From Sandaracinus amylolyticus (GTDB lineage: Bacteria; Myxococcota_A; Polyangia; Polyangiales; Sandaracinaceae): a DNA stretch of 64,000 nt. Below are positions 1 to 64,000 of this stretch, one piece after another. The translations under genes and the position numbers were made by a program. The notes under the pieces are model-generated. The model worked only from the letters and a program-made list of their open reading frames with translations, made no database searches and was not told the DNA's origin. The stretch is from positions 558,001 to 622,000 of the forward strand of contig NZ_CP011125.1 in NCBI RefSeq assembly GCF_000737325.1, in the 5' to 3' direction. Position 1 is the stretch's first letter. Every line of letters begins with the position of its first letter.

Positions 1-1830
1 CTCTCGATTATCGTCGGGAGCTGGACGGGCTCGACCGGCTTCGGCGCGACCATCGCCACACACGACGAGCACGCCCTCATCGGCAATGAGGTGGATGGCG
101 ACGTCGGGGGGGAGAACTTCGCCGCGTCGGGTGGCGTCGTGCGACCCATCGCGATCGTAGAGCCCGACGCCGACGGCTGGTACGTCGCGATCGCCGTCGA
201 GGACATTCCTGGAAACGTGTCCGCCCTTCGGATCTCCCCGGATCCTGGCATCGTGATCGACGCGCAGTCGCTCCCGACACGCGTCGCGGACGACGAGCTC
301 GGCGTCGCCACGGCGATCGGCGACTCCGATGCCGATGGAATCCCGGACCTCTGGCTCGGGGCACCTGCTCGAGGCAGCACCGAGTCCGCGGGACAAGTCA
401 TCGGGTACCGCGGCGTGTACCAGCCCCACGATCCCGACTACTACTACTCCGAGGAGGTCAACAATCATGTGCTCTTCGACGACGAGCACGTGGTGTTCGA
501 CCAAGAGCTCGCGGCGTGTGACCGGTGCAGGGTCTTCTCGCTCGACGACGGCGAACCGTGCGCCGATGGCGTCTGCGTCGAGCTCGACTGCACGGAGCTG
601 ACCGGCTGCGGTGACGGGTGGCCGAATGCTGGTCCTTCGCCGTCGCGGGAGCATTGCGACGACCACAATACGAGCGACGGAGACGCGTGCTCCAGTACGT
701 GTGAGCCGACTGCGTTCGTCATCGCCTCGCGCGAGTCGCGCGTCGATGCGCCCGGCAGCAGTCGAACGATCGCGCTCGACGAGACGGGCGCGGCACTCGT
801 CGTGTGGACTGCCGAGCTAGATGCTGCGACCGAAGTGCGGGCGCGCCGCTACACGCGCTACGGCGTCGAAGTCGACGGTGGCGAGGACGCGACACCGATC
901 CGCATCGCGTCGATGCCCGGACCGGGTTGGGATCCGCAGCCGGTCGCCGTCGGACTTCCCGGTGGCGGCTGGCGCGTCGCGTGGACGCAGCCCACTGGCG
1001 CCGAGGCGAGCGCGGTCGCGCTGCGCAACGTCGCCGTCGACGGCAGTCTATCGCCCACGATTCAGCCGAGCGCCGGCAGCGTTCACGCCGCGGATCCCGC
1101 TCTTCTGGCGTTCGATGGAGGCGCGGCGGTGCTGTGGACCGACGCGACCGACGCTCGCTCGCCACGCGCGATGTTCCAGGCTCTCGACGGCGCTGGACGC
1201 CCCGCGGGCACACCGGTGTCGCTCGATACGCGAGCGAGCGCCGGCGCGGCTGTCGCGATGACCGCTGACGGTGCGCTCGTCGCTTGGGTTCGTGCGCCCG
1301 AGGCGCTCGGCGACCGCAGCCACATCGTCGGTATGCGCTTCGGCGATGGCCCGATCGACGCCACGCCTTTCGAGATCGGCACCGGGATCGGCCCGATCAC
1401 CGTCGCCTCCGACGCCGCGGGATTCGCGGTCGCGTGGACTGGGCACGCGTTCGACGCCGCAGGCGACATCTATGTTCGGCGCGTTCCCGTCGCCGGCCCG
1501 CCGACGGTTCACAGCGAGACACGAGTGACGGGCCGCAGCGCGAATGGACGCCCGCACATCGAGCAGAGGCCATCGATCGCATTCCGCTCGGACGGGTGGA
1601 TCGTCGGTTGGGAAGAGCCGACCGAGGGTCGTGTTCGGCTGCAGGCCGAGGTCGCACTGCCGGCTGAATACGAGATGTATCTCGAGTCGCAGCTCGTAGG
1701 CGGCGCTCAGCGGGATCTCTCGTTGACCGGCTCGAGTCGTGGAACGTGGGTCATCTGGAGTGACGCACGAGCCGACTTGTCGCCCACGCCGGCGCGCTCG
1801 ACGCGCGGCTTCATTCTTCACGCGTACTGA
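1..1830 (+). CDS. Surface/secreted FG-GAP and Cys-rich repeat protein, 5' partial
   Basis: The frame is open to the first base of the window, so the true start and any signal peptide lie upstream; 609 residues are visible. Around residues 109-123 an acidic DSDADGIPDLWLGAP segment matches FG-GAP/VCBS-type calcium-binding repeats. Around residues 203-236 a CGDG...CDDHNTSDGDACSSTC segment matches the myxobacterial Cys-rich repeat (DUF4215 type). The C-terminal two thirds has repeated beta-propeller-like blocks with conserved Trp (AWTG, VVWT, VIWSDAR). The protein is probably exported and extracellular or envelope-bound; no enzymatic motif is visible. Its stop is 9 bases before the start of the large RHS gene, so the two are probably cotranscribed. 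Molecular role unknown. Confidence 0.8.
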   Translation, partial: LSIIVGSWTGSTGFGATIATHDEHALIGNEVDGDVGGENFAASGGVVRPIAIVEPDADGWYVAIAVEDIPGNVSALRISPDPGIVIDAQSLPTRVADDELGVATAIGDSDADGIPDLWLGAPARGSTESAGQVIGYRGVYQPHDPDYYYSEEVNNHVLFDDEHVVFDQELAACDRCRVFSLDDGEPCADGVCVELDCTELTGCGDGWPNAGPSPSREHCDDHNTSDGDACSSTCEPTAFVIASRESRVDAPGSSRTIALDETGAALVVWTAELDAATEVRARRYTRYGVEVDGGEDATPIRIASMPGPGWDPQPVAVGLPGGGWRVAWTQPTGAEASAVALRNVAVDGSLSPTIQPSAGSVHAADPALLAFDGGAAVLWTDATDARSPRAMFQALDGAGRPAGTPVSLDTRASAGAAVAMTADGALVAWVRAPEALGDRSHIVGMRFGDGPIDATPFEIGTGIGPITVASDAAGFAVAWTGHAFDAAGDIYVRRVPVAGPPTVHSETRVTGRSANGRPHIEQRPSIAFRSDGWIVGWEEPTEGRVRLQAEVALPAEYEMYLESQLVGGAQRDLSLTGSSRGTWVIWSDARADLSPTPARSTRGFILHAY

Positions 1831-1839
1831 GGGGCGGCG

Positions 1840-4800
1840 ATGAGCGCTCAGAATGATCGGAGAGCCACGTTCGCCGCTCGCGCGCTCGCCGCGTCCATCG
1901 CGACGCTCCTCGTCTGGACGCCAGCAGCGCCAGTCGCGCGCGCGGACGATGGCGACGGCGAATCGCCCACGACCGATGGCGACCCCCGGGTCGTCGAAAT
2001 CAGCGACGAAGCGCGCGCGCAGATCGAGGACGCGGTTCGTGATGGCAACCCCGCCATCGACGCGGAGCACATTCCCAATCTCCCCGAGGTGGCTGATCCA
2101 ACCGAGGCTCCGGGGGACGGCGAGGCACCGACCGACGACATTGCGCCGCTCGCACTGCCCGGCGGTGAAGCGCGCACGGCGGTGACCCCTCAGGCGATCT
2201 CGCTCCCGTCGGCCGAGGGCTCCGTCGAAGGAATGGGCGAGTCATTCGCCCCGATTCTCTCATCTGGCACGGCGACCTTCAGCGTCCCGATTGCGGTCGC
2301 GCCAGGGCGGCGTGGAGTGCAGCCATCGCTTGCGCTCTCGTACTCCAGCACGAGCGGCAATGGGCCGGTCGGGTTCGGGTGGGGTCTCGCGGCGCCGTTC
2401 ATCGCGCGGCAGTCGGATCGTGGATTGCCGCGATATGTCGATGATCGCCAATACCACCCCCAGGAAGACCGCTTCCTCTACAACGGCGGCCAAGAGCTCG
2501 TGCCCGTCGATTCCGCCGCGATCGCCGCAGTCGATCAGCGCGCGGCACAGAGCGGAGCCGATGCGTCGCAGGTTCCCGATGACGTGGCCGGATGGCAGCA
2601 ATATCGCGCACGCGTCGAAGGCGCGTTCATGCGCTTCTTCCGCTCGCCCGACTCGACTCGTTGGGTCGTGCAGAGTCGCGACGGAACCCGCTTCGACTTC
2701 GGCCTGCTCGGCTCGGGGGAAGGACCCACGGATGCGGTGAGCGCATCGATCCGCGCGCTCGAGATCGACCCCGAGTCGTCCGAGGCCGATCCCCGAGTGG
2801 CGCGCTGGTCGCTCACGAGGATGAGCGACGCGCACGGCTCGACCGTCTATTACGGCTATCGGTACGATCGAGGACAGTCGTATCTCGAGACCATCCACTA
2901 CCTCGCGCCCCACACGTGCGCAGGAGCGGATGTCGAATCGACGCGGGAGTGTCTCGAGCCGCTCTCGGCCTACGGCGCACGCGTGCGTCTCGTCTACGAG
3001 AATCGTGAAGACGTATTCTCGTCGTTCGCCACGGGCTGGAAGATCGAGACCGCGCTGCGGCTTCGGCGTGTCGAGATCACGGCGTCGAGCGGCGTCGGCC
3101 GCACCCTCGTCCGCCGATATCACCTCCGTTACGACCCGACTTCGTTCCACTCGCTGCTGTCCGAGGTCCAGGTCGAAGGGCGTCCCGAGCTCGCGAACGC
3201 GGAGCTCGGCGTCTCCAAGGGCCGGACGGATATCAACGAGAGCGCGCTCGACGATCGCATCCAGGGGCGCGTCCTTCCCCCCATGCGCTTCGGCTATTCG
3301 ACGATGCCGGCGAGGGGTGAGCAGATCCCGGGATTCGGAGGCGTCGACGCGACGGCACACCCCGTCGAGCACAGTCCGCCGCACTCCGTCGACGAAGCAC
3401 GTGCCGATCTCTTCGACGTGAACTCTGACGGTCTGCCCGACCTGATCGTCACGGATCCCGCTCGCTACCGCACGCGCGAGGGCGAGCCGGCGGTCGGCGT
3501 GTTCTTCAATGGCTTCACCGGCTCGAGCGCGGCGCCCGCGGGGGCGACGGCGCACTTCTCGGGCGCGATCCCGATGCCGATGGACCCGCGCATGTCCGCG
3601 GTGCTCTCGCTGTCGAACCCGAACGTCGTCCCGATGGACATCGACGGCGACGGGCGCAGCGACATGCTGCACATGCCGAGACTGCGCACGTACGGATGGT
3701 TCACGCCGACTCGCGGGCAAGACCCTGCAAGCGGCGCAGTGGTTTCGCCAGCGTCGCAGGACTGGCGCTGGACCTACGCGCAGACCGAGCTCCCCGCCGA
3801 CGACTTCGATCCGCGCGTCGATCTCGGGCGCGACGCGCAGCACCTCGAGATCGTCGACGTCAACAACGACCATCTGATCGACATCGTGCGAACCACCGGC
3901 ACGGTGATGCAGACCTGGGTGAACCTCGGGTGGTTGCCCGGGGGCGACGGCCGGTTCGGTAGCTACCGATACGTCGACGACCACTGGGAGCTCTCGACGC
4001 AGCCCATCGAGTCGTGCCTGCTGCAGTCCGGAACTCCGGTGGATTTCGAGAACGCAGAGACCCGTTTGGCCGACATGAACGGCGACGGGCTGCTCGACAT
4101 CGTCGAGATCCAGCGTGGCCGTGTTCGCTATTGGCCCGGTCGCGGCGAGGGCAGCTGGGGCGAGGGCCCGCACGAATGCGCGCGCGGCGAGGGCGCGAAT
4201 CGTTACATCGAGATGGCGACTCCGCCCGCGGAGCTGAACGTAGAGCTCGATGGGGTCTCACTGACCGACGTCAACGCCGATGGCGCGACCGACGTCGTGC
4301 AGATCCGGTTCGACGCAGTCGACGTCTGGTTCAATCGTGCAGGACGCGCGTTCACGCAGCGGCTGATCGCGCGCGGAACGCCGCCGACGCCCAGCTTCGT
4401 GCCGCGAACGCGTTTCGCGGACATCGACGGTAGCGGCACGACCGACATCGTCTGGGGCACGGCGAACGACTGGCGCTACGTCGACCTCGCCGGCGGCCGT
4501 CGGCCGCGCCTGCTGGTGCGCGTGGAGAACGGGCTCGGCGCGCAGACCGACATCGGCTACGGCTCGAGCGCGGAGGACTACGTCACCGACCTGGCGGCGG
4601 CGCAACGATGCACCAGCTGCGAGCGGTTCACGTGGGGCCGTGCCGACGGTGGGCACAGCGCCCGGCTCGAGGAGCTCGCCGGAACCGAGACCTGGCATTC
4701 GGCAGGCAGCCCGGTGATCTCCACTGTCGTGCGTTCCGTGACGACGAGCGACCGGCTCGAGTTGCTCGGCCGGGAGCCGCACGTCAGCACCACCAACTTC

Positions 4801-7800
4801 GCCTATCACGACGGATACTACGAAGGGATCGAGCAGGAGTTCCGAGGCTTCGGCGCCGCTGATGCACAAGCAGTCGGTGACTGGAACCACCCGACTTCGT
4901 TCACGCGCACCTATTTCCACCAAGGTCGCCGACCCCAATCGATCGCCGACGATCGACTCGCCGACAATCCCTACGAGGCACTCAAAGGACGTGAGTTCCT
5001 CACTGAAACGTTCGATGAACGAGGCGTCTATCTCTCGAGCGCACACGCCACGCTGACGAGTCGGAATCTCTACCAGGGCCTCGATGGCCGGTGGATCCAG
5101 TACGCGTTCGTGTCGGAGGCGAACGAGCTTCGCTACGACACGGCCGTATGGGCTGCCAGCGCGGAGGAACTGGAGCTGACCGACGTGTCGTTCGAGGCGT
5201 GGGGCACCACCTCGTGGTCGCAGACGTCGATCGTTCAGCGGCGGGCGCGCATCCGCGGACAGCACTTCGTTCGCATCAAGACGACCTACGACGAAGTCGA
5301 TTCGCTCGGGCAAGTGCGCCGGCAGACGGCGCATGGCGCGATCGACGGCGCGATCCCGGTCGACGATGTCATCGTGACCCACACGACGCCCGTGCTGCGG
5401 AACCCGGCCGAGTGGATTTGGCGGACGGGCTCCACGTGGATCACGGGGACGTCGGACGGTGTGGCGCAGGGACCTCTGCGCGAGACGATCAACGAGTACA
5501 ACGACGCCGGTGACGTGGTGCTCTCGCGCCAGGTCGTCGGCCCGCTGCGCGCGTACACGTTCGGCGGTGATGGCTCGACCGAGGGCCCTGCGATCCAGCA
5601 GCTGCAGGTGAATCCGAGCTCGACGCCGGGTGTCTCGTTGGACGACGACCTGGTGGGCTCGTCGCTATACGACGCGTGGGGCAACGCGCTCGCGAGCTGC
5701 GTCGGAGCGGACATCTCGGAGCTCGACCCGAGCACGATCGCCGCGCGCCCAGCGGGGTGTCTGCGGTACGCGCGCGTCAGCTACGACGCGGACTACGCGC
5801 AGCTCGCCGAGACCGAGACGACCCACGTGTCGACGTCGGGTGTGACGACGCTCTCGACGTCGGGCACCTGGGACCGCGGTCTTGGCGCAGTTCTGAGCGC
5901 CACCGATCCCAACGGCCTCGTGACGAGCGTGACCTACGACGGCCTCGGCCGGCTGGTCGCCGTCGTCCCGCCGCGTGCCGAGGGATGTAGCGATGACCGG
6001 CCGACGACGCGCATCGCCTACGAGCTCACCGGGAACGCCGGCGCCGTCCCGCTCAGCCGGGTGATCACGACGACGGAGCTCGATTGTGACGCGGAGTACG
6101 GTGAAGAGGGCGGCTCTCTGGTCGCGATCTCGTACATCGACGGCCTCGGTCGCGCGCGAGCGGGCCTGTCGACGGGCGATGCTCCGGGTGAGTGGACTCG
6201 GAGTGGCCTGTCGACGCTCGACGCGAAGGGGACCGTCCGTCGCGCATATCAGCCGGACGTCTACGTAGGCTCGGAGACCTCGCTCGCCGCAGTGCTCGCG
6301 CTGCCGCGCACCGTCGCGTCGCCGAGCGGCTTTCCGGCGTTCGCCGAGGACGACATCCCGTACACCGTCACGCGCCACGACGCGTTCGGTCGCACGATCG
6401 GCCAGCACGCCGAGGACGGCAGCTACACCTCGCAGAGCTTCCACGCGCTGTCGGTCGACGTCTGCGACGCGCTCGACAACGACTCGAGCTCCGGGTTCTA
6501 CGGTACGTGCACCACCTCGCGGAGCGATGGTCATGGGCGCGTGACCGATCAGATCCTGCGCACGTACCACGCAGACACCGGCGCTCCCGAGCAACACCGA
6601 CTCTGGTCGTACTACCGAATCGACGGAGTCGTGACCGATCTCGTGCGCGCGCGGTCGAGCGCCGGAGTCCGTCCTGCGCTCACGGCCGTGCCGAGCCTGG
6701 CAGATCCGCACGTTCATCGCGTTTTCCACTACGACACGCTGGGCCGTCGAATCGGCACCGAGGACCCGGACACCGACTCGCGCGAATCGGGCGCCACGGC
6801 CGCGACGCGAACGTGGCGATACCTCTTCAATCGCGCAGGTGACCTCGTCGCAGTGCGCGATCCGCGCGGCTGCGGCCAGAACTTCTTCTACGACCTCGGG
6901 GGTCGACTGCTCGGAGAGCAGTACGTCAGCTGCAGCGAAGCGGTCTCGAGCCGCGCGGAGTTCGGTCTCTACCAGCTGCCCATCGGCTCGATCTCGATGG
7001 TCGAGCAGACCGCGATCCAGCGCGTCGACGTTCGCTACTGGTACGACGAGACGCCGCCCACGTTCATCACGATCCCGAGTCGTGGCGGCGGAATGCTCGG
7101 CCGGATGATCGGAATCAACGACCGAGGGCAGCGCTCGTTGTTGGCGTACGATGCGCGCGGCAACGCGGTGTGGACCGCGCGTCAGGTTGCCGTGCTCCCC
7201 GATGCTCCGGCGCTCGTCGCGGGCCCGGCGCGAACGGCGCCCGGTGATGACCGGCCGAGCTGGACCGAAGCACCGATCGCCGCCAACCGCGTGGTGACCT
7301 ACGCGACGCTGCGGACCTACGTGCGGAGCGCGCGTTTCGATCACGCAGGTCGCGGCACTGCGCTGGTGCTCCCGCGCGATCACACGTGGACGGGCACGGG
7401 GCTGCCGCCGACGATCGGCGGCACGCTCGGCTTCAATCGGCGCGGCCTGCCGATGCATGCACGCGTGACCATCGGGTGCGATCCGACCACCGACGCGAAC
7501 GCATGCCAGTCGCACTCCGGCACTCGCGACGTCATCTCCGAAGTGCAGTACGCGCGCGATGGCCTGGTGCTCGGGACGACGTGGGGCGATACGACGACCT
7601 CCACCGGAGCGACGCGCGCGCCGAGCGTCTCGACGACGCAGTACGACGTGCGTCGCCGCCCCGTTCGGATGATCACGACGCGCACGCCGACGGGCACCGA
7701 GCCGCGCTCGCTCGCAGCGGTGAGCACCGTCGTCGACCAGCAGCTCGTGTGGGACGCGGCCAGCAATCTGACCGAGATCATCGACCATCGTGACCCGACG

Positions 7801-9960
7801 GAGTGGGAGCCGGGTCATCGGCCCCAGAGCACGTACGTGATGCACGACGCGCTGTACCGCGTGATCGGCGCGTCGTTCAGCTACACCCAGGACAGCGGGA
7901 CTCGCACGACCGCGGACATCGCGACGGACTGGCGCGACGCGCAGGAGATCATCCGCGGCGACGAGGACGCCGAGAACCTTCGACCGAGCGCCGACCCGAT
8001 GCACGTCGAGCCCGCGCCGATGCTGCAGCAGCTCGAGCACCTGCCTGGACGCGTGCAGGACCTCTCGTGGCGCTGGGACTGGCTCGGCAACACGACGAGC
8101 TGGAACGACGACGCGGAGGTCTTCTACGAGCGCTCGATCGGCGCGATCACGAACGGCGTCGACCAGGGCGGCACGAGCCTGCGCCCGAGCGCGCTCTACG
8201 TCTCGAGCGACATCCCGACGCACGCGATGAGCACGACCGAGCAGCAGCGCGCGGGCTGGGTCGAGCTCGAGTACGGTGTCGGCGGCAACGTCACCTCGAT
8301 GACCGTGCACGGCCAGTGTCGCGACGCCGCCACGCAGACGTGCTCGGATCTGTCGACGACCGACCCGACCGCGCGCGCGAATCACCTGCGCACGCACTGT
8401 CGCTGCGAGAGCGAGCAGTACTACCAGTATCGCTGGGACGAGCTGAATCGCCTCGCCGAAGCGCGCCGCTGGGACCGCTTGGCGCCCGCGACGCAGTGGT
8501 CGCTGAAGGTGCGTCAGCGTTACCGCTACGACGGCGCGAACGTCCGCGTCATCAAGGCGACGATCGAGCCCACGAGCGAGACCGACGCCGGCCCACCAGG
8601 CGCGCTCGACGAGCGCATCGCGCTCTATGTCTTCCCAGGCGACTACGAAGTGCGCGGGCTCCGCCGCGACGCGAGCCAGTACGTCGCGCGCACCGGCCAG
8701 TACGACCACGTGGAGACGCAGTACGTCGTCGCCGGCGCCCGGATGGTCTGGAGGCACGCGGCTGACCCCGAACTGCTCGACGACGCGCGCAATCGACGGA
8801 TGACCGTCGCGCTCACCGACGTCATCCAGACCACCGCTGCGAGACTGGATCTGCTCAGCGGCGACCTCGTCGAGGCGAGTACGTATTACCCGAACGGGGC
8901 GCGGCAGACGCTCCTCATCGACGAAGAGGATCCGAGCGCGACCGAGCCCAACGGCTTCACCGGCAAGGAGGCCGACGAGGAAGTCGGGCTGACCTACTTC
9001 GGTGAGCGCTATTTGATCGGGCGGGCCGGGCGGTGGACATCCCCCGATCCTCTGCACGTCCACGACGCAGGTGGCGGTGAGAGCCTAAACGCGTACCACT
9101 ACGTCGCCGGGAACGTGTTCCAAGCTCGAGATCCCTTAGGACTCGACGCTGACGACCTCTGCGTTAGCGTCGGATTCATGTGCAATACCGGCGCGCCGCG
9201 GGCTGGCGACCTTACACGAAGCCGGGAGGCCTTCGAAGCCCGCCCGTACGTGCCTCAGGTTGGTGCGTCAGGCGTGACGATCGGCTACGGGTACGATGCC
9301 GGAGCGCGAACACCTGCTCAGGTTCGTCAGCAGTTCCAAGCGGCAGGGATCTCGCCCGAGCAAGCGAGCACATTCGCGACCGCGGCTGGCCTCCGGCGAG
9401 ACACGCCACGAGCGCAGGAGCGGCAAGCTCGAGATCGAGAACGGATGGGTCTGTCTCCGGTGGCGGACGGCAGTCCGCGCACCGCCGACGCCTGGCTTTC
9501 CGCACACCCGAACGGCGGGGGCGTTCAGATAACGCGGGAGCAAGCCGAAGCGCTCCTGCAAGCGGAGTTCGCGAGGAAGCACGAGATGGTGCGCCGAGTC
9601 ATGCTCGAAGGTGACACCGTGACCGACCGTCAGTACGATGCCCTCCCCCTGTCGATCAAGGAACTGCTGACAGATCTCTGCTACGTCGGACAGCCATTCT
9701 CGGCGAGAAGCGATGAGCTACGCGAGATGGTGCACGGGTGGTACAACCCCGAAGGCGCCGACGACCTCGCGACGGAGGCCGACATGCTGGACGACATGCG
9801 AGGGTTCATCCAGGCTCTCCCAGAAGACTTGCAGGGGCAGGGTGGTCGCACCGAACGGACGGCATTCATCGATGAACGGCTTCGCGAAATTCGCCCTGCT
9901 CAGCCCGACTCGGCAGACGCAAGCACCTCAGTGACGACCCAGCCGGCGGAGGCCCAGTGA
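1840..9960 (+). CDS. Sec-exported SpvB/TcdB-RHS polymorphic toxin with a pesticin-like muramidase tail
   Basis: This 2,706-residue protein starts with a Sec signal peptide (about residues 1-36, ending PVARA). A SpvB-type domain begins near 131 (SGTATFSVPIAVAPG). FG-GAP/VCBS repeats with DxDxDG loops lie near 526, 599, 746, 810 and 861, followed by the TcdB-type middle region (GLGAQTDIGYGSS, about 899). YD/RHS repeats run from about 1366 (YDGLGRL) to the RHS core. The core carries D2403-PLH and D2431-PLG, the places of the paired DPxG motifs at which related proteins are cut. The variable tail (2437-2706) contains E2463/E2466, then GVTIGYGYD with T2480 and D2486, and later ITREQAEALLQ. This resembles T4-lysozyme/pesticin muramidases, whose Glu, Thr and Asp are catalytic. 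Inferred role: a delivered cell-wall-cleaving toxin. The RHS call is firm; the tail assignment is moderately sure. Confidence 0.9.
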   Translation: MSAQNDRRATFAARALAASIATLLVWTPAAPVARADDGDGESPTTDGDPRVVEISDEARAQIEDAVRDGNPAIDAEHIPNLPEVADPTEAPGDGEAPTDDIAPLALPGGEARTAVTPQAISLPSAEGSVEGMGESFAPILSSGTATFSVPIAVAPGRRGVQPSLALSYSSTSGNGPVGFGWGLAAPFIARQSDRGLPRYVDDRQYHPQEDRFLYNGGQELVPVDSAAIAAVDQRAAQSGADASQVPDDVAGWQQYRARVEGAFMRFFRSPDSTRWVVQSRDGTRFDFGLLGSGEGPTDAVSASIRALEIDPESSEADPRVARWSLTRMSDAHGSTVYYGYRYDRGQSYLETIHYLAPHTCAGADVESTRECLEPLSAYGARVRLVYENREDVFSSFATGWKIETALRLRRVEITASSGVGRTLVRRYHLRYDPTSFHSLLSEVQVEGRPELANAELGVSKGRTDINESALDDRIQGRVLPPMRFGYSTMPARGEQIPGFGGVDATAHPVEHSPPHSVDEARADLFDVNSDGLPDLIVTDPARYRTREGEPAVGVFFNGFTGSSAAPAGATAHFSGAIPMPMDPRMSAVLSLSNPNVVPMDIDGDGRSDMLHMPRLRTYGWFTPTRGQDPASGAVVSPASQDWRWTYAQTELPADDFDPRVDLGRDAQHLEIVDVNNDHLIDIVRTTGTVMQTWVNLGWLPGGDGRFGSYRYVDDHWELSTQPIESCLLQSGTPVDFENAETRLADMNGDGLLDIVEIQRGRVRYWPGRGEGSWGEGPHECARGEGANRYIEMATPPAELNVELDGVSLTDVNADGATDVVQIRFDAVDVWFNRAGRAFTQRLIARGTPPTPSFVPRTRFADIDGSGTTDIVWGTANDWRYVDLAGGRRPRLLVRVENGLGAQTDIGYGSSAEDYVTDLAAAQRCTSCERFTWGRADGGHSARLEELAGTETWHSAGSPVISTVVRSVTTSDRLELLGREPHVSTTNFAYHDGYYEGIEQEFRGFGAADAQAVGDWNHPTSFTRTYFHQGRRPQSIADDRLADNPYEALKGREFLTETFDERGVYLSSAHATLTSRNLYQGLDGRWIQYAFVSEANELRYDTAVWAASAEELELTDVSFEAWGTTSWSQTSIVQRRARIRGQHFVRIKTTYDEVDSLGQVRRQTAHGAIDGAIPVDDVIVTHTTPVLRNPAEWIWRTGSTWITGTSDGVAQGPLRETINEYNDAGDVVLSRQVVGPLRAYTFGGDGSTEGPAIQQLQVNPSSTPGVSLDDDLVGSSLYDAWGNALASCVGADISELDPSTIAARPAGCLRYARVSYDADYAQLAETETTHVSTSGVTTLSTSGTWDRGLGAVLSATDPNGLVTSVTYDGLGRLVAVVPPRAEGCSDDRPTTRIAYELTGNAGAVPLSRVITTTELDCDAEYGEEGGSLVAISYIDGLGRARAGLSTGDAPGEWTRSGLSTLDAKGTVRRAYQPDVYVGSETSLAAVLALPRTVASPSGFPAFAEDDIPYTVTRHDAFGRTIGQHAEDGSYTSQSFHALSVDVCDALDNDSSSGFYGTCTTSRSDGHGRVTDQILRTYHADTGAPEQHRLWSYYRIDGVVTDLVRARSSAGVRPALTAVPSLADPHVHRVFHYDTLGRRIGTEDPDTDSRESGATAATRTWRYLFNRAGDLVAVRDPRGCGQNFFYDLGGRLLGEQYVSCSEAVSSRAEFGLYQLPIGSISMVEQTAIQRVDVRYWYDETPPTFITIPSRGGGMLGRMIGINDRGQRSLLAYDARGNAVWTARQVAVLPDAPALVAGPARTAPGDDRPSWTEAPIAANRVVTYATLRTYVRSARFDHAGRGTALVLPRDHTWTGTGLPPTIGGTLGFNRRGLPMHARVTIGCDPTTDANACQSHSGTRDVISEVQYARDGLVLGTTWGDTTTSTGATRAPSVSTTQYDVRRRPVRMITTRTPTGTEPRSLAAVSTVVDQQLVWDAASNLTEIIDHRDPTEWEPGHRPQSTYVMHDALYRVIGASFSYTQDSGTRTTADIATDWRDAQEIIRGDEDAENLRPSADPMHVEPAPMLQQLEHLPGRVQDLSWRWDWLGNTTSWNDDAEVFYERSIGAITNGVDQGGTSLRPSALYVSSDIPTHAMSTTEQQRAGWVELEYGVGGNVTSMTVHGQCRDAATQTCSDLSTTDPTARANHLRTHCRCESEQYYQYRWDELNRLAEARRWDRLAPATQWSLKVRQRYRYDGANVRVIKATIEPTSETDAGPPGALDERIALYVFPGDYEVRGLRRDASQYVARTGQYDHVETQYVVAGARMVWRHAADPELLDDARNRRMTVALTDVIQTTAARLDLLSGDLVEASTYYPNGARQTLLIDEEDPSATEPNGFTGKEADEEVGLTYFGERYLIGRAGRWTSPDPLHVHDAGGGESLNAYHYVAGNVFQARDPLGLDADDLCVSVGFMCNTGAPRAGDLTRSREAFEARPYVPQVGASGVTIGYGYDAGARTPAQVRQQFQAAGISPEQASTFATAAGLRRDTPRAQERQARDRERMGLSPVADGSPRTADAWLSAHPNGGGVQITREQAEALLQAEFARKHEMVRRVMLEGDTVTDRQYDALPLSIKELLTDLCYVGQPFSARSDELREMVHGWYNPEGADDLATEADMLDDMRGFIQALPEDLQGQGGRTERTAFIDERLREIRPAQPDSADASTSVTTQPAEAQ

Positions 9961-10802
9961 GTGGGCGCCACGCAAACGCTCGCGAAGGCGCGGCGCACAC
10001 GCCGAGCTTCCGTCGAGATGTCGTCGTACTGGGACTTCTCGTCGGGGTCGCGGTTGCCGGGTTTCCCGCGTGCGACACGTCGCGCTCACAAGCCCAAGGC
10101 ATTCCCGCGCGTGGCGAATCGGCGGAAGGTCCTGCGGCCTCGAGAGCGTCCTCATCGGAGGCACGGCGAATCGCCGCCGACGCTTGTGCGACGGAGTGCC
10201 CGCCCCGGTCACTCACTGCGCTCGGACGCTCGACGACGAGATTCCCCGTGACCGCTCGCATGCCCGAGATCTGCGAAGCTGTCGCGCGGATCTCGGACGG
10301 GACGGCGGATGAGCAGCCGCCGATGTGCGCCGTCGATCGTCTCGCCGATGGTTTCATCACGGTCGAGAGTCAAGAAGGAGACCTCGTCGAGCTCTTCGTC
10401 GGTATGGTTCAGCCGGCCGACCGAGTCGTGATCCTCGGTCGGCTCGACCTGTTCGTGCTGAATGCCCAAATGGACCACGTTGTCGAGGGTGTTCGAGTCG
10501 AAACTCGCGCGTTGGCCGGACGCGAGGTGATCAAGATCACCGCAACCGCTACCGACATGCCGGCGCGCGAGACGATCGACGAAATTTCCAGGCGGACAGA
10601 GCGAACGATGTTCTGCTCGCGGAGTCGTGCTGGCGCTGTCCCTAGCTGCCATTTCGCAATCACCACGAGCAATGCGGTGATCGGGGAGCCTGGTCGAAAT
10701 GACTTCGAGCTCGTCGATGACGTGAGTGCAAGCGGAGAACTGCGGCTGCGACTCGCTGGGAGTCCCCCCGACTGTGCTTGCTTCAGAGCCGCTCTCTGGT
10801 GA
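9957..10802 (+). CDS. Exported protein, candidate immunity partner of the RHS muramidase
   Basis: The GTG start overlaps the stop codon of the RHS gene (GTGA), so translation is probably coupled. The 281-residue product has a basic N-terminus, a hydrophobic segment (VVVLGLLVGVAVAGFPAC, about residues 22-39) and a Cys at its end, so it is a lipoprotein or a protein with a Sec signal; the lipobox (FPAC) is imperfect. The mature part is a single globular region with several Cys residues and no family that I recognise. A small gene placed directly behind a polymorphic toxin is normally its immunity gene. A periplasmic location would fit protection against a peptidoglycan hydrolase, as known for the pesticin immunity protein Pim. 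Function is inferred from position only. Confidence 0.7.
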   Translation: MSGRHANAREGAAHTPSFRRDVVVLGLLVGVAVAGFPACDTSRSQAQGIPARGESAEGPAASRASSSEARRIAADACATECPPRSLTALGRSTTRFPVTARMPEICEAVARISDGTADEQPPMCAVDRLADGFITVESQEGDLVELFVGMVQPADRVVILGRLDLFVLNAQMDHVVEGVRVETRALAGREVIKITATATDMPARETIDEISRRTERTMFCSRSRAGAVPSCHFAITTSNAVIGEPGRNDFELVDDVSASGELRLRLAGSPPDCACFRAALW

Positions 10803-11007
10803 GCCGGCGAGGGCTCTCGTGAGTTCGGAGCGCATACTGGCGCCCCGAGCCCGCCGCGGGCAGGCCGCACGCGTCCGCGCAACCCCGAGGTCCGGCACCG
10901 CGTCCCGTTCGTTCTGTGAACAGGCCGTTCGGTCACGCCCACGTGCAAGGTGGTCGTTACGCGCTTCTCTTCCGCGCGCCAGGCGCGATCGCTTACGCTT
11001 CGCCGAG

Positions 11008-11475
11008 ATGTCCGCCGACGTCGTGGAAGCCCTCGGCAAGATCCAGCTCTTCAACGGCATCCACCCGAAGGGTCTGGAGCGCATCGCGTCGATCTGCTCG
11101 GAGGAGACCTATCGCCTCGGCGACGTCGTGTTCCGCGAGGGCGATGTCGGCGACAAGCTCTACCTGATCCTCGACGGCAAGATCCGCATCTCGCGTGAGG
11201 TCTCGGGCATGGGCGAGGAAGCGCTCGCGGTGCTCGGCGCGGGCCAGGCGTTCGGCGAGATGTCTCTCATCGACGACTTCCCGCGCAGCGCGGACGCGCG
11301 CGTGCACGAGCGCTGTCGGCTGCTCGTGCTCACCAAGGAAGCCCTCGAGGATCTGCTCTTCCTCGACAAGGATCTCGCCTACGAGATCCTCTGGAACTTC
11401 GTGCGCATCCTGAGCTCGCGGCTTCGCGAGACCAACGACAAGATGACGTTCTTGTCGGTCACCGGGAAGTTTTGA
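11008..11475 (+). CDS. Cyclic-nucleotide-binding domain protein
   Basis: The 155-residue protein is almost entirely one cNMP-binding domain of the Crp/Fnr/PKA-R fold. It shows the LFNGIHPKGLERIA entry helix, FREGDVGDKLYLILDGKIRI strands and the phosphate-binding cassette FGEMSLIDDFPRSADA. There is no helix-turn-helix after the domain, so it is not a Crp-type transcription factor; it may be a stand-alone regulatory subunit. I chose the ATG at 11008 because the domain begins directly after it and the upstream frame has no family-like sequence. Its last codons overlap the start of the next gene (TTGA), which suggests that the two products work together. Confidence 0.85.
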   Translation: MSADVVEALGKIQLFNGIHPKGLERIASICSEETYRLGDVVFREGDVGDKLYLILDGKIRISREVSGMGEEALAVLGAGQAFGEMSLIDDFPRSADARVHERCRLLVLTKEALEDLLFLDKDLAYEILWNFVRILSSRLRETNDKMTFLSVTGKF

Positions 11476-12347
11476 CCCACGAAGGCGCGCACTGCGGCGT
11501 GCACGAGGCGCGCGATGCGCGCTTCACCTGCGAGCGCTGCGGCACCTTCGGCTGCATCGAGTGTCGGTTCGGCGGCGAGCCTCCCGAGAACGCGCCGCCG
11601 CGTCTCGCGATTTGCGTCGCGTGCGCGAAGGACGGATTCGCCGAGCCGATCCCGTGGGAGCGCCGCAAGGAGCTCGGCATTCGTCTCGCGTTCATCGAGA
11701 CGACGAAGCTCGCGACGCGAGAGCCGACCCGCTTCTTCCGCACGCCGGCGATCGAGAAGGGCCCGACCGGCGCGCTCTTCTACGGCCTCGGCGCGTACGC
11801 GCTCGGACAGATCACGCTGCTGCTCTCGATGGGTCTTCTCATGGCGGCGGGCGGCGCGGTCGCGGGCATCGCGACCGAAGAGCCGATGGTCGCGGGCGTC
11901 CTCGGCGCGTACGGCTGCGCGATCGCGGGGTTCAGCCCGTTCTTCGTCGCGCAGGGCATCGCGCAGACGCTGCTCGCGGTGATCATCGCGGCGGGCGCGT
12001 CACACGCCACGCTCGTCGTGATGAAGCGCGCGAAGGGCAAGTTCGAGAGCACGCTGCGCGCGGTCGGATACAGCTATGCGCCCTACGTATGGCTCGCGCT
12101 GCCGGCATGCGGCGGGCTCATCGCGTACGTGTGGATGCTCGCGATCGAATTCCGCGCGATCCGCGAGACGCATCAGTGTGGCAGTGACGCCGCGGCGCTC
12201 GCGGTGTTCGGCTATCGCGTACTCCTCCTGCTGCTCTTCATCGGCCTCTACGTCGCGATCGGCGTGCTGATGTTCCTCTACATGCCGGGCCCGCGCCCCG
12301 GCGTCTCGCCGTTCGATCCCGCGACCACCCCGGTCTCCGGCTCATGA
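11472..12347 (+). CDS. Zinc-binding N-terminus plus Yip1-like membrane protein
   Basis: The TTG start overlaps the stop of the cNMP-binding gene by 4 bases. The first 55 residues carry a B-box-like zinc-binding set (C8, H11, C20, C23, C28, C31, C48, C51). After a linker there are about five hydrophobic segments (ALFYGLGAYALGQITLL, MVAGVLGAYGCAIAGF, IAQTLLAVIIAAGAS, YVWLALPACGGLIAY, YRVLLLLLFIGLYVAIG), the layout of the Yip1 domain. Many myxobacteria have such zinc-finger/Yip1 proteins, but their job is not established. Cytoplasmic-membrane location is a safe inference. A hairpin downstream probably ends the transcript. Confidence 0.75.
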   Translation: MTHEGAHCGVHEARDARFTCERCGTFGCIECRFGGEPPENAPPRLAICVACAKDGFAEPIPWERRKELGIRLAFIETTKLATREPTRFFRTPAIEKGPTGALFYGLGAYALGQITLLLSMGLLMAAGGAVAGIATEEPMVAGVLGAYGCAIAGFSPFFVAQGIAQTLLAVIIAAGASHATLVVMKRAKGKFESTLRAVGYSYAPYVWLALPACGGLIAYVWMLAIEFRAIRETHQCGSDAAALAVFGYRVLLLLLFIGLYVAIGVLMFLYMPGPRPGVSPFDPATTPVSGS

Positions 12348-12408
12348 CGACGCCGCATGGCGAGGGCGCCCACGGTCGGCGCGATGCGCGAAGCGCGAGC
12401 CGGTCCGG

Positions 12409-12447
12409 CGGAACGCGAGAGAACGCGAAGCGAGCTCTCGCGTTCCG
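12409..12447 (+). terminator. Hairpin after the Yip1-like gene
   Basis: Two perfect 13-base arms, CGGAACGCGAGAG and CTCTCGCGTTCCG, are separated by 13 bases and followed by a short pyrimidine stretch (CTTTCCTCC). It begins 61 bases after the stop codon and is a plausible intrinsic terminator. Confidence 0.5.
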
Positions 12448-12578
12448 CTTTCCTCCCCACAACACCGCGGTCGTCCATCCCTCGCGCGCGGCCGAAGCCT
12501 TACCGCCAGGGCGCGGTGCGGGGGCTCGCGCGCAGATTCGCAGCGGCTCAGCAGTCTTCGCGCGCGCAGCGAATGCGA

Positions 12579-12611
12579 GTCATCACGAGGCGCGAAGCGC
12601 TTCGCGATGAC
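12579..12611. repeat. Palindromic element
   Basis: A perfect 16-base palindrome, CGCGAAGCGCTTCGCG (12591-12606), is flanked by GTCATC on the left and GATGAC on the right, so most of the element can fold into a hairpin. It could be a member of a dispersed REP-like family; only this copy was noticed in the window. Confidence 0.4.
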
Positions 12612-12728
12612 GAGATCCGCCTCTCCGTCTCCTCAGGCGCGGCAGGTCATCCCCGCGAGGACTGCCCGAGCACGAGCCCCCGTACCGCGCCCTCACCGAA
12701 ACCTCTCCCCGCGCGGTTTCGACGTCTC

Positions 12729-14426
12729 ATGACTGCCGCCGTCACCGACTTCGACGTCATCGTCATCGGCGGCGGCGTCAACGGCACCGGCGTCGCGCGC
12801 GACTGCGCGCTGCGCGGCATGAAGGTCGCGCTGTTCGAGAAGCACGACTGGGGCTTCGGCGCGTCGGGCAACTCGTCCGGCATGATCCACGGCGGCGCGC
12901 GCTACCTGACCGACACGCCCGACGTGACGCGCCAGTCCTGCCAGGACAGCGGCTACATCCAGCGCATCGCGCCGCACCTCGTCTTCCGCATCCCGTTCCT
13001 CTTCCCGATCCCCGCGCGCGGTCTCGCATCACGCGTCGCGCTCGCCGCCGTCGACGCGTTCTTCGCGTTCTACGATCGCTACCAGCCGCTCAAGGGCGGC
13101 AAGCCCCACAACCTGCTCAGCGATCACGAAGCGCGCGCGCTCGAGCCCGGGCTCGCCGGCGATCTGCGCGGCGCGATCACCTTCGACGAGTGGGGCATCG
13201 ACGGCGCGCGACTCTGCCTCGCGAACGTGCTCGACGCCGAGGCCCACGGCGCGACGTGCCGCGCCCATCACGAGGTCATCTCCCTCCTCCGCGAGGACGA
13301 CCGCGTCACCGGCGTGATCGCGCGCGATCGCGAGACCGGCGCGCGCATCACCGCGACCGCGAGGCGCGTCGTGAACTCCACCGGCGCGTGGGCACCGATC
13401 ACCGCATCGCTCGCGAGCGCGCCTTCCTCCGAGCGCGCGAAGGTGCGCCCCGGCAAGGGAATCCACGTCGTCTTCGATCGCCGCATCGGCAACTACGCGA
13501 TCGTGTGCAAGGCGATCGACGGCCGTCAGATCTTCTCGATGCCGTGGCAGAACCTCAGCTGGCTCGGCACCACCGACGACGACTACTACGGCGATCTCGA
13601 TCACGTGCGCGCGGCCACCGACGAGGTCCGCTATCTGGTCGAAGGTGTCGCGCGCGTGGTGCCCAGCGTCGCGAGCGCGCGCGTGATCGGCACCACCGCG
13701 GGCGTGCGCCCCACGCTCTACGAGTACGGCCCGAGCGAGGACGATCTCTCGCGTGAGCACGCGATCGTCGATCACACCGAGGACGGCGCGTCCGGCCTCT
13801 ACTCGATGATCGGCGGCAAGCTCGCGAGCTATCGCATCTTCGCCGAGGAGATGACCGATCGGCTCGCCCGCGATCTCGACGTGCGCGCGCCCGGGCGCAC
13901 CCACGAGCTCCCGCTTCCCGGCGGCGAAGCGCCCGTCGACGCGCACGCCCTCGCGGAGTCGCTGAAGCTGCCCGAGCCCGCGGCGCGTCGCCTCGCGTAC
14001 CGACACGGCGCGCGCGTCACCGCGATCGCTGCGCGGCTCACCCGCGATCGCGACGAGCGCGCGGTGGTGTGCCTGTGCGAGCCGGTGATCGAGGCCGAGG
14101 TGCGTCACGCGGTGCTCGTCGAAGGTGCGCGCGACGTGTCCGACGTGGCGCGCCGCACGCGTCTCGGTCTCGGCAGCTGCGGCGGCATGCGCTGCGCGCA
14201 TCGCTGCGCGCAGATCGTCGCGCAGGAGCGCGCGCTGCCGCCGCGCACCGCGCATCGCATGGCCGCCGAGTTCTTGATCGATCGTTACAGAACGCGCGTC
14301 GTCGCGCTCGACGGCGCGCAGGTGCGCCAGGAGGAGCTCGCGATCGCGCGTCACGTCGCAGCGGGCATGAGCCCCGAGCTGCTCCTCGAAGAAGTGCGCG
14401 CGACGCGCGGCGAGGACGAGACGTGA
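12729..14426 (+). CDS. glpA: Anaerobic-type glycerol-3-phosphate dehydrogenase, subunit A
   Basis: This 565-residue flavoprotein oxidises sn-glycerol-3-phosphate to dihydroxyacetone phosphate. The FAD dinucleotide motif is at residues 14-19 (GGGVNG), followed by the family signature SGNSSGMIHGGARYL. A second typical block (RPTLYEYGPSEDDLSREH) lies in the middle. The C-terminus is a BFD-like [2Fe-2S] domain with C448, C450, C484 and C489, which separates GlpA from the shorter GlpD. The ATG at 12729 places the dinucleotide fold at the usual distance from the N-terminus. The gene overlaps glpB by GTGA. In enterobacteria GlpC anchors this complex; no glpC follows here. Confidence 0.9.
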   Translation: MTAAVTDFDVIVIGGGVNGTGVARDCALRGMKVALFEKHDWGFGASGNSSGMIHGGARYLTDTPDVTRQSCQDSGYIQRIAPHLVFRIPFLFPIPARGLASRVALAAVDAFFAFYDRYQPLKGGKPHNLLSDHEARALEPGLAGDLRGAITFDEWGIDGARLCLANVLDAEAHGATCRAHHEVISLLREDDRVTGVIARDRETGARITATARRVVNSTGAWAPITASLASAPSSERAKVRPGKGIHVVFDRRIGNYAIVCKAIDGRQIFSMPWQNLSWLGTTDDDYYGDLDHVRAATDEVRYLVEGVARVVPSVASARVIGTTAGVRPTLYEYGPSEDDLSREHAIVDHTEDGASGLYSMIGGKLASYRIFAEEMTDRLARDLDVRAPGRTHELPLPGGEAPVDAHALAESLKLPEPAARRLAYRHGARVTAIAARLTRDRDERAVVCLCEPVIEAEVRHAVLVEGARDVSDVARRTRLGLGSCGGMRCAHRCAQIVAQERALPPRTAHRMAAEFLIDRYRTRVVALDGAQVRQEELAIARHVAAGMSPELLLEEVRATRGEDET

Positions 14427-15694
14427 TCGACGTGCTCGTCGTCGGCGCGGGCATCGCGGGGCTGTCCGCGGCGCTCGCGGCGTCGCGCGCCGGCGCGAAG
14501 GTGCTCGTGATCGATGGCGGCGCCGGCGCGACCGCGCTGAGCGGCGGCGCGTGGGACGTCGCGACCACGCACGATCCCTTCGCCACACCGCGCATGCTCG
14601 ACCGCGCGCTCGACGCCCATCGCGACCCTGCGCATCCGTGGTCGCGACTTCCCCGTGCGCTCTCGCGCGAGGCGATCCTTGAGTCACACCAAGCGCTCTC
14701 CGACGCGCTCTCGATCTACCCGCCGCTCGGCGCGCACGTCGACGGCGCGCTCGCCGCGACCGAGCTCGGCCTGATGCGCCGCGCCGCGCTCGTGCAGCAC
14801 GCCGTGCTCGATCTCGCGCCCATCCCGAACGCGCGCATCGCCGTGGCGTGGATGCGCGCGCTGCGCTCGTTCGACGGCCCCTTCCTCGCGGCCTCGCTCA
14901 ACGAGCAGGCGGTGCGCGCCGGCGACGCGCGTCGCTTCGTCGCGGTCGAGGTCGAGCTCTTCCGACGCGCCGGCGACGTCACGCTGCTCCCTCACGAGAT
15001 CGCCGCGCTGCTCGATGCCGGCGACGCGCGTCGTCGTCTCGTCACCACGCTCTCGCGCGCGCTCGGGGGCGCGTCGTTCGATGCGGTGCTCGTGCCGCCG
15101 CTCCTCGGGCTCGAGGACGATCGCGTCCGCGCGCTCGTCGAGACCGGGATCGAGCTGCCGATCGGCGAGGTCGTCGAGTCGCTCGCCGGCGCGCAGGCGC
15201 TGCGTCTCGCGCGGCGCATCACCGTCGCGCTCGAGCGCGCGTCGATCACGCGCCGTGAAGCGCGCGTCGCTCGCGTGACGGGCTCCGAGGTGCATCTCAC
15301 CGACGGCACGACGCTCCGTGCAGGCGCGGTCGTGCTCGCGACCGGCAAGCACGTCGGTGGGGGTGTCGTGAGCGCCTCGCACGAGCTGCGCGAGCCCCTC
15401 GCCGATCTCCCGCTCTACGCGCGCGGCCGCGCGCTCCCGCTGATCTCGAGCGCGCGTGGTCGCGATCCTCGCGCGCTCTATGGCGACGATCCGTTCACGC
15501 CGGGCGCGGGGTTCTCGCTCGGCGTCGGATGGGACGCGTCGATGCGCGCGCTCGACGCGCACGGCACGCCGCGGTCACGCGACCTCTTCGTGTGCGGCGC
15601 GCTGCTCGATGGCACGCATCCCTCCGACGGTACCGGCATGGGCGTCGCGGCCGCGACCGGCTGGATCGCGGGCACCCGCGCCGCGACGTCGTGA
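14423..15694 (+). CDS. glpB: Anaerobic-type glycerol-3-phosphate dehydrogenase, subunit B
   Basis: The 423-residue protein begins with an FAD-binding VVGAGIAGLSAALAASRAG motif and ends with a conserved glycine-rich FAD contact (DGTGMGVAAATGWIAG). Both fit GlpB, the second flavoprotein subunit of the anaerobic glycerol-3-phosphate dehydrogenase. The GTG start overlaps the glpA stop codon, which gives 1:1 coupled synthesis. Similarity to GlpB is recognised from general layout and position; a related FAD-dependent oxidoreductase is the alternative. Where the electrons go without GlpC is not evident from the window. Confidence 0.8.
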   Translation: MIDVLVVGAGIAGLSAALAASRAGAKVLVIDGGAGATALSGGAWDVATTHDPFATPRMLDRALDAHRDPAHPWSRLPRALSREAILESHQALSDALSIYPPLGAHVDGALAATELGLMRRAALVQHAVLDLAPIPNARIAVAWMRALRSFDGPFLAASLNEQAVRAGDARRFVAVEVELFRRAGDVTLLPHEIAALLDAGDARRRLVTTLSRALGGASFDAVLVPPLLGLEDDRVRALVETGIELPIGEVVESLAGAQALRLARRITVALERASITRREARVARVTGSEVHLTDGTTLRAGAVVLATGKHVGGGVVSASHELREPLADLPLYARGRALPLISSARGRDPRALYGDDPFTPGAGFSLGVGWDASMRALDAHGTPRSRDLFVCGALLDGTHPSDGTGMGVAAATGWIAGTRAATS

Positions 15695-15958
15695 CGATTT
15701 CCCGCTCGTGAAACGCTCGCGAAACCGAGGGCGAGCATGCTCGTTCTCGTATGCTCCGCCGAATCGCAGATGCACCCGTCGCGCTCGCGCACTACGCCGT
15801 AGGCAGCGTCTACGTCCTCGCGCACCTCGTGACGTACGAGCGAACGATCAAGCGCCTGCAGCCCACGAACGCCTGAGTCTGCCGCAGTGCTCGTCGGACG
15901 GGAGCGCGCGGACCGTAGGCACGGGCGGGCGAGCCGATCTTTCGAGAGTCGTCGAGCC

Positions 15959-16099
15959 TCACGCCCACGGTCCCGCGCGCCGCATCCGCACGATGCGCAC
16001 GCCCGCGCGCCGTGCGCGCTCCGATGCGACCACGACGAGCGCAGCGACGAGCACGGGCATCAGCGCGATCACCATCGCGCCGGAGACGATCGAGATCAT
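15959..16099 (-). CDS. Small single-helix membrane protein, 46 aa
   Basis: The ATG at 16099 is preceded by a near-perfect Shine-Dalgarno (GGCAGGAGGTG, about 8 bases away), which is better than most in the window. The product has one hydrophobic segment (VIALMPVLVAALVVVAS, about residues 10-26) followed by a strongly basic tail (ERARRAGVRIVRMRR). The predicted topology is N-out with the basic tail in the cytoplasm. I know no family for it. It lies between glpB (convergent) and gluQ (same strand, upstream), with about 116 bases to gluQ. Confidence 0.55.
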   Translation of the reverse strand: MISIVSGAMVIALMPVLVAALVVVASERARRAGVRIVRMRRAGPWA

Positions 16100-16215
16100 G
16101 ACGCGGCACCTCCTGCCGCGCGCTCTTCAGCAACCGTCGCGCCACGCGAATTCGCGCGCGTTCCACGCCATCGTGTGAAGCCGCGGCACGCGCAGCGAGC
16201 GCACCGTGAACGCCG

Positions 16216-17136
16216 CTACGCGAACAGCGTCGCGACGTCGGCGACCACGACCTCGCGCGACAGCGTCGCGACGTCGAACCCCTCGATCAGCTCGCGCGCC
16301 GCGATCGTGCTCGGCGCGCTCATGCCGAGCGAGCGTGCGAGCCATCCGACGATCGACTCCGCGCGCACTCCGCGCGCGCGCAGCTCCGCGATCGCCGTCG
16401 AGCCATGACGCTTGCCGAGCCGCTCTCCGTCGGGCCCGACCACCAGCGGCACGTGCATCCACGCTGGCGGCTCGCCCCCGAGCGCGCGGTGCAGCGCGAT
16501 CTGTCGCGGCGTCGACGAGAGCAGATCGTCGCCTCGCACGACCTCGGTGATCTCCATCGCGCGATCGTCGACCACCACCGCGAGCTGATACGAGAACACT
16601 CCGTCGGCGCGTCGCACCACGAAGTCCCCGGCGCCCATCCCGCTGCGCGACGCGCCGCGCACCACGTCGACGAACGTCGGCGCGTCGTCCATCCGAAAGC
16701 GCCACGCCGACGCACGCTCGGGGTGCGTCGGCCCTTCACGACAGAGCCCGGGATAGATCGCTTCTTCGCCGTGCGGCGCGCTCGCGATGCTCGCGATCTC
16801 CTTGCGCGTGCAGGTGCACGGATAGAGGTGCCCGCCCGCGCGCAGCTGCTCGAACGCGGCTTCGTAGCGCGCGAGCCGCAGCGACTGCACGTACGGCCCG
16901 AGCGCGCCGCCGACGTCGGGCCCCTCGTCCCAGTCGAGCCCGAGCCAGCGCAGATCGTCGAGCATCGCCTCCATCGCGCCCGGCACCACGCGCGGCGCGT
17001 CGATGTCCTCGACGCGCATCACGTACGCCCCCTGCTGCGATCGCGCGCGTAGCCACGCGACGAGCGCGGTGCGCGCCGTGCCCAGGTGCACACGCCCCGT
17101 CGGCGAGGGCGCGAACCGCCCTCGATAGAAGCTCAT
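16216..17136 (-). CDS. gluQ: Glutamyl-Q tRNA(Asp) synthetase
   Basis: GluQ-RS activates glutamate and attaches it to queuosine in the wobble position of tRNA(Asp). The 306-residue length equals a class I catalytic core without the anticodon-binding half of GltX. The HIGH-like site is PTGRVHLGT (12-20) and the KMSKS-like site is GERLGKRHGS. A zinc site typical of the family is formed by C107, C109, and C132 with Y128 nearby (CTCTRKE...YPGLCR). RVEDIDAPR is the family form of the GltX RxEDTD block. The ATG at 17136 follows a GAGAGGATG ribosome-binding site. It is transcribed away from the TatT gene. Confidence 0.92.
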   Translation of the reverse strand: MSFYRGRFAPSPTGRVHLGTARTALVAWLRARSQQGAYVMRVEDIDAPRVVPGAMEAMLDDLRWLGLDWDEGPDVGGALGPYVQSLRLARYEAAFEQLRAGGHLYPCTCTRKEIASIASAPHGEEAIYPGLCREGPTHPERASAWRFRMDDAPTFVDVVRGASRSGMGAGDFVVRRADGVFSYQLAVVVDDRAMEITEVVRGDDLLSSTPRQIALHRALGGEPPAWMHVPLVVGPDGERLGKRHGSTAIAELRARGVRAESIVGWLARSLGMSAPSTIAARELIEGFDVATLSREVVVADVATLFA

Positions 17137-17196
17137 CTCGTCATCCTCTCGTCGCTGCGTCGCGGACTACGCACCTTCCCGCGACGTCACAATGAT

Positions 17197-17226
17197 TTGA
17201 CACGAGTCGCCCCATTCCCGTAAGGC
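17197..17226 (+). promoter_or_regulatory. Candidate sigma-70-type promoter for the TatT gene
   Basis: A perfect TTGACA (17197-17202) is followed 18 bases later by TAAGGC (17221-17226), 8 bases before the GTG start. The -10 is weak and the spacing to the start codon is very short, so the transcript would be nearly leaderless. Only the -35 box is convincing. Confidence 0.3.
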
Positions 17227-17234
17227 TGCGAGCC

Positions 17235-18158
17235 GTGCGGGCTCGAGAGCTCTTCGCGTTGTTCGTCTCCGTCGCGCTCGCGATCTTCCCGGGCTGCGAC
17301 ACCGGTCGCTTCACTGCGAGCCAGAGCATCGGGCTCATCACGCGCGGTGCCGCGGCGATCCAGGAGCACTGGGATCCCGTGCTCGTCGGCGACGCGATGC
17401 CGGGCAGCATCCTGCAGCTCGAGGGGCTGTACGCGACGCTGCCCGAGGACGATCGCGTCGGCCTCGAGCTGCTGCGCGCCTACGTCTCGTACGCGTACGG
17501 ATGGCTCGAGCCCGAGGCCGAAGAGGCCGAGGCGCGCGGTGATCTCGACGCGCAGGAAGAGACGATGCGACGCGCGCGCCTCATGTACCTGCGCGCGCGC
17601 AACATCGGCATGCACCACATCCGCCTGCGCGACGCCGGGTTCGACGCGGCGGTCAGCGGCGATCACGACGCGTTCGTGCGCTACCTCGAGTCGCGCTACC
17701 GCACCGCGGAGGACGTCCCGTTCCTGCTGTGGACCGGCTACGCGTGGGGCTCGGCGATCTCGGTCGCGACCGACGATCCCGAGCTCGTGCTCGATCTCCC
17801 GAAGGTGCGCGCGATGGTCGAGCGCGCGGTCGAGCTCGACCCGAGCTACTTCGAGCACGGCGGGCTCATGTTCCTCGGCGCGCTCGCGTCGTCGGTGCCC
17901 GAGTCGCTGGGCGGCGATCCCGCGCAGGGCCGCATCCTCTTCGAGCGCGCGCTCGCGGGCACCAACCGCTCGTTCTTCCAGATCCAGCTGCAGTTCGCGC
18001 GGACCTACGCGGTGACCACCGGCGATCGCGCGCTCTTCATCGCGCTGCTCCGCGAGATCATCGACGGCGGCGATCCGCGCGCCGACGTGCGCCTCGCGAA
18101 CCGCCTCGCGCGCCGCCGCGCGATCCGCCTCCTGCAGCGCGTCGACGAGCTGTTCTGA
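17235..18158 (+). CDS. TRAP transporter TatT-component lipoprotein
   Basis: The 307-residue product begins with a lipoprotein signal (lipobox IFPGC, Cys 21). The mature part is an all-helical, TPR-like fold with the TatT family features: the early IGLITRGAAAIQEHWD helix, repeated ARARLMYLRARNIGM-type helices, and AVELDPSYFEHGG near the middle. TatT proteins are periplasmic, form trimers in Treponema pallidum, and pair with a DctP-type solute-binding protein. The next gene encodes exactly such a protein, so the two probably act together in solute capture at the membrane. The ligand is unknown. Confidence 0.8.
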   Translation: MRARELFALFVSVALAIFPGCDTGRFTASQSIGLITRGAAAIQEHWDPVLVGDAMPGSILQLEGLYATLPEDDRVGLELLRAYVSYAYGWLEPEAEEAEARGDLDAQEETMRRARLMYLRARNIGMHHIRLRDAGFDAAVSGDHDAFVRYLESRYRTAEDVPFLLWTGYAWGSAISVATDDPELVLDLPKVRAMVERAVELDPSYFEHGGLMFLGALASSVPESLGGDPAQGRILFERALAGTNRSFFQIQLQFARTYAVTTGDRALFIALLREIIDGGDPRADVRLANRLARRRAIRLLQRVDELF

Positions 18159-18369
18159 CACCCTCTGGCCGGTGGGCATCGCGGCGGTCGACGCACCGCG
18201 AGCTCCGTCCACGTCCTCGTGCTCGTCACCCGTGCTCGGTCGTTCCGCGCGCGCCGAGCGCGTAGCGTTCTGCGCACCCGATTCGTGCTTGAAGCGTTCT
18301 CGGTGCCGATGAATCCTCGGGGCCCGCGGGTCGTCCGACACGCATCCTGCAACCTCTTCCCGGAGACGC

Positions 18370-19380
18370 ATGGACCGACGATCGTTCCTCGCCGCGTTGC
18401 CCGCTCTCGCGACGGGTCTGCTCGCTCCGAGCGTGGCAGCTCGCCTCGCATCCGCGCAGGAAGCCCCGGTCACGCTGCGCATCGCGACGCTCGCGCCGCG
18501 CGGCTCGGCGTGGCACCGCGTGTTCACCGCGTGGGGCAACACGCTGCGCACGCAGACCAACGGGCGCCTCACGATCAACGTGATGCCCGCGGGCGCCGGC
18601 GACGAGCTCGATCTCGTGCGCCGCATGCGCGCGCGAGAGATCGACGGAGCGAGCTTCACCGCGATCGGGATCGGACAGATCGCGCGCCCCGTGCTCGTGC
18701 TGCAGGCGCCCGGCGTGTTCGAGACGTACGAGCACCTCGATCGCGCGCGCACGCGCATGGACGCCGAGCTGCGCGGCCTCTTCGAGCAGAACGGCGCGAC
18801 GCTCATGGGCTGGAGCGACTACGGGCAGGGCCGCATCTTCTCGACGCGCCCGATCCGTCGCCCCGCGGACTTCCGCGAGGCGCGCCCGTGGGTCCTCGAG
18901 AACGATCCGGTGTTCCCCGAGCTGCTGCGCGTGATCGGCGCGACCGGCGGCGTGCCGCTGCCCATCGGACAGGTGATGGGCGCGCTCGAGCAGGGCCGCA
19001 TCGACACCGTCGTCGCGTCGGCGACCGCGGCGAGCGCGCTGCAGTGGCACACGCGCCTCAACCACGTGATGCAGCAGTCGAACGCGGTGCTGCTCGGCGC
19101 GACGCTCTTCTCGAAGGAGAAGGTCGAGTCGCTGCCCGCCGATCTCCAGACCGCGCTGCGCGAGACCGGACGCCAAGCGCACGAGACGCTGCAGCGCACG
19201 GTGCGTCGCGACGACGATCGCTACTACCAGACGCTCTCGACGCGCCCCGGCATGACCATCGTCGACGCGTCGCAGTACGAAGCGGAGTGGCGACAGGTCG
19301 CGCAGCAGACGCGCGAACGCCTCGTCGGTCGCGTCTACACGCGCGAGCTGCTCGACCGCGCGATCGCAGCAGCGCGTTAG
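18370..19380 (+). CDS. dctP: TRAP transporter solute-binding protein, DctP type
   Basis: The 336-residue protein starts with MDRRSFLAAL and a hydrophobic stretch ending ARLASA, a Tat-like or Sec signal peptide. The body has the DctP fold: IATLAPRGSAWHRVFTAWG at the N-terminus, an internal GQGRIFSTRPIRRPADF segment that carries the conserved Arg region, and GVPLPIGQVMGALEQGRID, which matches the family's ligand-loop block. TRAP binding proteins usually bind carboxylate ligands through that Arg. The gene follows the TatT gene after 211 bases. The membrane subunits DctQ and DctM are absent from the window, so they must lie elsewhere or the pair has another use. Confidence 0.85.
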   Translation: MDRRSFLAALPALATGLLAPSVAARLASAQEAPVTLRIATLAPRGSAWHRVFTAWGNTLRTQTNGRLTINVMPAGAGDELDLVRRMRAREIDGASFTAIGIGQIARPVLVLQAPGVFETYEHLDRARTRMDAELRGLFEQNGATLMGWSDYGQGRIFSTRPIRRPADFREARPWVLENDPVFPELLRVIGATGGVPLPIGQVMGALEQGRIDTVVASATAASALQWHTRLNHVMQQSNAVLLGATLFSKEKVESLPADLQTALRETGRQAHETLQRTVRRDDDRYYQTLSTRPGMTIVDASQYEAEWRQVAQQTRERLVGRVYTRELLDRAIAAAR

Positions 19381-19492
19381 CAACCGACGTCATCGTCGTG
19401 GTCGTGGTCGTGTGATCGGCTTCGACGACGGCTCCAGTGTCGGTCGGCACCGAACACACACGGAGGCATCTCGTGTACCCTGCGAGTCGTCG

Positions 19493-20593
19493 ATGAACGC
19501 GACCGCGCCCAGCGCCTCCAAGCCCGATCCGATGGTCGGTCAGATCGTCGCGGGGAAGTATCGCCTCGACGCGAAGCTCGGCGCCGGCGCGATGGGCACC
19601 GTGTACCGCGCGACCGACGCGCGCGGCGCGCTGTGCGCGGTGAAGATCCTCCAGGACGAGATCGCCGACGACGAGACGCGCGAGCGCTTCCGCCGCGAAG
19701 CCGAGGCGCTCTTCGAGCTCAAGCACCCGAACATCCTCGAGGTGCGCGACTACGGTGTCTGGGCGCCGCCGGGCGTCGATGCGCAGCGCAGCACGCCGTA
19801 CCTCGTGATGGAGCTGCTGCAGGGCCGCACGCTCGAGGAGATGGTCGTCGAGCACACGCCCGATCCCCAGACCGGGCTCGAGCTCGGCAAACAAGTGCTC
19901 CGCGGCCTCGCGCACGCGCACAAGGCGGGCGTGCTGCATCGCGACCTGAAGACCGAGAACGTCTTCGTCACGTGGGACGGTCAGCACTGGGTCGCGAAGC
20001 TGCTCGACTTCGGTCTGGTGAAGTTCACCGACGACAAGAAGTGGGGCCCCGCGAAGAAGCTCACGATGCAGGGCGCGGTGTTCGGAAGCCCCGCGTACAT
20101 GTCGCCCGAGCAAGCGACGGGCACGCCGGTCGACGCGCGCAGCGACGTCTACTCGTTCGGCATCATGCTGTTCGAGATGCTGACGGGCTCGTGGCCGTTC
20201 GAGGTCGAGAGCCAGCACGAGATGCTCAAGGCGCACCTGCTCGAGCCGGTGCCGCCGCTCTCGACGAAGCGCGAGGGGCTCACGGTGCTGCCGGCGCTCG
20301 AGCAGATCGTGCAGCGCGCGCTCGCGAAGAAGCCGAGCGACCGCTTCGCGAACGCGCCCGAGATGCTCGCCGCGCTCGAGGCGCTCCCGACGCCCGCGGC
20401 GTGGATCAGCGGGCTGACCCACGTCCCGCCTCAGCCGATCGCGCCGCCGCCGGCGATGCACGCGCCCGCGATGGATCACGCGCACGAGGCCGACGCGTCG
20501 CCGACCAAGTCGCTGGCGATCCTGGGCATCGCGGCGGGCGTCGGCGTGCTGGTTCTGCTGGTGCTCGTCGCGGCGTTCTTCGCGCTGCGCTGA
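19493..20593 (+). CDS. Membrane-anchored Ser/Thr protein kinase
   Basis: The kinase domain occupies residues 24-300 of 366. It has the P-loop GAGAMGTVY (30-38), the ATP-anchoring K51 (AVKIL), HRDLKTEN with D151, DFG at 172-174, and SPAYMSPEQ in the activation segment. All catalytic residues are present, so it should be active. A short Pro/His-rich linker leads to a single C-terminal membrane helix (ILGIAAGVGVLVLLVLVAAFF) with almost nothing outside, so it would sense from within the membrane or the cytoplasm. I chose the ATG at 19493 because the domain starts soon after it. An in-frame GTG at 19412 would add 27 residues. Confidence 0.9.
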   Translation: MNATAPSASKPDPMVGQIVAGKYRLDAKLGAGAMGTVYRATDARGALCAVKILQDEIADDETRERFRREAEALFELKHPNILEVRDYGVWAPPGVDAQRSTPYLVMELLQGRTLEEMVVEHTPDPQTGLELGKQVLRGLAHAHKAGVLHRDLKTENVFVTWDGQHWVAKLLDFGLVKFTDDKKWGPAKKLTMQGAVFGSPAYMSPEQATGTPVDARSDVYSFGIMLFEMLTGSWPFEVESQHEMLKAHLLEPVPPLSTKREGLTVLPALEQIVQRALAKKPSDRFANAPEMLAALEALPTPAAWISGLTHVPPQPIAPPPAMHAPAMDHAHEADASPTKSLAILGIAAGVGVLVLLVLVAAFFALR

Positions 20594-20624
20594 CGAGTGA
20601 CCCCGCGGCGCATCCACATCCGCG

Positions 20625-20876
20625 CGATCGCGGAGGTCTGACCGTCCTCCACCGAGGTCAGTGGTCGGATCGATAAATTGTGGCTCGTGACGTCATACGC
20701 ATGGTCACGGATCGATAAATTGTGGCTCGTGACCTCATACGCATGGTCACGGATCGATAAATTCTGACGTTCGACCACTGGGCGAAGTGGTCGAGCGCGA
20801 GAGTTGTGACTCGTGACCTCATACGCATGGTCACCGTCGCCAGAATTCTGACTGGTGACCTCATGCGCTTGGTCAC
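20625..20876. repeat. Six tandem 42-bp repeats
   Basis: Six units of exactly 42 bases start at 20625, 20667, 20709, 20751, 20793 and 20835. Units at 20667 and 20709 differ by one base. The others are diverged but keep the phase and the closing GGTCAC or GTGGTC. The core GTGACCTCATACGCATGG ends in TCAC, so GTGACC and GGTCAC form a 6-bp stem in several units. The array lies between a kinase gene and a convergent FAD enzyme gene. No unique spacers are present, so it is not a CRISPR array. Confidence 0.85.
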
Positions 20877-20930
20877 GATCCGAGAGCTCTCGGGAAGCCA
20901 GGAATCCGAGGAGAGCGGCATTCGGAATTT

Positions 20931-21008
20931 CTAAGGAAAGCAGGAAGTTAGGAAGGCAGGAGGGGAGACAGGTGGGTCTCCCCCTCCTGTCCCTCCTGCT
21001 CTCCTTAG
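20931..21008. terminator. Long bidirectional hairpin between convergent genes
   Basis: The outer arms CTAAGGAAAGCAGG and CCTGCTCTCCTTAG bracket an inner stem GGAGGGGAGAC / GTCTCCCCCTCC with a 6-base loop. The structure sits 36 bases from the stop of the minus-strand gene and some 340 bases after the kinase stop. It can end transcription from both sides. Confidence 0.6.
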
Positions 21009-21044
21009 CGGAACCTCTTCTCTCCGAAGCTCCTGAGAGGCCGT

Positions 21045-22637
21045 TCAGGCGAGCAGCACACCCGGGTTGAGGATGCCGGCCGGGTCGAGCTCGCGCTTGG
21101 TCGCGCGCAGCACGTGCTCGAAGAGGCTCGGGCGCTCCTGCTCGTACCACGGGCGATGGAGCCGACCGACCGCGTGGTGGTGCGTGATCGTCGCGCCGTG
21201 GGCCATCAGCGCGTCGCTCGCCGCGCGCTTGATCTCGGTCCACTGCTCGAGCTCGCGGCCGCGCGTCGCCGGCGCGACGAACGTGTAGTACGGCGCCGGG
21301 CCATCCGGATAGACGTGGGTGAAGCGGCAGCTCACGAGCGCCTTCGCGCCGCATACGCGCGCGCTCGCGTCGCGCACCGCGCGCACCACCGCTGCGTGCA
21401 GCGTCGCGAAGCGATCCCACGTGCACGCCGTCTCGAACGTGTCCGCGATCATCCCGAGGCTCACGAGCGAGCTCTGGAGGTACGGCGCATCGAGGAACGC
21501 CTGACGCCATCGCCCCGCCGCGTCGTCGGCGCTGCCCGCGCCCGAGCGGTAGGTCGCGCCCTCCGACTCACCGCCGTGCTCGCGCGCGATCGAGAGCGCG
21601 CGCTCCATCCACGCTTCGAGCGGATGATCCGCGCTCTCGAACCCGAGCACGAGCACCGACGCGCCCATCGCGACGCCGTTCATCATCGCTTCGCGCTGAT
21701 CGAGCAGGCGACAGTTCGACGGGAAGAGCCCCGACTGCGCGATCGCGCGCGTGGCGTCGACCGCGCGCTCGTAGCTCGTGAACTTCACGCTCGCGCTCGC
21801 GCGGAAGGTCGGGCGCACCTGCACGCGCACCCACGCGTCGGTGATCACGCCGAAGATGCCTTCGCTCCCGAGCATCAGACGATCGGGGCTCGGCCCCGCG
21901 CCCGACGCGGGCAGTCGGCGCGTCTCGATCAGACCGCGCGGCGTCACGACGCGCATCGACTCCACGAGATCGTCGACGTGCGTGTAGACCGTCGCGAAGT
22001 GCCCGCCGGCGCGCGTCGCGATCCACCCGCCGAGCGTCGAGTGCTCGAACGACTGCGGATAACAGCGCATCGACATGCCGTGCTGCGCGAGCTGCGCCTC
22101 GAGCTGCGGGCCCGTCGCGCCCGCTTGGATGCGCGCGGCGCGCGACGTCGCGTCCACCTCGAGCACGCGCGTCATCGCACCGAGGTCGAGCGACACCACG
22201 CCCGCGTACGTCTCGCGCCGCTCGTCCATCTCGACGCCGCCGACCACGCTGGTGCCGCCGCCGAACGGGACCACCGCGACGCGCGCGCTCGACGCCCAGT
22301 CGAGGATCGCGTCGACCTCGCGCTCGTCGCGCGGGCGCATCACGAGATCGGGCGCGCTCGCGAAGTCGCCGTAGAAGCCGCGCACCACGTCGCGGTAGGA
22401 GCGACCGCGCGTGTGCAGCGCACGATCCTCGTGATCGATCGAGGTGATCGCCGCGAGCGATGGAGGCGCGTCGATGCGCGGTGCCGGCATCGTGATCGCA
22501 TCGAGCGCGACCGGCTCGGTCACGTCCTTCACGTCGAACGACGTGATCGCGCGCACCTGCTCGCCGATCGCGCGCCGCGCATCGCGATCGGGGAATCGAT
22601 CCGCCCAGCCCCAGGCCCAGTGAGAGCGTCTTCGCAT
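21045..22637 (-). CDS. FAD-linked oxidase, alkylglycerone-phosphate synthase-like
   Basis: The 530-residue protein is a vanillyl-alcohol-oxidase-fold flavoprotein. The FAD pyrophosphate loop is PFGGGTSVVGG (124-134), followed by FEHSTLGGWIATRAGG in the second FAD-binding stretch. An N-terminal WAWGWADRF block and a C-terminal HHHAVGRLHRPWY (H486-H488) match alkyldihydroxyacetonephosphate synthase (AGPS). AGPS replaces the acyl chain of acyl-DHAP by a fatty alcohol to make ether lipids; myxobacteria are known to make ether lipids. Close relatives in the GlcD/D-lactate dehydrogenase family are the main alternative. It is followed by no further gene on its strand; upstream lies alr, 20 bases away. 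Confidence 0.75.
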   Translation of the reverse strand: MRRRSHWAWGWADRFPDRDARRAIGEQVRAITSFDVKDVTEPVALDAITMPAPRIDAPPSLAAITSIDHEDRALHTRGRSYRDVVRGFYGDFASAPDLVMRPRDEREVDAILDWASSARVAVVPFGGGTSVVGGVEMDERRETYAGVVSLDLGAMTRVLEVDATSRAARIQAGATGPQLEAQLAQHGMSMRCYPQSFEHSTLGGWIATRAGGHFATVYTHVDDLVESMRVVTPRGLIETRRLPASGAGPSPDRLMLGSEGIFGVITDAWVRVQVRPTFRASASVKFTSYERAVDATRAIAQSGLFPSNCRLLDQREAMMNGVAMGASVLVLGFESADHPLEAWMERALSIAREHGGESEGATYRSGAGSADDAAGRWRQAFLDAPYLQSSLVSLGMIADTFETACTWDRFATLHAAVVRAVRDASARVCGAKALVSCRFTHVYPDGPAPYYTFVAPATRGRELEQWTEIKRAASDALMAHGATITHHHAVGRLHRPWYEQERPSLFEHVLRATKRELDPAGILNPGVLLA

Positions 22638-22657
22638 CGCGCGAAGAGGCTACTCGA

Positions 22658-23797
22658 TCAGCGGTACACGCGAGGCACGCGGGTGTTGATGCCGACCAGG
22701 ATCTCGTGGGGGATCGTGCCCGCCCACGCCGCGAGATCTTCCACGGTGATCTCGTGATCGCCGTCGCGACCGAGCAGCACGACCTCGTCGCCGTTGTACG
22801 CGCTGCCCCAGCCGACGCTGACCATCAGCTGGTCCATGCACACGCGCCCGACCACCGGATGTCGCGCGCCGCGCAGGATCACCTCGGCGCGGTTCGAGAG
22901 CGCGCGCGGATAGCCGTCGCCGTAGCCCACCGGGAGCGTCACGACGCGCGTCATCTCCGAGGGCGTCCACGTCGAGCCGTAGCTCACCGAGTGCCCGGGC
23001 TTCACGACCTTGAAGTAGACGACGCGCGTGACCCAGCGCAGCGCGCCACGCACCGGCACGAGGTCGGGCACGTGAGGCGAAGGGCGCGCGCCGTAGAAGA
23101 GGATCCCGGGCCGCACCATGTCGAAGTGGCTCTCGGGCAGCGCGAGGATCGCGCCCGAGCTCGCAGCATGGCGCAGCGGCGGCGCGATCGAGCGACGCTC
23201 GTAGAAGCGCAGCACCTCGTGGAAGCGCTCGAGCTGGAGGCGCGCGTGCGCGAGGTCGCCCTCGTCGGCGTTCGCGAAGTGCGTGAACACGCCCTCGACG
23301 TCGACGTGACGGCACGCGAGCGAGGCCTCGAGCAGGCCCTCGGCGCTGTACCAGTGCACGCCGATGCGCTCCATGCCGGTGTCGATCTTCAGGTGCACCT
23401 TCGCGCGCACCTTCTTCGACTCGGCGCACGACTCGATCGCGCGCAGCTTGTCGATCGACGACGCGCAGAGCGTGAGGTCGTGCTCGAGGAAGAGCGGGAT
23501 CTGCTCGCCGACGATCCCGCCGAGCACGAGCACCGGCATGCGCACGCCCTCTTCGCGGAGGCGGATGCCCTCCTCGAGGTACGCGACGCCGATCATCGGC
23601 GCGCCGATCGACTCGAGCGTGCGCGCGACCTCGACGAGCCCGTGGCCGTACGCGTTCGCCTTGAGGATCGGCATCACGCGCGAGGCGCCGACGTGGGCCT
23701 GGATCGCGCGGTAGTTCGCGACGAGCTGCGCGAGATCCACCTCGAGGTGGGTGGGGCGCAGCTCGCTGCTCGCGATGGTGGGCTCGTGGAGGCGCAC
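22658..23797 (-). CDS. alr: Alanine racemase
   Basis: Alanine racemase interconverts L- and D-alanine for peptidoglycan synthesis. The PLP-binding lysine K46 is in KANAYGHG. The second catalytic residue, a Tyr, is in SVSYGSTWTP, and the family block VGRVCMDQLMV follows. Length (379) is normal. The start codon is GTG at 23797; no strong ribosome-binding site is visible, and the gene may depend on readthrough from the gene 15 bases upstream, whose corrected stop is at 23813. Confidence 0.93.
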   Translation of the reverse strand: MRLHEPTIASSELRPTHLEVDLAQLVANYRAIQAHVGASRVMPILKANAYGHGLVEVARTLESIGAPMIGVAYLEEGIRLREEGVRMPVLVLGGIVGEQIPLFLEHDLTLCASSIDKLRAIESCAESKKVRAKVHLKIDTGMERIGVHWYSAEGLLEASLACRHVDVEGVFTHFANADEGDLAHARLQLERFHEVLRFYERRSIAPPLRHAASSGAILALPESHFDMVRPGILFYGARPSPHVPDLVPVRGALRWVTRVVYFKVVKPGHSVSYGSTWTPSEMTRVVTLPVGYGDGYPRALSNRAEVILRGARHPVVGRVCMDQLMVSVGWGSAYNGDEVVLLGRDGDHEITVEDLAAWAGTIPHEILVGINTRVPRVYR

Positions 23798-23812
23798 GTC
23801 GTGGAGGACGGC

Positions 23813-24909
23813 TCAGGGCGCGGGCGCGCTTCCCGCTGCGGGCTCGGCAGGCGCGTCTTCGGTGGGCGGAGTGCCTTCTGCCGGGGGCGCGGTGCCTTCT
23901 GCCGGGGGCGCGGTGCCTTCCGGGGCGCGGTGCCTTCCGTGGGCGCGGTGCCTTCCGGGGCGGTGCGTTCTGCCTGCTGCTCTTCCATGCGGCGCTGGAG
24001 CACGTCGCCGCTCTCCACCGTCAGCGGTGCTTCGCCGGTGAGCGCCTTGATCTGCGCCGCGATCGAGCAGTCGTGCGCGCCGCCGCTGCGCATCTGCGGG
24101 TGACCGTCGGTGGGCGGCGCGGGCGCGACTCCGTCGAACCGCAGTCGCACCGGCAGGAGGATGCCTCGCGCGTGTACCCGCGCGCGCAGCAGCTGACGCT
24201 GCTCGCGGAGGTCCCAGAGGAACACGTCCACCGGCTCGTCGCGGCGGTTGTCGCCCTGCTGCACGACGAGCAGGAAGTACTGCGCACCGAGCAGGCTCGC
24301 GACCACCGGCACGTCGACCTCGATGTTGCGCGCGAGCTGCTCGTCCATCACGCGGAGGCGCATGTAGTCGCTCGTCGCGCGCGCCTCGTCGCGCCACTCC
24401 GGCGACAGGAACGAGCCCGTCTCGTAGAGCCCGCGCGCCGATGCCGGAGCGATGCCCAGGCAGCGCGTCAGCGCGTCCTGCTCCATCGCCATCGCGGCCT
24501 GCGCGATGCCCTCGCGGCTCGACGCCTGCTCCGCGGTGAGGCGCAGATAGACGCCGTCCCCCGAGTGCAGCCCCGAGATGCGCAGACGCGGATCGACCCA
24601 GCGCTCGGGCTCGCCCGCCTGCGCCGCTTCCATCGTCCACTGCTCGAGCTGCTGGCGGAACCCGACGTAGCGCTCCGAGAGCGAGCTCAGGTGCTCGTCG
24701 TACGTGTCGAGCACCTGCGTGCGCATCGCGTCGGCGCGCTGCCGCTCGCGCACCTGATAGGCGCCCACCGCGAGCGCCGCCATCCCGCCGAAGATCACGA
24801 TCCACTTCCACGGGATCCGCGGCATGTACGAGGGACGCCCGAGCAGCTCGTCGGGCTCGGGCCGCGCCGGCTTCAGCGCGGGCTCGTTGGGATCCTTCTC
24901 GTCGCTCAT
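23813..24909 (-). pseudogene. One-helix membrane protein with a 1-base deletion (frameshifted)
   Basis: From the ATG at 24909 the protein has an acidic/Pro-rich N-terminus (DEKDPNEPALKPARPEPDE), one membrane helix (WKWIVIFGGMAALAVGAY, about 34-51) and a globular periplasmic part with two Cys. The C-terminal tail is made of EGTAP repeats. In the sequence as given, the reading frame breaks at a run of four G (23922-23925) where sister repeats have five. After the break the repeat pattern EGTAPPAEGTAPPAEG continues in the next frame and stops at 23813, 15 bases before alr. Restoring one base gives 365 residues. Unrepaired, the frame runs 120 bases into alr. Either a sequencing error or a real frameshift; the protein family is unknown to me. 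Confidence 0.7.
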
Positions 24910-24934
24910 TCGAGTGCGCCCTCTATAGCCCAGA

Positions 24935-24975
24935 AAACAGCGCGGGCCCCGAGCACTAGTGTGCGCGGGGCCCGT
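24935..24975 (-). terminator. Intrinsic terminator of the minus-strand exbB-exbD operon
   Basis: Read on the minus strand, the arms CGGGCCCCG (24967-24975) and CGGGGCCCG (24944-24952) form a 9-bp all-G/C stem, followed by CGCTGTTTTCT. It begins 30 bases after the exbD stop codon at 25006, so it separates that operon from the downstream gene at 24909. Confidence 0.75.
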
Positions 24976-25005
24976 CGAGTTCCGTCGGAGTGACTGCCTA
25001 CTCGG

Positions 25006-25545
25006 TCAGTCCCCGCCGGTCTGGTTCACGGCGAAGCTGATGTTCGTGTAGCCGGCCTGGGCCGCCGAGAACATCACCTTCTTGATCACGCGGAAGTCGA
25101 TCGAGCGGTCCGCCTGCACGATCACGGTGCCCGGGAAGGGCTCGCGGGCGTGGAGGATCGACCAGTTGCGGCGCAGCGTCTCGAGGTCCGAGACGAGCTG
25201 CTCGATGCGCTCGAGGCCCGCGTTCGCCGCGAGCGTCGGCGTGTCCGCCATGCGGCGGCCGTCGAGCGTCACGACGCGCGCGTCGATCGCGACGATCGGC
25301 GCGAGCTCGAGGTCGATCGCGTTGGTCGCGTTCGGCATCACGAGGTTCGGGCGCTGCGAGAGCAGCTCACCGCTCGCGCTGAACGACGAGAGCAGGAAGA
25401 CGACCAGCGTGATGAGGAAGTCGATGAAGGGGACCAGCGGGATCTGCGAGTCCATCGACTTGCGCCCGCCGCCCGCCACCTTGCTGCGGACGAACTTGAG
25501 CGGGACGTGGTGGAGCAGGACTCGGTCGGGCTTGTGAATCGGCAT
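25006..25545 (-). CDS. ExbD/TolR-type motor protein
   Basis: This 179-residue protein has a cytoplasmic N-terminus, one membrane helix (PFIDFLITLVVFLLSSFS) with the essential proton-accepting D42, and a periplasmic domain ending with the ExbD signature (VIVQADRSIDFRVIKKVMFSA). ExbD/TolR proteins pair with an ExbB/TolQ pentamer and convert proton flow into movement in the periplasm. It is the last gene of a three-gene operon ExbB-ExbD-ExbD. The ATG at 25545 follows GAAGAGGAA. Two different ExbD proteins with one ExbB is the composition of AglRQS, the gliding motor of Myxococcus. Confidence 0.88.
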   Translation of the reverse strand: MPIHKPDRVLLHHVPLKFVRSKVAGGGRKSMDSQIPLVPFIDFLITLVVFLLSSFSASGELLSQRPNLVMPNATNAIDLELAPIVAIDARVVTLDGRRMADTPTLAANAGLERIEQLVSDLETLRRNWSILHAREPFPGTVIVQADRSIDFRVIKKVMFSAAQAGYTNISFAVNQTGGD

Positions 25546-25569
25546 GACTCGTTCCTCTTCAGCGCTCGC

Positions 25570-26046
25570 TCAGAGCGCCGCTCCATCCGAAAGGGACACG
25601 TCCTCGAAGCCCTGACCGACCGCGAGATCCATCGCCGCGATGACGTCCTCGTAGAGAACGCCGTCCTCGGGGGCGACGATCAGGTCGCGACGGTTCGGCT
25701 CCGCGGTGCGACGCTCGGTGAGACGCGTGCGGAGCGTCTCGAGGTCGTACTCGCCGCTGGCCTTCGGGATCTCGATGCGCTCACCCGCGGTCGACGCGAT
25801 GGTGAAGCCCGCCTGCGTCACCTGCAGGTAGAGGCGGATCGTCTCCTCGGGAGGAGGCTGGTCGGGCTGCGCGGCCTGACCGGGGACCTGCTGGTTCGCG
25901 TCGAGGCGCGCCAGGCGGTTCCACACCGCCGTGACGAGCAGGAACATGACGCAGCAGAGGAGCAGATCGATGAACGGGACGAGCGGGATCTCGGAATCGA
26001 CGCTCTTCTTCCCGCCGTGACCACCGCCGACGCTAATGCCACCCAT
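25570..26046 (-). CDS. ExbD/TolR-type motor protein
   Basis: The 158-residue protein has the short Gly-rich N-terminus, then SEIPLVPFIDLLLCCVMFLLV with D27 in the membrane helix, the residue that carries protons in ExbD, TolR and MotB relatives. The periplasmic part ends with LIVAPEDGVLYEDVIAAMD, the usual C-terminal ExbD block. It lies between the exbB-like gene (190 bases upstream) and a second ExbD gene (24 bases downstream). The ATG at 26046 has a CGGAGA ribosome-binding site. The two ExbD proteins share the KSxDSxIPLVPFID start, so they are paralogues by duplication that diverged in the periplasmic domain. Confidence 0.88.
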   Translation of the reverse strand: MGGISVGGGHGGKKSVDSEIPLVPFIDLLLCCVMFLLVTAVWNRLARLDANQQVPGQAAQPDQPPPEETIRLYLQVTQAGFTIASTAGERIEIPKASGEYDLETLRTRLTERRTAEPNRRDLIVAPEDGVLYEDVIAAMDLAVGQGFEDVSLSDGAAL

Positions 26047-26135
26047 CTTGGTCTCCGCGCTTCGGTTCTGGGGTGAGCCAACTACTACGAACGATCTCGA
26101 GCGTGCGAGTCGAGACCTCGAATCGGAGAACGAAG

Positions 26136-26202
26136 AAGGGCCGCTACCTCGCGTGAGACTTCGCGGCGTTCAGTCCGCGAACGAGCGAGTGGAGCGGCCC
26201 TT
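26136..26202 (-). other. Inverted repeat between exbB and exbD
   Basis: Perfect 10-base arms AAGGGCCGCT (26136-26145) and AGCGGCCCTT (26193-26202) flank 47 bases inside the 190-base intercistronic gap. It may be an RNA structure that lowers exbD expression relative to exbB or stabilises the exbB message. Confidence 0.4.
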
Positions 26203-26236
26203 CCGCGTGCGTTCCCGAGAGGCCCCGTGCTCGAGA

Positions 26237-26890
26237 TCAGGCCGCCTGCTGGAGGCCCTGGAGGTTGATCTTGGAGCGGTTGTTCACGACCAGGTTCATC
26301 ACCTGGACGGTCGCGCCGTTGATGTCGTCGAGCAGCGACTGCGTCTTGCCGTTGAGCACGGCGAAGCCGATCAGCGCGATGATCGCGGCGAGGAGACCGA
26401 AGGCCGTGCAGTTCATGGCCTCCGAGATACCGCGGGCGAGCATCGTCGCGCGGCTCGCGGCGTCGGCGTTCGCGACCGCGCCGAAGGCGGCGATCAGACC
26501 GGTGACGGTGCCGAGAAGGCCCGAGAGCATCGCGAGGTTCGCGAGGAGCGCGAGGTAGCCCGTGCGCTGCTCGATCTTCGGGAGCTCACGGAGCGCGGCC
26601 TCGTCCATCGCCGCCTGCACTTCCGAGTCGGGGCGATTGACCTTCATGAGACCCGCCTTGACGATGCGGGCGAGCGGCGCGTTCGCAGCCGAGCAGAGCT
26701 TGATCGCGCGTCCGATGTCGCCGGCGAGGATGCACTTCTGCATCGTGGCCAGGAAGACGTCGCGGTTGATCGAGCTGCGGTACAGGTAGATCGAGCGCTC
26801 GATGATGATGCCGATCGCGATGATCTGCCAGAAGAGGATGGGGTACATGCCCCAACCGCCCTCTTCGAAGTGGTGCGCCAGCGTTGCCAT
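26237..26890 (-). CDS. ExbB/TolQ/MotA-type proton channel protein
   Basis: The 217-residue protein has the three-helix ExbB/TolQ layout: a first helix (MYPILFWQIIAIGIIIERSIYL), a long cytoplasmic loop, and two helices in the MotA/TolQ/ExbB domain (GYLALLANLAMLSGLLGTV with the conserved GLLGTVTGLI, and ISEAMNCTAFGLLAAIIALIGFAVL). It forms the stator with the two ExbD proteins encoded downstream. I chose the ATG at 26890 because it follows a strong AGGAGG (11 bases before it) and matches the family's start. A sigma-70-type promoter lies 118 bases upstream. Confidence 0.9.
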   Translation of the reverse strand: MATLAHHFEEGGWGMYPILFWQIIAIGIIIERSIYLYRSSINRDVFLATMQKCILAGDIGRAIKLCSAANAPLARIVKAGLMKVNRPDSEVQAAMDEAALRELPKIEQRTGYLALLANLAMLSGLLGTVTGLIAAFGAVANADAASRATMLARGISEAMNCTAFGLLAAIIALIGFAVLNGKTQSLLDDINGATVQVMNLVVNNRSKINLQGLQQAA

Positions 26891-27007
26891 GGTGCCTTTC
26901 TTCCTCCTGGGGGCTTCTCGTGGATGCTGCGGTCTCGACTTCGCGAGCACGCTCGGTAAGCAATGTTTCGAAGCGAAAAGCGCAGCTTCCTACGGGAACG
27001 GCGAGCG

Positions 27008-27035
27008 ATGATACAGGCCCGGGTATTGAGGTCAA
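27008..27035 (-). promoter_or_regulatory. Candidate sigma-70 promoter of the minus-strand exbB operon
   Basis: Read on the minus strand, TTGACC (27035-27030) and TATCAT (27013-27008) are separated by 16 bases. Each box matches five of six consensus positions, which stands out in a sequence this rich in GC. Confidence 0.6.
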
Positions 27036-27266
27036 GAGTGATCTCGATCCGCTTTCCTGGGCGTTTGTGGGGGGGTTCGACACGCGTGCGAGTCGGTCCT
27101 TAGAGGTCGATTTGCACGATTCGGTTCCGTCGAAGATCGATCGCCGTCGAGGTGTCCGCGATGACGGCGCGCACACGGCGCGGCCACCCAGGCACGCCGT
27201 GCGATCGCCCGCCATCCGATCGGCCTGGACGCGTTCGCGAGCCCTTGCGCGCGACGGGCCGATGCG

Positions 27267-27296
27267 TTGACAATCCGAGCCCAGCTACAGTAGCTT
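27267..27296 (+). promoter_or_regulatory. Candidate sigma-70 promoter of the plus-strand exbB operon
   Basis: A perfect TTGACA (27267-27272) is followed after 18 bases by TAGCTT (27291-27296), which keeps the most conserved T, A and final T of the -10 box. The start codon is about 145 bases downstream. Confidence 0.4.
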
Positions 27297-27445
27297 CGCG
27301 CGGCGTTCGTAGAGTCGCGCGATCGATCCTCTCCGACCACGCACCTCGCTGCGCGCTCATCTGGGAAGTGGCGAACAGCGAGCGCTAGCCGCGCTGCCTG
27401 ACGACTAGGAAGAACAGCGCAAGGAAGCTCAAGGAGCCCCGCAAG

Positions 27446-28069
27446 ATGGAAGCTATCTGGCATGCCCTCCGTGATGGCGCGCCGTTCTCGTTCATCAACG
27501 TCGCCGTCCTCGCCATCGTGCTGGCGATCATCGCGGAGCGCTTCGTCTACATCCTGACGAAGTACCGCGTGAACTCGCGCGAGTTCATGGCGCAGATCCG
27601 GAAGCTGGTGCAGGCCGGGAACATCGATCGCGCGATCAAGCTCTGCGAGGCGGCGCCGCTGCCGCTGCTGCAGGTCGTGAAGGCGGGCCTCACGCAGGTG
27701 AACCGCGGTGACGAAGCGGTCATCGCGTCGATGGAAGAGCGCTGGGCCGAGCTCCACCCCGAGCTCGAGAAGCGCATCGGCGCGCTGTGGACGCTCGCGA
27801 ACATCGCGACGCTCGTCGGTCTGCTCGGAACCATCTCGGGCCTCATCCGCGCGTTCGGCGCGCTCGGCTCGGCGGCTCCGGCGCAGCGCGCGGCGCTCCT
27901 CGCGGCCGGTATCTCCGAGGCCATGTGGAACACGGCGCTCGGCCTCGGCATCGCCGTCATCTGCATGACGTTCCACCTCTTCCTCCACAGCCAGGCGAAG
28001 AAGATCAAGCAGGACATGGAGCTCTCGACGATGAAGCTCGAGAACCTGCTGATGCAGAAGGGCCGCTGA
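27446..28069 (+). CDS. ExbB/TolQ/MotA-type proton channel protein
   Basis: The 207-residue protein has the same three-helix layout as its divergent counterpart: FSFINVAVLAIVLAIIAERFVYI, then GALWTLANIATLVGLLGTISGLI, then ISEAMWNTALGLGIAVICMTFHLFL. The GLLGTxxGLIxAFGA block is the MotA/TolQ/ExbB signature. The ATG follows CTCAAGGAGCC. It begins a three-gene operon with two ExbD genes (34 and 5 bases apart). Sequence differs enough from the minus-strand ExbB that the two modules are not recent duplicates. Confidence 0.9.
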   Translation: MEAIWHALRDGAPFSFINVAVLAIVLAIIAERFVYILTKYRVNSREFMAQIRKLVQAGNIDRAIKLCEAAPLPLLQVVKAGLTQVNRGDEAVIASMEERWAELHPELEKRIGALWTLANIATLVGLLGTISGLIRAFGALGSAAPAQRAALLAAGISEAMWNTALGLGIAVICMTFHLFLHSQAKKIKQDMELSTMKLENLLMQKGR

Positions 28070-28103
28070 GGCGCGCCGCTCGCTCCTCCACTGAGGAAAG
28101 CGC

Positions 28104-28661
28104 ATGGAGCTGACGCCGCGCCAGCAGGCTTACGTCCGCAAGCGGACGAAGCACGACGAGCCCGATCCCAGCGAGGTCGCGGGCGAGCTCAACATCGTTC
28201 CGTTCCTCGACATCGTCGTGAACCTGATCCTCTTCCTGCTCGCGACGTCGGCGCAGGTGATGATCGTCGCCGAGCTCGACGCGCACCTGCCGTCGCTCTC
28301 GCGCGGTCGTCGCGCATCGAGCTCGACCGAGCAGGGCAGCACGCTGAACCTCAGCGTCACGATCGCGGAGAACGGCATCATCGTCTCGGGCTCGGGCGGC
28401 AAGCTCGCGCCGGGATGCACGCAGATGCAGTCGGGCCGCGTGATCACCGTGCCGCGCGGCGGAGACGGGACGTACAACTGGCGCGCGCTCACGGAGTGCG
28501 TCGCGCGGGTGCACTCGCAGTTCCCCGACGAGAACCAGGTGATCCTCAGCGCGGATCCGAGCATCGAGTACGAGCACATCATCCAGGCGATGGATGCGGT
28601 GCGCGCGCAGGGCACGGACCCGCTGTTCCCGAACGTGATGCTCTCCGCGGGCGTCAGGTGA
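28104..28661 (+). CDS. ExbD/TolR-type motor protein
   Basis: This 185-residue protein has ELNIVPFLDIVVNLILFLLAT with D36 as the membrane proton carrier. The periplasmic part contains two Cys (TQ-flanked CTQ and ECVARVH), which could form a disulfide, and ends with VILSADPSIEYEHIIQAMDAV, the ExbD C-terminal block. It works with the ExbB encoded 34 bases upstream and a second ExbD encoded 5 bases downstream. Confidence 0.88.
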   Translation: MELTPRQQAYVRKRTKHDEPDPSEVAGELNIVPFLDIVVNLILFLLATSAQVMIVAELDAHLPSLSRGRRASSSTEQGSTLNLSVTIAENGIIVSGSGGKLAPGCTQMQSGRVITVPRGGDGTYNWRALTECVARVHSQFPDENQVILSADPSIEYEHIIQAMDAVRAQGTDPLFPNVMLSAGVR

Positions 28662-28666
28662 TCTGA

Positions 28667-29269
28667 ATGGCCTCCGAATCGAACACGCCCAGCGGCGGGC
28701 ACGGCGAGAAGGCCACGATGGCCCAGGTGAAGGGCCTCGTGCGGCGCAAGCTGCGCAAGGTCCCGCCGCACGAAGAGCAGAGCCTGAACATCTATCCGAT
28801 GATGGACATCATGACCATCATCCTGGTGTTCATGATCATGCAGGTCGCGAACGAGACCGCGAACATCTCGCAGAGCGACGAGCTCCAGCTGCCGTGGACG
28901 ACGTCGACCGAGCAGCTCACGGAAGCGCTCGCGATCCAGATCTCGCGCACCGAGGTGATCGTCGACGGTCGTCCGGTGGTGCAGCTCCGCAACGGCACGG
29001 TCGATCCGAGCCAGAAGCAGGGCGGCGCGAACGGCTTCCTGATCACCCCGCTGCTCAACGAGATGCAGCAGCACCGCGATCGCCTGAAGCTGATCGCGCA
29101 GCGCAACCCGCGCCGTCCGTTCACGGGCGAGGTGCAGATCATCGCGGATCGCCGGACGCCGTTCCGGACGCTGAGCGAGATCATCTACACGATCGGTCAG
29201 GCCGAGTTCGCGCACATGCACTTCGTCGCCCTCGAGGAGTCGCAGGGCGGTGGCGGCGGCGGGCACTGA
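28667..29269 (+). CDS. ExbD/TolR-type motor protein
   Basis: The 200-residue protein has a longer basic cytoplasmic N-terminus (KGLVRRKLRKVPPHEE), the membrane helix NIYPMMDIMTIILVFMIMQV with D47, and a periplasmic domain ending QIIADRRTPFRTLSEIIYTIGQAEF. A Gly-rich end (GGGGGGH) follows. It is the third gene of the plus-strand motor operon, which is closed by a strong hairpin 25 bases after its stop. Confidence 0.87.
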   Translation: MASESNTPSGGHGEKATMAQVKGLVRRKLRKVPPHEEQSLNIYPMMDIMTIILVFMIMQVANETANISQSDELQLPWTTSTEQLTEALAIQISRTEVIVDGRPVVQLRNGTVDPSQKQGGANGFLITPLLNEMQQHRDRLKLIAQRNPRRPFTGEVQIIADRRTPFRTLSEIIYTIGQAEFAHMHFVALEESQGGGGGGH

Positions 29270-29294
29270 GCGATCGAGCGAGTGAGCGAAGCGG

Positions 29295-29322
29295 AGGCCG
29301 GTGCGAGCGATCGCACCGGCCT
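29295..29322. terminator. Bidirectional terminator
   Basis: A perfect 12-bp stem (AGGCCGGTGCGA / TCGCACCGGCCT) with a 4-base GCGA loop is followed by TCTGCGTTTC. It lies between the convergent ends of the plus-strand motor operon and a minus-strand lipoprotein gene. Confidence 0.8.
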
Positions 29323-29330
29323 TCTGCGTT

Positions 29331-29801
29331 TCAGCGTGCGTCGACGTGCACGAAGACGCTCATCACGACGCGCTCGTCGGTCGGATCGGGGTCGGGCTGC
29401 ACGTCCGAGCCGATCACGTGAGCAGGCAGGCGCGCGCTCGCGGCGCGTCGTGCGATGCAGGCGTCGAGCGTCCCTTCGGTGTCGACGATCACGCCCGCCG
29501 CATCCGCGAGGGGGCGCACGTCGACGATCGCGCCGCGCGCAGGGACGAGGATCGCGCTGGTGCGCACGGCGCTCGGCAAGGACGCGACGCCGAGCTCGTC
29601 GGCGCAGGCGCAGACGGCGTGTGCGATCACGGGCGCGCTCTCGTCGTGCAGCGTGCGGACGAGCGCGGCGGACAAGACGCCACCCGGTGCGGCCGGGGCG
29701 ACCGAGCACTGGCGCGCAGCGGGAGACGCGGGCGTCGGCGGCGGCACGCTCGCGCACGCCGAGGCGGCGAGCGCGACGAACCATCCTGCGTATGGGCGCA
29801 T
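29331..29801 (-). CDS. Lipoprotein of unknown function
   Basis: The ATG at 29801 begins a lipoprotein signal (MRPYAGWFVALAASAC, Cys 16). The mature 140 residues include four further Cys, among them a CACADELG segment, and end with a beta-rich stretch (VVMSVFVHVDAR). No family is recognised. It lies 38 bases downstream of the zinc-ribbon/kinase-like gene on the same strand and is probably cotranscribed with it. The ATG was preferred over longer frames because it gives a clean lipobox. Confidence 0.7.
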   Translation of the reverse strand: MRPYAGWFVALAASACASVPPPTPASPAARQCSVAPAAPGGVLSAALVRTLHDESAPVIAHAVCACADELGVASLPSAVRTSAILVPARGAIVDVRPLADAAGVIVDTEGTLDACIARRAASARLPAHVIGSDVQPDPDPTDERVVMSVFVHVDAR

Positions 29802-29839
29802 GGGCGCGTCGACCACGACGGCGCGCCGAGGTTCCGCGG

Positions 29840-32713
29840 CTACAAGCGCGCGAGCTGGGCGCGGGCGTCGGCGTTGCGCGGGTCGATGCGCAGGGCCTGC
29901 TCGAACGACTGGCGGGCGCGGGCGCGATCGCCGGCGGCCGCGAGCGCACGGCCGAGCCCGACGTGGTAGCGCGCGTTGCGCGGCTCGATCGAGACCGCCT
30001 GGCGATACGCCTGCACCGCGCCCGACGTGTTGCCGGACTGCATGCGCGCGGCGCCGAGGCCGGACCACACGCTCGCGTCGCGCGGGCGGATGCGGCTGGC
30101 GCGCTCGTAGGCGCGAGCCGCGTCGGCGTAGCGACGCGCCTGGAACGCGCTGCGCGCTTCGGTGCGCAGCTGATCGAAGTCGCCGCCGCCCGCCGACGCG
30201 GTGGTGGCGCCGCGCGAGCCGAACGAGGACGCGATCACCGGGCGCGCGGCGGGCGCTTCGGCGCGGGTCGCGCTCCCACGCGAGCGGCGGCGGTCGCGGC
30301 GCGACGAGCGCGACTCGGGCTCGGGCGTCGGGGCGGCGGGCTCGAGCGCAGGGGCGGGCTCGGCCGCGGGAGGCGGCGCTTCGGGCTCCGCGGCGGGCGT
30401 GGGCTCGGCCGCGGCGACCGCGACGGGCTCGCTGGGGGCCTGCTCGGGCGTCGGCTCGGGGGTAGGCGCGTCGACGGCCGCCGGCGGCTCGGGAGCCGCC
30501 ACGGGCTCGCTGGGGGCCGCGCTGGTGGGCGTCGCGGCGGCGGGCGCGACGACGACGGGCGCCGGCGAGGGCGCTGCGGCGGGCGAGGGCGCTGCGGCGG
30601 GCGCGGACACCGCTGCTTCGGTCTCGCCGCTCGCGAAGAGGTAGCTGCCGAGGAGCCCGGTCGCGCCCGCGATGCCGCAGAACGCGACGAGACCGCCGAC
30701 GACGAGGTACGGCGTGGGCACGCCGCGACGCGGCCCGTGGATCGACGCGAGCTCGCCCGTGGTGAGCGCGGAGACGCTGGCGCTCGGCGGCTCGGCGGCG
30801 GGCGCCACCGGCTCGGGCTCGATCGTGGGGACCGGCGCGACGTCCGGATCGTCGTCGCGGGCCTCGCTCAGCGCTTCGTAGGTGTCGGCCGGCTCGGGCT
30901 CGCCATCGGGGGGCGCCTGGTCGTCGCGACGCGCGTCGCTCTCGGGTGCTGCCTGGCTCGCCGGAGCCGCAGTCTCGGCGGAGCTCGCCGGCTGCCGAGG
31001 GCTCTCCGGGGGCGCTTCGGCGACGGTCGCGACCGGGGGAGGTGCGGCATCGACCGCCGTCGTCGCGGCGTCGACGACCGGGAGGACCGCGCCGTCGCTC
31101 TCGGGCGCTCCGGTCGGCTTGGTGGACGGCTCCTCGATCGGCTTCGCGATCGGTGCCGGCTCGGGCTTCACCAGCGTCGCCGGCGTGGGCGTCTTCGCGG
31201 GCGGCGGCGTGACCTTGGGCGCGCGGATCGGCTCGGGCGCGGGCATCCCCGGCGTCGTGCGCATCGCCGCGCCTGCGGGCGCGACGGGCCGCACCGCGTA
31301 GGGCAGCGGCGGCGTGCTCCGCGGACGCACCGACTTCGTGCCCGGCGCCGGCGGCGGCGCCGAAGGACGCGGTGCGGGGCGCGCCGCGCGCAGATCCGCG
31401 GGCGTCAGCGGCGTCGTGGGATCCGCATCGCGTCGGAACGGCGGCGGCGCGCCGGTGCGCGACGGCTCGGCGCGTGACGCCGAGAGCACCTGCTCGGCGC
31501 GCGCGAGATCCATCGGCGTGAGCTCCTGCGTGCGATCGGCGCTCTTCGCGAGCACGCGCTCCGCCTGCGCGAGGTCGAGCGGCGTGAGCTCCTGCGTCGG
31601 CTCCGCGCCGTTCACGAGCACGCGCTCGGCCTTCGCGAGATCGAGCGAGGTCAGCTCCTGCGTGCGATCGCTATTGGGCTTCGGCAGCGCGATGCCCACC
31701 AGGGTCTGCTTGCGCGTCGGCGGGCGCAGCGTGCCGCTGCCCTTGCCGGTCGGCGCCGCGCTCAGGTGCTCGCCGATCGCGAACTCCGCGGTCGCCTCGC
31801 GCTTGGCGCTCGCCGCGTCCTGCGGGAGGAACGGCTCGAGCGTGCGCCGCACCTGCTGCGCCGAGAACGGCCGGTCGCGCGGCTCCTTGAGCAGCAGCTG
31901 GCCGATCAGCGCCGCGACGCCCGACGGCAGCGACACCGCGAGCTGCGGCGCGCTGTGCGAGCGCTGCGCCTCGAGCACGTGCTCCGTGCTGCCGCGGAAG
32001 ACGGGCGTGCCCGTCAGCATCTCGTGGATGACGCAGCCCAGTGAGTAGAGGTCGCTGCGGAAGCTGACGAGCTTGCCTGCGACGTGCTCCGGCGAGACGT
32101 AGCCGGGCTTGCCCGTGACCTCGCCCGCGCCCGCGATGCGCATCGCGATGCCCGCGTCGATCACCGCGACCTTCGGCACGCCGCTCGGCTGCGCTTGCAC
32201 CAGCACGTGCGCGGGCGAGAGATCGCGCATCAGCAATCCCGCGCGGTGGAGATCGTCGAGCGCGCCCGCGATCTGCGCCGCGACGGCGAGCGCCTCGGGC
32301 ACCGTCAGCGCGCCCGAGCGCGCGAGGCGCACCGAGAGCGAGACGCCGTCGATCCACTCGCGGAAGAGCCAGATGAGCGAGTCGGCTTCGCCCGTCGCGA
32401 GCGGCGGGACGAGCGCGGGGTGCGTGAGCGTCGCCTGCTTCACGAGCTCGCGCTTGAGGCGGCTGCGCTCGGAGACGGTCCACGCGGTCGCGCCGCGCAG
32501 GAGCTTGAGGAGACCGCGGCGTCCGGTCTGCTTGTCGTCGGCGAGATAGAGCGTGCCCGAGTCGCCGTCGGCGAACGGCTCGACCACCTGGAAGCGCGCC
32601 GCGACGGCGGGCGGGATGGGATGCGGCTCGCGCGAGAGAGGCGTCTGCCCATCGCGCGGGCAGACCGCCTCGCCCTTCGCGAGGACGATCCGGCAGAGCG
32701 GGCAGACGAGCAT
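29840..32713 (-). CDS. Zinc-ribbon, kinase-like and TPR multidomain protein
   Basis: The 957-residue protein starts with a short zinc ribbon (C4, C7, C18 in CPLC...CPRD). A Ser/Thr-kinase-like domain follows (about 41-310) with K70, R163-D164 and a PGYVSPEHV segment. Its HRD is MRD, the metal-binding Asn of the catalytic loop is H169, and DFG is D186-A-G, so activity is doubtful. Next come three perfect-length 22-residue repeats of the form TQELTPxDLAxAExVL, a long Pro/Ala-rich linker, one membrane helix (YLVVGGLVAFCGIAGATGLLGSYLF), a second Pro/Ala-rich stretch and three C-terminal TPR units (ARAYERASRIRPRDASVW, AVQAYRQAVSIEPRNARY, ARQSFEQALRIDPRNADA). The TPRs would be outside the cytoplasm. 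The start at 32713 was set by the zinc ribbon. Confidence 0.85.
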   Translation of the reverse strand: MLVCPLCRIVLAKGEAVCPRDGQTPLSREPHPIPPAVAARFQVVEPFADGDSGTLYLADDKQTGRRGLLKLLRGATAWTVSERSRLKRELVKQATLTHPALVPPLATGEADSLIWLFREWIDGVSLSVRLARSGALTVPEALAVAAQIAGALDDLHRAGLLMRDLSPAHVLVQAQPSGVPKVAVIDAGIAMRIAGAGEVTGKPGYVSPEHVAGKLVSFRSDLYSLGCVIHEMLTGTPVFRGSTEHVLEAQRSHSAPQLAVSLPSGVAALIGQLLLKEPRDRPFSAQQVRRTLEPFLPQDAASAKREATAEFAIGEHLSAAPTGKGSGTLRPPTRKQTLVGIALPKPNSDRTQELTSLDLAKAERVLVNGAEPTQELTPLDLAQAERVLAKSADRTQELTPMDLARAEQVLSASRAEPSRTGAPPPFRRDADPTTPLTPADLRAARPAPRPSAPPPAPGTKSVRPRSTPPLPYAVRPVAPAGAAMRTTPGMPAPEPIRAPKVTPPPAKTPTPATLVKPEPAPIAKPIEEPSTKPTGAPESDGAVLPVVDAATTAVDAAPPPVATVAEAPPESPRQPASSAETAAPASQAAPESDARRDDQAPPDGEPEPADTYEALSEARDDDPDVAPVPTIEPEPVAPAAEPPSASVSALTTGELASIHGPRRGVPTPYLVVGGLVAFCGIAGATGLLGSYLFASGETEAAVSAPAAAPSPAAAPSPAPVVVAPAAATPTSAAPSEPVAAPEPPAAVDAPTPEPTPEQAPSEPVAVAAAEPTPAAEPEAPPPAAEPAPALEPAAPTPEPESRSSRRDRRRSRGSATRAEAPAARPVIASSFGSRGATTASAGGGDFDQLRTEARSAFQARRYADAARAYERASRIRPRDASVWSGLGAARMQSGNTSGAVQAYRQAVSIEPRNARYHVGLGRALAAAGDRARARQSFEQALRIDPRNADARAQLARL
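31466..31663 (-). repeat. Triplicated 66-bp coding repeat
   Basis: Inside the kinase-like gene, three 66-bp units encode 22-residue repeats. The conserved block encoding TQELT recurs with 66-base spacing (31647, 31581, 31515). The repeat is in frame and follows the kinase-like domain. Confidence 0.85.
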
Positions 32714-32932
32714 GGTAGCCAGGACGAGACTACGGGGCACACCACGGGAGATCAACGATTCGCGCGGTGCTGCGCGCGACGCGCGCACGGTGGGCGCGCG
32801 CACGGAAATCGATCACAGGCGCCCAGGCTGACGGCCGCCACCCCACCGCCCGCCGTTCCGCCACGTGAGCCCTCGAAACCCGTTGTGATCGTGGCTCCGA
32901 GGGCCGGCACCGAGCGTGAAGAGAGGCGCTGC

Positions 32933-34474
32933 ATGCTCTCGCGCGTCCACGCTGGTTGCCTCGTCGGCATCGAGGCTCGCCCCGTCGAGGTCGAGGTCCA
33001 CCTCGGGAAGGGGCTCCCCGGGTTCGACCTCGTCGGTCTGCCCGAGGCCGCGGTCCGCGAGAGCCGGGTGCGGGTGCGCGCTGCGTTGGCGACGAGCGGG
33101 TTCGAGCTGCCGCCGCGTCACGTCGTGCTGAACCTCGCGCCTGCCGATCTGCGCAAGCGGGGTGCGAGCTTCGACCTCGCGATCGCGATCGCGGTGCTGA
33201 GCGCGAGCGGGCTCTGCGCGCCGAACCTGCTCGACGAGACGCTGATGGTCGGCGAACTCTCGCTCGCCGGCGAGCTGCGCATGGTGCGCGGCGTGTTGCC
33301 GCTGCTGCAGCTCGCGCGAGCGCGCGGCCTGTCGCGCGCGATCATCCCCGCAGGGCACGCGGCCGAGGCGCGGCTGGTCCGCGGGCTCGAGGTGCGCGCC
33401 GCACGATCGCTCGGCGACGTCGTCGCGTTCCTCGGTGCGACGGGCGATCTGCCGCGCGTCGATGCGTCGCCCGCGCCGCGCGCGGTGCGGGATCCCGACG
33501 AGCCCGATCTCGCGGAAGTGCGCGGTCAGGACGGAGCGCGTCGCGCGCTCGAGATCGCGGCGGCGGGCCATCACGACGTGCTGCTCATCGGACCGCCGGG
33601 CGCGGGCAAGACGATGCTCGCGCGTCGTCTGCCCGGACTTCTTCCTCCGCCCGACGACGACGAGCGCGCGGAGATCGCGACGATCGCGAGCGCGGCGGGG
33701 CTCGACGGATTCGACGGAGGCGCGCGCCGTCCGTTCCGCGCGCCGCACCACACCGCGAGCGCCGCCGCGCTGATCGGCGGCGGCGATCCGGTGCGCCCCG
33801 GCGAGGTCACGCTCGGGCACGCAGGCGTGCTCTTCCTGGACGAGCTGCCGGAGTTCGCGCGGCCCGCGATCGAGTCGCTGCGCACGACGATGGAGTCGGG
33901 CGTCGCGGTGGTGGCGCGCGCGAGAGAGCGCGTGAGCATGCCGGCGCGCCCGCTCGTGGTCGCGGCGATGAACCCGTGCCCGTGTGGCTTCTCGGGCGAG
34001 CCCACGCGCCTCTGCTCGTGCACGCCGAGCCGCGTGGAGCAGTACCGCGCGCGTGTGAGCGGGCCGCTGCTCGATCGCTTCGATCTGCACGTCGCGCTGC
34101 CGCCGGTGAAGCTCGCCGAGCTCGGTGACGCGGCGCCCTCCGAGTCGAGCGCGGCCGTGCGAGCGCGGGTGATCGCAGCGCGCGAGCGCGCCATCGCGAG
34201 CGGCGACGTCATCGGCGTGAAGACGGCGAACCCGTCGCGCTCGCTCGAGCGCGATCTCGCGTCGCTGTCGCCCGACGCGCGCACGCTGCTCGATCTCGCG
34301 GGTGAGCGCCTCGGCCTCAGCATGCGCGGCTTCTCGCGCGCGCTGCGCGTGGCGCGGACGATCGCGCACCTCGCGGCGGCGGGGCGCGTCGAAGCGCCGC
34401 ACGTCGCGGAGGCGCTGCAGTACCGGCTGCTCGATCGGCGCGTCTCGGGCGCGCCGGCCGTGCGCGCCGGCTGA
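32933..34474 (+). CDS. comM: ComM/YifB family Mg-chelatase-like AAA+ ATPase
   Basis: ComM is a hexameric helicase that promotes branch migration during natural transformation. The N-terminal domain begins VEVHLGKGLPGFDLVGLP, diagnostic for YifB/ComM. Walker A is GPPGAGKT (K226), Walker B is GVLFLDELPEF, and the zinc-binding loop MNPCPCGFSG...LCSCTP is present. The 513-residue length is normal, and the ATG at 32933 gives the standard MLSRVHAGCLVGIEA start. The gene precedes recA by 58 bases on the same strand, with a hairpin in the gap, so both recombination genes may share a transcript. Confidence 0.93.
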   Translation: MLSRVHAGCLVGIEARPVEVEVHLGKGLPGFDLVGLPEAAVRESRVRVRAALATSGFELPPRHVVLNLAPADLRKRGASFDLAIAIAVLSASGLCAPNLLDETLMVGELSLAGELRMVRGVLPLLQLARARGLSRAIIPAGHAAEARLVRGLEVRAARSLGDVVAFLGATGDLPRVDASPAPRAVRDPDEPDLAEVRGQDGARRALEIAAAGHHDVLLIGPPGAGKTMLARRLPGLLPPPDDDERAEIATIASAAGLDGFDGGARRPFRAPHHTASAAALIGGGDPVRPGEVTLGHAGVLFLDELPEFARPAIESLRTTMESGVAVVARARERVSMPARPLVVAAMNPCPCGFSGEPTRLCSCTPSRVEQYRARVSGPLLDRFDLHVALPPVKLAELGDAAPSESSAAVRARVIAARERAIASGDVIGVKTANPSRSLERDLASLSPDARTLLDLAGERLGLSMRGFSRALRVARTIAHLAAAGRVEAPHVAEALQYRLLDRRVSGAPAVRAG

Positions 34475-34478
34475 CTCT

Positions 34479-34500
34479 CGCGAGCGAATCGTCGCTCGCG
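34479..34500 (+). terminator. Hairpin between comM and recA
   Basis: Nine-base arms CGCGAGCGA and TCGCTCGCG flank a 4-base loop 5 bases after the comM stop. No T-run follows, so it may be a partial terminator or a message-stabilising structure rather than a full stop. Confidence 0.45.
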
Positions 34501-34531
34501 TGTTCGTGAACGGAAGAAGAGGAGAAGAGAG

Positions 34532-35572
34532 ATGACGTCGATGAAGGAGAAGCTGAAGGCGGTGCAGCAGGCGGTCAGCGCCATCGAGAAGCAGTTCGGC
34601 AAGGGCGCGATCATGGCGCTCGGCGAGCCGCGCAACATCGAGCCCGTCGCGGTGATCCCGACCGGCGCGCCATCGCTGGACGCGGCGCTCGGTTGTGGTG
34701 GGTACCCGCGTGGTCGCGTGATCGAGGTCTACGGTCCCGAGGCGAGCGGCAAGACCACGCTCACGCTCCACGCGATCGCCGAGTGCCAGCGCGCAGGCGG
34801 CATCGCGGCGTTCGTCGACGCCGAGCACGCGCTCGATCTGCGCTACGCGGCGGCGCTCGGCGTGCAGACCGAGAACCTGCTGGTCTCGCAGCCGGACAAC
34901 GGCGAGCAGGCGCTCGAGATCGCCGAGACGCTGGTGCGCAGCGGCGCGGTCGATCTCGTGGTCGTCGACTCGGTCGCTGCGCTCGTGCCCAAGGCGGAGA
35001 TCGAGGGCGAGATGGGCGATCAGCACGTCGGGCTGCAGGCGCGCCTGATGAGCCAGGCGCTCCGCAAGCTCACCGGCATCACGCACCGCACCGGCGCGAC
35101 GATCATGTTCATCAACCAGCTGCGCATGAAGATCGGCGTGACCTTCGGCTCGCCCGAGACGACCACCGGCGGCAACGCGCTCAAGTACTACGCGAGCGTG
35201 CGCCTCGACGTGCGGCGCATCGGTCAGGTCAAGGTCGGCGAGGAGATCACGGGCCACCGCACGAAGGTGAAGGTCGTGAAGAACAAGCTCGCGCCGCCGT
35301 TCCAGCTCGCCGAGTTCGACATCCGCTACGGCGTGGGCATCGACGCGACCGCGGACCTGCTCGACCTCGCGGTCACGCACGGCCTCGTCGAGAAGAACGG
35401 CGCGTACTTCTCGTTCGGCGGGCAGAGCCTCGGTCAGGGCCGCGAGAAGGCGCGCATCGCGCTGTGCGAGGACGCGGCGCTGCGCGCGACGATCGCGAAC
35501 GCGGTGCACGCCGCGCTCGCGGGCGCGCCGAAGAGCGCGGGCTCGCCGGAGCTCGAAGAGGCGGTCGCGTGA
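34532..35572 (+). CDS. recA: Recombinase RecA
   Basis: RecA forms filaments on single-stranded DNA, drives strand exchange and triggers SOS self-cleavage. All core motifs are present: Walker A GPEASGKT (68-75, K74), FVDAEHALD, Walker [11 protein letters not shown], the L1 loop [10 protein letters not shown] and the L2 region [27 protein letters not shown]. The 346-residue length is normal. A purine-rich AGAAGAGGAGAAGAGAG ribosome-binding site precedes the ATG. No clear LexA operator was seen in the 57-base gap upstream. A small gene overlaps its stop. Confidence 0.97.
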
Positions 35573-35940
35573 CGGCGCGCGTGCGCGCGCTGCCGAAGCG
35601 CGATGTCGCAGGCGAAGCGCTCGTTCACGTGGAGCGCGCGACGCACGCGCTGCACGTCGAGCTGAAGGACGAGCTCGCGCGGGTGGCGGAGCGTCAGCCC
35701 GAGCTCTCGGTGTGGCTCACCACCGCGCTGTGGATGCTCGAGATGGCGGCGAAGGATCTGCGTACCGAGCCCGATCGCGAGCGTCGTCGCGCCGGGGTCG
35801 CGGTCGCGCAGATGCACGCGATGCGGGTGTCGACCGGGCTCGAGCTCGCGTCGGCGATGGGCGTGCTCGACGCCGATCCCGAGGCGTTCGATCTGCGCTT
35901 TGCGTCGATCCTCGCGGAGCTCGAGCGCGCGCGCTCGTGA
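35569..35940 (+). CDS. Small protein translationally coupled to recA
   Basis: The GTG start overlaps the recA stop (GTGA). The 123-residue product is predicted all-helical, acidic overall and Cys-free, with amphipathic stretches ([37 protein letters not shown]). It has no recognised domain; in many bacteria recX occupies this place, but I see no RecX signature. The hairpin directly after its stop ends the transcript. Coupling to recA suggests a role in recombination or its control, by position only. Confidence 0.75.
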
Positions 35941-35951
35941 GCGCCGAAGGT

Positions 35952-35982
35952 CGGACGTCCGGACTGCGCGTCCGGACGTCCG
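35952..35982. terminator. Bidirectional terminator after the recA operon
   Basis: A perfect 13-bp stem (CGGACGTCCGGAC / GTCCGGACGTCCG) with a 5-base loop lies between the convergent ends of the recA-linked gene and a minus-strand lipoprotein gene. Confidence 0.7.
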
Positions 35983-35986
35983 GCGT

Positions 35987-36880
35987 TCACGGCTCGAGCG
36001 CGATGTCTTCCTGCGGCGGCGGCGACTGACCGTCGAAGAGCACCTGCACGCCGCCGGGATCGACCGCGCCGGGCGGCTCGCCCACCGCGTCGATCGTCGT
36101 CGCGTAGTCGCGTCCCTCGGCGCCGATCGAGCTCGGCGGGTCGTACGTGCCGTTGCCGTTGGTGTCGATCCAGATCGCGACCTCGTAGCGCTCGCGCAGC
36201 TCGATGAGGTTCTCCTCGCGGCGCACCAGCATGTCGTTCGTGTCGGGGATCGCGCCGAGCACGTAGACGAGCACGGTCTCGAAGCCGCCCTCTTCGAGCG
36301 GGCGCCGCACGTGCACTTCCATCCGCCGTCCGGCGAACTGCGACATGTTGCCGAACGCGGCGCGCACCGGCAGCGCACCGCGCGGCAGCGGCGCGCCTTG
36401 CGCGAGATCGACGAAGTCGACGTCGTGCTGGTACGAGACCGTTCCGTCGGCCTGGAGCATCAGGCGCCACTGGTGGTCCTCGCAGCCCTCGGGCGCGCGC
36501 GGACACGGGTCGTACATGCGGTTGCCGTTGAGGTCCGCGACGAGATCGACCTCGTGGTTGCCGTCGAGGACGGTGCACGGCAGCGGGATCTGGAGGTTCG
36601 CCTCGCCGAGCGGATCGAGCACCGCGCGCGCGACGGTGCGCCGCACGCGCGCCGCGCCGCTGCCCTCGATGCGCACCAGGTTCGCGACCGTGAGGTTGTC
36701 GAGGTGCGCGTTCATGTCGGTCAGATCGAGCCGCATGTCGACGCGCGACGATCCGAGATCGTTGCCGCACACCAGCGGCTCGGCGCGCTCCTCGAAGTCA
36801 CCCGAGGTGATCGCGGTGCACCCCGGACCGACGCTCGCCATCGCGAGCACGATCGTCACGAAACGGAGCAGACGCATCAT
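35987..36880 (-). CDS. Lipoprotein with Dx-rich calcium-like loops
   Basis: The 297-residue product has a lipoprotein signal ending VGPGC (Cys 21 of MMRLLRF...). Two loops look like calcium-binding acidic repeats (DLNGNRMYDPC and DTNGNGTYDPP), each inside a beta-strand-rich block (VDLVADLNGN, VAIWIDTNGN), which suggests two copies of a beta-sandwich module. The function is unknown. It starts 2 bases after the stop codon of the upstream gene, so both proteins are made from one message and probably sit in the same envelope complex. Confidence 0.75.
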   Translation of the reverse strand: MMRLLRFVTIVLAMASVGPGCTAITSGDFEERAEPLVCGNDLGSSRVDMRLDLTDMNAHLDNLTVANLVRIEGSGAARVRRTVARAVLDPLGEANLQIPLPCTVLDGNHEVDLVADLNGNRMYDPCPRAPEGCEDHQWRLMLQADGTVSYQHDVDFVDLAQGAPLPRGALPVRAAFGNMSQFAGRRMEVHVRRPLEEGGFETVLVYVLGAIPDTNDMLVRREENLIELRERYEVAIWIDTNGNGTYDPPSSIGAEGRDYATTIDAVGEPPGAVDPGGVQVLFDGQSPPPQEDIALEP

Positions 36881-36882
36881 CG

Positions 36883-37761
36883 TCAGAAATCCCCTCGCAC
36901 CGCGACGAAGCAGCCCTCGCCGGTGCACGCCGCGCTCACCGGCGGCGTCTCGATCGCCTCGGTGCGCGGCCCGAGCACGAGGCCCAGCACGAGCCCGGTC
37001 ACCGCGGCCGCGGCGCCCGTCACGAGCAGCACGTCGGTCGTGATCGCGAGCGCCTCGATCGTGCTCTGTCGTCCCTCGACGTCGCTGCCTGCCGGGCAGA
37101 GCTGCAGCGGACAGTCCTCGTCGAGCGCGCTGCGCTCGCCGAGCGCGACCGCGCCGGTCACGATCCCCGCGACGATCAGCGCGCCACCGCCGCTCATCAC
37201 GATCCACGGCCACGTCTCGCCCGGGATCTCGCGATAGCGCGGGCGCCCCGCTTCTTCGGCCTGACGTCGCGCCTCTTCGGCCTGACGTCGCGCCTCGTCG
37301 GTCTCGGCCTGGGCGCGCGCCTCGGCCTCGCGACGCTCCGCGAGCCCGCGCTCGAGCGCCGCGAGACGCGCCTCGAGCAGCGCGCGATCGGGGATCTCCT
37401 CGACCTGCGCGAGGTATCCGCGCAGCGTGCGGATCGCGTTCTCGTCGTCGCGCGCGTCGCGGTACGCGAGGTACGCATTGAAGAGCAGCTGACCGCGCCC
37501 CGAGAGCCCGTACGCGCGCTCGAACTCGCTCGCGGCGTCCGCGAACCGGCCCTGCTCGTAGTACTGGCGACCGAGCCGGAACGCGCCGCGCGCGCGCTCG
37601 TCGTTCATGTCGCCCTCGGTCGTCGTCGCCTGCGACATCGACTCGCTGCCACCCCCACCGCCCTGCGGTGGCTGTGCCGACGCTCGCGTCGTCGGCGCGA
37701 GCGCGCACGCCGCAGCGATCAGCGCGCTCGCCAGCAGGGTTCCGCGTCGTCGTCGATCCAA
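36883..37761 (-). CDS. Exported protein with TPR-like, coiled-coil and membrane segments
   Basis: I chose the TTG at 37761 because a GGAGGAG lies just upstream and it gives a standard signal peptide (RRRRGTLLASALIAAACAL...RASA). An ATG at 37824 would add 21 residues. The mature part has a TPR-like pair (AFRLGRQYYEQGRFADAASEFERAYGLSG and LLFNAYLAYRDARDDENAI), a charged coiled coil of EARRQAEEARRQAEEAG type, and two membrane helices (WIVMSGGGALIVAGIVTGAVAL, DVLLVTGAAAAVTGLVLGLVLG). This layout recurs in myxobacterial envelope proteins that often accompany kinases or PEGA proteins; no precise function is known. Confidence 0.75.
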   Translation of the reverse strand: MDRRRRGTLLASALIAAACALAPTTRASAQPPQGGGGGSESMSQATTTEGDMNDERARGAFRLGRQYYEQGRFADAASEFERAYGLSGRGQLLFNAYLAYRDARDDENAIRTLRGYLAQVEEIPDRALLEARLAALERGLAERREAEARAQAETDEARRQAEEARRQAEEAGRPRYREIPGETWPWIVMSGGGALIVAGIVTGAVALGERSALDEDCPLQLCPAGSDVEGRQSTIEALAITTDVLLVTGAAAAVTGLVLGLVLGPRTEAIETPPVSAACTGEGCFVAVRGDF

Positions 37762-37861
37762 AGCTCCTCCATGCGCCGCGAAGGCTCGCGCGATGCTACC
37801 GCAGACGGGCGCGAACGATCGCATTCCCCGCCCGAACGTACGAGTCGGCGCGCGAGACGGA

Positions 37862-39772
37862 TCACTCGGGCCCGGGGCACGTCCACTCGACGCCGACGCG
37901 CGTGAGCCTCGGCGCGCCGAGGCTCGCGCTCACCGCGAGCGTCACGCGCACCTCGATCACGCCTCCCTCGGGCAGCGCGAGCGGGAAGGGCGCCGCGTCA
38001 TCGGGGATCGTGCCGAGCGAAATCCACGGCGCGCTCGCGAGCGACGCGACGTCGGACGCGTGGCGCACCTCGATCGCGATCGTGCCGTGGGTGCCGGGAT
38101 CGCCCGCGACGTGCACGTTCACCCAGCTCGTCGTCACGTCCGCGCCGCAGCCGTCGAACACGCGCTGCGCGCTGGCGCGCGGCACGGGCGCCCCGAAGAG
38201 CTGCAGGCCCGCGAGGTCGCCCTGTGTGTGCGGCGACGCGCCCACCGGCACCTGCGCGCCGGCGATCGCGTCCTCCACGTCGACGCGCGTCGCCACGCCG
38301 AGCCCCGCGCCGCCACCTGCTCCGCTGATCGCCCACACGTGCCCCAGCCCGTCTGCGCCGATCCCGATCGAGTCCACCGGCGCGACGTCGTCGAGCGCGA
38401 GCGAGCGCGTCGCGACCACGCGAAGCGGATCGAGCGAGAGCCGCGACACGCGCCCTCCGGTGTGCGCGACCCACAGATCCGCGCCGTCGAACCCCGCGCC
38501 GCGCGGCGACGGCTCGGTGCGGATCGTCGACCAACGCGACGTGCGCGGGTCGTGGATCGTCACCGAGTCGCACGAGAAGCCCGTCATCGCGATGCGACCC
38601 TCGCCATCGATCGCCATCCCGTAGAGCAGCCAGCACGCGAGCGGCACCTCGACGATCTCGAGGCTCGGCGGATCGGCGCTCGGATCGATCCGCGCGAGCC
38701 AGCCGTCGCGCGAGATCGCCCAGAGCCGACCCCACGGATCGAACGCCGCGGAGTAGGGCGAGAACCCCGGCGTCTCGACCCGCTGGATCACGTCGCCGCG
38801 CAGCCCGTCCACCTCGACGAACGCTTGTCCGTCGTGCAGCCCGATCCACGCGTCACCGCCCGACACGCCGTCGAGCCCGCGATCTCCGTCGATCGCGATC
38901 GCACGCGCGACCTCGCGCGCTCCGCCGATGATCGTGCTCGCGAGCACGCACTCGTCGCTGCCCCACGCGCGCACGTCCTCGGGCGACGCGGAGGTCTCGA
39001 TCGTCCCGCTCGCGTCGCGGTCCACGCAGCGCGCGCGATCCCCCGCGACGCGCACGACGCTCGGCACGCCGTCGAACGCGCGGTTCGCCACCCACGCGTC
39101 GCCGTTCCAGTCGACCGAGACGCGGCTCGGCTCGAGCGCGACCGCATCGCGCTCACCGGTCGCGTACCGCGCGGTCTCGCGCGCTTCGATCGCATCGATG
39201 CGCGAGACGGTCGCCTCCGCGCTGTTCACGGCCCACACGGTCGCGCTCGATCGCTCTTCGCGCGCGAGCGTGAGCTCGCCGAGGCCCGTGACGACGAGAC
39301 CTCCGCCCGCTTCGTCGAACGGCTCGCCCCAGAGCTCGCCGGTGCACGACGCAGTGCACCCACCGCACGGGCTGCGCACGCCTTCGTCGGCGAGCCCGTC
39401 GCAGTCCTGGTCGAGCGTGTCGCAGCGCTCGCGCGACGGCCCCTGCGAGCCGTCGCAGAGCCCCCAGTGCTGCGCGACGCAGCGCGTGCGCCCGGTGCGA
39501 CACTCGCCGACGCCGGCGAGCTCGCTCGGACCGGGGAAGCAGTCGGTGACGCTCCCGATCAGGCACGGACAGCCGGTCGCGGTGGGATCGACCGTGCAAT
39601 CGGGCGCGGGGACCGCGTCGCAGTCCTCTCCGCGCGCGGCGTTGCCGTCGTCGCAGTCGGGCCCGGCCTCGCAGTGCGTGCCGAGGCCGTCGAGGTCCTC
39701 GTCGACGCAGGGTGGCGAGCCGTCGCATCCGAGCGCGAGCAGCAGCGCGAGCACGCGCGCGAAGCGACGCAT
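37862..39772 (-). CDS. MopE-like lipoprotein with a beta-propeller
   Basis: The 636-residue product starts with a lipoprotein signal (LLLALGC, Cys 16). Residues 20-140 hold Cys/Asp-rich motifs of the MopE metal-binding type (CVDEDLDGLGTHC, PDCDDGNAARGEDCD, CDTLDQDCDGLADEG), probably calcium loops tied by disulfides. The rest is a beta-propeller of the NHL/Vgb kind with repeats such as DWNGDAWVANRAFDGVPSVV, DPWGRLWAISRDGWLARID and GIGADGLGHVWAISG. It ends in a beta-sandwich-like domain. It should lie on the outer membrane surface; ligand or enzymatic role unknown. It is divergent from the SDR-like gene. Confidence 0.8.
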   Translation of the reverse strand: MRRFARVLALLLALGCDGSPPCVDEDLDGLGTHCEAGPDCDDGNAARGEDCDAVPAPDCTVDPTATGCPCLIGSVTDCFPGPSELAGVGECRTGRTRCVAQHWGLCDGSQGPSRERCDTLDQDCDGLADEGVRSPCGGCTASCTGELWGEPFDEAGGGLVVTGLGELTLAREERSSATVWAVNSAEATVSRIDAIEARETARYATGERDAVALEPSRVSVDWNGDAWVANRAFDGVPSVVRVAGDRARCVDRDASGTIETSASPEDVRAWGSDECVLASTIIGGAREVARAIAIDGDRGLDGVSGGDAWIGLHDGQAFVEVDGLRGDVIQRVETPGFSPYSAAFDPWGRLWAISRDGWLARIDPSADPPSLEIVEVPLACWLLYGMAIDGEGRIAMTGFSCDSVTIHDPRTSRWSTIRTEPSPRGAGFDGADLWVAHTGGRVSRLSLDPLRVVATRSLALDDVAPVDSIGIGADGLGHVWAISGAGGGAGLGVATRVDVEDAIAGAQVPVGASPHTQGDLAGLQLFGAPVPRASAQRVFDGCGADVTTSWVNVHVAGDPGTHGTIAIEVRHASDVASLASAPWISLGTIPDDAAPFPLALPEGGVIEVRVTLAVSASLGAPRLTRVGVEWTCPGPE

Positions 39773-39835
39773 CGCTCCGGAGCATAGCGCCCGGGCGTCT
39801 TGTCCGCGCCGACCTCGGCCTGCTACGACGGCGCG

Positions 39836-40879
39836 GTGAAGGTCGTCCTCACCGGGGCCACCGGGTTCATCGGCGGCGCGATCGCGCGCCGGCTCCTCGA
39901 TCGCGGTGACGAGCTGACCGTCCTCGCGCGCGATCCATCGGCGGCGGCGTCGCTCGCGCAGCGCGGCGCGAACGTCGCGACGGGCTCGCTCCTCGATCCC
40001 AACGCGATCGCGCGGGCGGCGCGCGGCGCGGACGTGCTGGTGCACGCGGCGGGCATCCCTTCGCCGCGGGCCTCGGCGCGTGCGCTGCGATGGACGCTGG
40101 TGGCGGGCACCGAGAACGTGCTGTCGGCGGCGCGACACGCCGGTCTCGAGCGAGTGGTCACCATCTCGAGCGCCGACGTGACGCTCGCGAACGTCGATCG
40201 CGTGCACTGGGACGAGAAGCGCGATCTCGCGCAGCTGCCGATCGGCGAGCGCGCGCGCGCGCTCCGTCTCGCGGAGGAGATCGCGCTGAGCACGAGCGAC
40301 GCCGAGCTCGCGGTGACCGCGTTGCGTCCCGGCTGGGTGTGGGGCCCGGGTGATCTCTCGACGCTGCCCGAGCTGGTGCGCGAAGCACGAAGCGGTGGGA
40401 TCCGCATGTTCGGTGACGGCCGCAACCTGGTCGCGACGACGTACGTCGACACGCTCGCCGACGCGGTGATCGCCGCAGCGCGCGCGCCCGGAGCGCCGGG
40501 CCAGGCGTACTACGTCGGCGACCCGGAATTCCTGGAGCTCCGCGAGTTCCTCCAGCAGCTCTCGCGCACGCTCACGCTGCCGGCGCCGCGCCCGGGGCCG
40601 CCGTTCGCGCTCGTGTACCCGCTCGCGGTGCTGCGCGCGGGACGCGGCGGCGCGACGCTGCCCGAGGAGATCCTCCGCCGCGCGCGCAGCACGCTGTTCG
40701 ACGTGCAGAAGGCGATCGCGGAGCTCGACTTCCGCGCGACGATCTCGGTGGACGAGGGTATGAAGCGCCTGTCGTCGTGGGTGAACGAGGTCGGCGGGCT
40801 CGACGCTGTGCTCGCGAAGGCGCGCCCGCTGCCCGACGAGGCGACGCTCGAGCGCGAGGCGAGCGCCGCCGGCGCGTGA
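39836..40879 (+). CDS. NAD-dependent epimerase/SDR-like protein without the YxxxK pair
   Basis: The GTG at 39836 starts a 347-residue extended-SDR fold. The nucleotide-binding motif TGATGFIGG (6-14), the VLVHAAGI strand and the RPGWVWGPGD block are typical of 3-beta-hydroxysteroid dehydrogenase/isomerase-like and NAD-dependent epimerase proteins. At the place where the catalytic Tyr-x-x-x-Lys should precede the AE pair, the sequence reads R139-ARA-L143 (IGERARALRLAEE). The enzyme may therefore be inactive, use another mechanism, or bind NAD(P) as a sensor. Substrate unknown. The SRP RNA gene follows on the same strand. Confidence 0.8.
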   Translation: MKVVLTGATGFIGGAIARRLLDRGDELTVLARDPSAAASLAQRGANVATGSLLDPNAIARAARGADVLVHAAGIPSPRASARALRWTLVAGTENVLSAARHAGLERVVTISSADVTLANVDRVHWDEKRDLAQLPIGERARALRLAEEIALSTSDAELAVTALRPGWVWGPGDLSTLPELVREARSGGIRMFGDGRNLVATTYVDTLADAVIAAARAPGAPGQAYYVGDPEFLELREFLQQLSRTLTLPAPRPGPPFALVYPLAVLRAGRGGATLPEEILRRARSTLFDVQKAIAELDFRATISVDEGMKRLSSWVNEVGGLDAVLAKARPLPDEATLEREASAAGA

Positions 40880-40937
40880 TCGCTCTTGCCCCGGCGCGCG
40901 CCCCGTACTACGAAGGGCGCTCCGAATTCGTTCGGCT

Positions 40938-41025
40938 CATGGCCTCGCCAACGCTGGCCCGTCAACCCTGCCAGGCCCGGAAGGGAGCAACAGTCGCGGT
41001 GACCAGCGTGTGGCGGGGCCCTCTG
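40938..41025 (+). ncRNA. ffs: Signal recognition particle RNA, small bacterial type
   Basis: The apical part CCAGGCCCGGAAGGGAGCAA is the conserved SRP domain IV loop that binds Ffh. The distal arms GGCCTCGCCA (40941-40950) and TGGCGGGGCC (41011-41020) pair along their length, with the ACGCTGG / CCAGCGT extension. A run of seven T (41026-41032) follows and serves as terminator. Together they form the 4.5S-type hairpin of about 90 bases. Ends are approximate. Confidence 0.92.
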
Positions 41026-41195
41026 TTTTTTTGAGGAGGGGGCCCCCGACGCTGCGCCGGTCGTGGCGGGTTGGCGGTGGGGTGCCGCGCTGGGCGGATC
41101 TCGGCGGGTGAGGTCGTGCCCCTCGAGCGCGTGGGGCCCCAGCCCCACGCGCGATCTCGGGACGGCGGCCTGGCCGATGCTCGGCTCGCGCGGAG

Positions 41196-41414
41196 CGCAT
41201 CGCTTCGCTCGCGCGGAGAGCGCATCGCTTCGCTCGCGCGGAGAGCGCATCGCTTCGCTCGCGCGGAGAGCGCATCGCTTCGCTCGCGCGGAGAGCGCAT
41301 CGTTTCGCTCGCGCGGAGAGCGCATCGCTTCGCTCGCGCGGAGAGCGCATCGCTTCGCTCGCGCGGAGCGCATCGCTTCGCTCGCGCGGAGCGCATCGCT
41401 TCGCTCGCGCCGCG
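41196..41414. repeat. Nine tandem 25/23-bp hairpin repeats
   Basis: Units CGCATCGCTTCGCTCGCGCG plus GAGAG repeat with a 25-base period at 41196, 41221, 41246, 41271, 41296 and 41321. The last ones (41346, 41369, 41392) have a 23-base period because one AG is lost. One unit has a C-to-T change (CGTTTC). Each unit can form GAGCG...CGCTC, so the transcript would be a chain of small hairpins. The surrounding 41033-41547 stretch has no gene. It is located between the SRP RNA and tRNA-Arg. Confidence 0.85.
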
Positions 41415-41547
41415 CGCATCCGCGAGCATCGCGGTCGCTCATCCGCGAGGCATCGCTTCGCTCCGCGCTGCGTCGCTCGCGCGACGTGTGCAGCGTTTCG
41501 GAGCCAAAAACAGTTCGGGGCTGAGCGATGACTCGCTCAGCCCCGAA

Positions 41548-41621
<74 letters not shown>

Positions 41622-41703
41622 TGAAGGGGCGCGAACTCTAGCGAGATGGACAGGTTTGTCAAACTCGCTCTTCGATTTTCTTTTCGAGCTCGCGCTCTTC
41701 GGA

Positions 41704-41791
41704 CGGAGAGGGCGGGATTCGAACCCGCGGTACCCTTTTGGAGTACTCTCGCTTAGCAAGCGAGTGCCTTAGGCCACTCGGCCACCTCTCC
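41704..41791 (-). tRNA. tRNA-Ser(GCT)
   Basis: A class II tRNA with acceptor GGAGAGG/CCTCTCC, anticodon loop TTGCTAA (GCT), a long variable arm (AGTACTCCAAAAGGGTACC) and T arm with GGTTCGAATCC. It reads AGC and AGU codons. Confidence 0.95.
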
Positions 41792-41888
41792 GGCGGCGGG
41801 TCTCCGCCGCTCCCGCGTTCGCGGGAATCGCGTTATTAGCCGCGCGGTGTGGTCGTGTCAAACGACGTGCGCGCTATGCTGCGCCGCG

Positions 41889-42464
41889 ATGATTCGACTC
41901 TCGATCGCGGCACTGATCGCCTCCGCGTGCGCGCTGCTCGGGGTGCCACGCGCGCATGCGTGCTCGTGCGTGGAGACGCCCTTCGAGCAGCTCGCCGCCG
42001 AAGCCGACGCGATCTTCGAAGGACGTGTGGCCTCGATCGAGCCCGCAGGAGAGATGCACGTGCGCGTGCGGCTCGACGTGGTGCAGACCTGGCGCGAGGC
42101 GAACGCGGAGCACGTCGAGGTCCGCACCGCGTCGCAGTCCGCGGCGTGTGGTGTCCACTTCGAGGTCGGGCGCTCGTACCTCGTGCTCGCCGAGCGAGCC
42201 GATGGCGAGTGGACCGCGTCCCTCTGTGGCGGCACCCGCGCGATGGAGGATGCCGACGACGAGCGTCTCTCACTCGGGTCCGGCGTGATCCCGGTCGACA
42301 TCGAGGACGAAGAGACCGCGTCCACGGAGCAGCATCCGCAGACGCTCCCGCCGCGCGGGGGCGGGTGCGCGGGGTGCGCGATCACCTCGCCCGCAGGCTC
42401 GCCGATCGCCCCGGCAATCGCGCTCGTGATCGCGATGTGGATGCGACGACGACGAATTCGTTGA
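41889..42464 (+). CDS. TIMP/NTR-like protein with a MYXO-CTERM tail
   Basis: The 191-residue protein has a signal peptide ending RAHA, after which the mature chain begins CSC (C25, C27), the hallmark start of tissue-inhibitor-of-metalloproteinase (NTR) domains. Further family features are DAIFEGRVASIE, VRLDVVQTWREA, CGVHFEVGRSYLVLA and SLCGGTRAMEDA. The C-terminus has a short Gly/Cys motif (GGGCAGC), a hydrophobic helix (PIAPAIALVIAMW) and an Arg cluster (MRRRRIR), which is the MYXO-CTERM sorting signal of myxobacteria. The protein should be exported and anchored at the cell surface after tail processing. Whether it inhibits a protease is unknown. Confidence 0.85.
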   Translation: MIRLSIAALIASACALLGVPRAHACSCVETPFEQLAAEADAIFEGRVASIEPAGEMHVRVRLDVVQTWREANAEHVEVRTASQSAACGVHFEVGRSYLVLAERADGEWTASLCGGTRAMEDADDERLSLGSGVIPVDIEDEETASTEQHPQTLPPRGGGCAGCAITSPAGSPIAPAIALVIAMWMRRRRIR

Positions 42465-42495
42465 CAGCATTCGACCTCGCGCTACAACCGCCGGC

Positions 42496-42582
42496 GGAGA
42501 GCTGGCCGAGTGGTCGAAGGCGCCTGATTCGAAATCAGGTGTGCCCGTGAGGGTACCGTGGGTTCGAATCCCACGCTCTCCG
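42496..42582 (+). tRNA. tRNA-Ser(CGA)
   Basis: Class II cloverleaf with acceptor GGAGAGC/GCTCTCC, anticodon stem CCTGA/TCAGG and loop TTCGAAA (anticodon CGA), a long variable arm and T arm GTGGGTTCGAATCCCAC. It reads UCG codons, which are frequent in this GC-rich genome. Confidence 0.95.
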
Positions 42583-42628
42583 CTGTGACGCCGCGCTGCA
42601 CGTGAGTCTGCGCGGGAGCGAGCTCCGG

Positions 42629-42665
42629 GCGCGGCCCTCTGTCGAGAGATGAGGGGCCGCGCTTT
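42629..42665 (+). terminator. Hairpin after tRNA-Ser(CGA)
   Basis: Arms GCGCGGCCCTC and GAGGGGCCGCGC pair with one bulged base and are followed by TTTGCG. It lies about 47 bases after the tRNA and is a good intrinsic terminator candidate. Confidence 0.55.
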
Positions 42666-42791
42666 GCGTATCTGGCGCTCTATGGATCCGGCGCGCGATG
42701 TTTCTGCGCCGGACGCCGGAGCTGGCGCGCGGTCTCCACGTGTGGTCGCGCGACGGCCTCGAGAGCTCGAGGTTCTTTGCATGCGATCCCG

Positions 42792-42878
42792 GGAGAGGTG
42801 ACCGAGTGGTCGAAGGTGCACGATTGGAAATCGTGTGTACTGGAGACAGTACCGCGGGTTCGAATCCCGCCCTCTCCG
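42792..42878 (+). tRNA. tRNA-Ser(GGA)
   Basis: Class II cloverleaf with acceptor GGAGAGG/CCTCTCC, anticodon stem CACGA/TCGTG and loop TTGGAAA (anticodon GGA), a long variable arm and T arm GCGGGTTCGAATCCCGC. It reads UCC and UCU codons. The tadA gene follows by 53 bases. Confidence 0.95.
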
Positions 42879-42931
42879 TTCTTCCGTTCCGCGCCTGATC
42901 GTCTCCGCCGACTGCGCTATCCCCGCTGCGG

Positions 42932-43501
42932 ATGACCGACTCCGGCGACGCGCTTCCGTGCTCCGACGTCGACGCCTCGTTCATGCGCGAGGCGATCGCC
43001 GAGGCGCGTCTCGCCGAGGCGAAGGGCGAGGTCCCGGTCGGCTGCGTGATCGTGCTCGAAGGCGCGATCGTCGGGCGCGGGCACAACCTGCGCGAGACGA
43101 TGCAGGACCCGACCGCGCACGCCGAGATGATCGCGCTGCGCCAGGCGGCATCGACGATCGGGAGCTGGCGCCTCGAGCACGCGATCGCGTACGTGACGCT
43201 CGAGCCGTGCCCGATGTGCGCCGGCGCGCTCGTGAACGCGCGCGTCGCGCGCGTGGTCTACGGCGCCGACGATCCGAAGGCGGGCGCGACCACGACGCTC
43301 TACACGATCGGCAGCGATCCCCGGCTCAACCACCGGTTCGTGCTCGTGCCGCAGGTGCTCGGCGGCGAGTGCGGCGCGCTCCTCACCGACTTCTTCGGCC
43401 GCATCCGCGCTGCGCGTCGTGCCGCGCGCGCGGGCATCACGCCTGACGTCCCGCCGCCGCCCGCGAAGCCTCGCCGCGATCAGGAGCCCGAGGGCGGGTA
43501 G
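42932..43501 (+). CDS. tadA: tRNA-specific adenosine deaminase
   Basis: TadA converts A34 of tRNA-Arg(ACG) to inosine, which is essential for decoding CGC and CGA. The zinc and catalytic residues are H63 and E65 (HAEMIAL) and C93, C96 (EPCPMCAGAL). A proline-rich tail of about 20 residues is extra. The 189-residue length is slightly long. The last 22 bases overlap the convergent kinase gene. The substrate tRNA-Arg(ACG) is encoded 1.3 kb away on the opposite strand. Confidence 0.93.
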   Translation: MTDSGDALPCSDVDASFMREAIAEARLAEAKGEVPVGCVIVLEGAIVGRGHNLRETMQDPTAHAEMIALRQAASTIGSWRLEHAIAYVTLEPCPMCAGALVNARVARVVYGADDPKAGATTTLYTIGSDPRLNHRFVLVPQVLGGECGALLTDFFGRIRAARRAARAGITPDVPPPPAKPRRDQEPEGG

Positions 43502-45249
43502 AGCACGCAGACCTTGTCGGCCTCGCACCCTTCGAGCGAGACCGATGTCGCGTGATCGCCGCTCTCGTCGAAGATCACGATCGCGTCCGGCGTGGGGAGA
43601 TCACGCCGCGTCCGCACTCGCACCACGCCGGGCACCGGGCCGAGCTCGTCGCCCTCGGGCAGATGCGCGGTGCCCTGTCCGTCGTAGCGCACGTAGACCA
43701 TCCAGTCGGGACGCTGCGAGGGCTCGAGGTCGACCGTGTGGACACGACCGACCGTGCGCGTGAGCTCGACCAATCGCTCCGCGCGGATCACCAGCGGCTG
43801 ATGACGCGGCGCGAGCGCGACGAGCGGCTCGCCGGTCAGCTGCTCGGGGGTGAGCCGCAGCGGCGGGGCGCCGAGCTCGCGCGGTCCGAGGAAGAGACGC
43901 ACACCGGCGGTGGGCGACTCGATGGTCACGCCTGCGCCGAGCGGCTGCAGCGGAGGCGCAGTGCTCGCGGGCTCGGGCGGCATCGACTGGCTCGCGTGGC
44001 GCACCACGAGCCACGCGACGCCGGCGATCGCGAGCAGCACGATCACCGCCGACGCGCCGACCATCGCGGACAACGCGAGCGCCGAGAGCGGCGCCTTCAC
44101 GCGCGCATGCGACGCGGAGCTCCCGCCGACGATCGGCAGCGATCCGCTCGGGGCTGGCGCCGCGGGCGAGATCGGAGGCGCGACCTCGATGGGCATCGCC
44201 GCGGCATCGGCCTCGGCGCGCGCGACCGCGAGCGCGACCGGCGTCGGCGGCACGAAGCTCGCGCGCTCGTCGGCGGAGGGCTGCGCGGGCGGGCGCTCGG
44301 GCTCGGGGAGCTCCCAGCCCTGCTCCGGGAAGAGCCACTGGAGGAAGCGCGCGAGCTGCTGTCGTCCGTAGCCCGCTGCGCGCTCGTGCAAGAGCTCGCG
44401 GAGATCCTGCGCGAGCTGCTGCGCCGACGGAGTGCGCGCCGCGGGGTCGATCGCGAGGCACTGCATCACGATCTTCTCGAGCCGCGGCGGGACCTCGGGG
44501 TTGAACCGCGAGGGCGGCGGGAAGTCGCCGCTGCGCAGCAGGTTCGCCGCGACCTGCGGATCGTCGGGCGGGATCAGCGATCGGATCGTGAGCATCTCCC
44601 AGATCGTCACGCCCAGCGCGAACACGTCGGCGCGCGCGTCGACGTCGATCCCCTGCGCCTGCTCGGGCGCCATGTAGCTCATCTTGCCGATCGTCACGCC
44701 GCTCTGCGTCTTGAGCACGTTGTCGGCGGCCTTCACGAGCCCGAAGTCGCTGACCTTCACCGTGCCTTCGTTGCTGAGCAGCACGTTCTGCGGGCTCACG
44801 TCGCGATGCACGATGCCGAGCGGCGTGCCGTCGTCGCCCTTCTTGCGGTGCGCGTGATCGAGCCCGCTCGCGGCCTCCGCGCCGATGTACGCGACCGCGG
44901 CGATGTCGAGCATCTCGTTGCGCTCCGCGAGGCGCTGCATCACCGCGCCGAGGGTCACACCCTCGACGAACTCGAGGACGAGATACGGCTCGGGATCGAT
45001 CCCGAAGTCGAGCACCTGCACGAGGTTCGGATGATCGAGCCGCGCGTTGGTGCGCGCCTCCGCGGCGAAGCGCTCGAGCAGCGACGGATCGCGCCGGTAC
45101 TGCGGCAGCATCCGCTTGATCGCGACCTTCTTCTTGAAGCCGGCGTCGCCCGTCCGCTCGGCGCGGTACACGACGGCCATGCCGCCCTGCCCCAATCGCT
45201 CGACGAGGCGATAGGGTCCGAGCCATTCGGGCGCGCCCGGCGCGTTCAC
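43480..45249 (-). CDS. Membrane Ser/Thr protein kinase
   Basis: The 589-residue protein has a complete kinase domain (about 12-290): GQGGMAVVY (20-28), K45 in VAIKRM, HRDVSPQNVLL, SDFGLVKA and SYMAPEQ. HRDVSPQN in place of HRDLKPEN is common in myxobacterial kinases. After a Pro/Ala-rich linker there is one membrane helix (ALSAMVGASAVIVLLAIAGVAWLVV) and a C-terminal extracytoplasmic domain with PEGA-like strands (GVTIESPTAGVRLFLGPRELG) and two Cys near the end. I chose the GTG at 45249; a GTG at 45300 would add 17 residues. A TACAAT -10-like box lies 61 bases upstream of the chosen start. Confidence 0.88.
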   Translation of the reverse strand: MNAPGAPEWLGPYRLVERLGQGGMAVVYRAERTGDAGFKKKVAIKRMLPQYRRDPSLLERFAAEARTNARLDHPNLVQVLDFGIDPEPYLVLEFVEGVTLGAVMQRLAERNEMLDIAAVAYIGAEAASGLDHAHRKKGDDGTPLGIVHRDVSPQNVLLSNEGTVKVSDFGLVKAADNVLKTQSGVTIGKMSYMAPEQAQGIDVDARADVFALGVTIWEMLTIRSLIPPDDPQVAANLLRSGDFPPPSRFNPEVPPRLEKIVMQCLAIDPAARTPSAQQLAQDLRELLHERAAGYGRQQLARFLQWLFPEQGWELPEPERPPAQPSADERASFVPPTPVALAVARAEADAAAMPIEVAPPISPAAPAPSGSLPIVGGSSASHARVKAPLSALALSAMVGASAVIVLLAIAGVAWLVVRHASQSMPPEPASTAPPLQPLGAGVTIESPTAGVRLFLGPRELGAPPLRLTPEQLTGEPLVALAPRHQPLVIRAERLVELTRTVGRVHTVDLEPSQRPDWMVYVRYDGQGTAHLPEGDELGPVPGVVRVRTRRDLPTPDAIVIFDESGDHATSVSLEGCEADKVCVLYPPSGS

Positions 45250-45342
45250 GGGGCGAACATACCTTCCGGTGGTCGGGAATTCATCGCTCTCGAGCGTCAC
45301 CCGGCGCGCATTGTAGCGGGCCGCGCGCGTAGGCTGGCCTCG

Positions 45343-46254
45343 ATGACGCGATCGCGTCCGACGCTGGACATCTCGCTCCCGACCGAGCCCTTCGCGGCAC
45401 AGCACACCCCGCGGCGAGACGTGCGGACGCTGTGTCGCTGGCTCGAGGGCGCGCTGCCCGGCGGATCGGCGGGGATCGCGACGCTCCTCGAGCGTCTCCA
45501 CGGACCGCTCGCCGAGCGTCGACACCTCGTCGCAGTCGCGCTCGTCGTGGCGCACCTCCGCGGTGAGCTGCGTGGCGCGCGATGGCTGCGCCTCACCGGG
45601 ACCGAGAACGCCGATCCCCGCGACATCGATCGCGAGATGGACCTCGTCTGGGATGCGCTGGCCCGGGCGAAGCTGGTGCGCGGCGCGCTGCGCTATCACC
45701 CCGGCACGACGCAGCACGGCATGGCGCGTTTTCCTCCGCGGCTCGTGCCGCGCTGGGTGCGCACGAACCGCTGGTCGCTCTTGGGCCAGGACGACGACCT
45801 GCTCCTCTTCGAGCCCGACTACATGGAGCCGCTGCTGCGCGGTGCCGCCGAGCCGGGTGCGGCGCGGCGCGATCTCGCGCGCGGGATCGTCGCGCACGCG
45901 GCGCGTGATGCGGCGCATGCGGTCGTGGCCGCGCCGCGGTACGCGGGCGGCGAGACGCTCGCGACGTTCGCGCCGCGCTACGCGCGCTGGGCGAAGATCG
46001 CGCGCGAGACCGACGCGCTCGAGGTCGCCGCGTACCTCGAGCGGCTCGCGTCGTACGGCGCACCGCGCACGTTCGACGCGGAGCAGGCGCTCCAAGCGTT
46101 CCGCGATCTGTCGCGTTGTTGGCCAGCGGAGCCGAAGGTCGTGCGCATGCGCGAGGTGAAGGACGGCTTCACCGGGAGCGTGCCGGGCACGTCTCGTCGC
46201 CCGTCACGCGTGCACATCGATCGCGAGACCGGCGCGATCACGCGCGTGCGCTGA
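45343..46254 (+). CDS. Hypothetical protein, 303 aa
   Basis: The ATG at 45343 begins a soluble, Arg-rich protein without signal peptide or membrane helix. It has a mixed helix-strand pattern and an even charge distribution, with notable segments WLRLTGTENADPRDIDREMD, RWSLLGQDDDLLLFEPDYME and SRVHIDRETGAITRV at the end. I recognise no family or catalytic motif. It is divergent from the kinase gene (93 bases between starts) and convergent with the GHKL-ATPase gene (17 bases between stops). Confidence 0.7.
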   Translation: MTRSRPTLDISLPTEPFAAQHTPRRDVRTLCRWLEGALPGGSAGIATLLERLHGPLAERRHLVAVALVVAHLRGELRGARWLRLTGTENADPRDIDREMDLVWDALARAKLVRGALRYHPGTTQHGMARFPPRLVPRWVRTNRWSLLGQDDDLLLFEPDYMEPLLRGAAEPGAARRDLARGIVAHAARDAAHAVVAAPRYAGGETLATFAPRYARWAKIARETDALEVAAYLERLASYGAPRTFDAEQALQAFRDLSRCWPAEPKVVRMREVKDGFTGSVPGTSRRPSRVHIDRETGAITRVR

Positions 46255-46271
46255 TCCGCGTCCTCGACGCG

Positions 46272-47705
46272 TCAGCGCTCGGGGTCGCCGCGCCTGAGCG
46301 CCGTCGCGAGGGCGGGCCCGCCGTCCGCGAGGAGCTTCGCGAGCATGCCTGCGAGCAGCTGCAATCGATCGATGAAGCGATGGTCGTGCTCGACCGACGC
46401 GAGGTGCGCGAGCTCGTGGAGCACCACGCCGATCGTGCCGGGATCGAGCACGTCGTCGAAGCGCAGCGGGCCCTTCACGTTGAACGAGATCGCGCGCGCG
46501 TCGACGTCGGTCACCGCGTCCTCGAGCAAACCCGCGTCGCTCGGATCCCGCGCGAAGAAGCGCACCCGCACCACGCTCCCCGCGACGCGTCGCGCGAGCC
46601 AGCGCACCGCCTCCGCGAAGCGCCGCTGGGTCTCGTCGGGCTCGACCTCGTCGCCGCCGAACTCGCTCGATCGACGCCGCACGTAGTCGTCGCTCGTCTC
46701 GAGCACGCGCGCGAGCGCGAGCCACGCCCCGTGGGAGATCGTGCGCGCATCGACGATGTGCGCGCCGAGCTGCTTCGCGCGATCGTTCGCGCGCGAGGTG
46801 CCGCCGAGCACGCTGCCGCGCGGGAACACCTTGCTCACGTACGCGTCGAGCAAGCCCGACTTCACGGGCCACCGCGCGATCACGTCCTGCACCCAGTCGG
46901 CGCGCAGATCGCGGCGATCGAGGTAGCTGTGCACCATCGCCTCGAGCAGCGTCGCCTTGAGCGCGAGCACGAAGCGCTCGGGGGCCGCGTCGCGTCCTTC
47001 TCCGAGCGGCACGCGCTGCGCGACGTCGACGTGCCACGGCACGTTCCACGGCTGCACCGGGACGCCCATCTCGAACAGGCTCGGCCGCTCTCCGCGCCTC
47101 GGCGCGTAGATCGCGACCCGCGTGGGACGCATCGCGGCGCGCTCCACGCCATCGTCGATCACGACCGTCTCGAGCTCGCAGTCCGCGAGCGCGAGCACGC
47201 TGCGCGGCCTCCGCACCAGACGGCCCGCGACGCGCAGGCTCGTGCCGCGCGGCGGGATCGCGAGGCGCAGCAGATCGAGCGCCGCCTCGCGCTCGTCGTC
47301 GCCGATCGCGCGGAAGAGCTCGAGCCGCGTGCCGCTCTCTCGCGTGTTGGTCTCGGTGCGACGTCCCTCGCCGTCGAAGACGATCGTCGTGCCGATCGTC
47401 TCGACGTGCGCGCGCTCCGCCGCGGCGAGCAGCTCCTTGAGGCCGCGCCCCATGCGCCCGCGACGGGTCGGGTCCCGCGGTTTGTCGGAGAGGAACAGCG
47501 TGTAGACGAGGCGCTCGTCGGCGATCCCCGCGCGCGCGTCGTCCTCGATCACCACGCGGTCGGGCTCGATCTCGATCGCGACGTTCGCGGCGTCCGCGTC
47601 GAACGCGTTCTGCACCGCCTCGAGCAAGAGACGCCCCAGCGGGCGCGCCGCGCTCAGCCGCGCCCATCCCTCCTCGGCGATCTCGAACCACGCACTGCGC
47701 GCCAT
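46272..47705 (-). CDS. GHKL-type ATPase domain joined to an HExxH domain
   Basis: The first 100 residues carry Bergerat-fold (Hsp90/MutL/histidine-kinase) ATP-binding motifs: E29 and N33 in LLLEAVQNAFDA, IEDDARAG (54-60) and GRMGRGLKE (83-91). No histidine phosphoacceptor domain is present. A middle region of about 320 residues is unassigned. Near the C-terminus HELAHLASVEH gives H430, E431, H434 and H440, the spacing of the metzincin HExxHxxGxxH zinc site with Ser in place of Gly. The combination suggests an ATP-gated metalloprotease or a chaperone-like enzyme, both inferred. I chose the ATG at 47705 because the ATPase fold starts directly after it; a longer frame to 47825 is Arg-rich and unlikely. 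Confidence 0.8.
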   Translation of the reverse strand: MARSAWFEIAEEGWARLSAARPLGRLLLEAVQNAFDADAANVAIEIEPDRVVIEDDARAGIADERLVYTLFLSDKPRDPTRRGRMGRGLKELLAAAERAHVETIGTTIVFDGEGRRTETNTRESGTRLELFRAIGDDEREAALDLLRLAIPPRGTSLRVAGRLVRRPRSVLALADCELETVVIDDGVERAAMRPTRVAIYAPRRGERPSLFEMGVPVQPWNVPWHVDVAQRVPLGEGRDAAPERFVLALKATLLEAMVHSYLDRRDLRADWVQDVIARWPVKSGLLDAYVSKVFPRGSVLGGTSRANDRAKQLGAHIVDARTISHGAWLALARVLETSDDYVRRRSSEFGGDEVEPDETQRRFAEAVRWLARRVAGSVVRVRFFARDPSDAGLLEDAVTDVDARAISFNVKGPLRFDDVLDPGTIGVVLHELAHLASVEHDHRFIDRLQLLAGMLAKLLADGGPALATALRRGDPER

Positions 47706-47988
47706 GAGGCCCCTCGGATGCTGGCGTGCGTGGGCTCGCTTGGGAAGAGCACCCCCCGCTTGACGTGTGCGTCGAACGCGCCGATGCTCCGCGACCATCT
47801 CGTGACCCGCGGGTGCGTTGCGCAAGCGCGACGCGGCCGGGCGACGAGGTGCTCAAGCCCGGGGCTCGCGGCCCCAATCCGGTGGGACGTCGCGCACGAC
47901 GTCGCACCAATCTTTCGTGATCACCAATGGACCTCGTTGATCGTGGGGTCCGAAGCCGGCACCATCAGTCAGCTGGAGGTTCTCGCGC

Positions 47989-50850
47989 ATGGGGAACGTA
48001 GGCCCCAACGGGGGTGGCAGTGGGGGTAGCAGCCTACAGCGACCCAGTGCCCCAGGCGGTCGCTCCGGCGATCGCGTGATTCCCTTCGGCAAGTACCTCT
48101 TGCTCGATCGGATCGCCGTCGGCGGCATGGCCGAGGTCTACACGGCGAAGTCGTTCGGCATCGAGGGCTTCGAGAAGATCATCGCGATCAAGCGGATTCT
48201 CCCGACGATGGCGGAGGATGAGGACTTCATCCAGATGTTCATCGACGAGGCGAAGATCGCGGGGCACCTGACGCACGCGAACATCGTCCCGATCTACGAG
48301 CTCGGGAAGATCGGCGAGTCGCACTACATCGCGATGGAGTACGTCTGGGGCAAGGATCTGCTCCAGATCATGAACCGCTTCCGCCGCATGCGGAGGCACA
48401 TGCCGCCGGTGATGGCGGCGTGGATCGCGAGCAAGATGTGCGAAGGCCTCGACTTCGCGCATCGCAAGAGGGACCGCCACGGGCGGCCGCTCAACATCAT
48501 CCATCGCGACGTGTCGCCGCAGAACTGCCTGGTCTCGTACGAGGGCCAGGTGAAGATGATCGACTTCGGCATCGCGAAGGCGGCCGCGCGCAACACGAAG
48601 ACGCAGGCCGGCGTGCTGAAGGGCAAGTTCGGCTACATGAGCCCGGAGCAGGTGAAGGGCTCGGGGGTCGACCACCGCAGCGACGTGTTCGCGGTCGGCA
48701 CGTGCCTTCACGAGATGCTCACGGGCGAGCGCCTCTTCGTGGGCGAGAGCGACTTCTCGACGCTCGAGAAGGTGCGCAACGCGGACGTGATCCCGCCGTC
48801 TCAGACGGTGCCGGACATGCCCGCGGAGCTCGAGCAGATCCTGCTGAAGGCGCTCGCGCGCGAGCCCGAGGAGCGCTGGCAGAGCGCGGGCGAGATGCAC
48901 GAGGCGCTGCAGATGTTCGTGGCGCGCGAGAAGCCGCCGTTCGGCACGAGCAAGCTCGCGGCGTGGATGCGCACGGCGTTCGCGCCCGAGATGACGAAGG
49001 AGAAGGGGCGCCTCGACGGGTTCGCGAAGATCGCGAAGCCCGCGAGCGTGCCGCCGCCGCCGCCGAACCGCGCGAGCGCGCCGGGCGCGGCGAAGGATGC
49101 GATGGCGAGCACGTCGCCGGACAACCCGGCGGTGCGTCGTCCGCCTGCGCCGCCGCCGCCTGCGCGGCCGCTGCCGCCGCCGGTCGCGGTGGGCGCGCCC
49201 GTCGTGCCGCCGCCGATGAACGACGTCGACGAGGACGACGATCCGGGCGAGCTGCAGTCGGAGTCGACGATGATCTCGTCGTCGCCGTTCGACGAGATGA
49301 CCGACGGCGGCGGCGAGGAGCTGCAGGGCGCGCCGACGCAGATCTTCTTCAGCGCCGACGAGCTCGAGGAGGCGCCGAAGCCGGCGCCGCAGATGGGCGC
49401 GCCGGCGGGCGTCGTGGTGTCGCCCTCGGTCCACGTGCACCAGCCGGCAGGGATGCCGATGCCCGCGCCGGCGATGCCGGCGCCGATGCAGCGCGCGCCG
49501 AGCCTGCCTCCGGAGGAGCGGCCGACGACCGCGCCTCTGATGGACTACGGCGCGCCGCCGATGGCGCAGGGCGGTCAGCCGGCCACGGTGGTGCACGCGT
49601 CGCCGTACGGCGCGCCGCCGCCGATGGCGATGGGCGCGCCGCCGATGCCGATGGGGCAGCCGATGCCGACGGGGCATCCTATGCCGATGGGGCAGCCCAT
49701 GCCGATGGGGCAGCCGATGCCGATGGCGCAGGCGCAGCCGATGCCGATGCCGCAGACCGGGCCGACGCCTGGCTTCGCGGCGCCGCCGGCGTTCGGCGCA
49801 CCCCCGCCGGCGTTCGCGCAGCCGGGGGCGGAGGCGCTCGACCCGGGGATGCGCCCGCGCTCGGCCGCGCAGGAGACGCTCGAGCTGCGATCCCCGGTGA
49901 TCGCACCGAAGCGGAGCCGCGTCGCCTTGTTCGTGGGGCTCGGGGCGTTCGTGTTCGTGGCGCTCGCGGCGTCGCTCGCGGCGTTCCTGGTGTTCGGCAC
50001 CGGGCCCGCGGGAGGGACCATCGAGATCCGGACGAACCCGGCGGACGCCGGCGCGACGGTGCTCGTCGATGGCACGCCGCGCGGTCGCGCGCCGCTGCGG
50101 CTCGATCACGTCCCGTCGGGCGACCACCTGATCGAGGTGCGCGCCGACGGGTTCCAGCCGGCGACGCAGACGGTGCCGGTGAGCGACGGGACGACGGCGA
50201 TGCTGCTCATCCCGCTGATGCCGGGTGGCGCGCCGGCGATCGCGGCCGTGGCGCCGCCGCCGGTCGCGCCCGCGGTGGTGCCGCCGCCGGTCGCCGCGCC
50301 GACGCCTCCGCCCGTCGCGCCGACGCCCCCGCCGACCGAGGTCGCGGTCGCGCCGACGCCTCCTCCGCCGGCCGCACCGACGCCTCCGCCGCCCGCGGTC
50401 GTGGCGCCGCCGCCCACGCCGGTCGCGACTGCACCGACGACCACGCCGCGTGAGGCCGCGACGACGACCACGCCGCGTCAGGCGACGACGTCGTCGAGCA
50501 GCGGACGGACCGAAACGGCGAGCTCGAGCGCGCGACCGGTCGCGACCGCGTCGTCGATCACGCCGCGCTCGCGCTCGGGCGAGGAGACGTCGCGCTCGTC
50601 GAGCTCGAGCTCGTCCTCGAGCGAGCGCCGCAGCTCGTCGCGCGAGCGCGGGTACCTGATGATCCAGACCCTGCCCTGGGCGCGCGTGTTCATCGACGGG
50701 CGCGACACCGGGCAGAACACGCCGGTGCGACGCATGGAGGTGCCGGCGGGATCGCACCGAATCGGGCTGCGCACGAACGACGGGCGCATGCACGAGGTGA
50801 CGGTCGAGGTGCCCGCGGGCGAGACGGTGCGCATCGTGCGCCAGCTCTGA
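47989..50850 (+). CDS. Ser/Thr protein kinase with PEGA domains
   Basis: The 953-residue protein has a complete kinase domain (35-305): VGGMAEVY, K68 in IAIKRI, H172-R173-D174 in HRDVSPQN, MIDFGIAK and FGYMSPEQ. A long Pro/Met/Ala-rich linker contains repeats of MPMGQP type (about 545-590). One membrane helix begins near 645. Outside lie two PEGA domains (about 680-745 and 885-952) separated by a Pro/Thr/Ser-rich stretch of more than 100 residues, which looks like a wall-spanning spacer. PEGA domains are taken to bind surface polymers. The stop codon is part of the target duplication of the IS that follows, so the gene end is intact. Confidence 0.92.
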   Translation: MGNVGPNGGGSGGSSLQRPSAPGGRSGDRVIPFGKYLLLDRIAVGGMAEVYTAKSFGIEGFEKIIAIKRILPTMAEDEDFIQMFIDEAKIAGHLTHANIVPIYELGKIGESHYIAMEYVWGKDLLQIMNRFRRMRRHMPPVMAAWIASKMCEGLDFAHRKRDRHGRPLNIIHRDVSPQNCLVSYEGQVKMIDFGIAKAAARNTKTQAGVLKGKFGYMSPEQVKGSGVDHRSDVFAVGTCLHEMLTGERLFVGESDFSTLEKVRNADVIPPSQTVPDMPAELEQILLKALAREPEERWQSAGEMHEALQMFVAREKPPFGTSKLAAWMRTAFAPEMTKEKGRLDGFAKIAKPASVPPPPPNRASAPGAAKDAMASTSPDNPAVRRPPAPPPPARPLPPPVAVGAPVVPPPMNDVDEDDDPGELQSESTMISSSPFDEMTDGGGEELQGAPTQIFFSADELEEAPKPAPQMGAPAGVVVSPSVHVHQPAGMPMPAPAMPAPMQRAPSLPPEERPTTAPLMDYGAPPMAQGGQPATVVHASPYGAPPPMAMGAPPMPMGQPMPTGHPMPMGQPMPMGQPMPMAQAQPMPMPQTGPTPGFAAPPAFGAPPPAFAQPGAEALDPGMRPRSAAQETLELRSPVIAPKRSRVALFVGLGAFVFVALAASLAAFLVFGTGPAGGTIEIRTNPADAGATVLVDGTPRGRAPLRLDHVPSGDHLIEVRADGFQPATQTVPVSDGTTAMLLIPLMPGGAPAIAAVAPPPVAPAVVPPPVAAPTPPPVAPTPPPTEVAVAPTPPPPAAPTPPPPAVVAPPPTPVATAPTTTPREAATTTTPRQATTSSSSGRTETASSSARPVATASSITPRSRSGEETSRSSSSSSSSSERRSSSRERGYLMIQTLPWARVFIDGRDTGQNTPVRRMEVPAGSHRIGLRTNDGRMHEVTVEVPAGETVRIVRQL

Positions 50851-50866
50851 CTCGCCTTTCGCGCTT
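50851..50866 (+). repeat. Left terminal inverted repeat of the IS
   Basis: CTCGCCTTTCGCGCTT, the exact reverse complement of the right end at 52255-52270. Confidence 0.9.
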
Positions 50867-50938
50867 TTAATCGTCGGCGAGATCGAGTAGCCACGTGGCC
50901 CGAGTTCTTGGTTGTTGCAGCAACCGAGGGAGGGCCAC

Positions 50939-52255
50939 GTGGCCGAAAGCAGGCTTCGCACACTTGCCGAGGTTCTGGAAGTCGTCCGTCCAGCGTTCAC
51001 GCGTCCGACGTTCGAGCGCTTCGTTGCGCTCATGCGCGGGTGGCTGCTCACCCAGCAAGCGGGCGCGGTGACCAGCGCTCTGCTCGGCGCCGGTCTCGCG
51101 GGCAGGGCGCATCACGCTGCGTTCCATCGCTTGTTCGCGGAAGCCGCTTGGGACGTCGACGAGGTCGGCACCGAGCTGCTGAAGTGGATCGTGCGGACGT
51201 GCGCGACGCGCAGATCGCTGCAGCTCGCGATCGACGACACCGTCGTTCGGAAGAAGGGCCCGATGGTGTTCGGCCTCGGCACGTATCTCGACCCGGTGCG
51301 GTCGAGTCGACGCGTGCGGAACTTCGTGTTCGGTCACCTCTGGGTCGTGCTCGTCGCGATCGTGGAAGTTCCGTTCTCGAAGCGGCGCTGGGCCGTCCCG
51401 ATCTTCTTCCGGCTCTACCGCCAGGAGCGCGACTGCACGCGCACCAACGATCCCTACGCGAAGCGCACTTCTCTCGCGCGCGAGCTGATAGATCTCGCTG
51501 CGCGCGTCGCGCCAGAACTCACCATGCACGTCTCTGCGGATGCCGCGTACTGCTGCGAGACCGTGCTTCGCGGTCTGCCGAAGAACGTCGTGGTGTACGG
51601 CACGTTGCGAGACAACGCAGTGTTGACCGCCGCCCCGATTGCGCGTCGCGGTTGCACCGGTCGTCCGCGCGTTCGCGGAGAGCGGATGCCGACGCCTGCG
51701 CAGCTCGCGGCTGATCCGTCGCGGTGGCGGTCCACACGCGCGGCGCTCTACGGACGCACTCGAGCGCTCGCGTTCAAGCAGATGGATGCGCAGTGGTACC
51801 AGGGCCGTGGTCCCGAGCTGATGCGCGTGGTCGTCGTGCGCCTGAGCGCCGGTAAGCTCAAGCACCGCGTCTACTTCTGCACCGATCCGACTCGGACTCC
51901 CGCCGACATCGTCGAGCGGTACACCGCTCGATGGCAGATCGAGGTCTGCTTCCGCGACCTGAAGCAGCACCTCGGATTCGGCGCGTCGCCGGCATGGTCG
52001 CGGCGAGCAGTCGAGCGTGTGACGCCCTTCGCTGGCTTCGTCTACTCGATCGTCGTGATGTGGGCACGACTGTCGCTGCGACGGCCCGAACGCGCTCCAC
52101 AGATCCGACGACCGTGGTACCGCGACAAGGTCGGCTTGAGCTTCGCCGACCTGCTTCACATCGCGCGGACGGACCTTTTGGATCCAGCCGCGCGCACGCA
52201 GCTCGCGAGAAACTCGCCGGTGAGCGACCGGTCGCGCTCGTTTGCAGCTGCATGA
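50939..52255 (+). CDS. IS transposase, DDE superfamily
   Basis: The 438-residue protein cuts and joins the IS ends. Candidate catalytic acids are the Asp pair in AIDDTVVRK, the Asp in VSADAAYC, and the Glu in QIEVCFRDLKQHLGFG, which forms the YREK-like Glu block of IS4/IS701-type enzymes. The GTG at 50939 is preceded by GAGGGAGGGCCAC, a good ribosome-binding site. The stop codon falls in the right inverted repeat. The gene is intact with no frameshift, so the element may be active. Confidence 0.88.
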   Translation: MAESRLRTLAEVLEVVRPAFTRPTFERFVALMRGWLLTQQAGAVTSALLGAGLAGRAHHAAFHRLFAEAAWDVDEVGTELLKWIVRTCATRRSLQLAIDDTVVRKKGPMVFGLGTYLDPVRSSRRVRNFVFGHLWVVLVAIVEVPFSKRRWAVPIFFRLYRQERDCTRTNDPYAKRTSLARELIDLAARVAPELTMHVSADAAYCCETVLRGLPKNVVVYGTLRDNAVLTAAPIARRGCTGRPRVRGERMPTPAQLAADPSRWRSTRAALYGRTRALAFKQMDAQWYQGRGPELMRVVVVRLSAGKLKHRVYFCTDPTRTPADIVERYTARWQIEVCFRDLKQHLGFGASPAWSRRAVERVTPFAGFVYSIVVMWARLSLRRPERAPQIRRPWYRDKVGLSFADLLHIARTDLLDPAARTQLARNSPVSDRSRSFAAA

Positions 52256-52270
52256 AGCGCGAAAGGCGAG
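52255..52270 (-). repeat. Right terminal inverted repeat of the IS
   Basis: AAGCGCGAAAGGCGAG, the exact reverse complement of the left end at 50851-50866, followed by the TCTGA target repeat. Confidence 0.9.
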
Positions 52271-52298
52271 TCTGAGCGGGGGACGGTGAGCCTGCAGC

Positions 52299-52340
52299 GA
52301 GGGATGGCCGCCGCGAGGTGGCCGTCCCTCGTTCGTTTTT
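52299..52340 (+). terminator. Terminator of the PEGA kinase gene, displaced by the IS
   Basis: Arms GAGGGATGGCC (52299-52309) and GGCCGTCCCTC (52320-52330) pair with one mismatch and are followed by GTTCGTTTTT. If the IS and one target copy are removed, the hairpin would lie about 24 bases after the kinase stop codon. Confidence 0.75.
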
Positions 52341-52360
52341 GCGGGATTTCGCGGGGTGGG

Positions 52361-52658
52361 GGCTCAACCACGGTCGGGTTGGTGTGCCCATTTGCGGGCA
52401 CTCGGGCTCAACCACGGTTGGGTTTCGAGTGCCTCGTTCAGGGACGTCTGAGGCTCAACCACGGTCGGGTTCTTGACCTCGTTCACGGACGTCTGAGGCT
52501 GAACCACGGTCGGGTTCGAGTGCCTCGTTGAGGGACGTCTGAGGCTCAACCACGGTCGGGTTCTTGACCTCGTTCAGGGACGTCCGAGGCTCAACCACGG
52601 TCGGGGGTTCGAGTGCCTCGTTCACGGACGTCCGAGGCGCAACCACGGTCGCGCTCAC
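52361..52658. repeat. Seven tandem repeats of 44-48 bp in an alternating pattern
   Basis: The core GGCTCAACCACGGTCGGG begins at 52361, 52405, 52452, 52497, 52543, 52588 and 52636 (one or two changes in some copies). Between cores, two kinds of linker alternate: one with TTCGAGTGCCTCGTT and one with TTCTTGACCTCGTT, both followed by a GGACGTC[TC]GAG segment. The array lies between the IS and a minus-strand gene, and nothing else is coded in it. Linkers are repeated, not unique, so it is not CRISPR. Confidence 0.85.
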
Positions 52659-52678
52659 CGCGCGAAGACCACCCCGCG

Positions 52679-53872
52679 CTACTTCCGCTTGCGCTTCGGC
52701 GTCGGGGCGGCGCTGCTCGGCGGCCGCGAGCCGCGCTCCCTCGTGGCGGCCGGTCGCTTCTCGGGCGCCTTCACCGGCAGAGCCGCCGGCACCGGCGCGA
52801 CCATCGGGCGCACGTTCCCCAGCTTCAGCCGGCGCATGACCGCCGCCTTCTGCCGGTCCTTGTACGCGTCGTGCGACGCATCGCCCATCTCGTTCGCGTG
52901 CTCGGTCTCGCGGTCGATGACCTGGAACTCCGCCTGCGCGAACACCACGCGGCCGAGCGCCCACGCCGCCGGCGGCGCGAGATCGAGGATCTCCTGCGGG
53001 AGCCGCACCGGCATGTCGACGACGAAGTGCACGACCCGGTACGACGAGCTCGTGAACTGATTGTCCACCAACAGCCCGTCGTCGTCGGGCTCGCCCACGA
53101 GCGGCTGCAGCTCGCGCGCGAGCCCCGCGAGGTGCGGGCTCGATGCGCAGTACTTCCGCAGATCGAACATCGTGTTCGTCGTCTGCCCGGGCACCACGTA
53201 GTTGAACGGGAACAGGTACCGCGTCAGGTGCGAGAGCACCGGGAAGATGTCGTCCGGCGATCGCGTGACGATGCGGAAGCGCAGCTTGTCGTAGATCTGC
53301 GCGGCGTGCGTCTCCTTCTTGGAGAGCAGCTTCGAGTAGAGCGAGTCGCGGTTCTTGCGCCCACCGATGAACTCGAGGATCGGCAGCCCCGCCGCGAGCA
53401 TGCCGCCGATCACGCGATAGACCTTCTGCTCGACCAGGTGGAACACGTCCTGGTCGGAGATCGGCAGCATGTAGAGCAGCTCGCGCGCCTCGAGGTGATG
53501 GATGATGTGCATCACCTTCAAGATCGTGCAGGCGCAGAGCTGGCGATGACCGCGCGCCGACGCGAGCAGCAGCAGCTCGGCCGCGTCCATCTGCGCGACC
53601 GGCTTCGGGATCGGGAAGTCGAAGTTGCGCCGCAGGTACGCGATCGCCGCGTTCTTCACGGCCTCGGTGCGCGCGCGGCTCGCAGGGTCGTCGAGATCGA
53701 ACTCCTGCACCGCGAGGAACTCGCGCACTTGCGCTTCGCTCGCGAGCTCCAGGCGCTGCCAGTCGATGACCGACGCACCACGGAGGATCAGCCGGATGCT
53801 CTCGAGCTCTGCGAGGCGCAGATCGGAGAGCCAACGGAAGTCGGAGGGCGGCGCCGGCGGCGGGATGCTCAT
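52679..53872 (-). CDS. Conserved hypothetical protein, 397 aa
   Basis: The ATG at 53872 gives [17 protein letters not shown]. The protein is soluble, mixed helix/strand, without signal peptide. Distinct segments are [63 protein letters not shown] and [15 protein letters not shown]; the last two with KLR/RV spacing recall nucleotidyltransferase or RelA/SpoT-like cores, but I cannot confirm this. The C-terminal 60 residues are basic, Pro-rich and end PKRKRK. I believe it belongs to a myxobacterial family of unknown function. The tandem repeat array starts just after its stop codon. Confidence 0.75.
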
Positions 53873-53903
53873 CCCGGGGCGGAATCCTAGCAGCAGGAGC
53901 GGG

Positions 53904-54128
53904 TCAGGAACGCGGCTGCTGCGTGCTCGAGCGATCCGCAGTGCTCGACGCGGCGGATCGTGCGGCATTGCTGGCACGACCGAGGCCCAGGGTCCCGAAG
54001 AAGATCCCGACGGTGACGGCGAGCACCACGAGGTTGCCGATCAGCGCGCCGTTGCAGCCACCGAGCATCGGAGCGGCAGCGAGCGCCAGCGCAATCGGCA
54101 AGATCTTCGTGCTGCGGGTCGCGGTCAT
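53904..54128 (-). CDS. Small lipoprotein with one hydrophobic helix, 74 aa
   Basis: The ATG at 54128 follows a strong GGAGGTGACG ribosome-binding site. The product has a lipoprotein signal ([14 protein letters not shown], Cys 25), then a second hydrophobic stretch ([20 protein letters not shown]) and a Ser/Gln-rich tail. It would be tethered in the envelope. No family is recognised. It is divergent from lon and lies 31 bases upstream of the conserved hypothetical gene on the same strand. Confidence 0.75.
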
Positions 54129-54399
54129 CGTCACCTCCAGGAGCGTCCAGGTCTTCCGTTCATCGAAGCAAGCAGATGTAAGCGAATGTCCGACAGCCCC
54201 CCGAGGCGGTCCAGTTTCTAACAGAGCCCCTCCCGCCTGCCAAGACGGAACCGGCCGACCCCCCGGTCGGGAACATCGAGGCCCGCCACACCCGATCGGA
54301 CGGCGCGCTCCGCCCCGCGATCGCAGGCAGGAACGCCCGGCGCGCGGCCTGCCCAGGGCTTGCAATCCCCAGCGGCGACGTGCAGGTAGTGAGGACCCT

Positions 54400-56802
<2,403 letters not shown>

Positions 56803-56814
56803 CGAAGCGCGACG

Positions 56815-59313
56815 GTGAGCGAGCAAGAGCTGGCATCGCCGAGCCCGCGCCCGATCGCGCGATTCCAGGGCCCGGTCCTGGGGCGCAAGACGGCGCGGAT
56901 GGCGCTCGTCGTGAGCGTCGCGCTCGCGATGCTGTTCGTGATGCTCTCTCCGCTGACCGGGGTGCCCGGTCCGGAGAGCGCGCTCGTGCTCGGGCTCATC
57001 CTTCCGCCGTTCGTCGCGGCGGCGGGGGCGCGGCTCGCGATCGAGGCGCGCACGAGCGGGCTGCATCGCACCGGTGAGCTGCTCGAGCGGGCGACGTGGC
57101 TCGCGGGCGGGTGCGTCGCGCTACCGACCGCGATCCTCGCGATCAACGGGCTGCGCGTGCCGTGGTGCGCGCCGTGGGAAGGGCTCGCGTTCGTCGCGCT
57201 GGGGCCGGGGATCGGCGTGCTGCTCGCGGCGTTCGTCGGGGTCGCGATCGGCACGCTCTTCCAGCGGCCGAGGCTCGCGACGACGATCGCGGTGCTGGTG
57301 CCGATCCTCGCGGGGCTGGGCTCGGCGAGCCTGCTCTACACGAGCCCGGCGATCTACGGATACGGCCATTTCTTCGGGTATTTCCCGGGCACGCTCTACG
57401 ACCCGGACATCGAGATCGGGACGCCGTACCTCACGTTCCGTGTGCTCAGCGGCGTGCAGATCGGCGGGTTCGTCGCGCTGATCCTCGCGGGCGTCGATCC
57501 GCGCACCGCGCGCATCTCGGGGCGCTACGCGCGCACCCGCGTCGGCTCGCTGATCATCGCGACGTCGTTCTTCGCGGCGGCGCTCTACGGCGAGTACCGA
57601 GCGACCGATCTCGGGCATCGCAGCACCGCGGACTCGATCGCGCAGCGGCTCGGCACGACGCTGCACGGGCGCATCTGCGACGTCGTGGTGCCGCGCGAGC
57701 TCGCGCGCGCGCGCGCCGAGCGACTGCGCGACGACTGCGATCTGCGCGTCGAGCAGACCGCGCAAGGGCTCGGCGTGGAGCAGCGCGAGCGCGTGACCGC
57801 GTTCTTCTTCCGCAGCACGAGCGAGAAGCGCGAGCTCATGGGCGCGAGCGGCACGTACATCGCGAAGCCGTGGCGCAACGAGGTGTACCTGCAGCTCTCG
57901 GGGTGGCCGCATCCCGTGCTCGCGCACGAGATCGTGCACGTCGTCGCGGGCAACGCGGGCGTGGGGCCGTTCCGCATCTCGGGCACGCTCGGTGGGTGGC
58001 TGCCGTCGCCGGGGATCATCGAGGGCATCGCGGTCGCGCTGTCGTGGGAGGAGCGCGACGGGCTCACGCCGCACCAATGGGCGCGCGCGATGATGGCGCT
58101 CGAGATGATGCCGCGCGTCTCGCAGACCGAGGGCCTCGGGTTCCTGCTGCAGCCCGCGAGCCGCGCGTACGTGACGTCGGGCTCGTTCGTGCGGTGGATC
58201 CTCGACACGCGCGGGAGCGAGGTGGTCCGCGCGATCTCGCGCGCGGGCGAGTACGAGGGCGCGCTCGGGATGCCGCTCGAGGAGGCGGAGCGCGCGTGGC
58301 GCGAGTACCTGCGCACCGAGGTTCCGCTGCCGCCCGAGGCGCTCGCGATGGCGGAGGCCCGCTTCGAGCGTCCCGCGATCTTCGCGCAGGTGTGCCCGCA
58401 TCGCGTCGCGGCGCTGATGGACATGGTCGCCGACGATCTCGCGGCGGGCGACGATCGCCATGCGGCGGAGACGTGCGAAGAGGTGCTCGACATCGATCCC
58501 AACGACACGCGCGCGAGGGCGTGGATGGCCGTGGCGCTCGCGCGCGAGGGCGAGCTCGCGCGTGCGCGTCGCGAGCTCGATCGACTGATCGGGCCGCCGA
58601 GCGCGTCGCGTCCGGTGATCCGCGCCGCGCGCCAGGGCATCGCCGACGCGCTCTGGGCGCAGGGCAACGTCGAGGAGGCCGCGGTGATGTACCGCGCGAT
58701 CCTGCACGAGCCGCTCGGCGACGAAGAGGCGCGTCAGATCGAGGTGCGCCTGCTCGCGGTCGAGAGCGGTCTTCCCGGCGGTGAGCACCTGCGCGAGGTG
58801 TTCGCGCCCGATCCCGACGAGCCGCACGACGCGGTCACCGCGATGCAGGCGATCATGCGGCTGCGCGAGCTGCGCCCCGACGGGCTCGGCGCGTACCTCG
58901 AGGCGCGGCAGATGATCCAGCGCGAGCGCTTCGATCGCGCGGAGGAAGCGCTGCGCGAGGCGCAGTCGCGCGGGCTGCCGAGCGAGCGGCTCTCGCGCGA
59001 GGCGCGGCGCATGCGCGCGATCACCGAGTTCGCGATGGGTCGCAGGCGGCGCGCGCGCGCGCTCTGGGAGGACGTGCTCGAAGATCCGAGCGCGAGCGAA
59101 GCGGCGCGCGTGGAGGCGCTCGACTGGATCGATCGCATCGAGCGCGCGGGAGAGACGACCGAGCCGATCGAGGGCGAGGAGACGCGCGTCGAGGACGCAG
59201 CCGCGCTGCCCGAGCCGACCGACGTGGTCGTGCCCGACGTCGATGCGCACCCGATGCCGCCCGCGGTGCAGCAGACCGAGCTCCCGGTGACCGAGGGCCT
59301 CGCGCCGCCTTGA
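56815..59313 (+). CDS. Membrane gluzincin-like peptidase with TPR-like repeats
   Basis: The 832-residue protein has about six membrane segments in the first 260 residues (for example ALVVSVALAMLFVMLSPL, GIGVLLAAFVGVAIGTLF, IAVLVPILAGLGSASLLY). A metallopeptidase domain follows with H371-E372-x-x-H375 (HEIVHVVAGN) and a downstream E403 in GIIEGIAVAL, the pattern of MA-clan gluzincins of the Peptidase_MA type. The C-terminal 350 residues are helical TPR-like repeats (AETCEEVLDIDPNDTRARAW, AVMYRAILHEPLGDEEARQI). The start is GTG. It lies 12 bases after lon and probably shares its message, so a role in protein quality control is possible but inferred. Confidence 0.8.
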   Translation: MSEQELASPSPRPIARFQGPVLGRKTARMALVVSVALAMLFVMLSPLTGVPGPESALVLGLILPPFVAAAGARLAIEARTSGLHRTGELLERATWLAGGCVALPTAILAINGLRVPWCAPWEGLAFVALGPGIGVLLAAFVGVAIGTLFQRPRLATTIAVLVPILAGLGSASLLYTSPAIYGYGHFFGYFPGTLYDPDIEIGTPYLTFRVLSGVQIGGFVALILAGVDPRTARISGRYARTRVGSLIIATSFFAAALYGEYRATDLGHRSTADSIAQRLGTTLHGRICDVVVPRELARARAERLRDDCDLRVEQTAQGLGVEQRERVTAFFFRSTSEKRELMGASGTYIAKPWRNEVYLQLSGWPHPVLAHEIVHVVAGNAGVGPFRISGTLGGWLPSPGIIEGIAVALSWEERDGLTPHQWARAMMALEMMPRVSQTEGLGFLLQPASRAYVTSGSFVRWILDTRGSEVVRAISRAGEYEGALGMPLEEAERAWREYLRTEVPLPPEALAMAEARFERPAIFAQVCPHRVAALMDMVADDLAAGDDRHAAETCEEVLDIDPNDTRARAWMAVALAREGELARARRELDRLIGPPSASRPVIRAARQGIADALWAQGNVEEAAVMYRAILHEPLGDEEARQIEVRLLAVESGLPGGEHLREVFAPDPDEPHDAVTAMQAIMRLRELRPDGLGAYLEARQMIQRERFDRAEEALREAQSRGLPSERLSREARRMRAITEFAMGRRRRARALWEDVLEDPSASEAARVEALDWIDRIERAGETTEPIEGEETRVEDAAALPEPTDVVVPDVDAHPMPPAVQQTELPVTEGLAPP

Positions 59314-59353
59314 CGAATCGTCGCGCGCTCTCGCTCGCGGGTGACGATTCGTC
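59312..59353 (+). terminator. Hairpin overlapping the gluzincin stop codon
   Basis: Perfect 11-base arms GACGAATCGTC (59312-59322) and GACGATTCGTC (59343-59353) flank 20 bases. The left arm includes the last two bases of the stop codon. No long T-run follows. Confidence 0.55.
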
Positions 59354-59413
59354 CGCGGATGCGCGAATTTTTCGACGAAATGCGTGGAACGCGCGTTGCG
59401 TCGCGGGCGTGGA

Positions 59414-60223
59414 ATGGCGAGCTGGATCGATCCGACGCGAGGACGCGCGCTCGCGGTGCTCGCGCTCGTGCTGAGCGCGTCGTGCCTCGGTGAGACCGCG
59501 GCCTCGCACGTCACGCGCGTGCCGACGCTGGCGTGGGCGGTTGCGTCGAGCGTCGCGATCGTGCTCGTCGCAGGCGCGGTGACCGCGCGTCGTCGTGAGA
59601 TCGCGAAGGTCGTGATCGCGTCGCCCTTCTTCACGTTCGAGCTGCTCACGTATCGGCAAGCGGTGCGCGGCATCGGTCTCGCGGTGATGGTGCTCGTGAC
59701 CGACGTCGTGCTCGGGCGCGACGCGATGCGCTGGCTGCTGGGACCGCTCGTGATCGCGTGCGCGCTCGCGAGCGAGACGAGGCGCGACCAGAGCGCGTCG
59801 CTCGAGCACTGGCTGCATCGCCTCGCAGGCAAGTGGCTCGCGCCGCGCGAGGGCGAAGCGGTGCTCGTGCGGCTCGCGATGTCGGCGGCGCTCGCCGCGT
59901 GCGTCGGTCGTGTGCTCGGCGCGAGCGTCGCGGCGCGCGTATGGGTGGCGGCGTGCGGGCTCTTCGCGGTCGTGCTCGGGCTGTGGTGCGTGGAGCGGGC
60001 ATGCACGATCGCGCGCATGCGCGTCGTGGGAGGCGACGATCCACGCGCGCCGAGGCTGCTGCCGGGCGAGCCGGTCGCGCTGGTCGTCGCGCGCGAGACG
60101 AGCCCTTATCGCGATCGCGCCGTGATCGGCGCGGTGCCCGAGCGCGCGCGCCTCGTCGCGACGACGATGGCGATCACGTCGGGTGTCGCGGCGGTGCTCG
60201 GCGCGATCGCGATGCTCGCGTGA
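59414..60223 (+). CDS. Polytopic membrane protein of unknown function
   Basis: The 269-residue protein has about six membrane segments (for instance LAVLALVLSASCLGETAA, AWAVASSVAIVLVAGAV, GIGLAVMVLVTDVVLG, LLGPLVIACALAS, VRLAMSAALAACVGRVLG, VWVAACGLFAVVLGLWC) and a final hydrophobic helix at the C-terminus. A soluble segment around LPGEPVALVVARETSPYRDRAV lies between the last two. No family or active site is recognised. The ATG at 59414 was preferred; a GTG at 59384 would add 10 residues. It converges with the RCC1/MopE gene, with 3 bases between stops. Confidence 0.75.
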   Translation: MASWIDPTRGRALAVLALVLSASCLGETAASHVTRVPTLAWAVASSVAIVLVAGAVTARRREIAKVVIASPFFTFELLTYRQAVRGIGLAVMVLVTDVVLGRDAMRWLLGPLVIACALASETRRDQSASLEHWLHRLAGKWLAPREGEAVLVRLAMSAALAACVGRVLGASVAARVWVAACGLFAVVLGLWCVERACTIARMRVVGGDDPRAPRLLPGEPVALVVARETSPYRDRAVIGAVPERARLVATTMAITSGVAAVLGAIAMLA

Positions 60224-60226
60224 GCC

Positions 60227-62596
60227 TCACGGCGTGTAGTCGAGCACCGTCGGGCGCAGCGCGTCGGTGGTGGTTCCGTCGCCGAGCCGCCCGTCGTCGT
60301 TCTCGCCCCAGCACGTCACGACGCCGCTCGTCGAGCGGCTGCACGCGTGCGCGCGCCCCATCCAGACGCTTGCGATCGTCTCGTCGACGACGACCGGCGT
60401 CGCGCGGTCCACGCGCGTGCCGTCGCCGAGCTGACCGGAGTCGTTCGCGCCCCAGCAGACGAGAGCGCCCGACGCCCGCACCGCGCACGTCGACTCGCCC
60501 GCTGCCGCGATCGCGACGGCGTCCTCGATCGACGAGACGAGCTGCGGCGTCGTGCGCGTTCCTCCCGGAGCGCCGAGGCCGAGCTGCCCGCGCGCGTTCG
60601 ACCCCCAACACCACACGCGCCGGGCGTCGTCGATCGCGCAGACGTGCCAGTCACCGGCCGCGATCGCGAGCGCGCTGCCGGTGAGCGCGGCCGCCACCGG
60701 TGCGGGCGCGATCGCCGTGGTGCCGTCTCCGAGCGTCCCGAAGTGACCGTGACCCCAGCACGCGACGCCGCCCGAGGCGCGCAGCGCGCACGTCGAGCGC
60801 GCGCCCACCGCGATCGCGCGCGCGTCCTCGAGGCCCGCCACCGCGAACGGGCCGCTCGGCGCAGGATGCAGCGCGCCGTCGCCGAGCTCGCCCGTCGCGC
60901 CGGTGCCCCAGCACCACACGCGCCCCGCGCCGGTCCGCGCGCACGCGAAGCCCTCGGCCGCGCCCACCTCGACGGTCCCCGGGACCAACGCCGAGTCGCG
61001 CGGGCACGTCACCCGATCGTTGCTCCACGCGACGCACGCGCGCGCGCCGCCGCCGATCGCACGCGCGGCGAGCGACGCGATGTCGCCGGTGCGCGTCGCG
61101 CCGCTCACGCCGACGAGCAGCGGCTCGCCTCCCACCAGCGCGATCGTGCCCGCGCTCGTGAGCGCGAGCGCGTCGAACGCGCCGCACGCGCCCATCACGC
61201 ACGCCGACGACGTGCATCGCGTGCCGCAGTCGCCGCAGTGCGCTTCGTCGTTCGCCGTGTCGGTCGTGCAGTGATCCGGGTCGAGGCAGAGACCGCGGCC
61301 GTCGCGGCACGCGAGCTCGAAGCACTGGCCGTCGCGGCACTCGGTGCGCGTCGCGTCCCTCGCGAAGCAGTACGCGCTCGTGCCGTCGATCGAGCCGTCG
61401 CAATCGTCGTCGAGCCCGTTGCAGCGCTCGAAGCCTCCGGGGTGCGTCTCGTACCGGCGATCGTCGCAGTCGTCGCGCGGCAACGATCCGCCTGCGCACA
61501 CCGCGTCGATCCCCGCGTGCCCATCGCCGTCCGCGTCGTCGATCGTGCTCGGATCGCAGTCGTCGTCGCGGTCGTTGCACAGCTCGATCGCGCCCGGCCG
61601 CACCGACGGGTCCCCGTCGTCGCAGTCGTGCGTCGAGTCGCACGCGAACCCGACGAAGCCGTCGCCGTCGCGATCGATCTCGGTGCGGTCGATCGCGCCG
61701 TCGCAGTCGTCGTCCCGCCCGTCGCACGTCCACTCGTCGCCCGACGGATGCACGTCGTACGCGTCGTCGTCGCAGTCGGGCTCGCCGTCGTACGACCAGT
61801 AGCCCCACGGGCACGTGGGCGGCCCCGCGCCGGCGGGCGGGCCGCACGCGAGCACGCCGCGCGTGCGGTCGCCGAACCCGTCGACGTCGCAGTCCGCCAC
61901 CCACGTCTCCGCGCTGCTCGCGAGGCCCTCGTCGATCGCGGCGTCGCAGTCGTCGTCGCGCGCGTCGCAGCGCTCCGCGGCGCCGGGGTACGTCGCGCCG
62001 TCGTCGTCATCGCAGTCGTCCCCGCAGCGCACGGTCCCATCCAGCGCCTCCTGACAGCAGTCGGTGCGTGCGTGTCCGTCGTAGTCCGCGTCGCCGTCGT
62101 AGCCGAACGTCTCGGGGTCGCAGTCCTCGTCGCGACCACCGCAGGGCTCGGCGCGCAGCGGATGCACCTGGTAATCCGTGTCGTCGCAGTCGATGCGCAC
62201 GTCGGGCACGGTGCAGCCGGCGGCGGGGTAGCCGTCGTGGTCCTCGTCGACGCAGCAGCGATCGGCCGCTTCGTCACACGGCGCGAGCCCACACGGGCGC
62301 TCCCACGGCGAGTTGCAGTACCGCGCGCCTTCGTACGAGTCGCAATGCTCGACGCCGTTGCAGAAGAGGCCGTCGTCGCAGTCGGAGTCCTCGTCGCACG
62401 CGGGCGTGCTCGCGTCCTCGCGCGCGGCGTCGTGCTCGGCCGGCTGCGCGTCGTCGTCGGGCGTCGATGCGTCCTCGATCACGCCGGTGTCGCGCACCGG
62501 GAGCGAGCCCGCGTCGTCGCTCGTGCGCGGCTCCGCGCACGCTCCGACGAGCACCATCAACAGGAGCGACGGGAACGTCCGTGCTGGGCCGAGCAT
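60227..62596 (-). CDS. Lipoprotein with MopE-type and RCC1 repeats
   Basis: The 789-residue product has a lipoprotein signal ending LVGAC (Cys 20 of MLGPARTFPSL...). After a low-complexity Asp/Ala-rich spacer, at least six MopE-type acidic motifs follow in which DCDDxxxxxHPxxxExCxxxDDDCD alternates (for example PDCDDDAYDVHPSG, CDGRDDDCDGAID, HDCDDGDPSVRPGA, CNDRDDDCDPSTID), probably calcium-binding loops. A Cys-rich segment (CRDGQCFELACRDG, HCGDCGTRC) precedes about seven RCC1 propeller blades with the VWCWGxNxxGQLGDG signature. The protein should be on the outer surface. Similar proteins are common in myxobacteria; their binding partners are unknown. Confidence 0.88.
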   Translation of the reverse strand: MLGPARTFPSLLLMVLVGACAEPRTSDDAGSLPVRDTGVIEDASTPDDDAQPAEHDAAREDASTPACDEDSDCDDGLFCNGVEHCDSYEGARYCNSPWERPCGLAPCDEAADRCCVDEDHDGYPAAGCTVPDVRIDCDDTDYQVHPLRAEPCGGRDEDCDPETFGYDGDADYDGHARTDCCQEALDGTVRCGDDCDDDDGATYPGAAERCDARDDDCDAAIDEGLASSAETWVADCDVDGFGDRTRGVLACGPPAGAGPPTCPWGYWSYDGEPDCDDDAYDVHPSGDEWTCDGRDDDCDGAIDRTEIDRDGDGFVGFACDSTHDCDDGDPSVRPGAIELCNDRDDDCDPSTIDDADGDGHAGIDAVCAGGSLPRDDCDDRRYETHPGGFERCNGLDDDCDGSIDGTSAYCFARDATRTECRDGQCFELACRDGRGLCLDPDHCTTDTANDEAHCGDCGTRCTSSACVMGACGAFDALALTSAGTIALVGGEPLLVGVSGATRTGDIASLAARAIGGGARACVAWSNDRVTCPRDSALVPGTVEVGAAEGFACARTGAGRVWCWGTGATGELGDGALHPAPSGPFAVAGLEDARAIAVGARSTCALRASGGVACWGHGHFGTLGDGTTAIAPAPVAAALTGSALAIAAGDWHVCAIDDARRVWCWGSNARGQLGLGAPGGTRTTPQLVSSIEDAVAIAAAGESTCAVRASGALVCWGANDSGQLGDGTRVDRATPVVVDETIASVWMGRAHACSRSTSGVVTCWGENDDGRLGDGTTTDALRPTVLDYTP

Positions 62597-62660
62597 CGCG
62601 CGGAGCGTACCGGATGCGCGCGGCTGGCGCGCGCCGCGCGCGGCGTGCGAGCATCGCGGC

Positions 62661-63920
62661 GTGCGTGGACCATCGAAGCTCCGCGCAGCGCTCGTGACAC
62701 TCGCGATCGCGCTGCTCGGTTGTGCGGAGTCGGATCGGACGGGCGCGCTCGCCGAGCCCTGCTCCGAGTCGGGCGCGTGCGACGAAGGCCTCGTCTGCGA
62801 GCGCGGCGTGTGTGCGCTGCCGGCGATCGCGCAGGATGCGAGCGCCCCGCGCGAAGACGCGTCGGTGGTCGAAGAGCACGACGCAGGAACGCCGGTCGAC
62901 GCGAGCGGCTGGGACGCGACGCTCGTCCCGCCCGAGCCCCCGCCGCCACCGCGCGACACCGGTCCGCGCCTGCCTCCCCCGCCGCTGCGATCGCACACCG
63001 CGGAGCCCGGCTTCTTCGACGCGGCGCTCGACTGGGAGCGGCACCGCCTCTTCCTGAGCCAAGGCGCGTCGGGCCGCGTCGAGGTCATCGATCTCGTCAC
63101 CGGCGCGCGCGGCATCGTGAACACGGGCCACATCGCCGAGCACATGCACTTCGATCCCCACCGCGACGAGATCGCGATCGCGCTGCCGGTGCGCCTGCAC
63201 TCGAGCTACTGGTGGGACGACGAACAAGAGGGCTACGTCACGACGATCGATCCCGCGGCGCTCACGGTGCGCGAGCCGATCTACGTCGAGATCGATCCCT
63301 GGGACGTCATCGCCGACGGCTACGGTCGGATCCACGTCTCGAGCGGCTCGGGCCAGCACACGATCAGCGCGACGATCGACCTCGTGCAGGGCCAGAGCCG
63401 CGTCCTCACCGACTCGTTCGGGCTCTACGAGCGGACCTCGCTCGAGCTGCATCCGTCGGGCGATCACGCGTACGGCGTCGGGCCCCACGACGCGACGGCG
63501 CGTCTCGAGCTCGGCTCGGTGCTCGCGATCCAGTACCGCGCCCCCCACGACCCTTCGATGCCGACCGCGTGCGCCGCGATCCGCATCGATCCGCGTGGCC
63601 GCACGATCCACACGGCGTGCGGCCAGGTCCTCGTCGCGACCGACAATCCGCTCACCGACATGACGCCGACCGGGACGCTCGACACCGGATGGACCGATCT
63701 CGTGTTCCACCCGTCCGGTGATCGTCTGTACCTCATCGACGACGACGCGCCCGGCATCGGCGTGTACGACGTCGCGACGCTCACGCGCGTCGACACGATC
63801 GACGTCGAGGGCAGACCGGTGCGTCTCCTCGCCGCGCCGGACTACCTCGTCGTGCTCACCCCGGTGCTCGGCGGTGTGCCCACCACGCGCGTCGACGTGC
63901 GCTCCTACGATGCGCGCTGA
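62661..63920 (+). CDS. Lipoprotein with a beta-propeller
   Basis: The GTG at 62661 gives a lipoprotein signal (LRAALVTLAIALLGC, Cys 21). Near the N-terminus is a Cys-rich EGF-like or knot segment (CSESGACDEGLVCERGVC), followed by an Asp/Pro-rich spacer (PPPPPRDTGPRLPPPP). The rest forms beta-propeller repeats of the YncE/lactonase type (EPGFFDAALDWERHRLFLSQG, DTGWTDLVFHPSGDRLYLID, GVYDVATLTRVDTID). It is divergent from the RCC1/MopE gene, with 64 bases between the starts. Its 3' end overlaps the next gene by 11 bases. Confidence 0.8.
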   Translation: MRGPSKLRAALVTLAIALLGCAESDRTGALAEPCSESGACDEGLVCERGVCALPAIAQDASAPREDASVVEEHDAGTPVDASGWDATLVPPEPPPPPRDTGPRLPPPPLRSHTAEPGFFDAALDWERHRLFLSQGASGRVEVIDLVTGARGIVNTGHIAEHMHFDPHRDEIAIALPVRLHSSYWWDDEQEGYVTTIDPAALTVREPIYVEIDPWDVIADGYGRIHVSSGSGQHTISATIDLVQGQSRVLTDSFGLYERTSLELHPSGDHAYGVGPHDATARLELGSVLAIQYRAPHDPSMPTACAAIRIDPRGRTIHTACGQVLVATDNPLTDMTPTGTLDTGWTDLVFHPSGDRLYLIDDDAPGIGVYDVATLTRVDTIDVEGRPVRLLAAPDYLVVLTPVLGGVPTTRVDVRSYDAR

Positions 63921-64000
63921 TCGCCCGATCCTCGCCGCGATCCTGCTGGCGGCGTGCAGCGGCGCGACGCCCGACCTCGGCGCGCTCGCCGCGCCGTGTG
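63910..64000 (+). CDS. Lipoprotein, 3' partial
   Basis: An ATG at 63910 overlaps the end of the preceding gene by 11 bases and opens a frame to the window end. The 30 visible residues form a lipoprotein signal (MRADRPILAAILLAACSG, lipobox LAAC), followed by TPDLGALAAPC, which suggests a Cys-rich start like that of its upstream neighbour. The two are probably an operon. Confidence 0.65.
   Translation, partial: MRADRPILAAILLAACSGATPDLGALAAPC

What the first reader, a model, noticed from the sequence alone, without database searches (positions are those of the whole stretch)
9148..9960. RHS toxin tail that looks like a pesticin/T4-type muramidase
The tail after the D2431-PLG motif has a Glu (E2463 or E2466), then GVTIGYGYD in which T2480 and D2486 are six residues apart, and later ITREQAEALLQ and LPLSIKELLTDLCYVG. 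As I recall it, pesticin has the same Thr-x5-Asp spacing. Muramidases as RHS tails on a Sec-exported, SpvB/TcdB-type scaffold are, as far as I know, rarely described.
Basis: partly seen in the sequence, partly recalled or inferred. Interest (0 to 1): 0.75.

Follow-up and report, generated by a model that had tools for sequence, protein, structure and literature searches.

The report
RHS toxin with pesticin-type muramidase tail
A bacterium (probably a myxobacterium) carries a giant exported toxin whose swappable end is a cell-wall-cutting enzyme related to pesticin and phage lysozyme, followed by a likely self-protection gene; it is a new but recognisable member of the bacterial 'polymorphic toxin' arsenal.

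Summary
Residues 2436-2706 of the 2706-aa RHS protein (window 1840-9960) are a pesticin/T4-type muramidase domain. Single-sequence Pfam hits are below cut-off, but a profile of 82 relatives finds pesticin first in the PDB (3e-19). An AlphaFold2 model (pLDDT 86.7) superposes best on pesticin (Z 13.2, 182 residues; T4 lysozyme about 9.3). E2463, T2480 and D2486 match pesticin E178, T201 and D207; E2466 is not the catalytic one. The T-x5-D spacing alone is chance-level.

The tail is a swappable cassette. A congeneric genome has the same scaffold (78% DNA identity) up to base 9148, then a different tail and downstream gene, before homology resumes at 10984 (94%). Inside the cassette, a gene overlapping the toxin stop by 4 bp (9957-10802) encodes a probably exported protein: the likely immunity protein, so far an orphan. 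Related scaffolds carry many other tails.

The closest relative of the tail is also an RHS tail, on a Methanophagales archaeon contig. Verdict: a new member of a known kind, an antibacterial RHS polymorphic toxin with a murein-cleaving tail on a Sec-exported SpvB/TcdB-type scaffold. Activity, delivery and immunity are inferred, not shown.

The parts
1840..9960 (+). RHS toxin gene, 2706 aa; N-terminal Sec-type signal peptide (hydrophobic stretch FAARALAASIATLLV, then ...PVARA-DD)
   Evidence: SpvB, FG-GAP_3, TcdB_toxin_midN, RHS_repeat by Pfam; Rhs_assc_core by NCBIfam
2263..2883 (+). SpvB domain (residues 142-348)
   Evidence: Pfam PF03534 E 1.2e-29
4360..4926 (+). TcdB_toxin_midN domain (residues 841-1029), with FG-GAP_3 repeats before it
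   Evidence: Pfam PF12256 E 7e-21, PF13517 E 5.9e-15
8923..9144 (+). RHS repeat-associated core ending at the DPLGL junction (residues 2362-2435)
   Evidence: TIGR03696 E 5.3e-14
9145..9957 (+). Pesticin/T4-type muramidase tail (residues 2436-2706)
9226..9228 (+). E2463, predicted catalytic acid (pesticin E178)
   Evidence: invariant in 82 sequences and not part of the search pattern; E-to-P distance of 9 as in pesticin E178-P187
9277..9279 (+). T2480 (pesticin T201)
   Evidence: part of the seed pattern, so its conservation is partly circular
9295..9297 (+). D2486 (pesticin D207)
   Evidence: part of the seed pattern, so its conservation is partly circular
9847..9849 (+). R2670, near-invariant Arg of the C-terminal lobe
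9957..10802 (+). Putative immunity gene (281 aa, GTG start overlapping the toxin stop as GTGA), predicted exported or lipoprotein
   Evidence: position, overlap and hydrophobic N-terminus; no Pfam match, no credible homologue in 183 genomes
9149..10983 (.). Exchangeable toxin-immunity cassette
   Evidence: homology to the syntenic locus of G002 ends at 9148 and resumes at 10984; GC3 drops from 0.84 in the scaffold to 0.72 and 0.69
1..1830 (+). 3' part of the upstream FG-GAP gene (957 aa in the full genome), conserved upstream partner of this scaffold

Best explanation
The gene encodes a Sec-exported RHS polymorphic toxin. Its SpvB / beta-propeller / RHS scaffold carries a C-terminal pesticin-type muramidase, probably released after the DPLGL junction. 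Once delivered to the periplasm of a competing or prey bacterium, the tail is predicted to cut the beta-1,4 bond between MurNAc and GlcNAc in murein (E2463 as acid, T2480 and D2486 in the active site) and lyse the cell. The overlapping downstream gene (9957-10802) most likely makes the exported immunity protein that protects the producer's own periplasmic murein. Shown here by computation: domain identity, fold, conserved triad, cassette exchange, gene overlap. Inferred: enzyme activity, proteolytic release, route across the outer membrane, target range, immunity.
For: Pesticin and Phage_lysozyme both hit, in collinear order, below cut-off. Full-length relatives with invariant E, T, D. Profile to pesticin 3e-19. 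Model pLDDT 86.7 with pesticin as best superposition; the pesticin E178A, T201A and D207A entries in that list are titled inactive mutants. A pesticin-like VgrG tail has demonstrated muramidase activity, needs the Asp equivalent to D207 and is neutralised by the product of its downstream gene (PMC9927483). Cassette exchange between congeneric genomes at a syntenic site. Many different tails on 49-83% identical scaffolds, several followed by short overlapping genes with signal sequences. An Enterobacter plasmid pairs the same domain with a 4-bp-overlapping LprI-type lysozyme inhibitor gene.
Against: No activity data. The single sequence does not reach the Pfam cut-offs. The Gly that usually follows the catalytic Glu is Ala here. 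The putative immunity protein has no recognisable homologue and its single-sequence model is uninformative (pLDDT 38.5). How a Sec-exported scaffold reaches another cell's periplasm is not established.
Confidence: 0.85

Rival explanations
1. The tail is a genuine muramidase fold but works on the producer's own wall or during export (a space-making or secretion-assisting murein hydrolase), not as a toxin.
For: Phage and secretion-associated lysozymes share the fold; the protein is Sec-exported and so meets its own periplasm first.
Against: The tail sits at the hypervariable end of a scaffold whose relatives carry unrelated tails, and is exchanged together with its downstream gene at a syntenic locus. 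A housekeeping or export role would not be swapped for unrelated domains.
Confidence: 0.06
2. The tail kept the fold but lost or changed catalysis (binding-only or degenerate domain).
For: Long branch, unusual composition, below-cut-off scores, EA instead of EG after the catalytic Glu.
Against: All three catalytic residues are kept, with the near-invariant Pro, Gly and Arg; the frame is intact; other members lack the Gly too (for example L098, L089).
Confidence: 0.07
3. The tail is a muramidase, but the 9957-10802 gene is not its immunity protein (protection from elsewhere, or none needed).
For: No homologue, no fold and no interaction evidence; the lipobox is imperfect (FPAC).
Against: It overlaps the toxin stop by 4 bp, lies inside the exchanged cassette, has a signal-like N-terminus, and the congeneric cassette has a different exported protein in the same place.
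Confidence: 0.15

Closest known systems
Pesticin C-terminal muramidase domain (Pfam PF16754; PDB 4aqn, 4epf)
   Same: Predicted fold, E/T/D triad, C-lobe motifs
   Different: About 15% identity by structure alignment; carried by an RHS scaffold instead of pesticin's own N-terminal part; extra length in the tail (271 aa)
VgrG3cp, T6SS effector with a pesticin-like tail (PMC9927483)
   Same: Pesticin-like warhead at the C-terminus of a modular delivery protein, with a downstream immunity gene
   Different: Scaffold is VgrG of a type VI system; by the paper only T201 and D207 are conserved there, whereas here the Glu is present as well
RHS polymorphic toxins of the TcdB/TcaC export class (signal peptide + SpvB + integrin-like beta-propeller + RHS; PMC3482391)
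   Same: Domain architecture, Sec signal, swappable tail, linked immunity candidate
   Different: The places I read in that survey list NlpC/P60, L,D-peptidase and glucosaminidase tails against murein; the word pesticin does not occur in its held text
RHS tail on a Methanophagales contig (L054)
   Same: Closest sequence relative over nearly the whole domain (30%), same position after an Rhs core, sister in the tree (99/95)
   Different: Archaeal contig, 5'-truncated gene, no matching immunity gene seen
T4 lysozyme (Pfam PF00959)
   Same: Lysozyme fold, C-lobe match at residues 136-177 of P0002
   Different: Catalytic residue order differs: pesticin-type T then D, which this tail follows

Membership tests
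Pesticin-type muramidase domain | Sequence match to the Pfam Pesticin model at its curated cut-off | tested here: not met
   17.5-17.6 bits against 25.8; so the claim of membership rests on the profile, fold and residues below, not on the Pfam cut-off
Pesticin-type muramidase domain | Homology by family profile | tested here: met
   A2 profile finds pesticin first, 3e-19; 76 of 82 members match PF16754. The profile includes the query and relatives found with a motif taken from the family, so it is family-level evidence
Pesticin-type muramidase domain | Catalytic Glu, Thr, Asp in pesticin order | tested here: met
   E2463, T2480, D2486; roles of E178, T201, D207 from PMC9927483
Pesticin-type muramidase domain | Lysozyme-like fold closest to pesticin | tested here: met
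   Foldseek top hit 4arl (E 3.4e-3, prob 1.00); VIA-align Z 12.5-13.2 for six pesticin entries, next best 9.3
Pesticin-type muramidase domain | Murein-cleaving activity | not testable with these tools
   needs an enzyme assay
RHS polymorphic toxin | Rhs repeat-associated core followed by a variable C-terminal domain | tested here: met
   TIGR03696 E 5.3e-14; different tails on related scaffolds
RHS polymorphic toxin | Tail exchanged as a cassette with its downstream gene | tested here: met
   break at 9148, homology resumes at 10984; different tail and downstream gene in G002
RHS polymorphic toxin | Cognate immunity protein | tested here: inconclusive
   candidate by position and export signal only
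TcdB/TcaC export class | Signal peptide + SpvB + beta-propeller + RHS | tested here: met
   class as defined in PMC3482391
Tc (ABC) toxin complex | A TcA partner with the TcA_TcB_BD domain | tested here: inconclusive
   none in the genome, but the control genomes rang nowhere either

The most novel reading that the evidence does not exclude
The window's tail and the Methanophagales tail define an RHS-specific branch of pesticin-type muramidases, crossing from bacteria to methane-oxidising archaea, and the window's copy is displayed or delivered by a conserved three-gene surface operon (large helical lipoprotein, FG-GAP protein, RHS toxin) that brings a Sec-exported toxin to other cells by an undescribed route.
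Probability: 0.15. Interest if true: 0.65.

Novelty: new member of a known kind. Interest (0 to 1): 0.42.

Why it matters
Murein-targeting tails on RHS toxins of the Sec-exported SpvB/TcdB type are little described, and none with a pesticin-type domain turned up in the papers searched. Because muramidases act only on murein, such a tail argues that at least some of these Tc-like scaffolds, often discussed as insecticidal or anti-eukaryotic, are used against bacteria and must deliver into the periplasm. An orphan immunity protein against a lysozyme-fold toxin would be a new kind of lysozyme inhibitor. A related RHS muramidase on an archaeal contig fits the recent report that archaea make bacteria-killing peptidoglycan hydrolases (PMC12352652).

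Tried and rejected
Protein-only scan of genome contigs with the tail found no relatives; it worked once an alignment was used. PHROGs and NCBIfam gave only weak or irrelevant hits for the tail, and a single-sequence PDB search gave only chance hits. Weak hits L005-L010 in the relatives search (E 0.002-0.008) were not used. The immunity candidate: no Pfam family; a hit in G028 (6e-5) lies antisense to an oxidoreductase gene and was rejected; its single-sequence structure prediction failed (pLDDT 38.5). A search for a TcA partner was uninformative. Promoter and terminator scans of 9900-11100 found nothing. T-x5-D spacing as evidence was rejected as chance-level. E2466 as catalytic residue was rejected.

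Full report
What is in the sequence. Window 1840-9960 (+) is one open frame of 2706 aa. It starts with a Sec-type signal peptide (and by inspection) and continues with SpvB (1.2e-29), FG-GAP repeats (5.9e-15), TcdB_toxin_midN (7e-21) and an RHS region that ends in an Rhs repeat-associated core at residues 2362-2435 (5.3e-14). The finding concerns the 271 residues after DPLGL.

Is the tail a muramidase? On its own it matches Phage_lysozyme (4.5e-4) and Pesticin (4.2e-3), both under their curated cut-offs; the two hits are in different parts of the tail and in the right order. I therefore collected relatives. The first scan with the single sequence failed. Seven homologues from the Polyangiales-type order of this genome, an Enterobacter plasmid and a Vibrio phage gave a seed alignment, and a second scan with it found 212 related loci, 80 kept, in bacterial and archaeal genomes and 23 in viral contigs.

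In the resulting 82-row alignment E28, P37, S42-T45, G49 and D51 are invariant, and R235 and G82 nearly so. In protein numbering these are E2463, P2472, S2477-T2480, G2484, D2486, R2670 and G2517. The search pattern was SGVT[IL][GA]xG[YF]D, so the conservation of T and D is partly built in; that of E2463, P2472, G2517 and R2670 is not. Pesticin's triad is E178, T201, D207 (PMC9927483). In the profile alignment T201 and D207 fall on T2480 and D2486; E178 directly precedes the first aligned residue (G179), and the distance from E178 to P187 is nine, as from E2463 to P2472. E2466 is not conserved.

The alignment's profile finds pesticin first among all PDB sequences (3e-19), followed by phage lysozymes. 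An AlphaFold2 model of the tail with the alignment has mean pLDDT 86.7 and pTM 0.81. Foldseek ranks a pesticin entry first (E 3.4e-3, probability 1.00, TM 0.52 by query length). In the second look all six pesticin entries stand at Z 12.5-13.2 over 180-182 residues at 3.2-3.3 A, clear of the T4 lysozymes at about 9. I could not read the model's coordinates, so the superposition of the three side chains is inferred from the sequence mapping and the global alignment.

Is it a polymorphic-toxin cassette? Of 23 related genomes searched, ten carry the scaffold. The best match is in a genome of the same genus (G002), at the same chromosomal place: DNA homology runs from window 497 to 9148 at 78%, stops, and resumes from 10984 to 12331 at 94% in the gene for a cyclic-nucleotide-binding protein. 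Between these points the two genomes have unrelated tails and unrelated downstream genes. GC at third codon positions falls from 0.84 in the scaffold to 0.72 in the tail and 0.69 in the downstream gene. Other scaffold relatives, 49-66% identical, carry further tails.

The downstream gene. The frame 9957-10802 begins with a GTG that overlaps the toxin's TGA (GTGA); the G002 cassette shows the same arrangement. It has a strongly hydrophobic N-terminal stretch (mean Kyte-Doolittle 2.79 over 15 residues, against a background of 0.58 +/- 0.41), as have several downstream proteins of other cassettes. Some of those end in a clear lipobox (for example LLAGC in G002); here the sequence is FPAC, so 'exported' is safer than 'lipoprotein'. 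Export fits immunity against an enzyme that acts in the periplasm. No homologue or fold was found. By analogy, the Enterobacter muramidase L016 is followed, with the same 4-bp overlap, by a gene annotated as an LprI-family lysozyme inhibitor, and VgrG3cp is neutralised by its downstream gene product (PMC9927483).

Mechanism. Established knowledge of the pesticin and T4 lysozyme families gives the chemistry: hydrolysis of the MurNAc-GlcNAc bond. Established knowledge of RHS proteins suggests a cage that holds the tail and a cleavage near the end of the core; neither was tested. PMC3482391 calls this scaffold type the TcdB/TcaC export class. How it crosses the outer membrane and enters another cell is unknown. 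Two genes upstream on the same strand may matter: the FG-GAP protein ending at window 1830 (957 aa) and a large protein with long helices and a lipoprotein-like signal; both have homologues upstream of the syntenic G002 scaffold, and the FG-GAP protein also near two other G002 scaffolds.

Relatives. Most relatives are T6SS-type, stand-alone, phage or multi-domain proteins. The one other RHS tail among those kept, L054, is also the closest by BLAST (30% over 240 columns, 9e-17) and its sister in a maximum-likelihood tree (99/95; both branches long, so long-branch attraction is possible). L054 lies on a contig of a Methanophagales archaeon; the same contig's argininosuccinate synthase is 98-99% identical to those of other members of the group, and none of 50 other genomes of that family has the tail. 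A chimeric contig cannot be excluded.

Known or new? Warhead and scaffold are both known kinds. The combination was not found in the literature searched, which covers open-access papers only. I rate it a new member of a known kind.

Noticed in passing
L054:1-1956 (Methanophagales archaeon contig QENJ01000254.1): An RHS-core protein with a pesticin-type muramidase tail on an archaeal contig (its ArgG is 98-99% identical to other Methanophagales); archaea lack murein, so this looks like an antibacterial weapon.
   Followed up: partly
L186:7041-13838 and L184:4958-7831 (G000:C1 about 550040-559830); window 1-1830: A large protein with long helical stretches and a lipoprotein-like signal, then an FG-GAP protein, precede the RHS gene on the same strand; both have homologues upstream of the syntenic scaffold in G002. 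Possible display or delivery partners.
   Followed up: partly
L053 (G000:C1:7768000-7779500): A second scaffold copy in this genome (56% identical) whose frame stops after 1910 aa, before the RHS core; possibly a truncated or broken paralogue.
   Followed up: no
G002:C1 (L032, L041, L045, L048, L051, L052): At least six related RHS scaffolds in one congeneric genome, each with a different tail; several tails had no assigned family and may be undescribed toxins.
   Followed up: no
L011-L014, L079, L125 (Polyangium and relatives): Pesticin-type domain at the N-terminus of 1650-1800-aa proteins that also carry further segments resembling cell-wall peptidases; a different architecture from the RHS tail.
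   Followed up: no
L016:516-3238 (Enterobacter plasmid NZ_CP074166.1): Small plasmid with a pesticin-type muramidase overlapping by 4 bp a gene annotated as an LprI-family lysozyme inhibitor: a clean toxin-immunity pair on a mobilizable plasmid.
   Followed up: partly

What the first reader, a model, noticed from the sequence alone, without database searches (positions are those of the whole stretch)
46272..47705. Bergerat-fold ATPase joined to a metzincin-spaced zinc site
E29/N33, IEDDARAG and GRMGRGLKE mark a GHKL ATPase. H430, E431, H434 and H440 have metzincin spacing. I know no described enzyme with this pairing; an ATP-controlled protease, or a Hsp90/MutL-like machine with a zinc-dependent end, is possible. 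It has no signal peptide, so it acts in the cytoplasm.
Basis: seen in the sequence. Interest (0 to 1): 0.6.

Follow-up and report, generated by a model that had tools for sequence, protein, structure and literature searches.

The report
ATPase–zinc protease fusion of huge phages
The gene encodes a cytoplasmic protein that joins an Hsp90/MutL-type ATP-driven clamp to a zinc-protease domain, a pairing kept in at least 110 relatives from large phages, plasmids and myxobacterial chromosomes and, as far as I could search, undescribed, so it may be a protease powered by a different motor from the known ones.

Summary
The gene lies on the minus strand (46272–47705, 477 aa, single gene) of a Sandaracinaceae chromosome. 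A model built on 79 diverse relatives (mean pLDDT 94.4) shows a GHKL ATPase plus transducer like gyrase B, MORC2, MutL and Hsp90/TRAP1 (residues 1–270), a helical linker, and a C-terminal zincin. In 111 distinct full-length members, most of them 22–31% identical to the window protein, E29, N33, D36, G60, G83 and G88 are invariant and the four zinc-site residues are kept in 110. Only one relative keeps the ATPase and loses the zinc site. The relatives come mostly from uncultured, often huge, phage contigs (155 matches), plus megaplasmids, cyanobacterial plasmids and chromosomes of Polyangia. One correction: the zinc domain is not a metzincin (no Gly, no Met-turn). Its ligand spacing equals yeast Wss1's (H115/E116/H119/H125), and its profile matches Wss1, proabylysin and other zincins. 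Pfam, PHROGs and NCBIfam hold no family for the whole protein. Best reading: an ATP-gated zinc endopeptidase in which the ATP-driven clamp closes on a substrate and presents it to the protease. Architecture is near certain; activity, gating and substrate are inferred.

The parts
46272..47705 (-). whole gene, 477 aa plus stop; single gene between divergent and convergent neighbours
   Evidence: homologues start at the same Met
47226..47705 (-). residues 1-160: GHKL (Bergerat) ATPase domain
   Evidence: Pfam HATPase_c_3 4.4e-6; sacsin-type GHKL domain model 4.1e-7; structure match over residues 1-270
47598..47621 (-). residues 29-36, N box E29-A-V-Q-N33-A-F-D36
   Evidence: E29, N33, D36 111/111
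47433..47459 (-). residues 83-91, ATP-lid motif GRMGRGLKE
   Evidence: G83, G88 111/111; K90 109/111
46896..47225 (-). residues 161-270: transducer (S5-like) domain, as in GyrB, MutL, MORC2 and Hsp90 middle domain
   Evidence: VIA-align Z 16.5 (rmsd 4.4, 246 aligned) to ParE and 16.4 (rmsd 3.9, 255 aligned) to MORC2 across residues 1-270; Foldseek best TRAP1/Hsp90 E 3.1e-12
46992..47018 (-). residues 230-238, Q-[KR]-x-P-L-x-x-x-R loop; R238 matches in spacing the Hsp90 PLNxSR catalytic arginine loop
   Evidence: R238 111/111, Q230 110/111; Hsp90 loop in nine myxobacterial HtpG; functional equivalence is inferred
46641..46895 (-). residues 271-355: helical linker of unknown role
   Evidence: model
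46293..46640 (-). residues 356-471: zincin (WLM/minigluzincin-like) domain
   Evidence: C-domain profile against PDB: all hits with E below 0.1 are zincins (proabylysin 0.0013, Wss1 0.0065, myroilysin 0.0006); Pfam WLM and YgjP below cut-off
46386..46418 (-). residues 430-440, H430-E431-L-A-H434-LASVE-H440 zinc site with catalytic Glu
   Evidence: 110/111 keep all four; same spacing as Wss1 H115/E116/H119/H125 (PMC5557861)

Best explanation
This is an ATP-gated zinc endopeptidase. Residues 1-270 form a GHKL ATPase with its transducer, the module that in gyrase B, MutL, MORC and Hsp90 dimerises on ATP and closes like a clamp. Residues 356-471 form a compact zincin protease whose zinc is held by H430, H434 and H440, with E431 as the general base. 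I propose that ATP binding closes an N-terminal dimer around a protein substrate (or a protein on nucleic acid), that the invariant R238 loop senses the bound nucleotide, and that closure delivers the substrate through the helical linker to the zinc site for cleavage; hydrolysis reopens the clamp. Shown here: both domains, their residues and their joint conservation. Inferred: zinc binding, proteolysis, ATP gating, dimerisation and substrate.
For: All ATPase motif residues and all zinc-site residues are kept together in 110 of 111 distinct members (D55/D56 and K90 vary slightly). The scan that brought in the 80 phage loci of the largest set used only a transducer pattern, so neither the N box nor HExxH was selected for. 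The high-confidence model gives the GHKL-plus-transducer module and a C-terminal zincin layout. The C-domain profile hits only zincins with E below 0.1. E431, which is catalytic and not a ligand in Wss1, is kept in 111 of 111, favouring catalysis over a structural zinc. R238 is invariant and sits in a PLNxxR-spaced loop like the Hsp90 one. Purifying selection acts on both ends.
Against: No biochemical data. The first Gly of the GHKL G1 box is not conserved in the usual DxGxG form. One relative (L151) keeps the ATPase without the zinc site, so the ATPase can at least occasionally persist alone. No conserved partner gene points to a substrate. Pfam WLM matches of the window protein stay below the curated cut-off.
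Confidence: 0.55

Rival explanations
1. DNA-clamp protease: the GHKL-transducer clamp closes on DNA, as in MutL, MORC and topoisomerases, and the Wss1-like protease removes proteins bound or crosslinked to that DNA (a phage or bacterial counterpart of Wss1/Spartan). It is a special case of the best explanation.
For: Structural matches to DNA-handling GHKL proteins (MORC2 with DNA, ParE, GyrB, MutL). C-domain profile matches Wss1, a DNA-protein-crosslink protease, over its whole domain. Some phage neighbours are DNA-metabolism genes such as DNA polymerase, helicase, RecT-like and clamp loader.
Against: Hsp90-type matches rank first in Foldseek, which argues for protein clients as much as DNA. 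No DNA-binding motif identified. Neighbours are not conserved.
Confidence: 0.25
2. Chaperone or clamp with a structural or degenerate zinc domain: the ATPase does the work and the zincin fold only binds a client or zinc.
For: L151 keeps the ATPase with the zinc site gone. Related GHKL-only proteins exist in Myxococcota.
Against: The catalytic Glu is as invariant as the ligands. GHKL-only hits match only the ATPase region (about residues 22-155), not the transducer or linker, so they are superfamily cousins, not members that lost the zincin.
Confidence: 0.12
3. Conflict effector: a protease that cleaves a particular host or invader regulator, switched on by a signal sensed through the ATPase.
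For: Mobile, patchy distribution (phages, plasmids). On three Picosynechococcus plasmids the gene follows a diadenylate-cyclase (DisA_N) gene and precedes a CHAT-domain gene.
Against: In Polyangia it is a chromosomal clade without conserved neighbours and found in 8 of 10 Sandaracinaceae genomes, more like a housekeeping role. PADLOC gives only weak hits to the GHKL part.
Confidence: 0.15

Closest known systems
Hsp90 / TRAP1 (HtpG)
   Same: GHKL ATPase plus middle-domain-like transducer; best Foldseek matches (E 3e-12); PLNxxR loop spacing; profile-profile match over the GHKL domain E 1.5e-5.
   Different: No Hsp90 C-terminal dimerisation domain; a zincin stands in its place; no Pfam HSP90 (PF00183) match to the window protein, though the genome has an ordinary HtpG elsewhere.
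MutL
   Same: GHKL-transducer ATPase with an effector domain at the C-terminus; PDB profile hit E 1e-4 to 5e-5.
   Different: MutL's C-terminal domain is an endonuclease and dimerisation domain; here it is a zincin.
Wss1 (WLM family DNA-protein-crosslink protease)
   Same: HExxHx5H ligands with identical spacing (H115/E116/H119/H125 against H430/E431/H434/H440); profile match over the whole protease domain.
   Different: Below the Pfam WLM cut-off (19.9-21.7 against 26 bits); Wss1 has no GHKL ATPase.
Proabylysin (minigluzincin) and YgjP-like metallopeptidases
   Same: Small cytoplasmic-type zincin scaffold; profile match E 0.0013; weak YgjP match.
   Different: Stand-alone, no ATPase.
Phage rIIA-type proteins
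   Same: Phage proteins with an N-terminal GHKL ATPase and a variable C-terminus (PMC7824862); BFVD structural matches.
   Different: No sequence match to any rIIA PHROG; that paper describes no zincin in rIIA; structural match limited (TM about 0.35).
AAA+ proteases (FtsH, Lon, Clp; from general knowledge)
   Same: Energy-dependent cytoplasmic proteolysis, FtsH with an HExxH zinc site.
   Different: P-loop ring motors that thread substrate; this is a GHKL clamp.

Membership tests
GHKL (Bergerat-fold) ATPase | N box ExxxNxxD | tested here: met
   E29, N33, D36 in 111/111
GHKL (Bergerat-fold) ATPase | G1 box DxGxG | tested here: inconclusive
   D56 and G60 line up, but the first Gly is R58 in the window protein; D56 is D in 98, N in 11, E in 2
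GHKL (Bergerat-fold) ATPase | ATP lid with GxxGxG-type motif | tested here: met
   G83 and G88 111/111; the middle Gly is N in most phage members
GHKL (Bergerat-fold) ATPase | Bergerat fold | tested here: met
   pLDDT 94.4 model; Z 16.5 (rmsd 4.4, 246 aligned) to ParE, 16.4 (rmsd 3.9, 255 aligned) to MORC2
GHKL (Bergerat-fold) ATPase | ATP binding and hydrolysis | not testable with these tools
   needs protein
Hsp90 | Match to the Hsp90 middle/C-terminal family (PF00183) and C-terminal dimerisation domain | tested here: not met
   no PF00183 match to P0002; the C-terminus is a zincin
Hsp90 | Catalytic-arginine loop PLNxSR | tested here: inconclusive
   same spacing PLxxxR, R238 111/111; not aligned by profile-profile comparison
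MutL | MutL family match and C-terminal endonuclease domain | tested here: not met
   no MutL Pfam match for P0002; C-domain is a zincin
Metzincins | HExxHxxGxxH with Gly at +7 | tested here: not met
   Gly at +7 in 11 of 110; His at +10 in 102 of 110
Metzincins | Conserved Met-turn after the third ligand | tested here: not met
   no conserved Met in the columns examined; position 454 is M in 5 of 111; the third His is followed by a long helix 442-471
Zincin (HExxH) peptidases | HExxH with a third ligand and catalytic Glu | tested here: met
   all four residues in 110/111; only invariant columns of the domain
Zincin (HExxH) peptidases | Zinc bound and peptide bonds cleaved | not testable with these tools
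   needs protein
WLM (Wss1) family PF08325 | Score over the curated cut-off | tested here: not met
   19.9 bits whole protein, 21.7 bits C-domain alone, cut-off 26
WLM (Wss1) family PF08325 | HExxHx5H ligand spacing | tested here: met
Phage rIIA | Sequence match to rIIA families | tested here: not met
   28 members against PHROGs: only weak hits to two unnamed families

The most novel reading that the evidence does not exclude
A class of ATP-dependent proteases whose motor is a GHKL dimer clamp and not an AAA+ ring, spread through huge phages, megaplasmids and some bacterial chromosomes.
Probability: 0.5. Interest if true: 0.87.

Novelty: new variant of a known kind. Interest (0 to 1): 0.7.

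Why it matters
Energy-dependent proteases known to me use AAA+ rings. Here a GHKL clamp, the motor of gyrase, MutL and Hsp90, is fused to a zinc protease, and the same residues at both ends survive at 22–31% identity. If ATP gates the cleavage, it is a new way to couple ATP to proteolysis. It would also give a testable function to a gene found in over a hundred uncultured phage contigs that the family libraries searched here do not name.

Tried and rejected
First structure prediction with seven close relatives gave a poor C-terminus (pLDDT 59) and was discarded. Metzincin membership rejected. Single-sequence search of the PDB found nothing. Gene neighbourhoods in phage contigs and in Polyangia gave no conserved partner. 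Searches for a prior description of a GHKL–zincin fusion found none in the open-access papers held; subscription papers and preprints are not covered. The + strand frames across the gene are antisense shadows: they are less conserved than the minus-strand frame. A phrog_6077 search in Myxococcota found only GHKL-domain hits. A short DNA pattern tried in the window had no match and no bearing. Plasmid and phage handles could not be used as centres for searches of other phyla, so the bacterial range is under-sampled.

Full report
WHAT IS THERE. The interval reads, on the minus strand, as one 477-aa protein. The gene stands alone: it diverges from a Ser/Thr kinase gene (47989–50850) and converges with a + strand gene that ends at 46254. 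The host genome is a 10.33-Mb chromosome of the Sandaracinaceae, judged from its closest named relatives.

IS IT A REAL, CONSERVED GENE? Yes. Six named myxobacterial genomes encode it at 65–72% identity. In the class-wide search, 16 genomes hold a full-length relative, including 8 of the 10 Sandaracinaceae genomes sampled. Against the copy in the same genus, dN is 0.015 and dS 0.196, low in both the ATPase part and the zincin part, with 63 of 80 changes at third codon positions.

THE DECISIVE TEST. Two distant chromosomal relatives at 24–25% identity keep both ends. A profile search of viral contigs found 27 loci, and a second one matched 155, of which 80 were kept. The second scan used only a transducer pattern, so it selected for neither the N box nor HExxH; the first used an N-box and a transducer pattern. 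Relatives also occur on plasmids of Methylibium, Rhodovastum, Bosea and Picosynechococcus and in one 485-kb uncultured phage among 50,697 phage records. In 111 distinct full-length members E29, N33, D36, G60, G83 and G88 are invariant, K90 is kept in 109, R238 in 111, and H430/E431/H434/H440 together in 110. The exact HExxHx5H spacing holds in 102 of 110; in the other eight the third His is shifted by a small gap or insertion. The single exception, L151, keeps the ATPase but has lost the zinc site. Alignment A4, used for folding, left out L151 and L113; L113 has an intact site. In an alignment of the C-terminal domain alone (44 sequences, without L151), the four zinc-site residues are the only invariant columns.

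STRUCTURE. With 79 diverse rows the model reached mean pLDDT 94.4 and pTM 0.77. Residues 1–270 match the ATPase-plus-transducer module of ParE, GyrB, MORC2, topoisomerase VI, MutL and TRAP1 (Z about 16, 240–260 residues aligned, rmsd 3.5–5.5); Foldseek ranks TRAP1/Hsp90 first (E 3.1e-12). The C-terminal part has a helix 358–374, strands, helix 422–434 carrying HExxH, a loop with H440, and a long helix 442–471. A profile of that part finds in the PDB, at E below 0.1, only zincins: myroilysin, proabylysin and Wss1. Yeast Wss1 binds zinc with H115, H119 and H125, with E116 as the catalytic Glu (PMC5557861): the same spacing as here. Gly at +7 and a Met-turn are missing, so it is not a metzincin.

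ATPASE DETAIL. The motif Q-[K/R]-x-P-L-x-x-x-R238 follows the transducer strands. Nine myxobacterial HtpG proteins carry DL[PS]LNVSRE at the comparable place, where the Arg of Hsp90 is known to contact ATP (general knowledge). The spacing from P to R is the same. The equivalence is an inference: the profile–profile alignment covered only the GHKL domain (E 1.5e-5).

DISTRIBUTION AND CONTEXT. Of the 80 viral contigs kept, 21 exceed 100 kb and 11 exceed 200 kb. Nearby genes include tail sheath, DNA polymerase, helicase and clamp loader, so many are phage genomes, but no neighbour recurs widely. In Polyangia the neighbours are not conserved either, and the chromosomal proteins form one clade (100/100). 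The protein thus probably works alone. On three Picosynechococcus plasmids it follows a diadenylate-cyclase gene and precedes a CHAT-domain gene, a lead for signalling or conflict.

MECHANISM. ATP-driven closure of an N-terminal GHKL dimer presents a bound substrate to the zinc site. Shown: fold, residues, co-conservation, selection. Inferred: zinc, proteolysis, dimerisation, gating, substrate. The invariance of E431, which is not a ligand, argues for catalysis and against a structural zinc.

NOVELTY. PHROGs, Pfam and NCBIfam know only the generic GHKL part, plus sub-threshold WLM and YgjP matches. No paper found describes the fusion; the nearest, on jumbo phages, mentions rIIA GHKL proteins and separate zincin peptidases (PMC7824862). 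Both domains are known kinds, and the fusion parallels MutL (a GHKL clamp with a C-terminal effector), so I rate it a new variant of a known kind, with a plausible step up if ATP is shown to drive proteolysis.

Noticed in passing
window 41399-52275 and genome contig bases 1-10877: A 10.9-kb stretch with this gene is present twice at 99.95% identity. The second copy starts at contig base 1, inside a 25-bp tandem array (41184-41410), and ends exactly at an insertion-sequence copy (50846-52275). An assembly-end artefact or a recent duplication.
   Followed up: partly
L103, L100, L106 (+2 gene) and L140 (-1 gene): Neighbouring phage proteins of phrog_8203/phrog_6077 type carry a GQFGSGNKHA lid-like motif before an N-box-like REFVSNAID (possibly a circularly permuted GHKL) and end in LEExxHxxTxAxDNSRDFQD, which resembles a degenerate zincin site. 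Perhaps a second GHKL-zincin-like phage family.
   Followed up: partly
L080, L084, L203 (Picosynechococcus plasmids): The family member follows a DisA_N diadenylate-cyclase gene and precedes a CHAT-domain gene, with DUF1822 and sigma-70 genes on the other strand: a possible signalling or conflict locus.
   Followed up: no
L151:5394-6875: The one family member with an intact ATPase but a lost zinc site.
   Followed up: partly
L040-L052 and many Myxococcota genomes: Abundant Hsp90-like GHKL proteins of about 540-600 aa without a zincin, with a conserved TRDN[VI] or SRDN[VI] loop (FRELVQN[AS]IDA...RDNVxRD); the window family's profile matches only their ATPase part.
   Followed up: no
window 41548-42878: Four tRNA genes (Arg, Ser, Ser, Ser) beside the tandem array, inside the duplicated stretch.
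   Followed up: no
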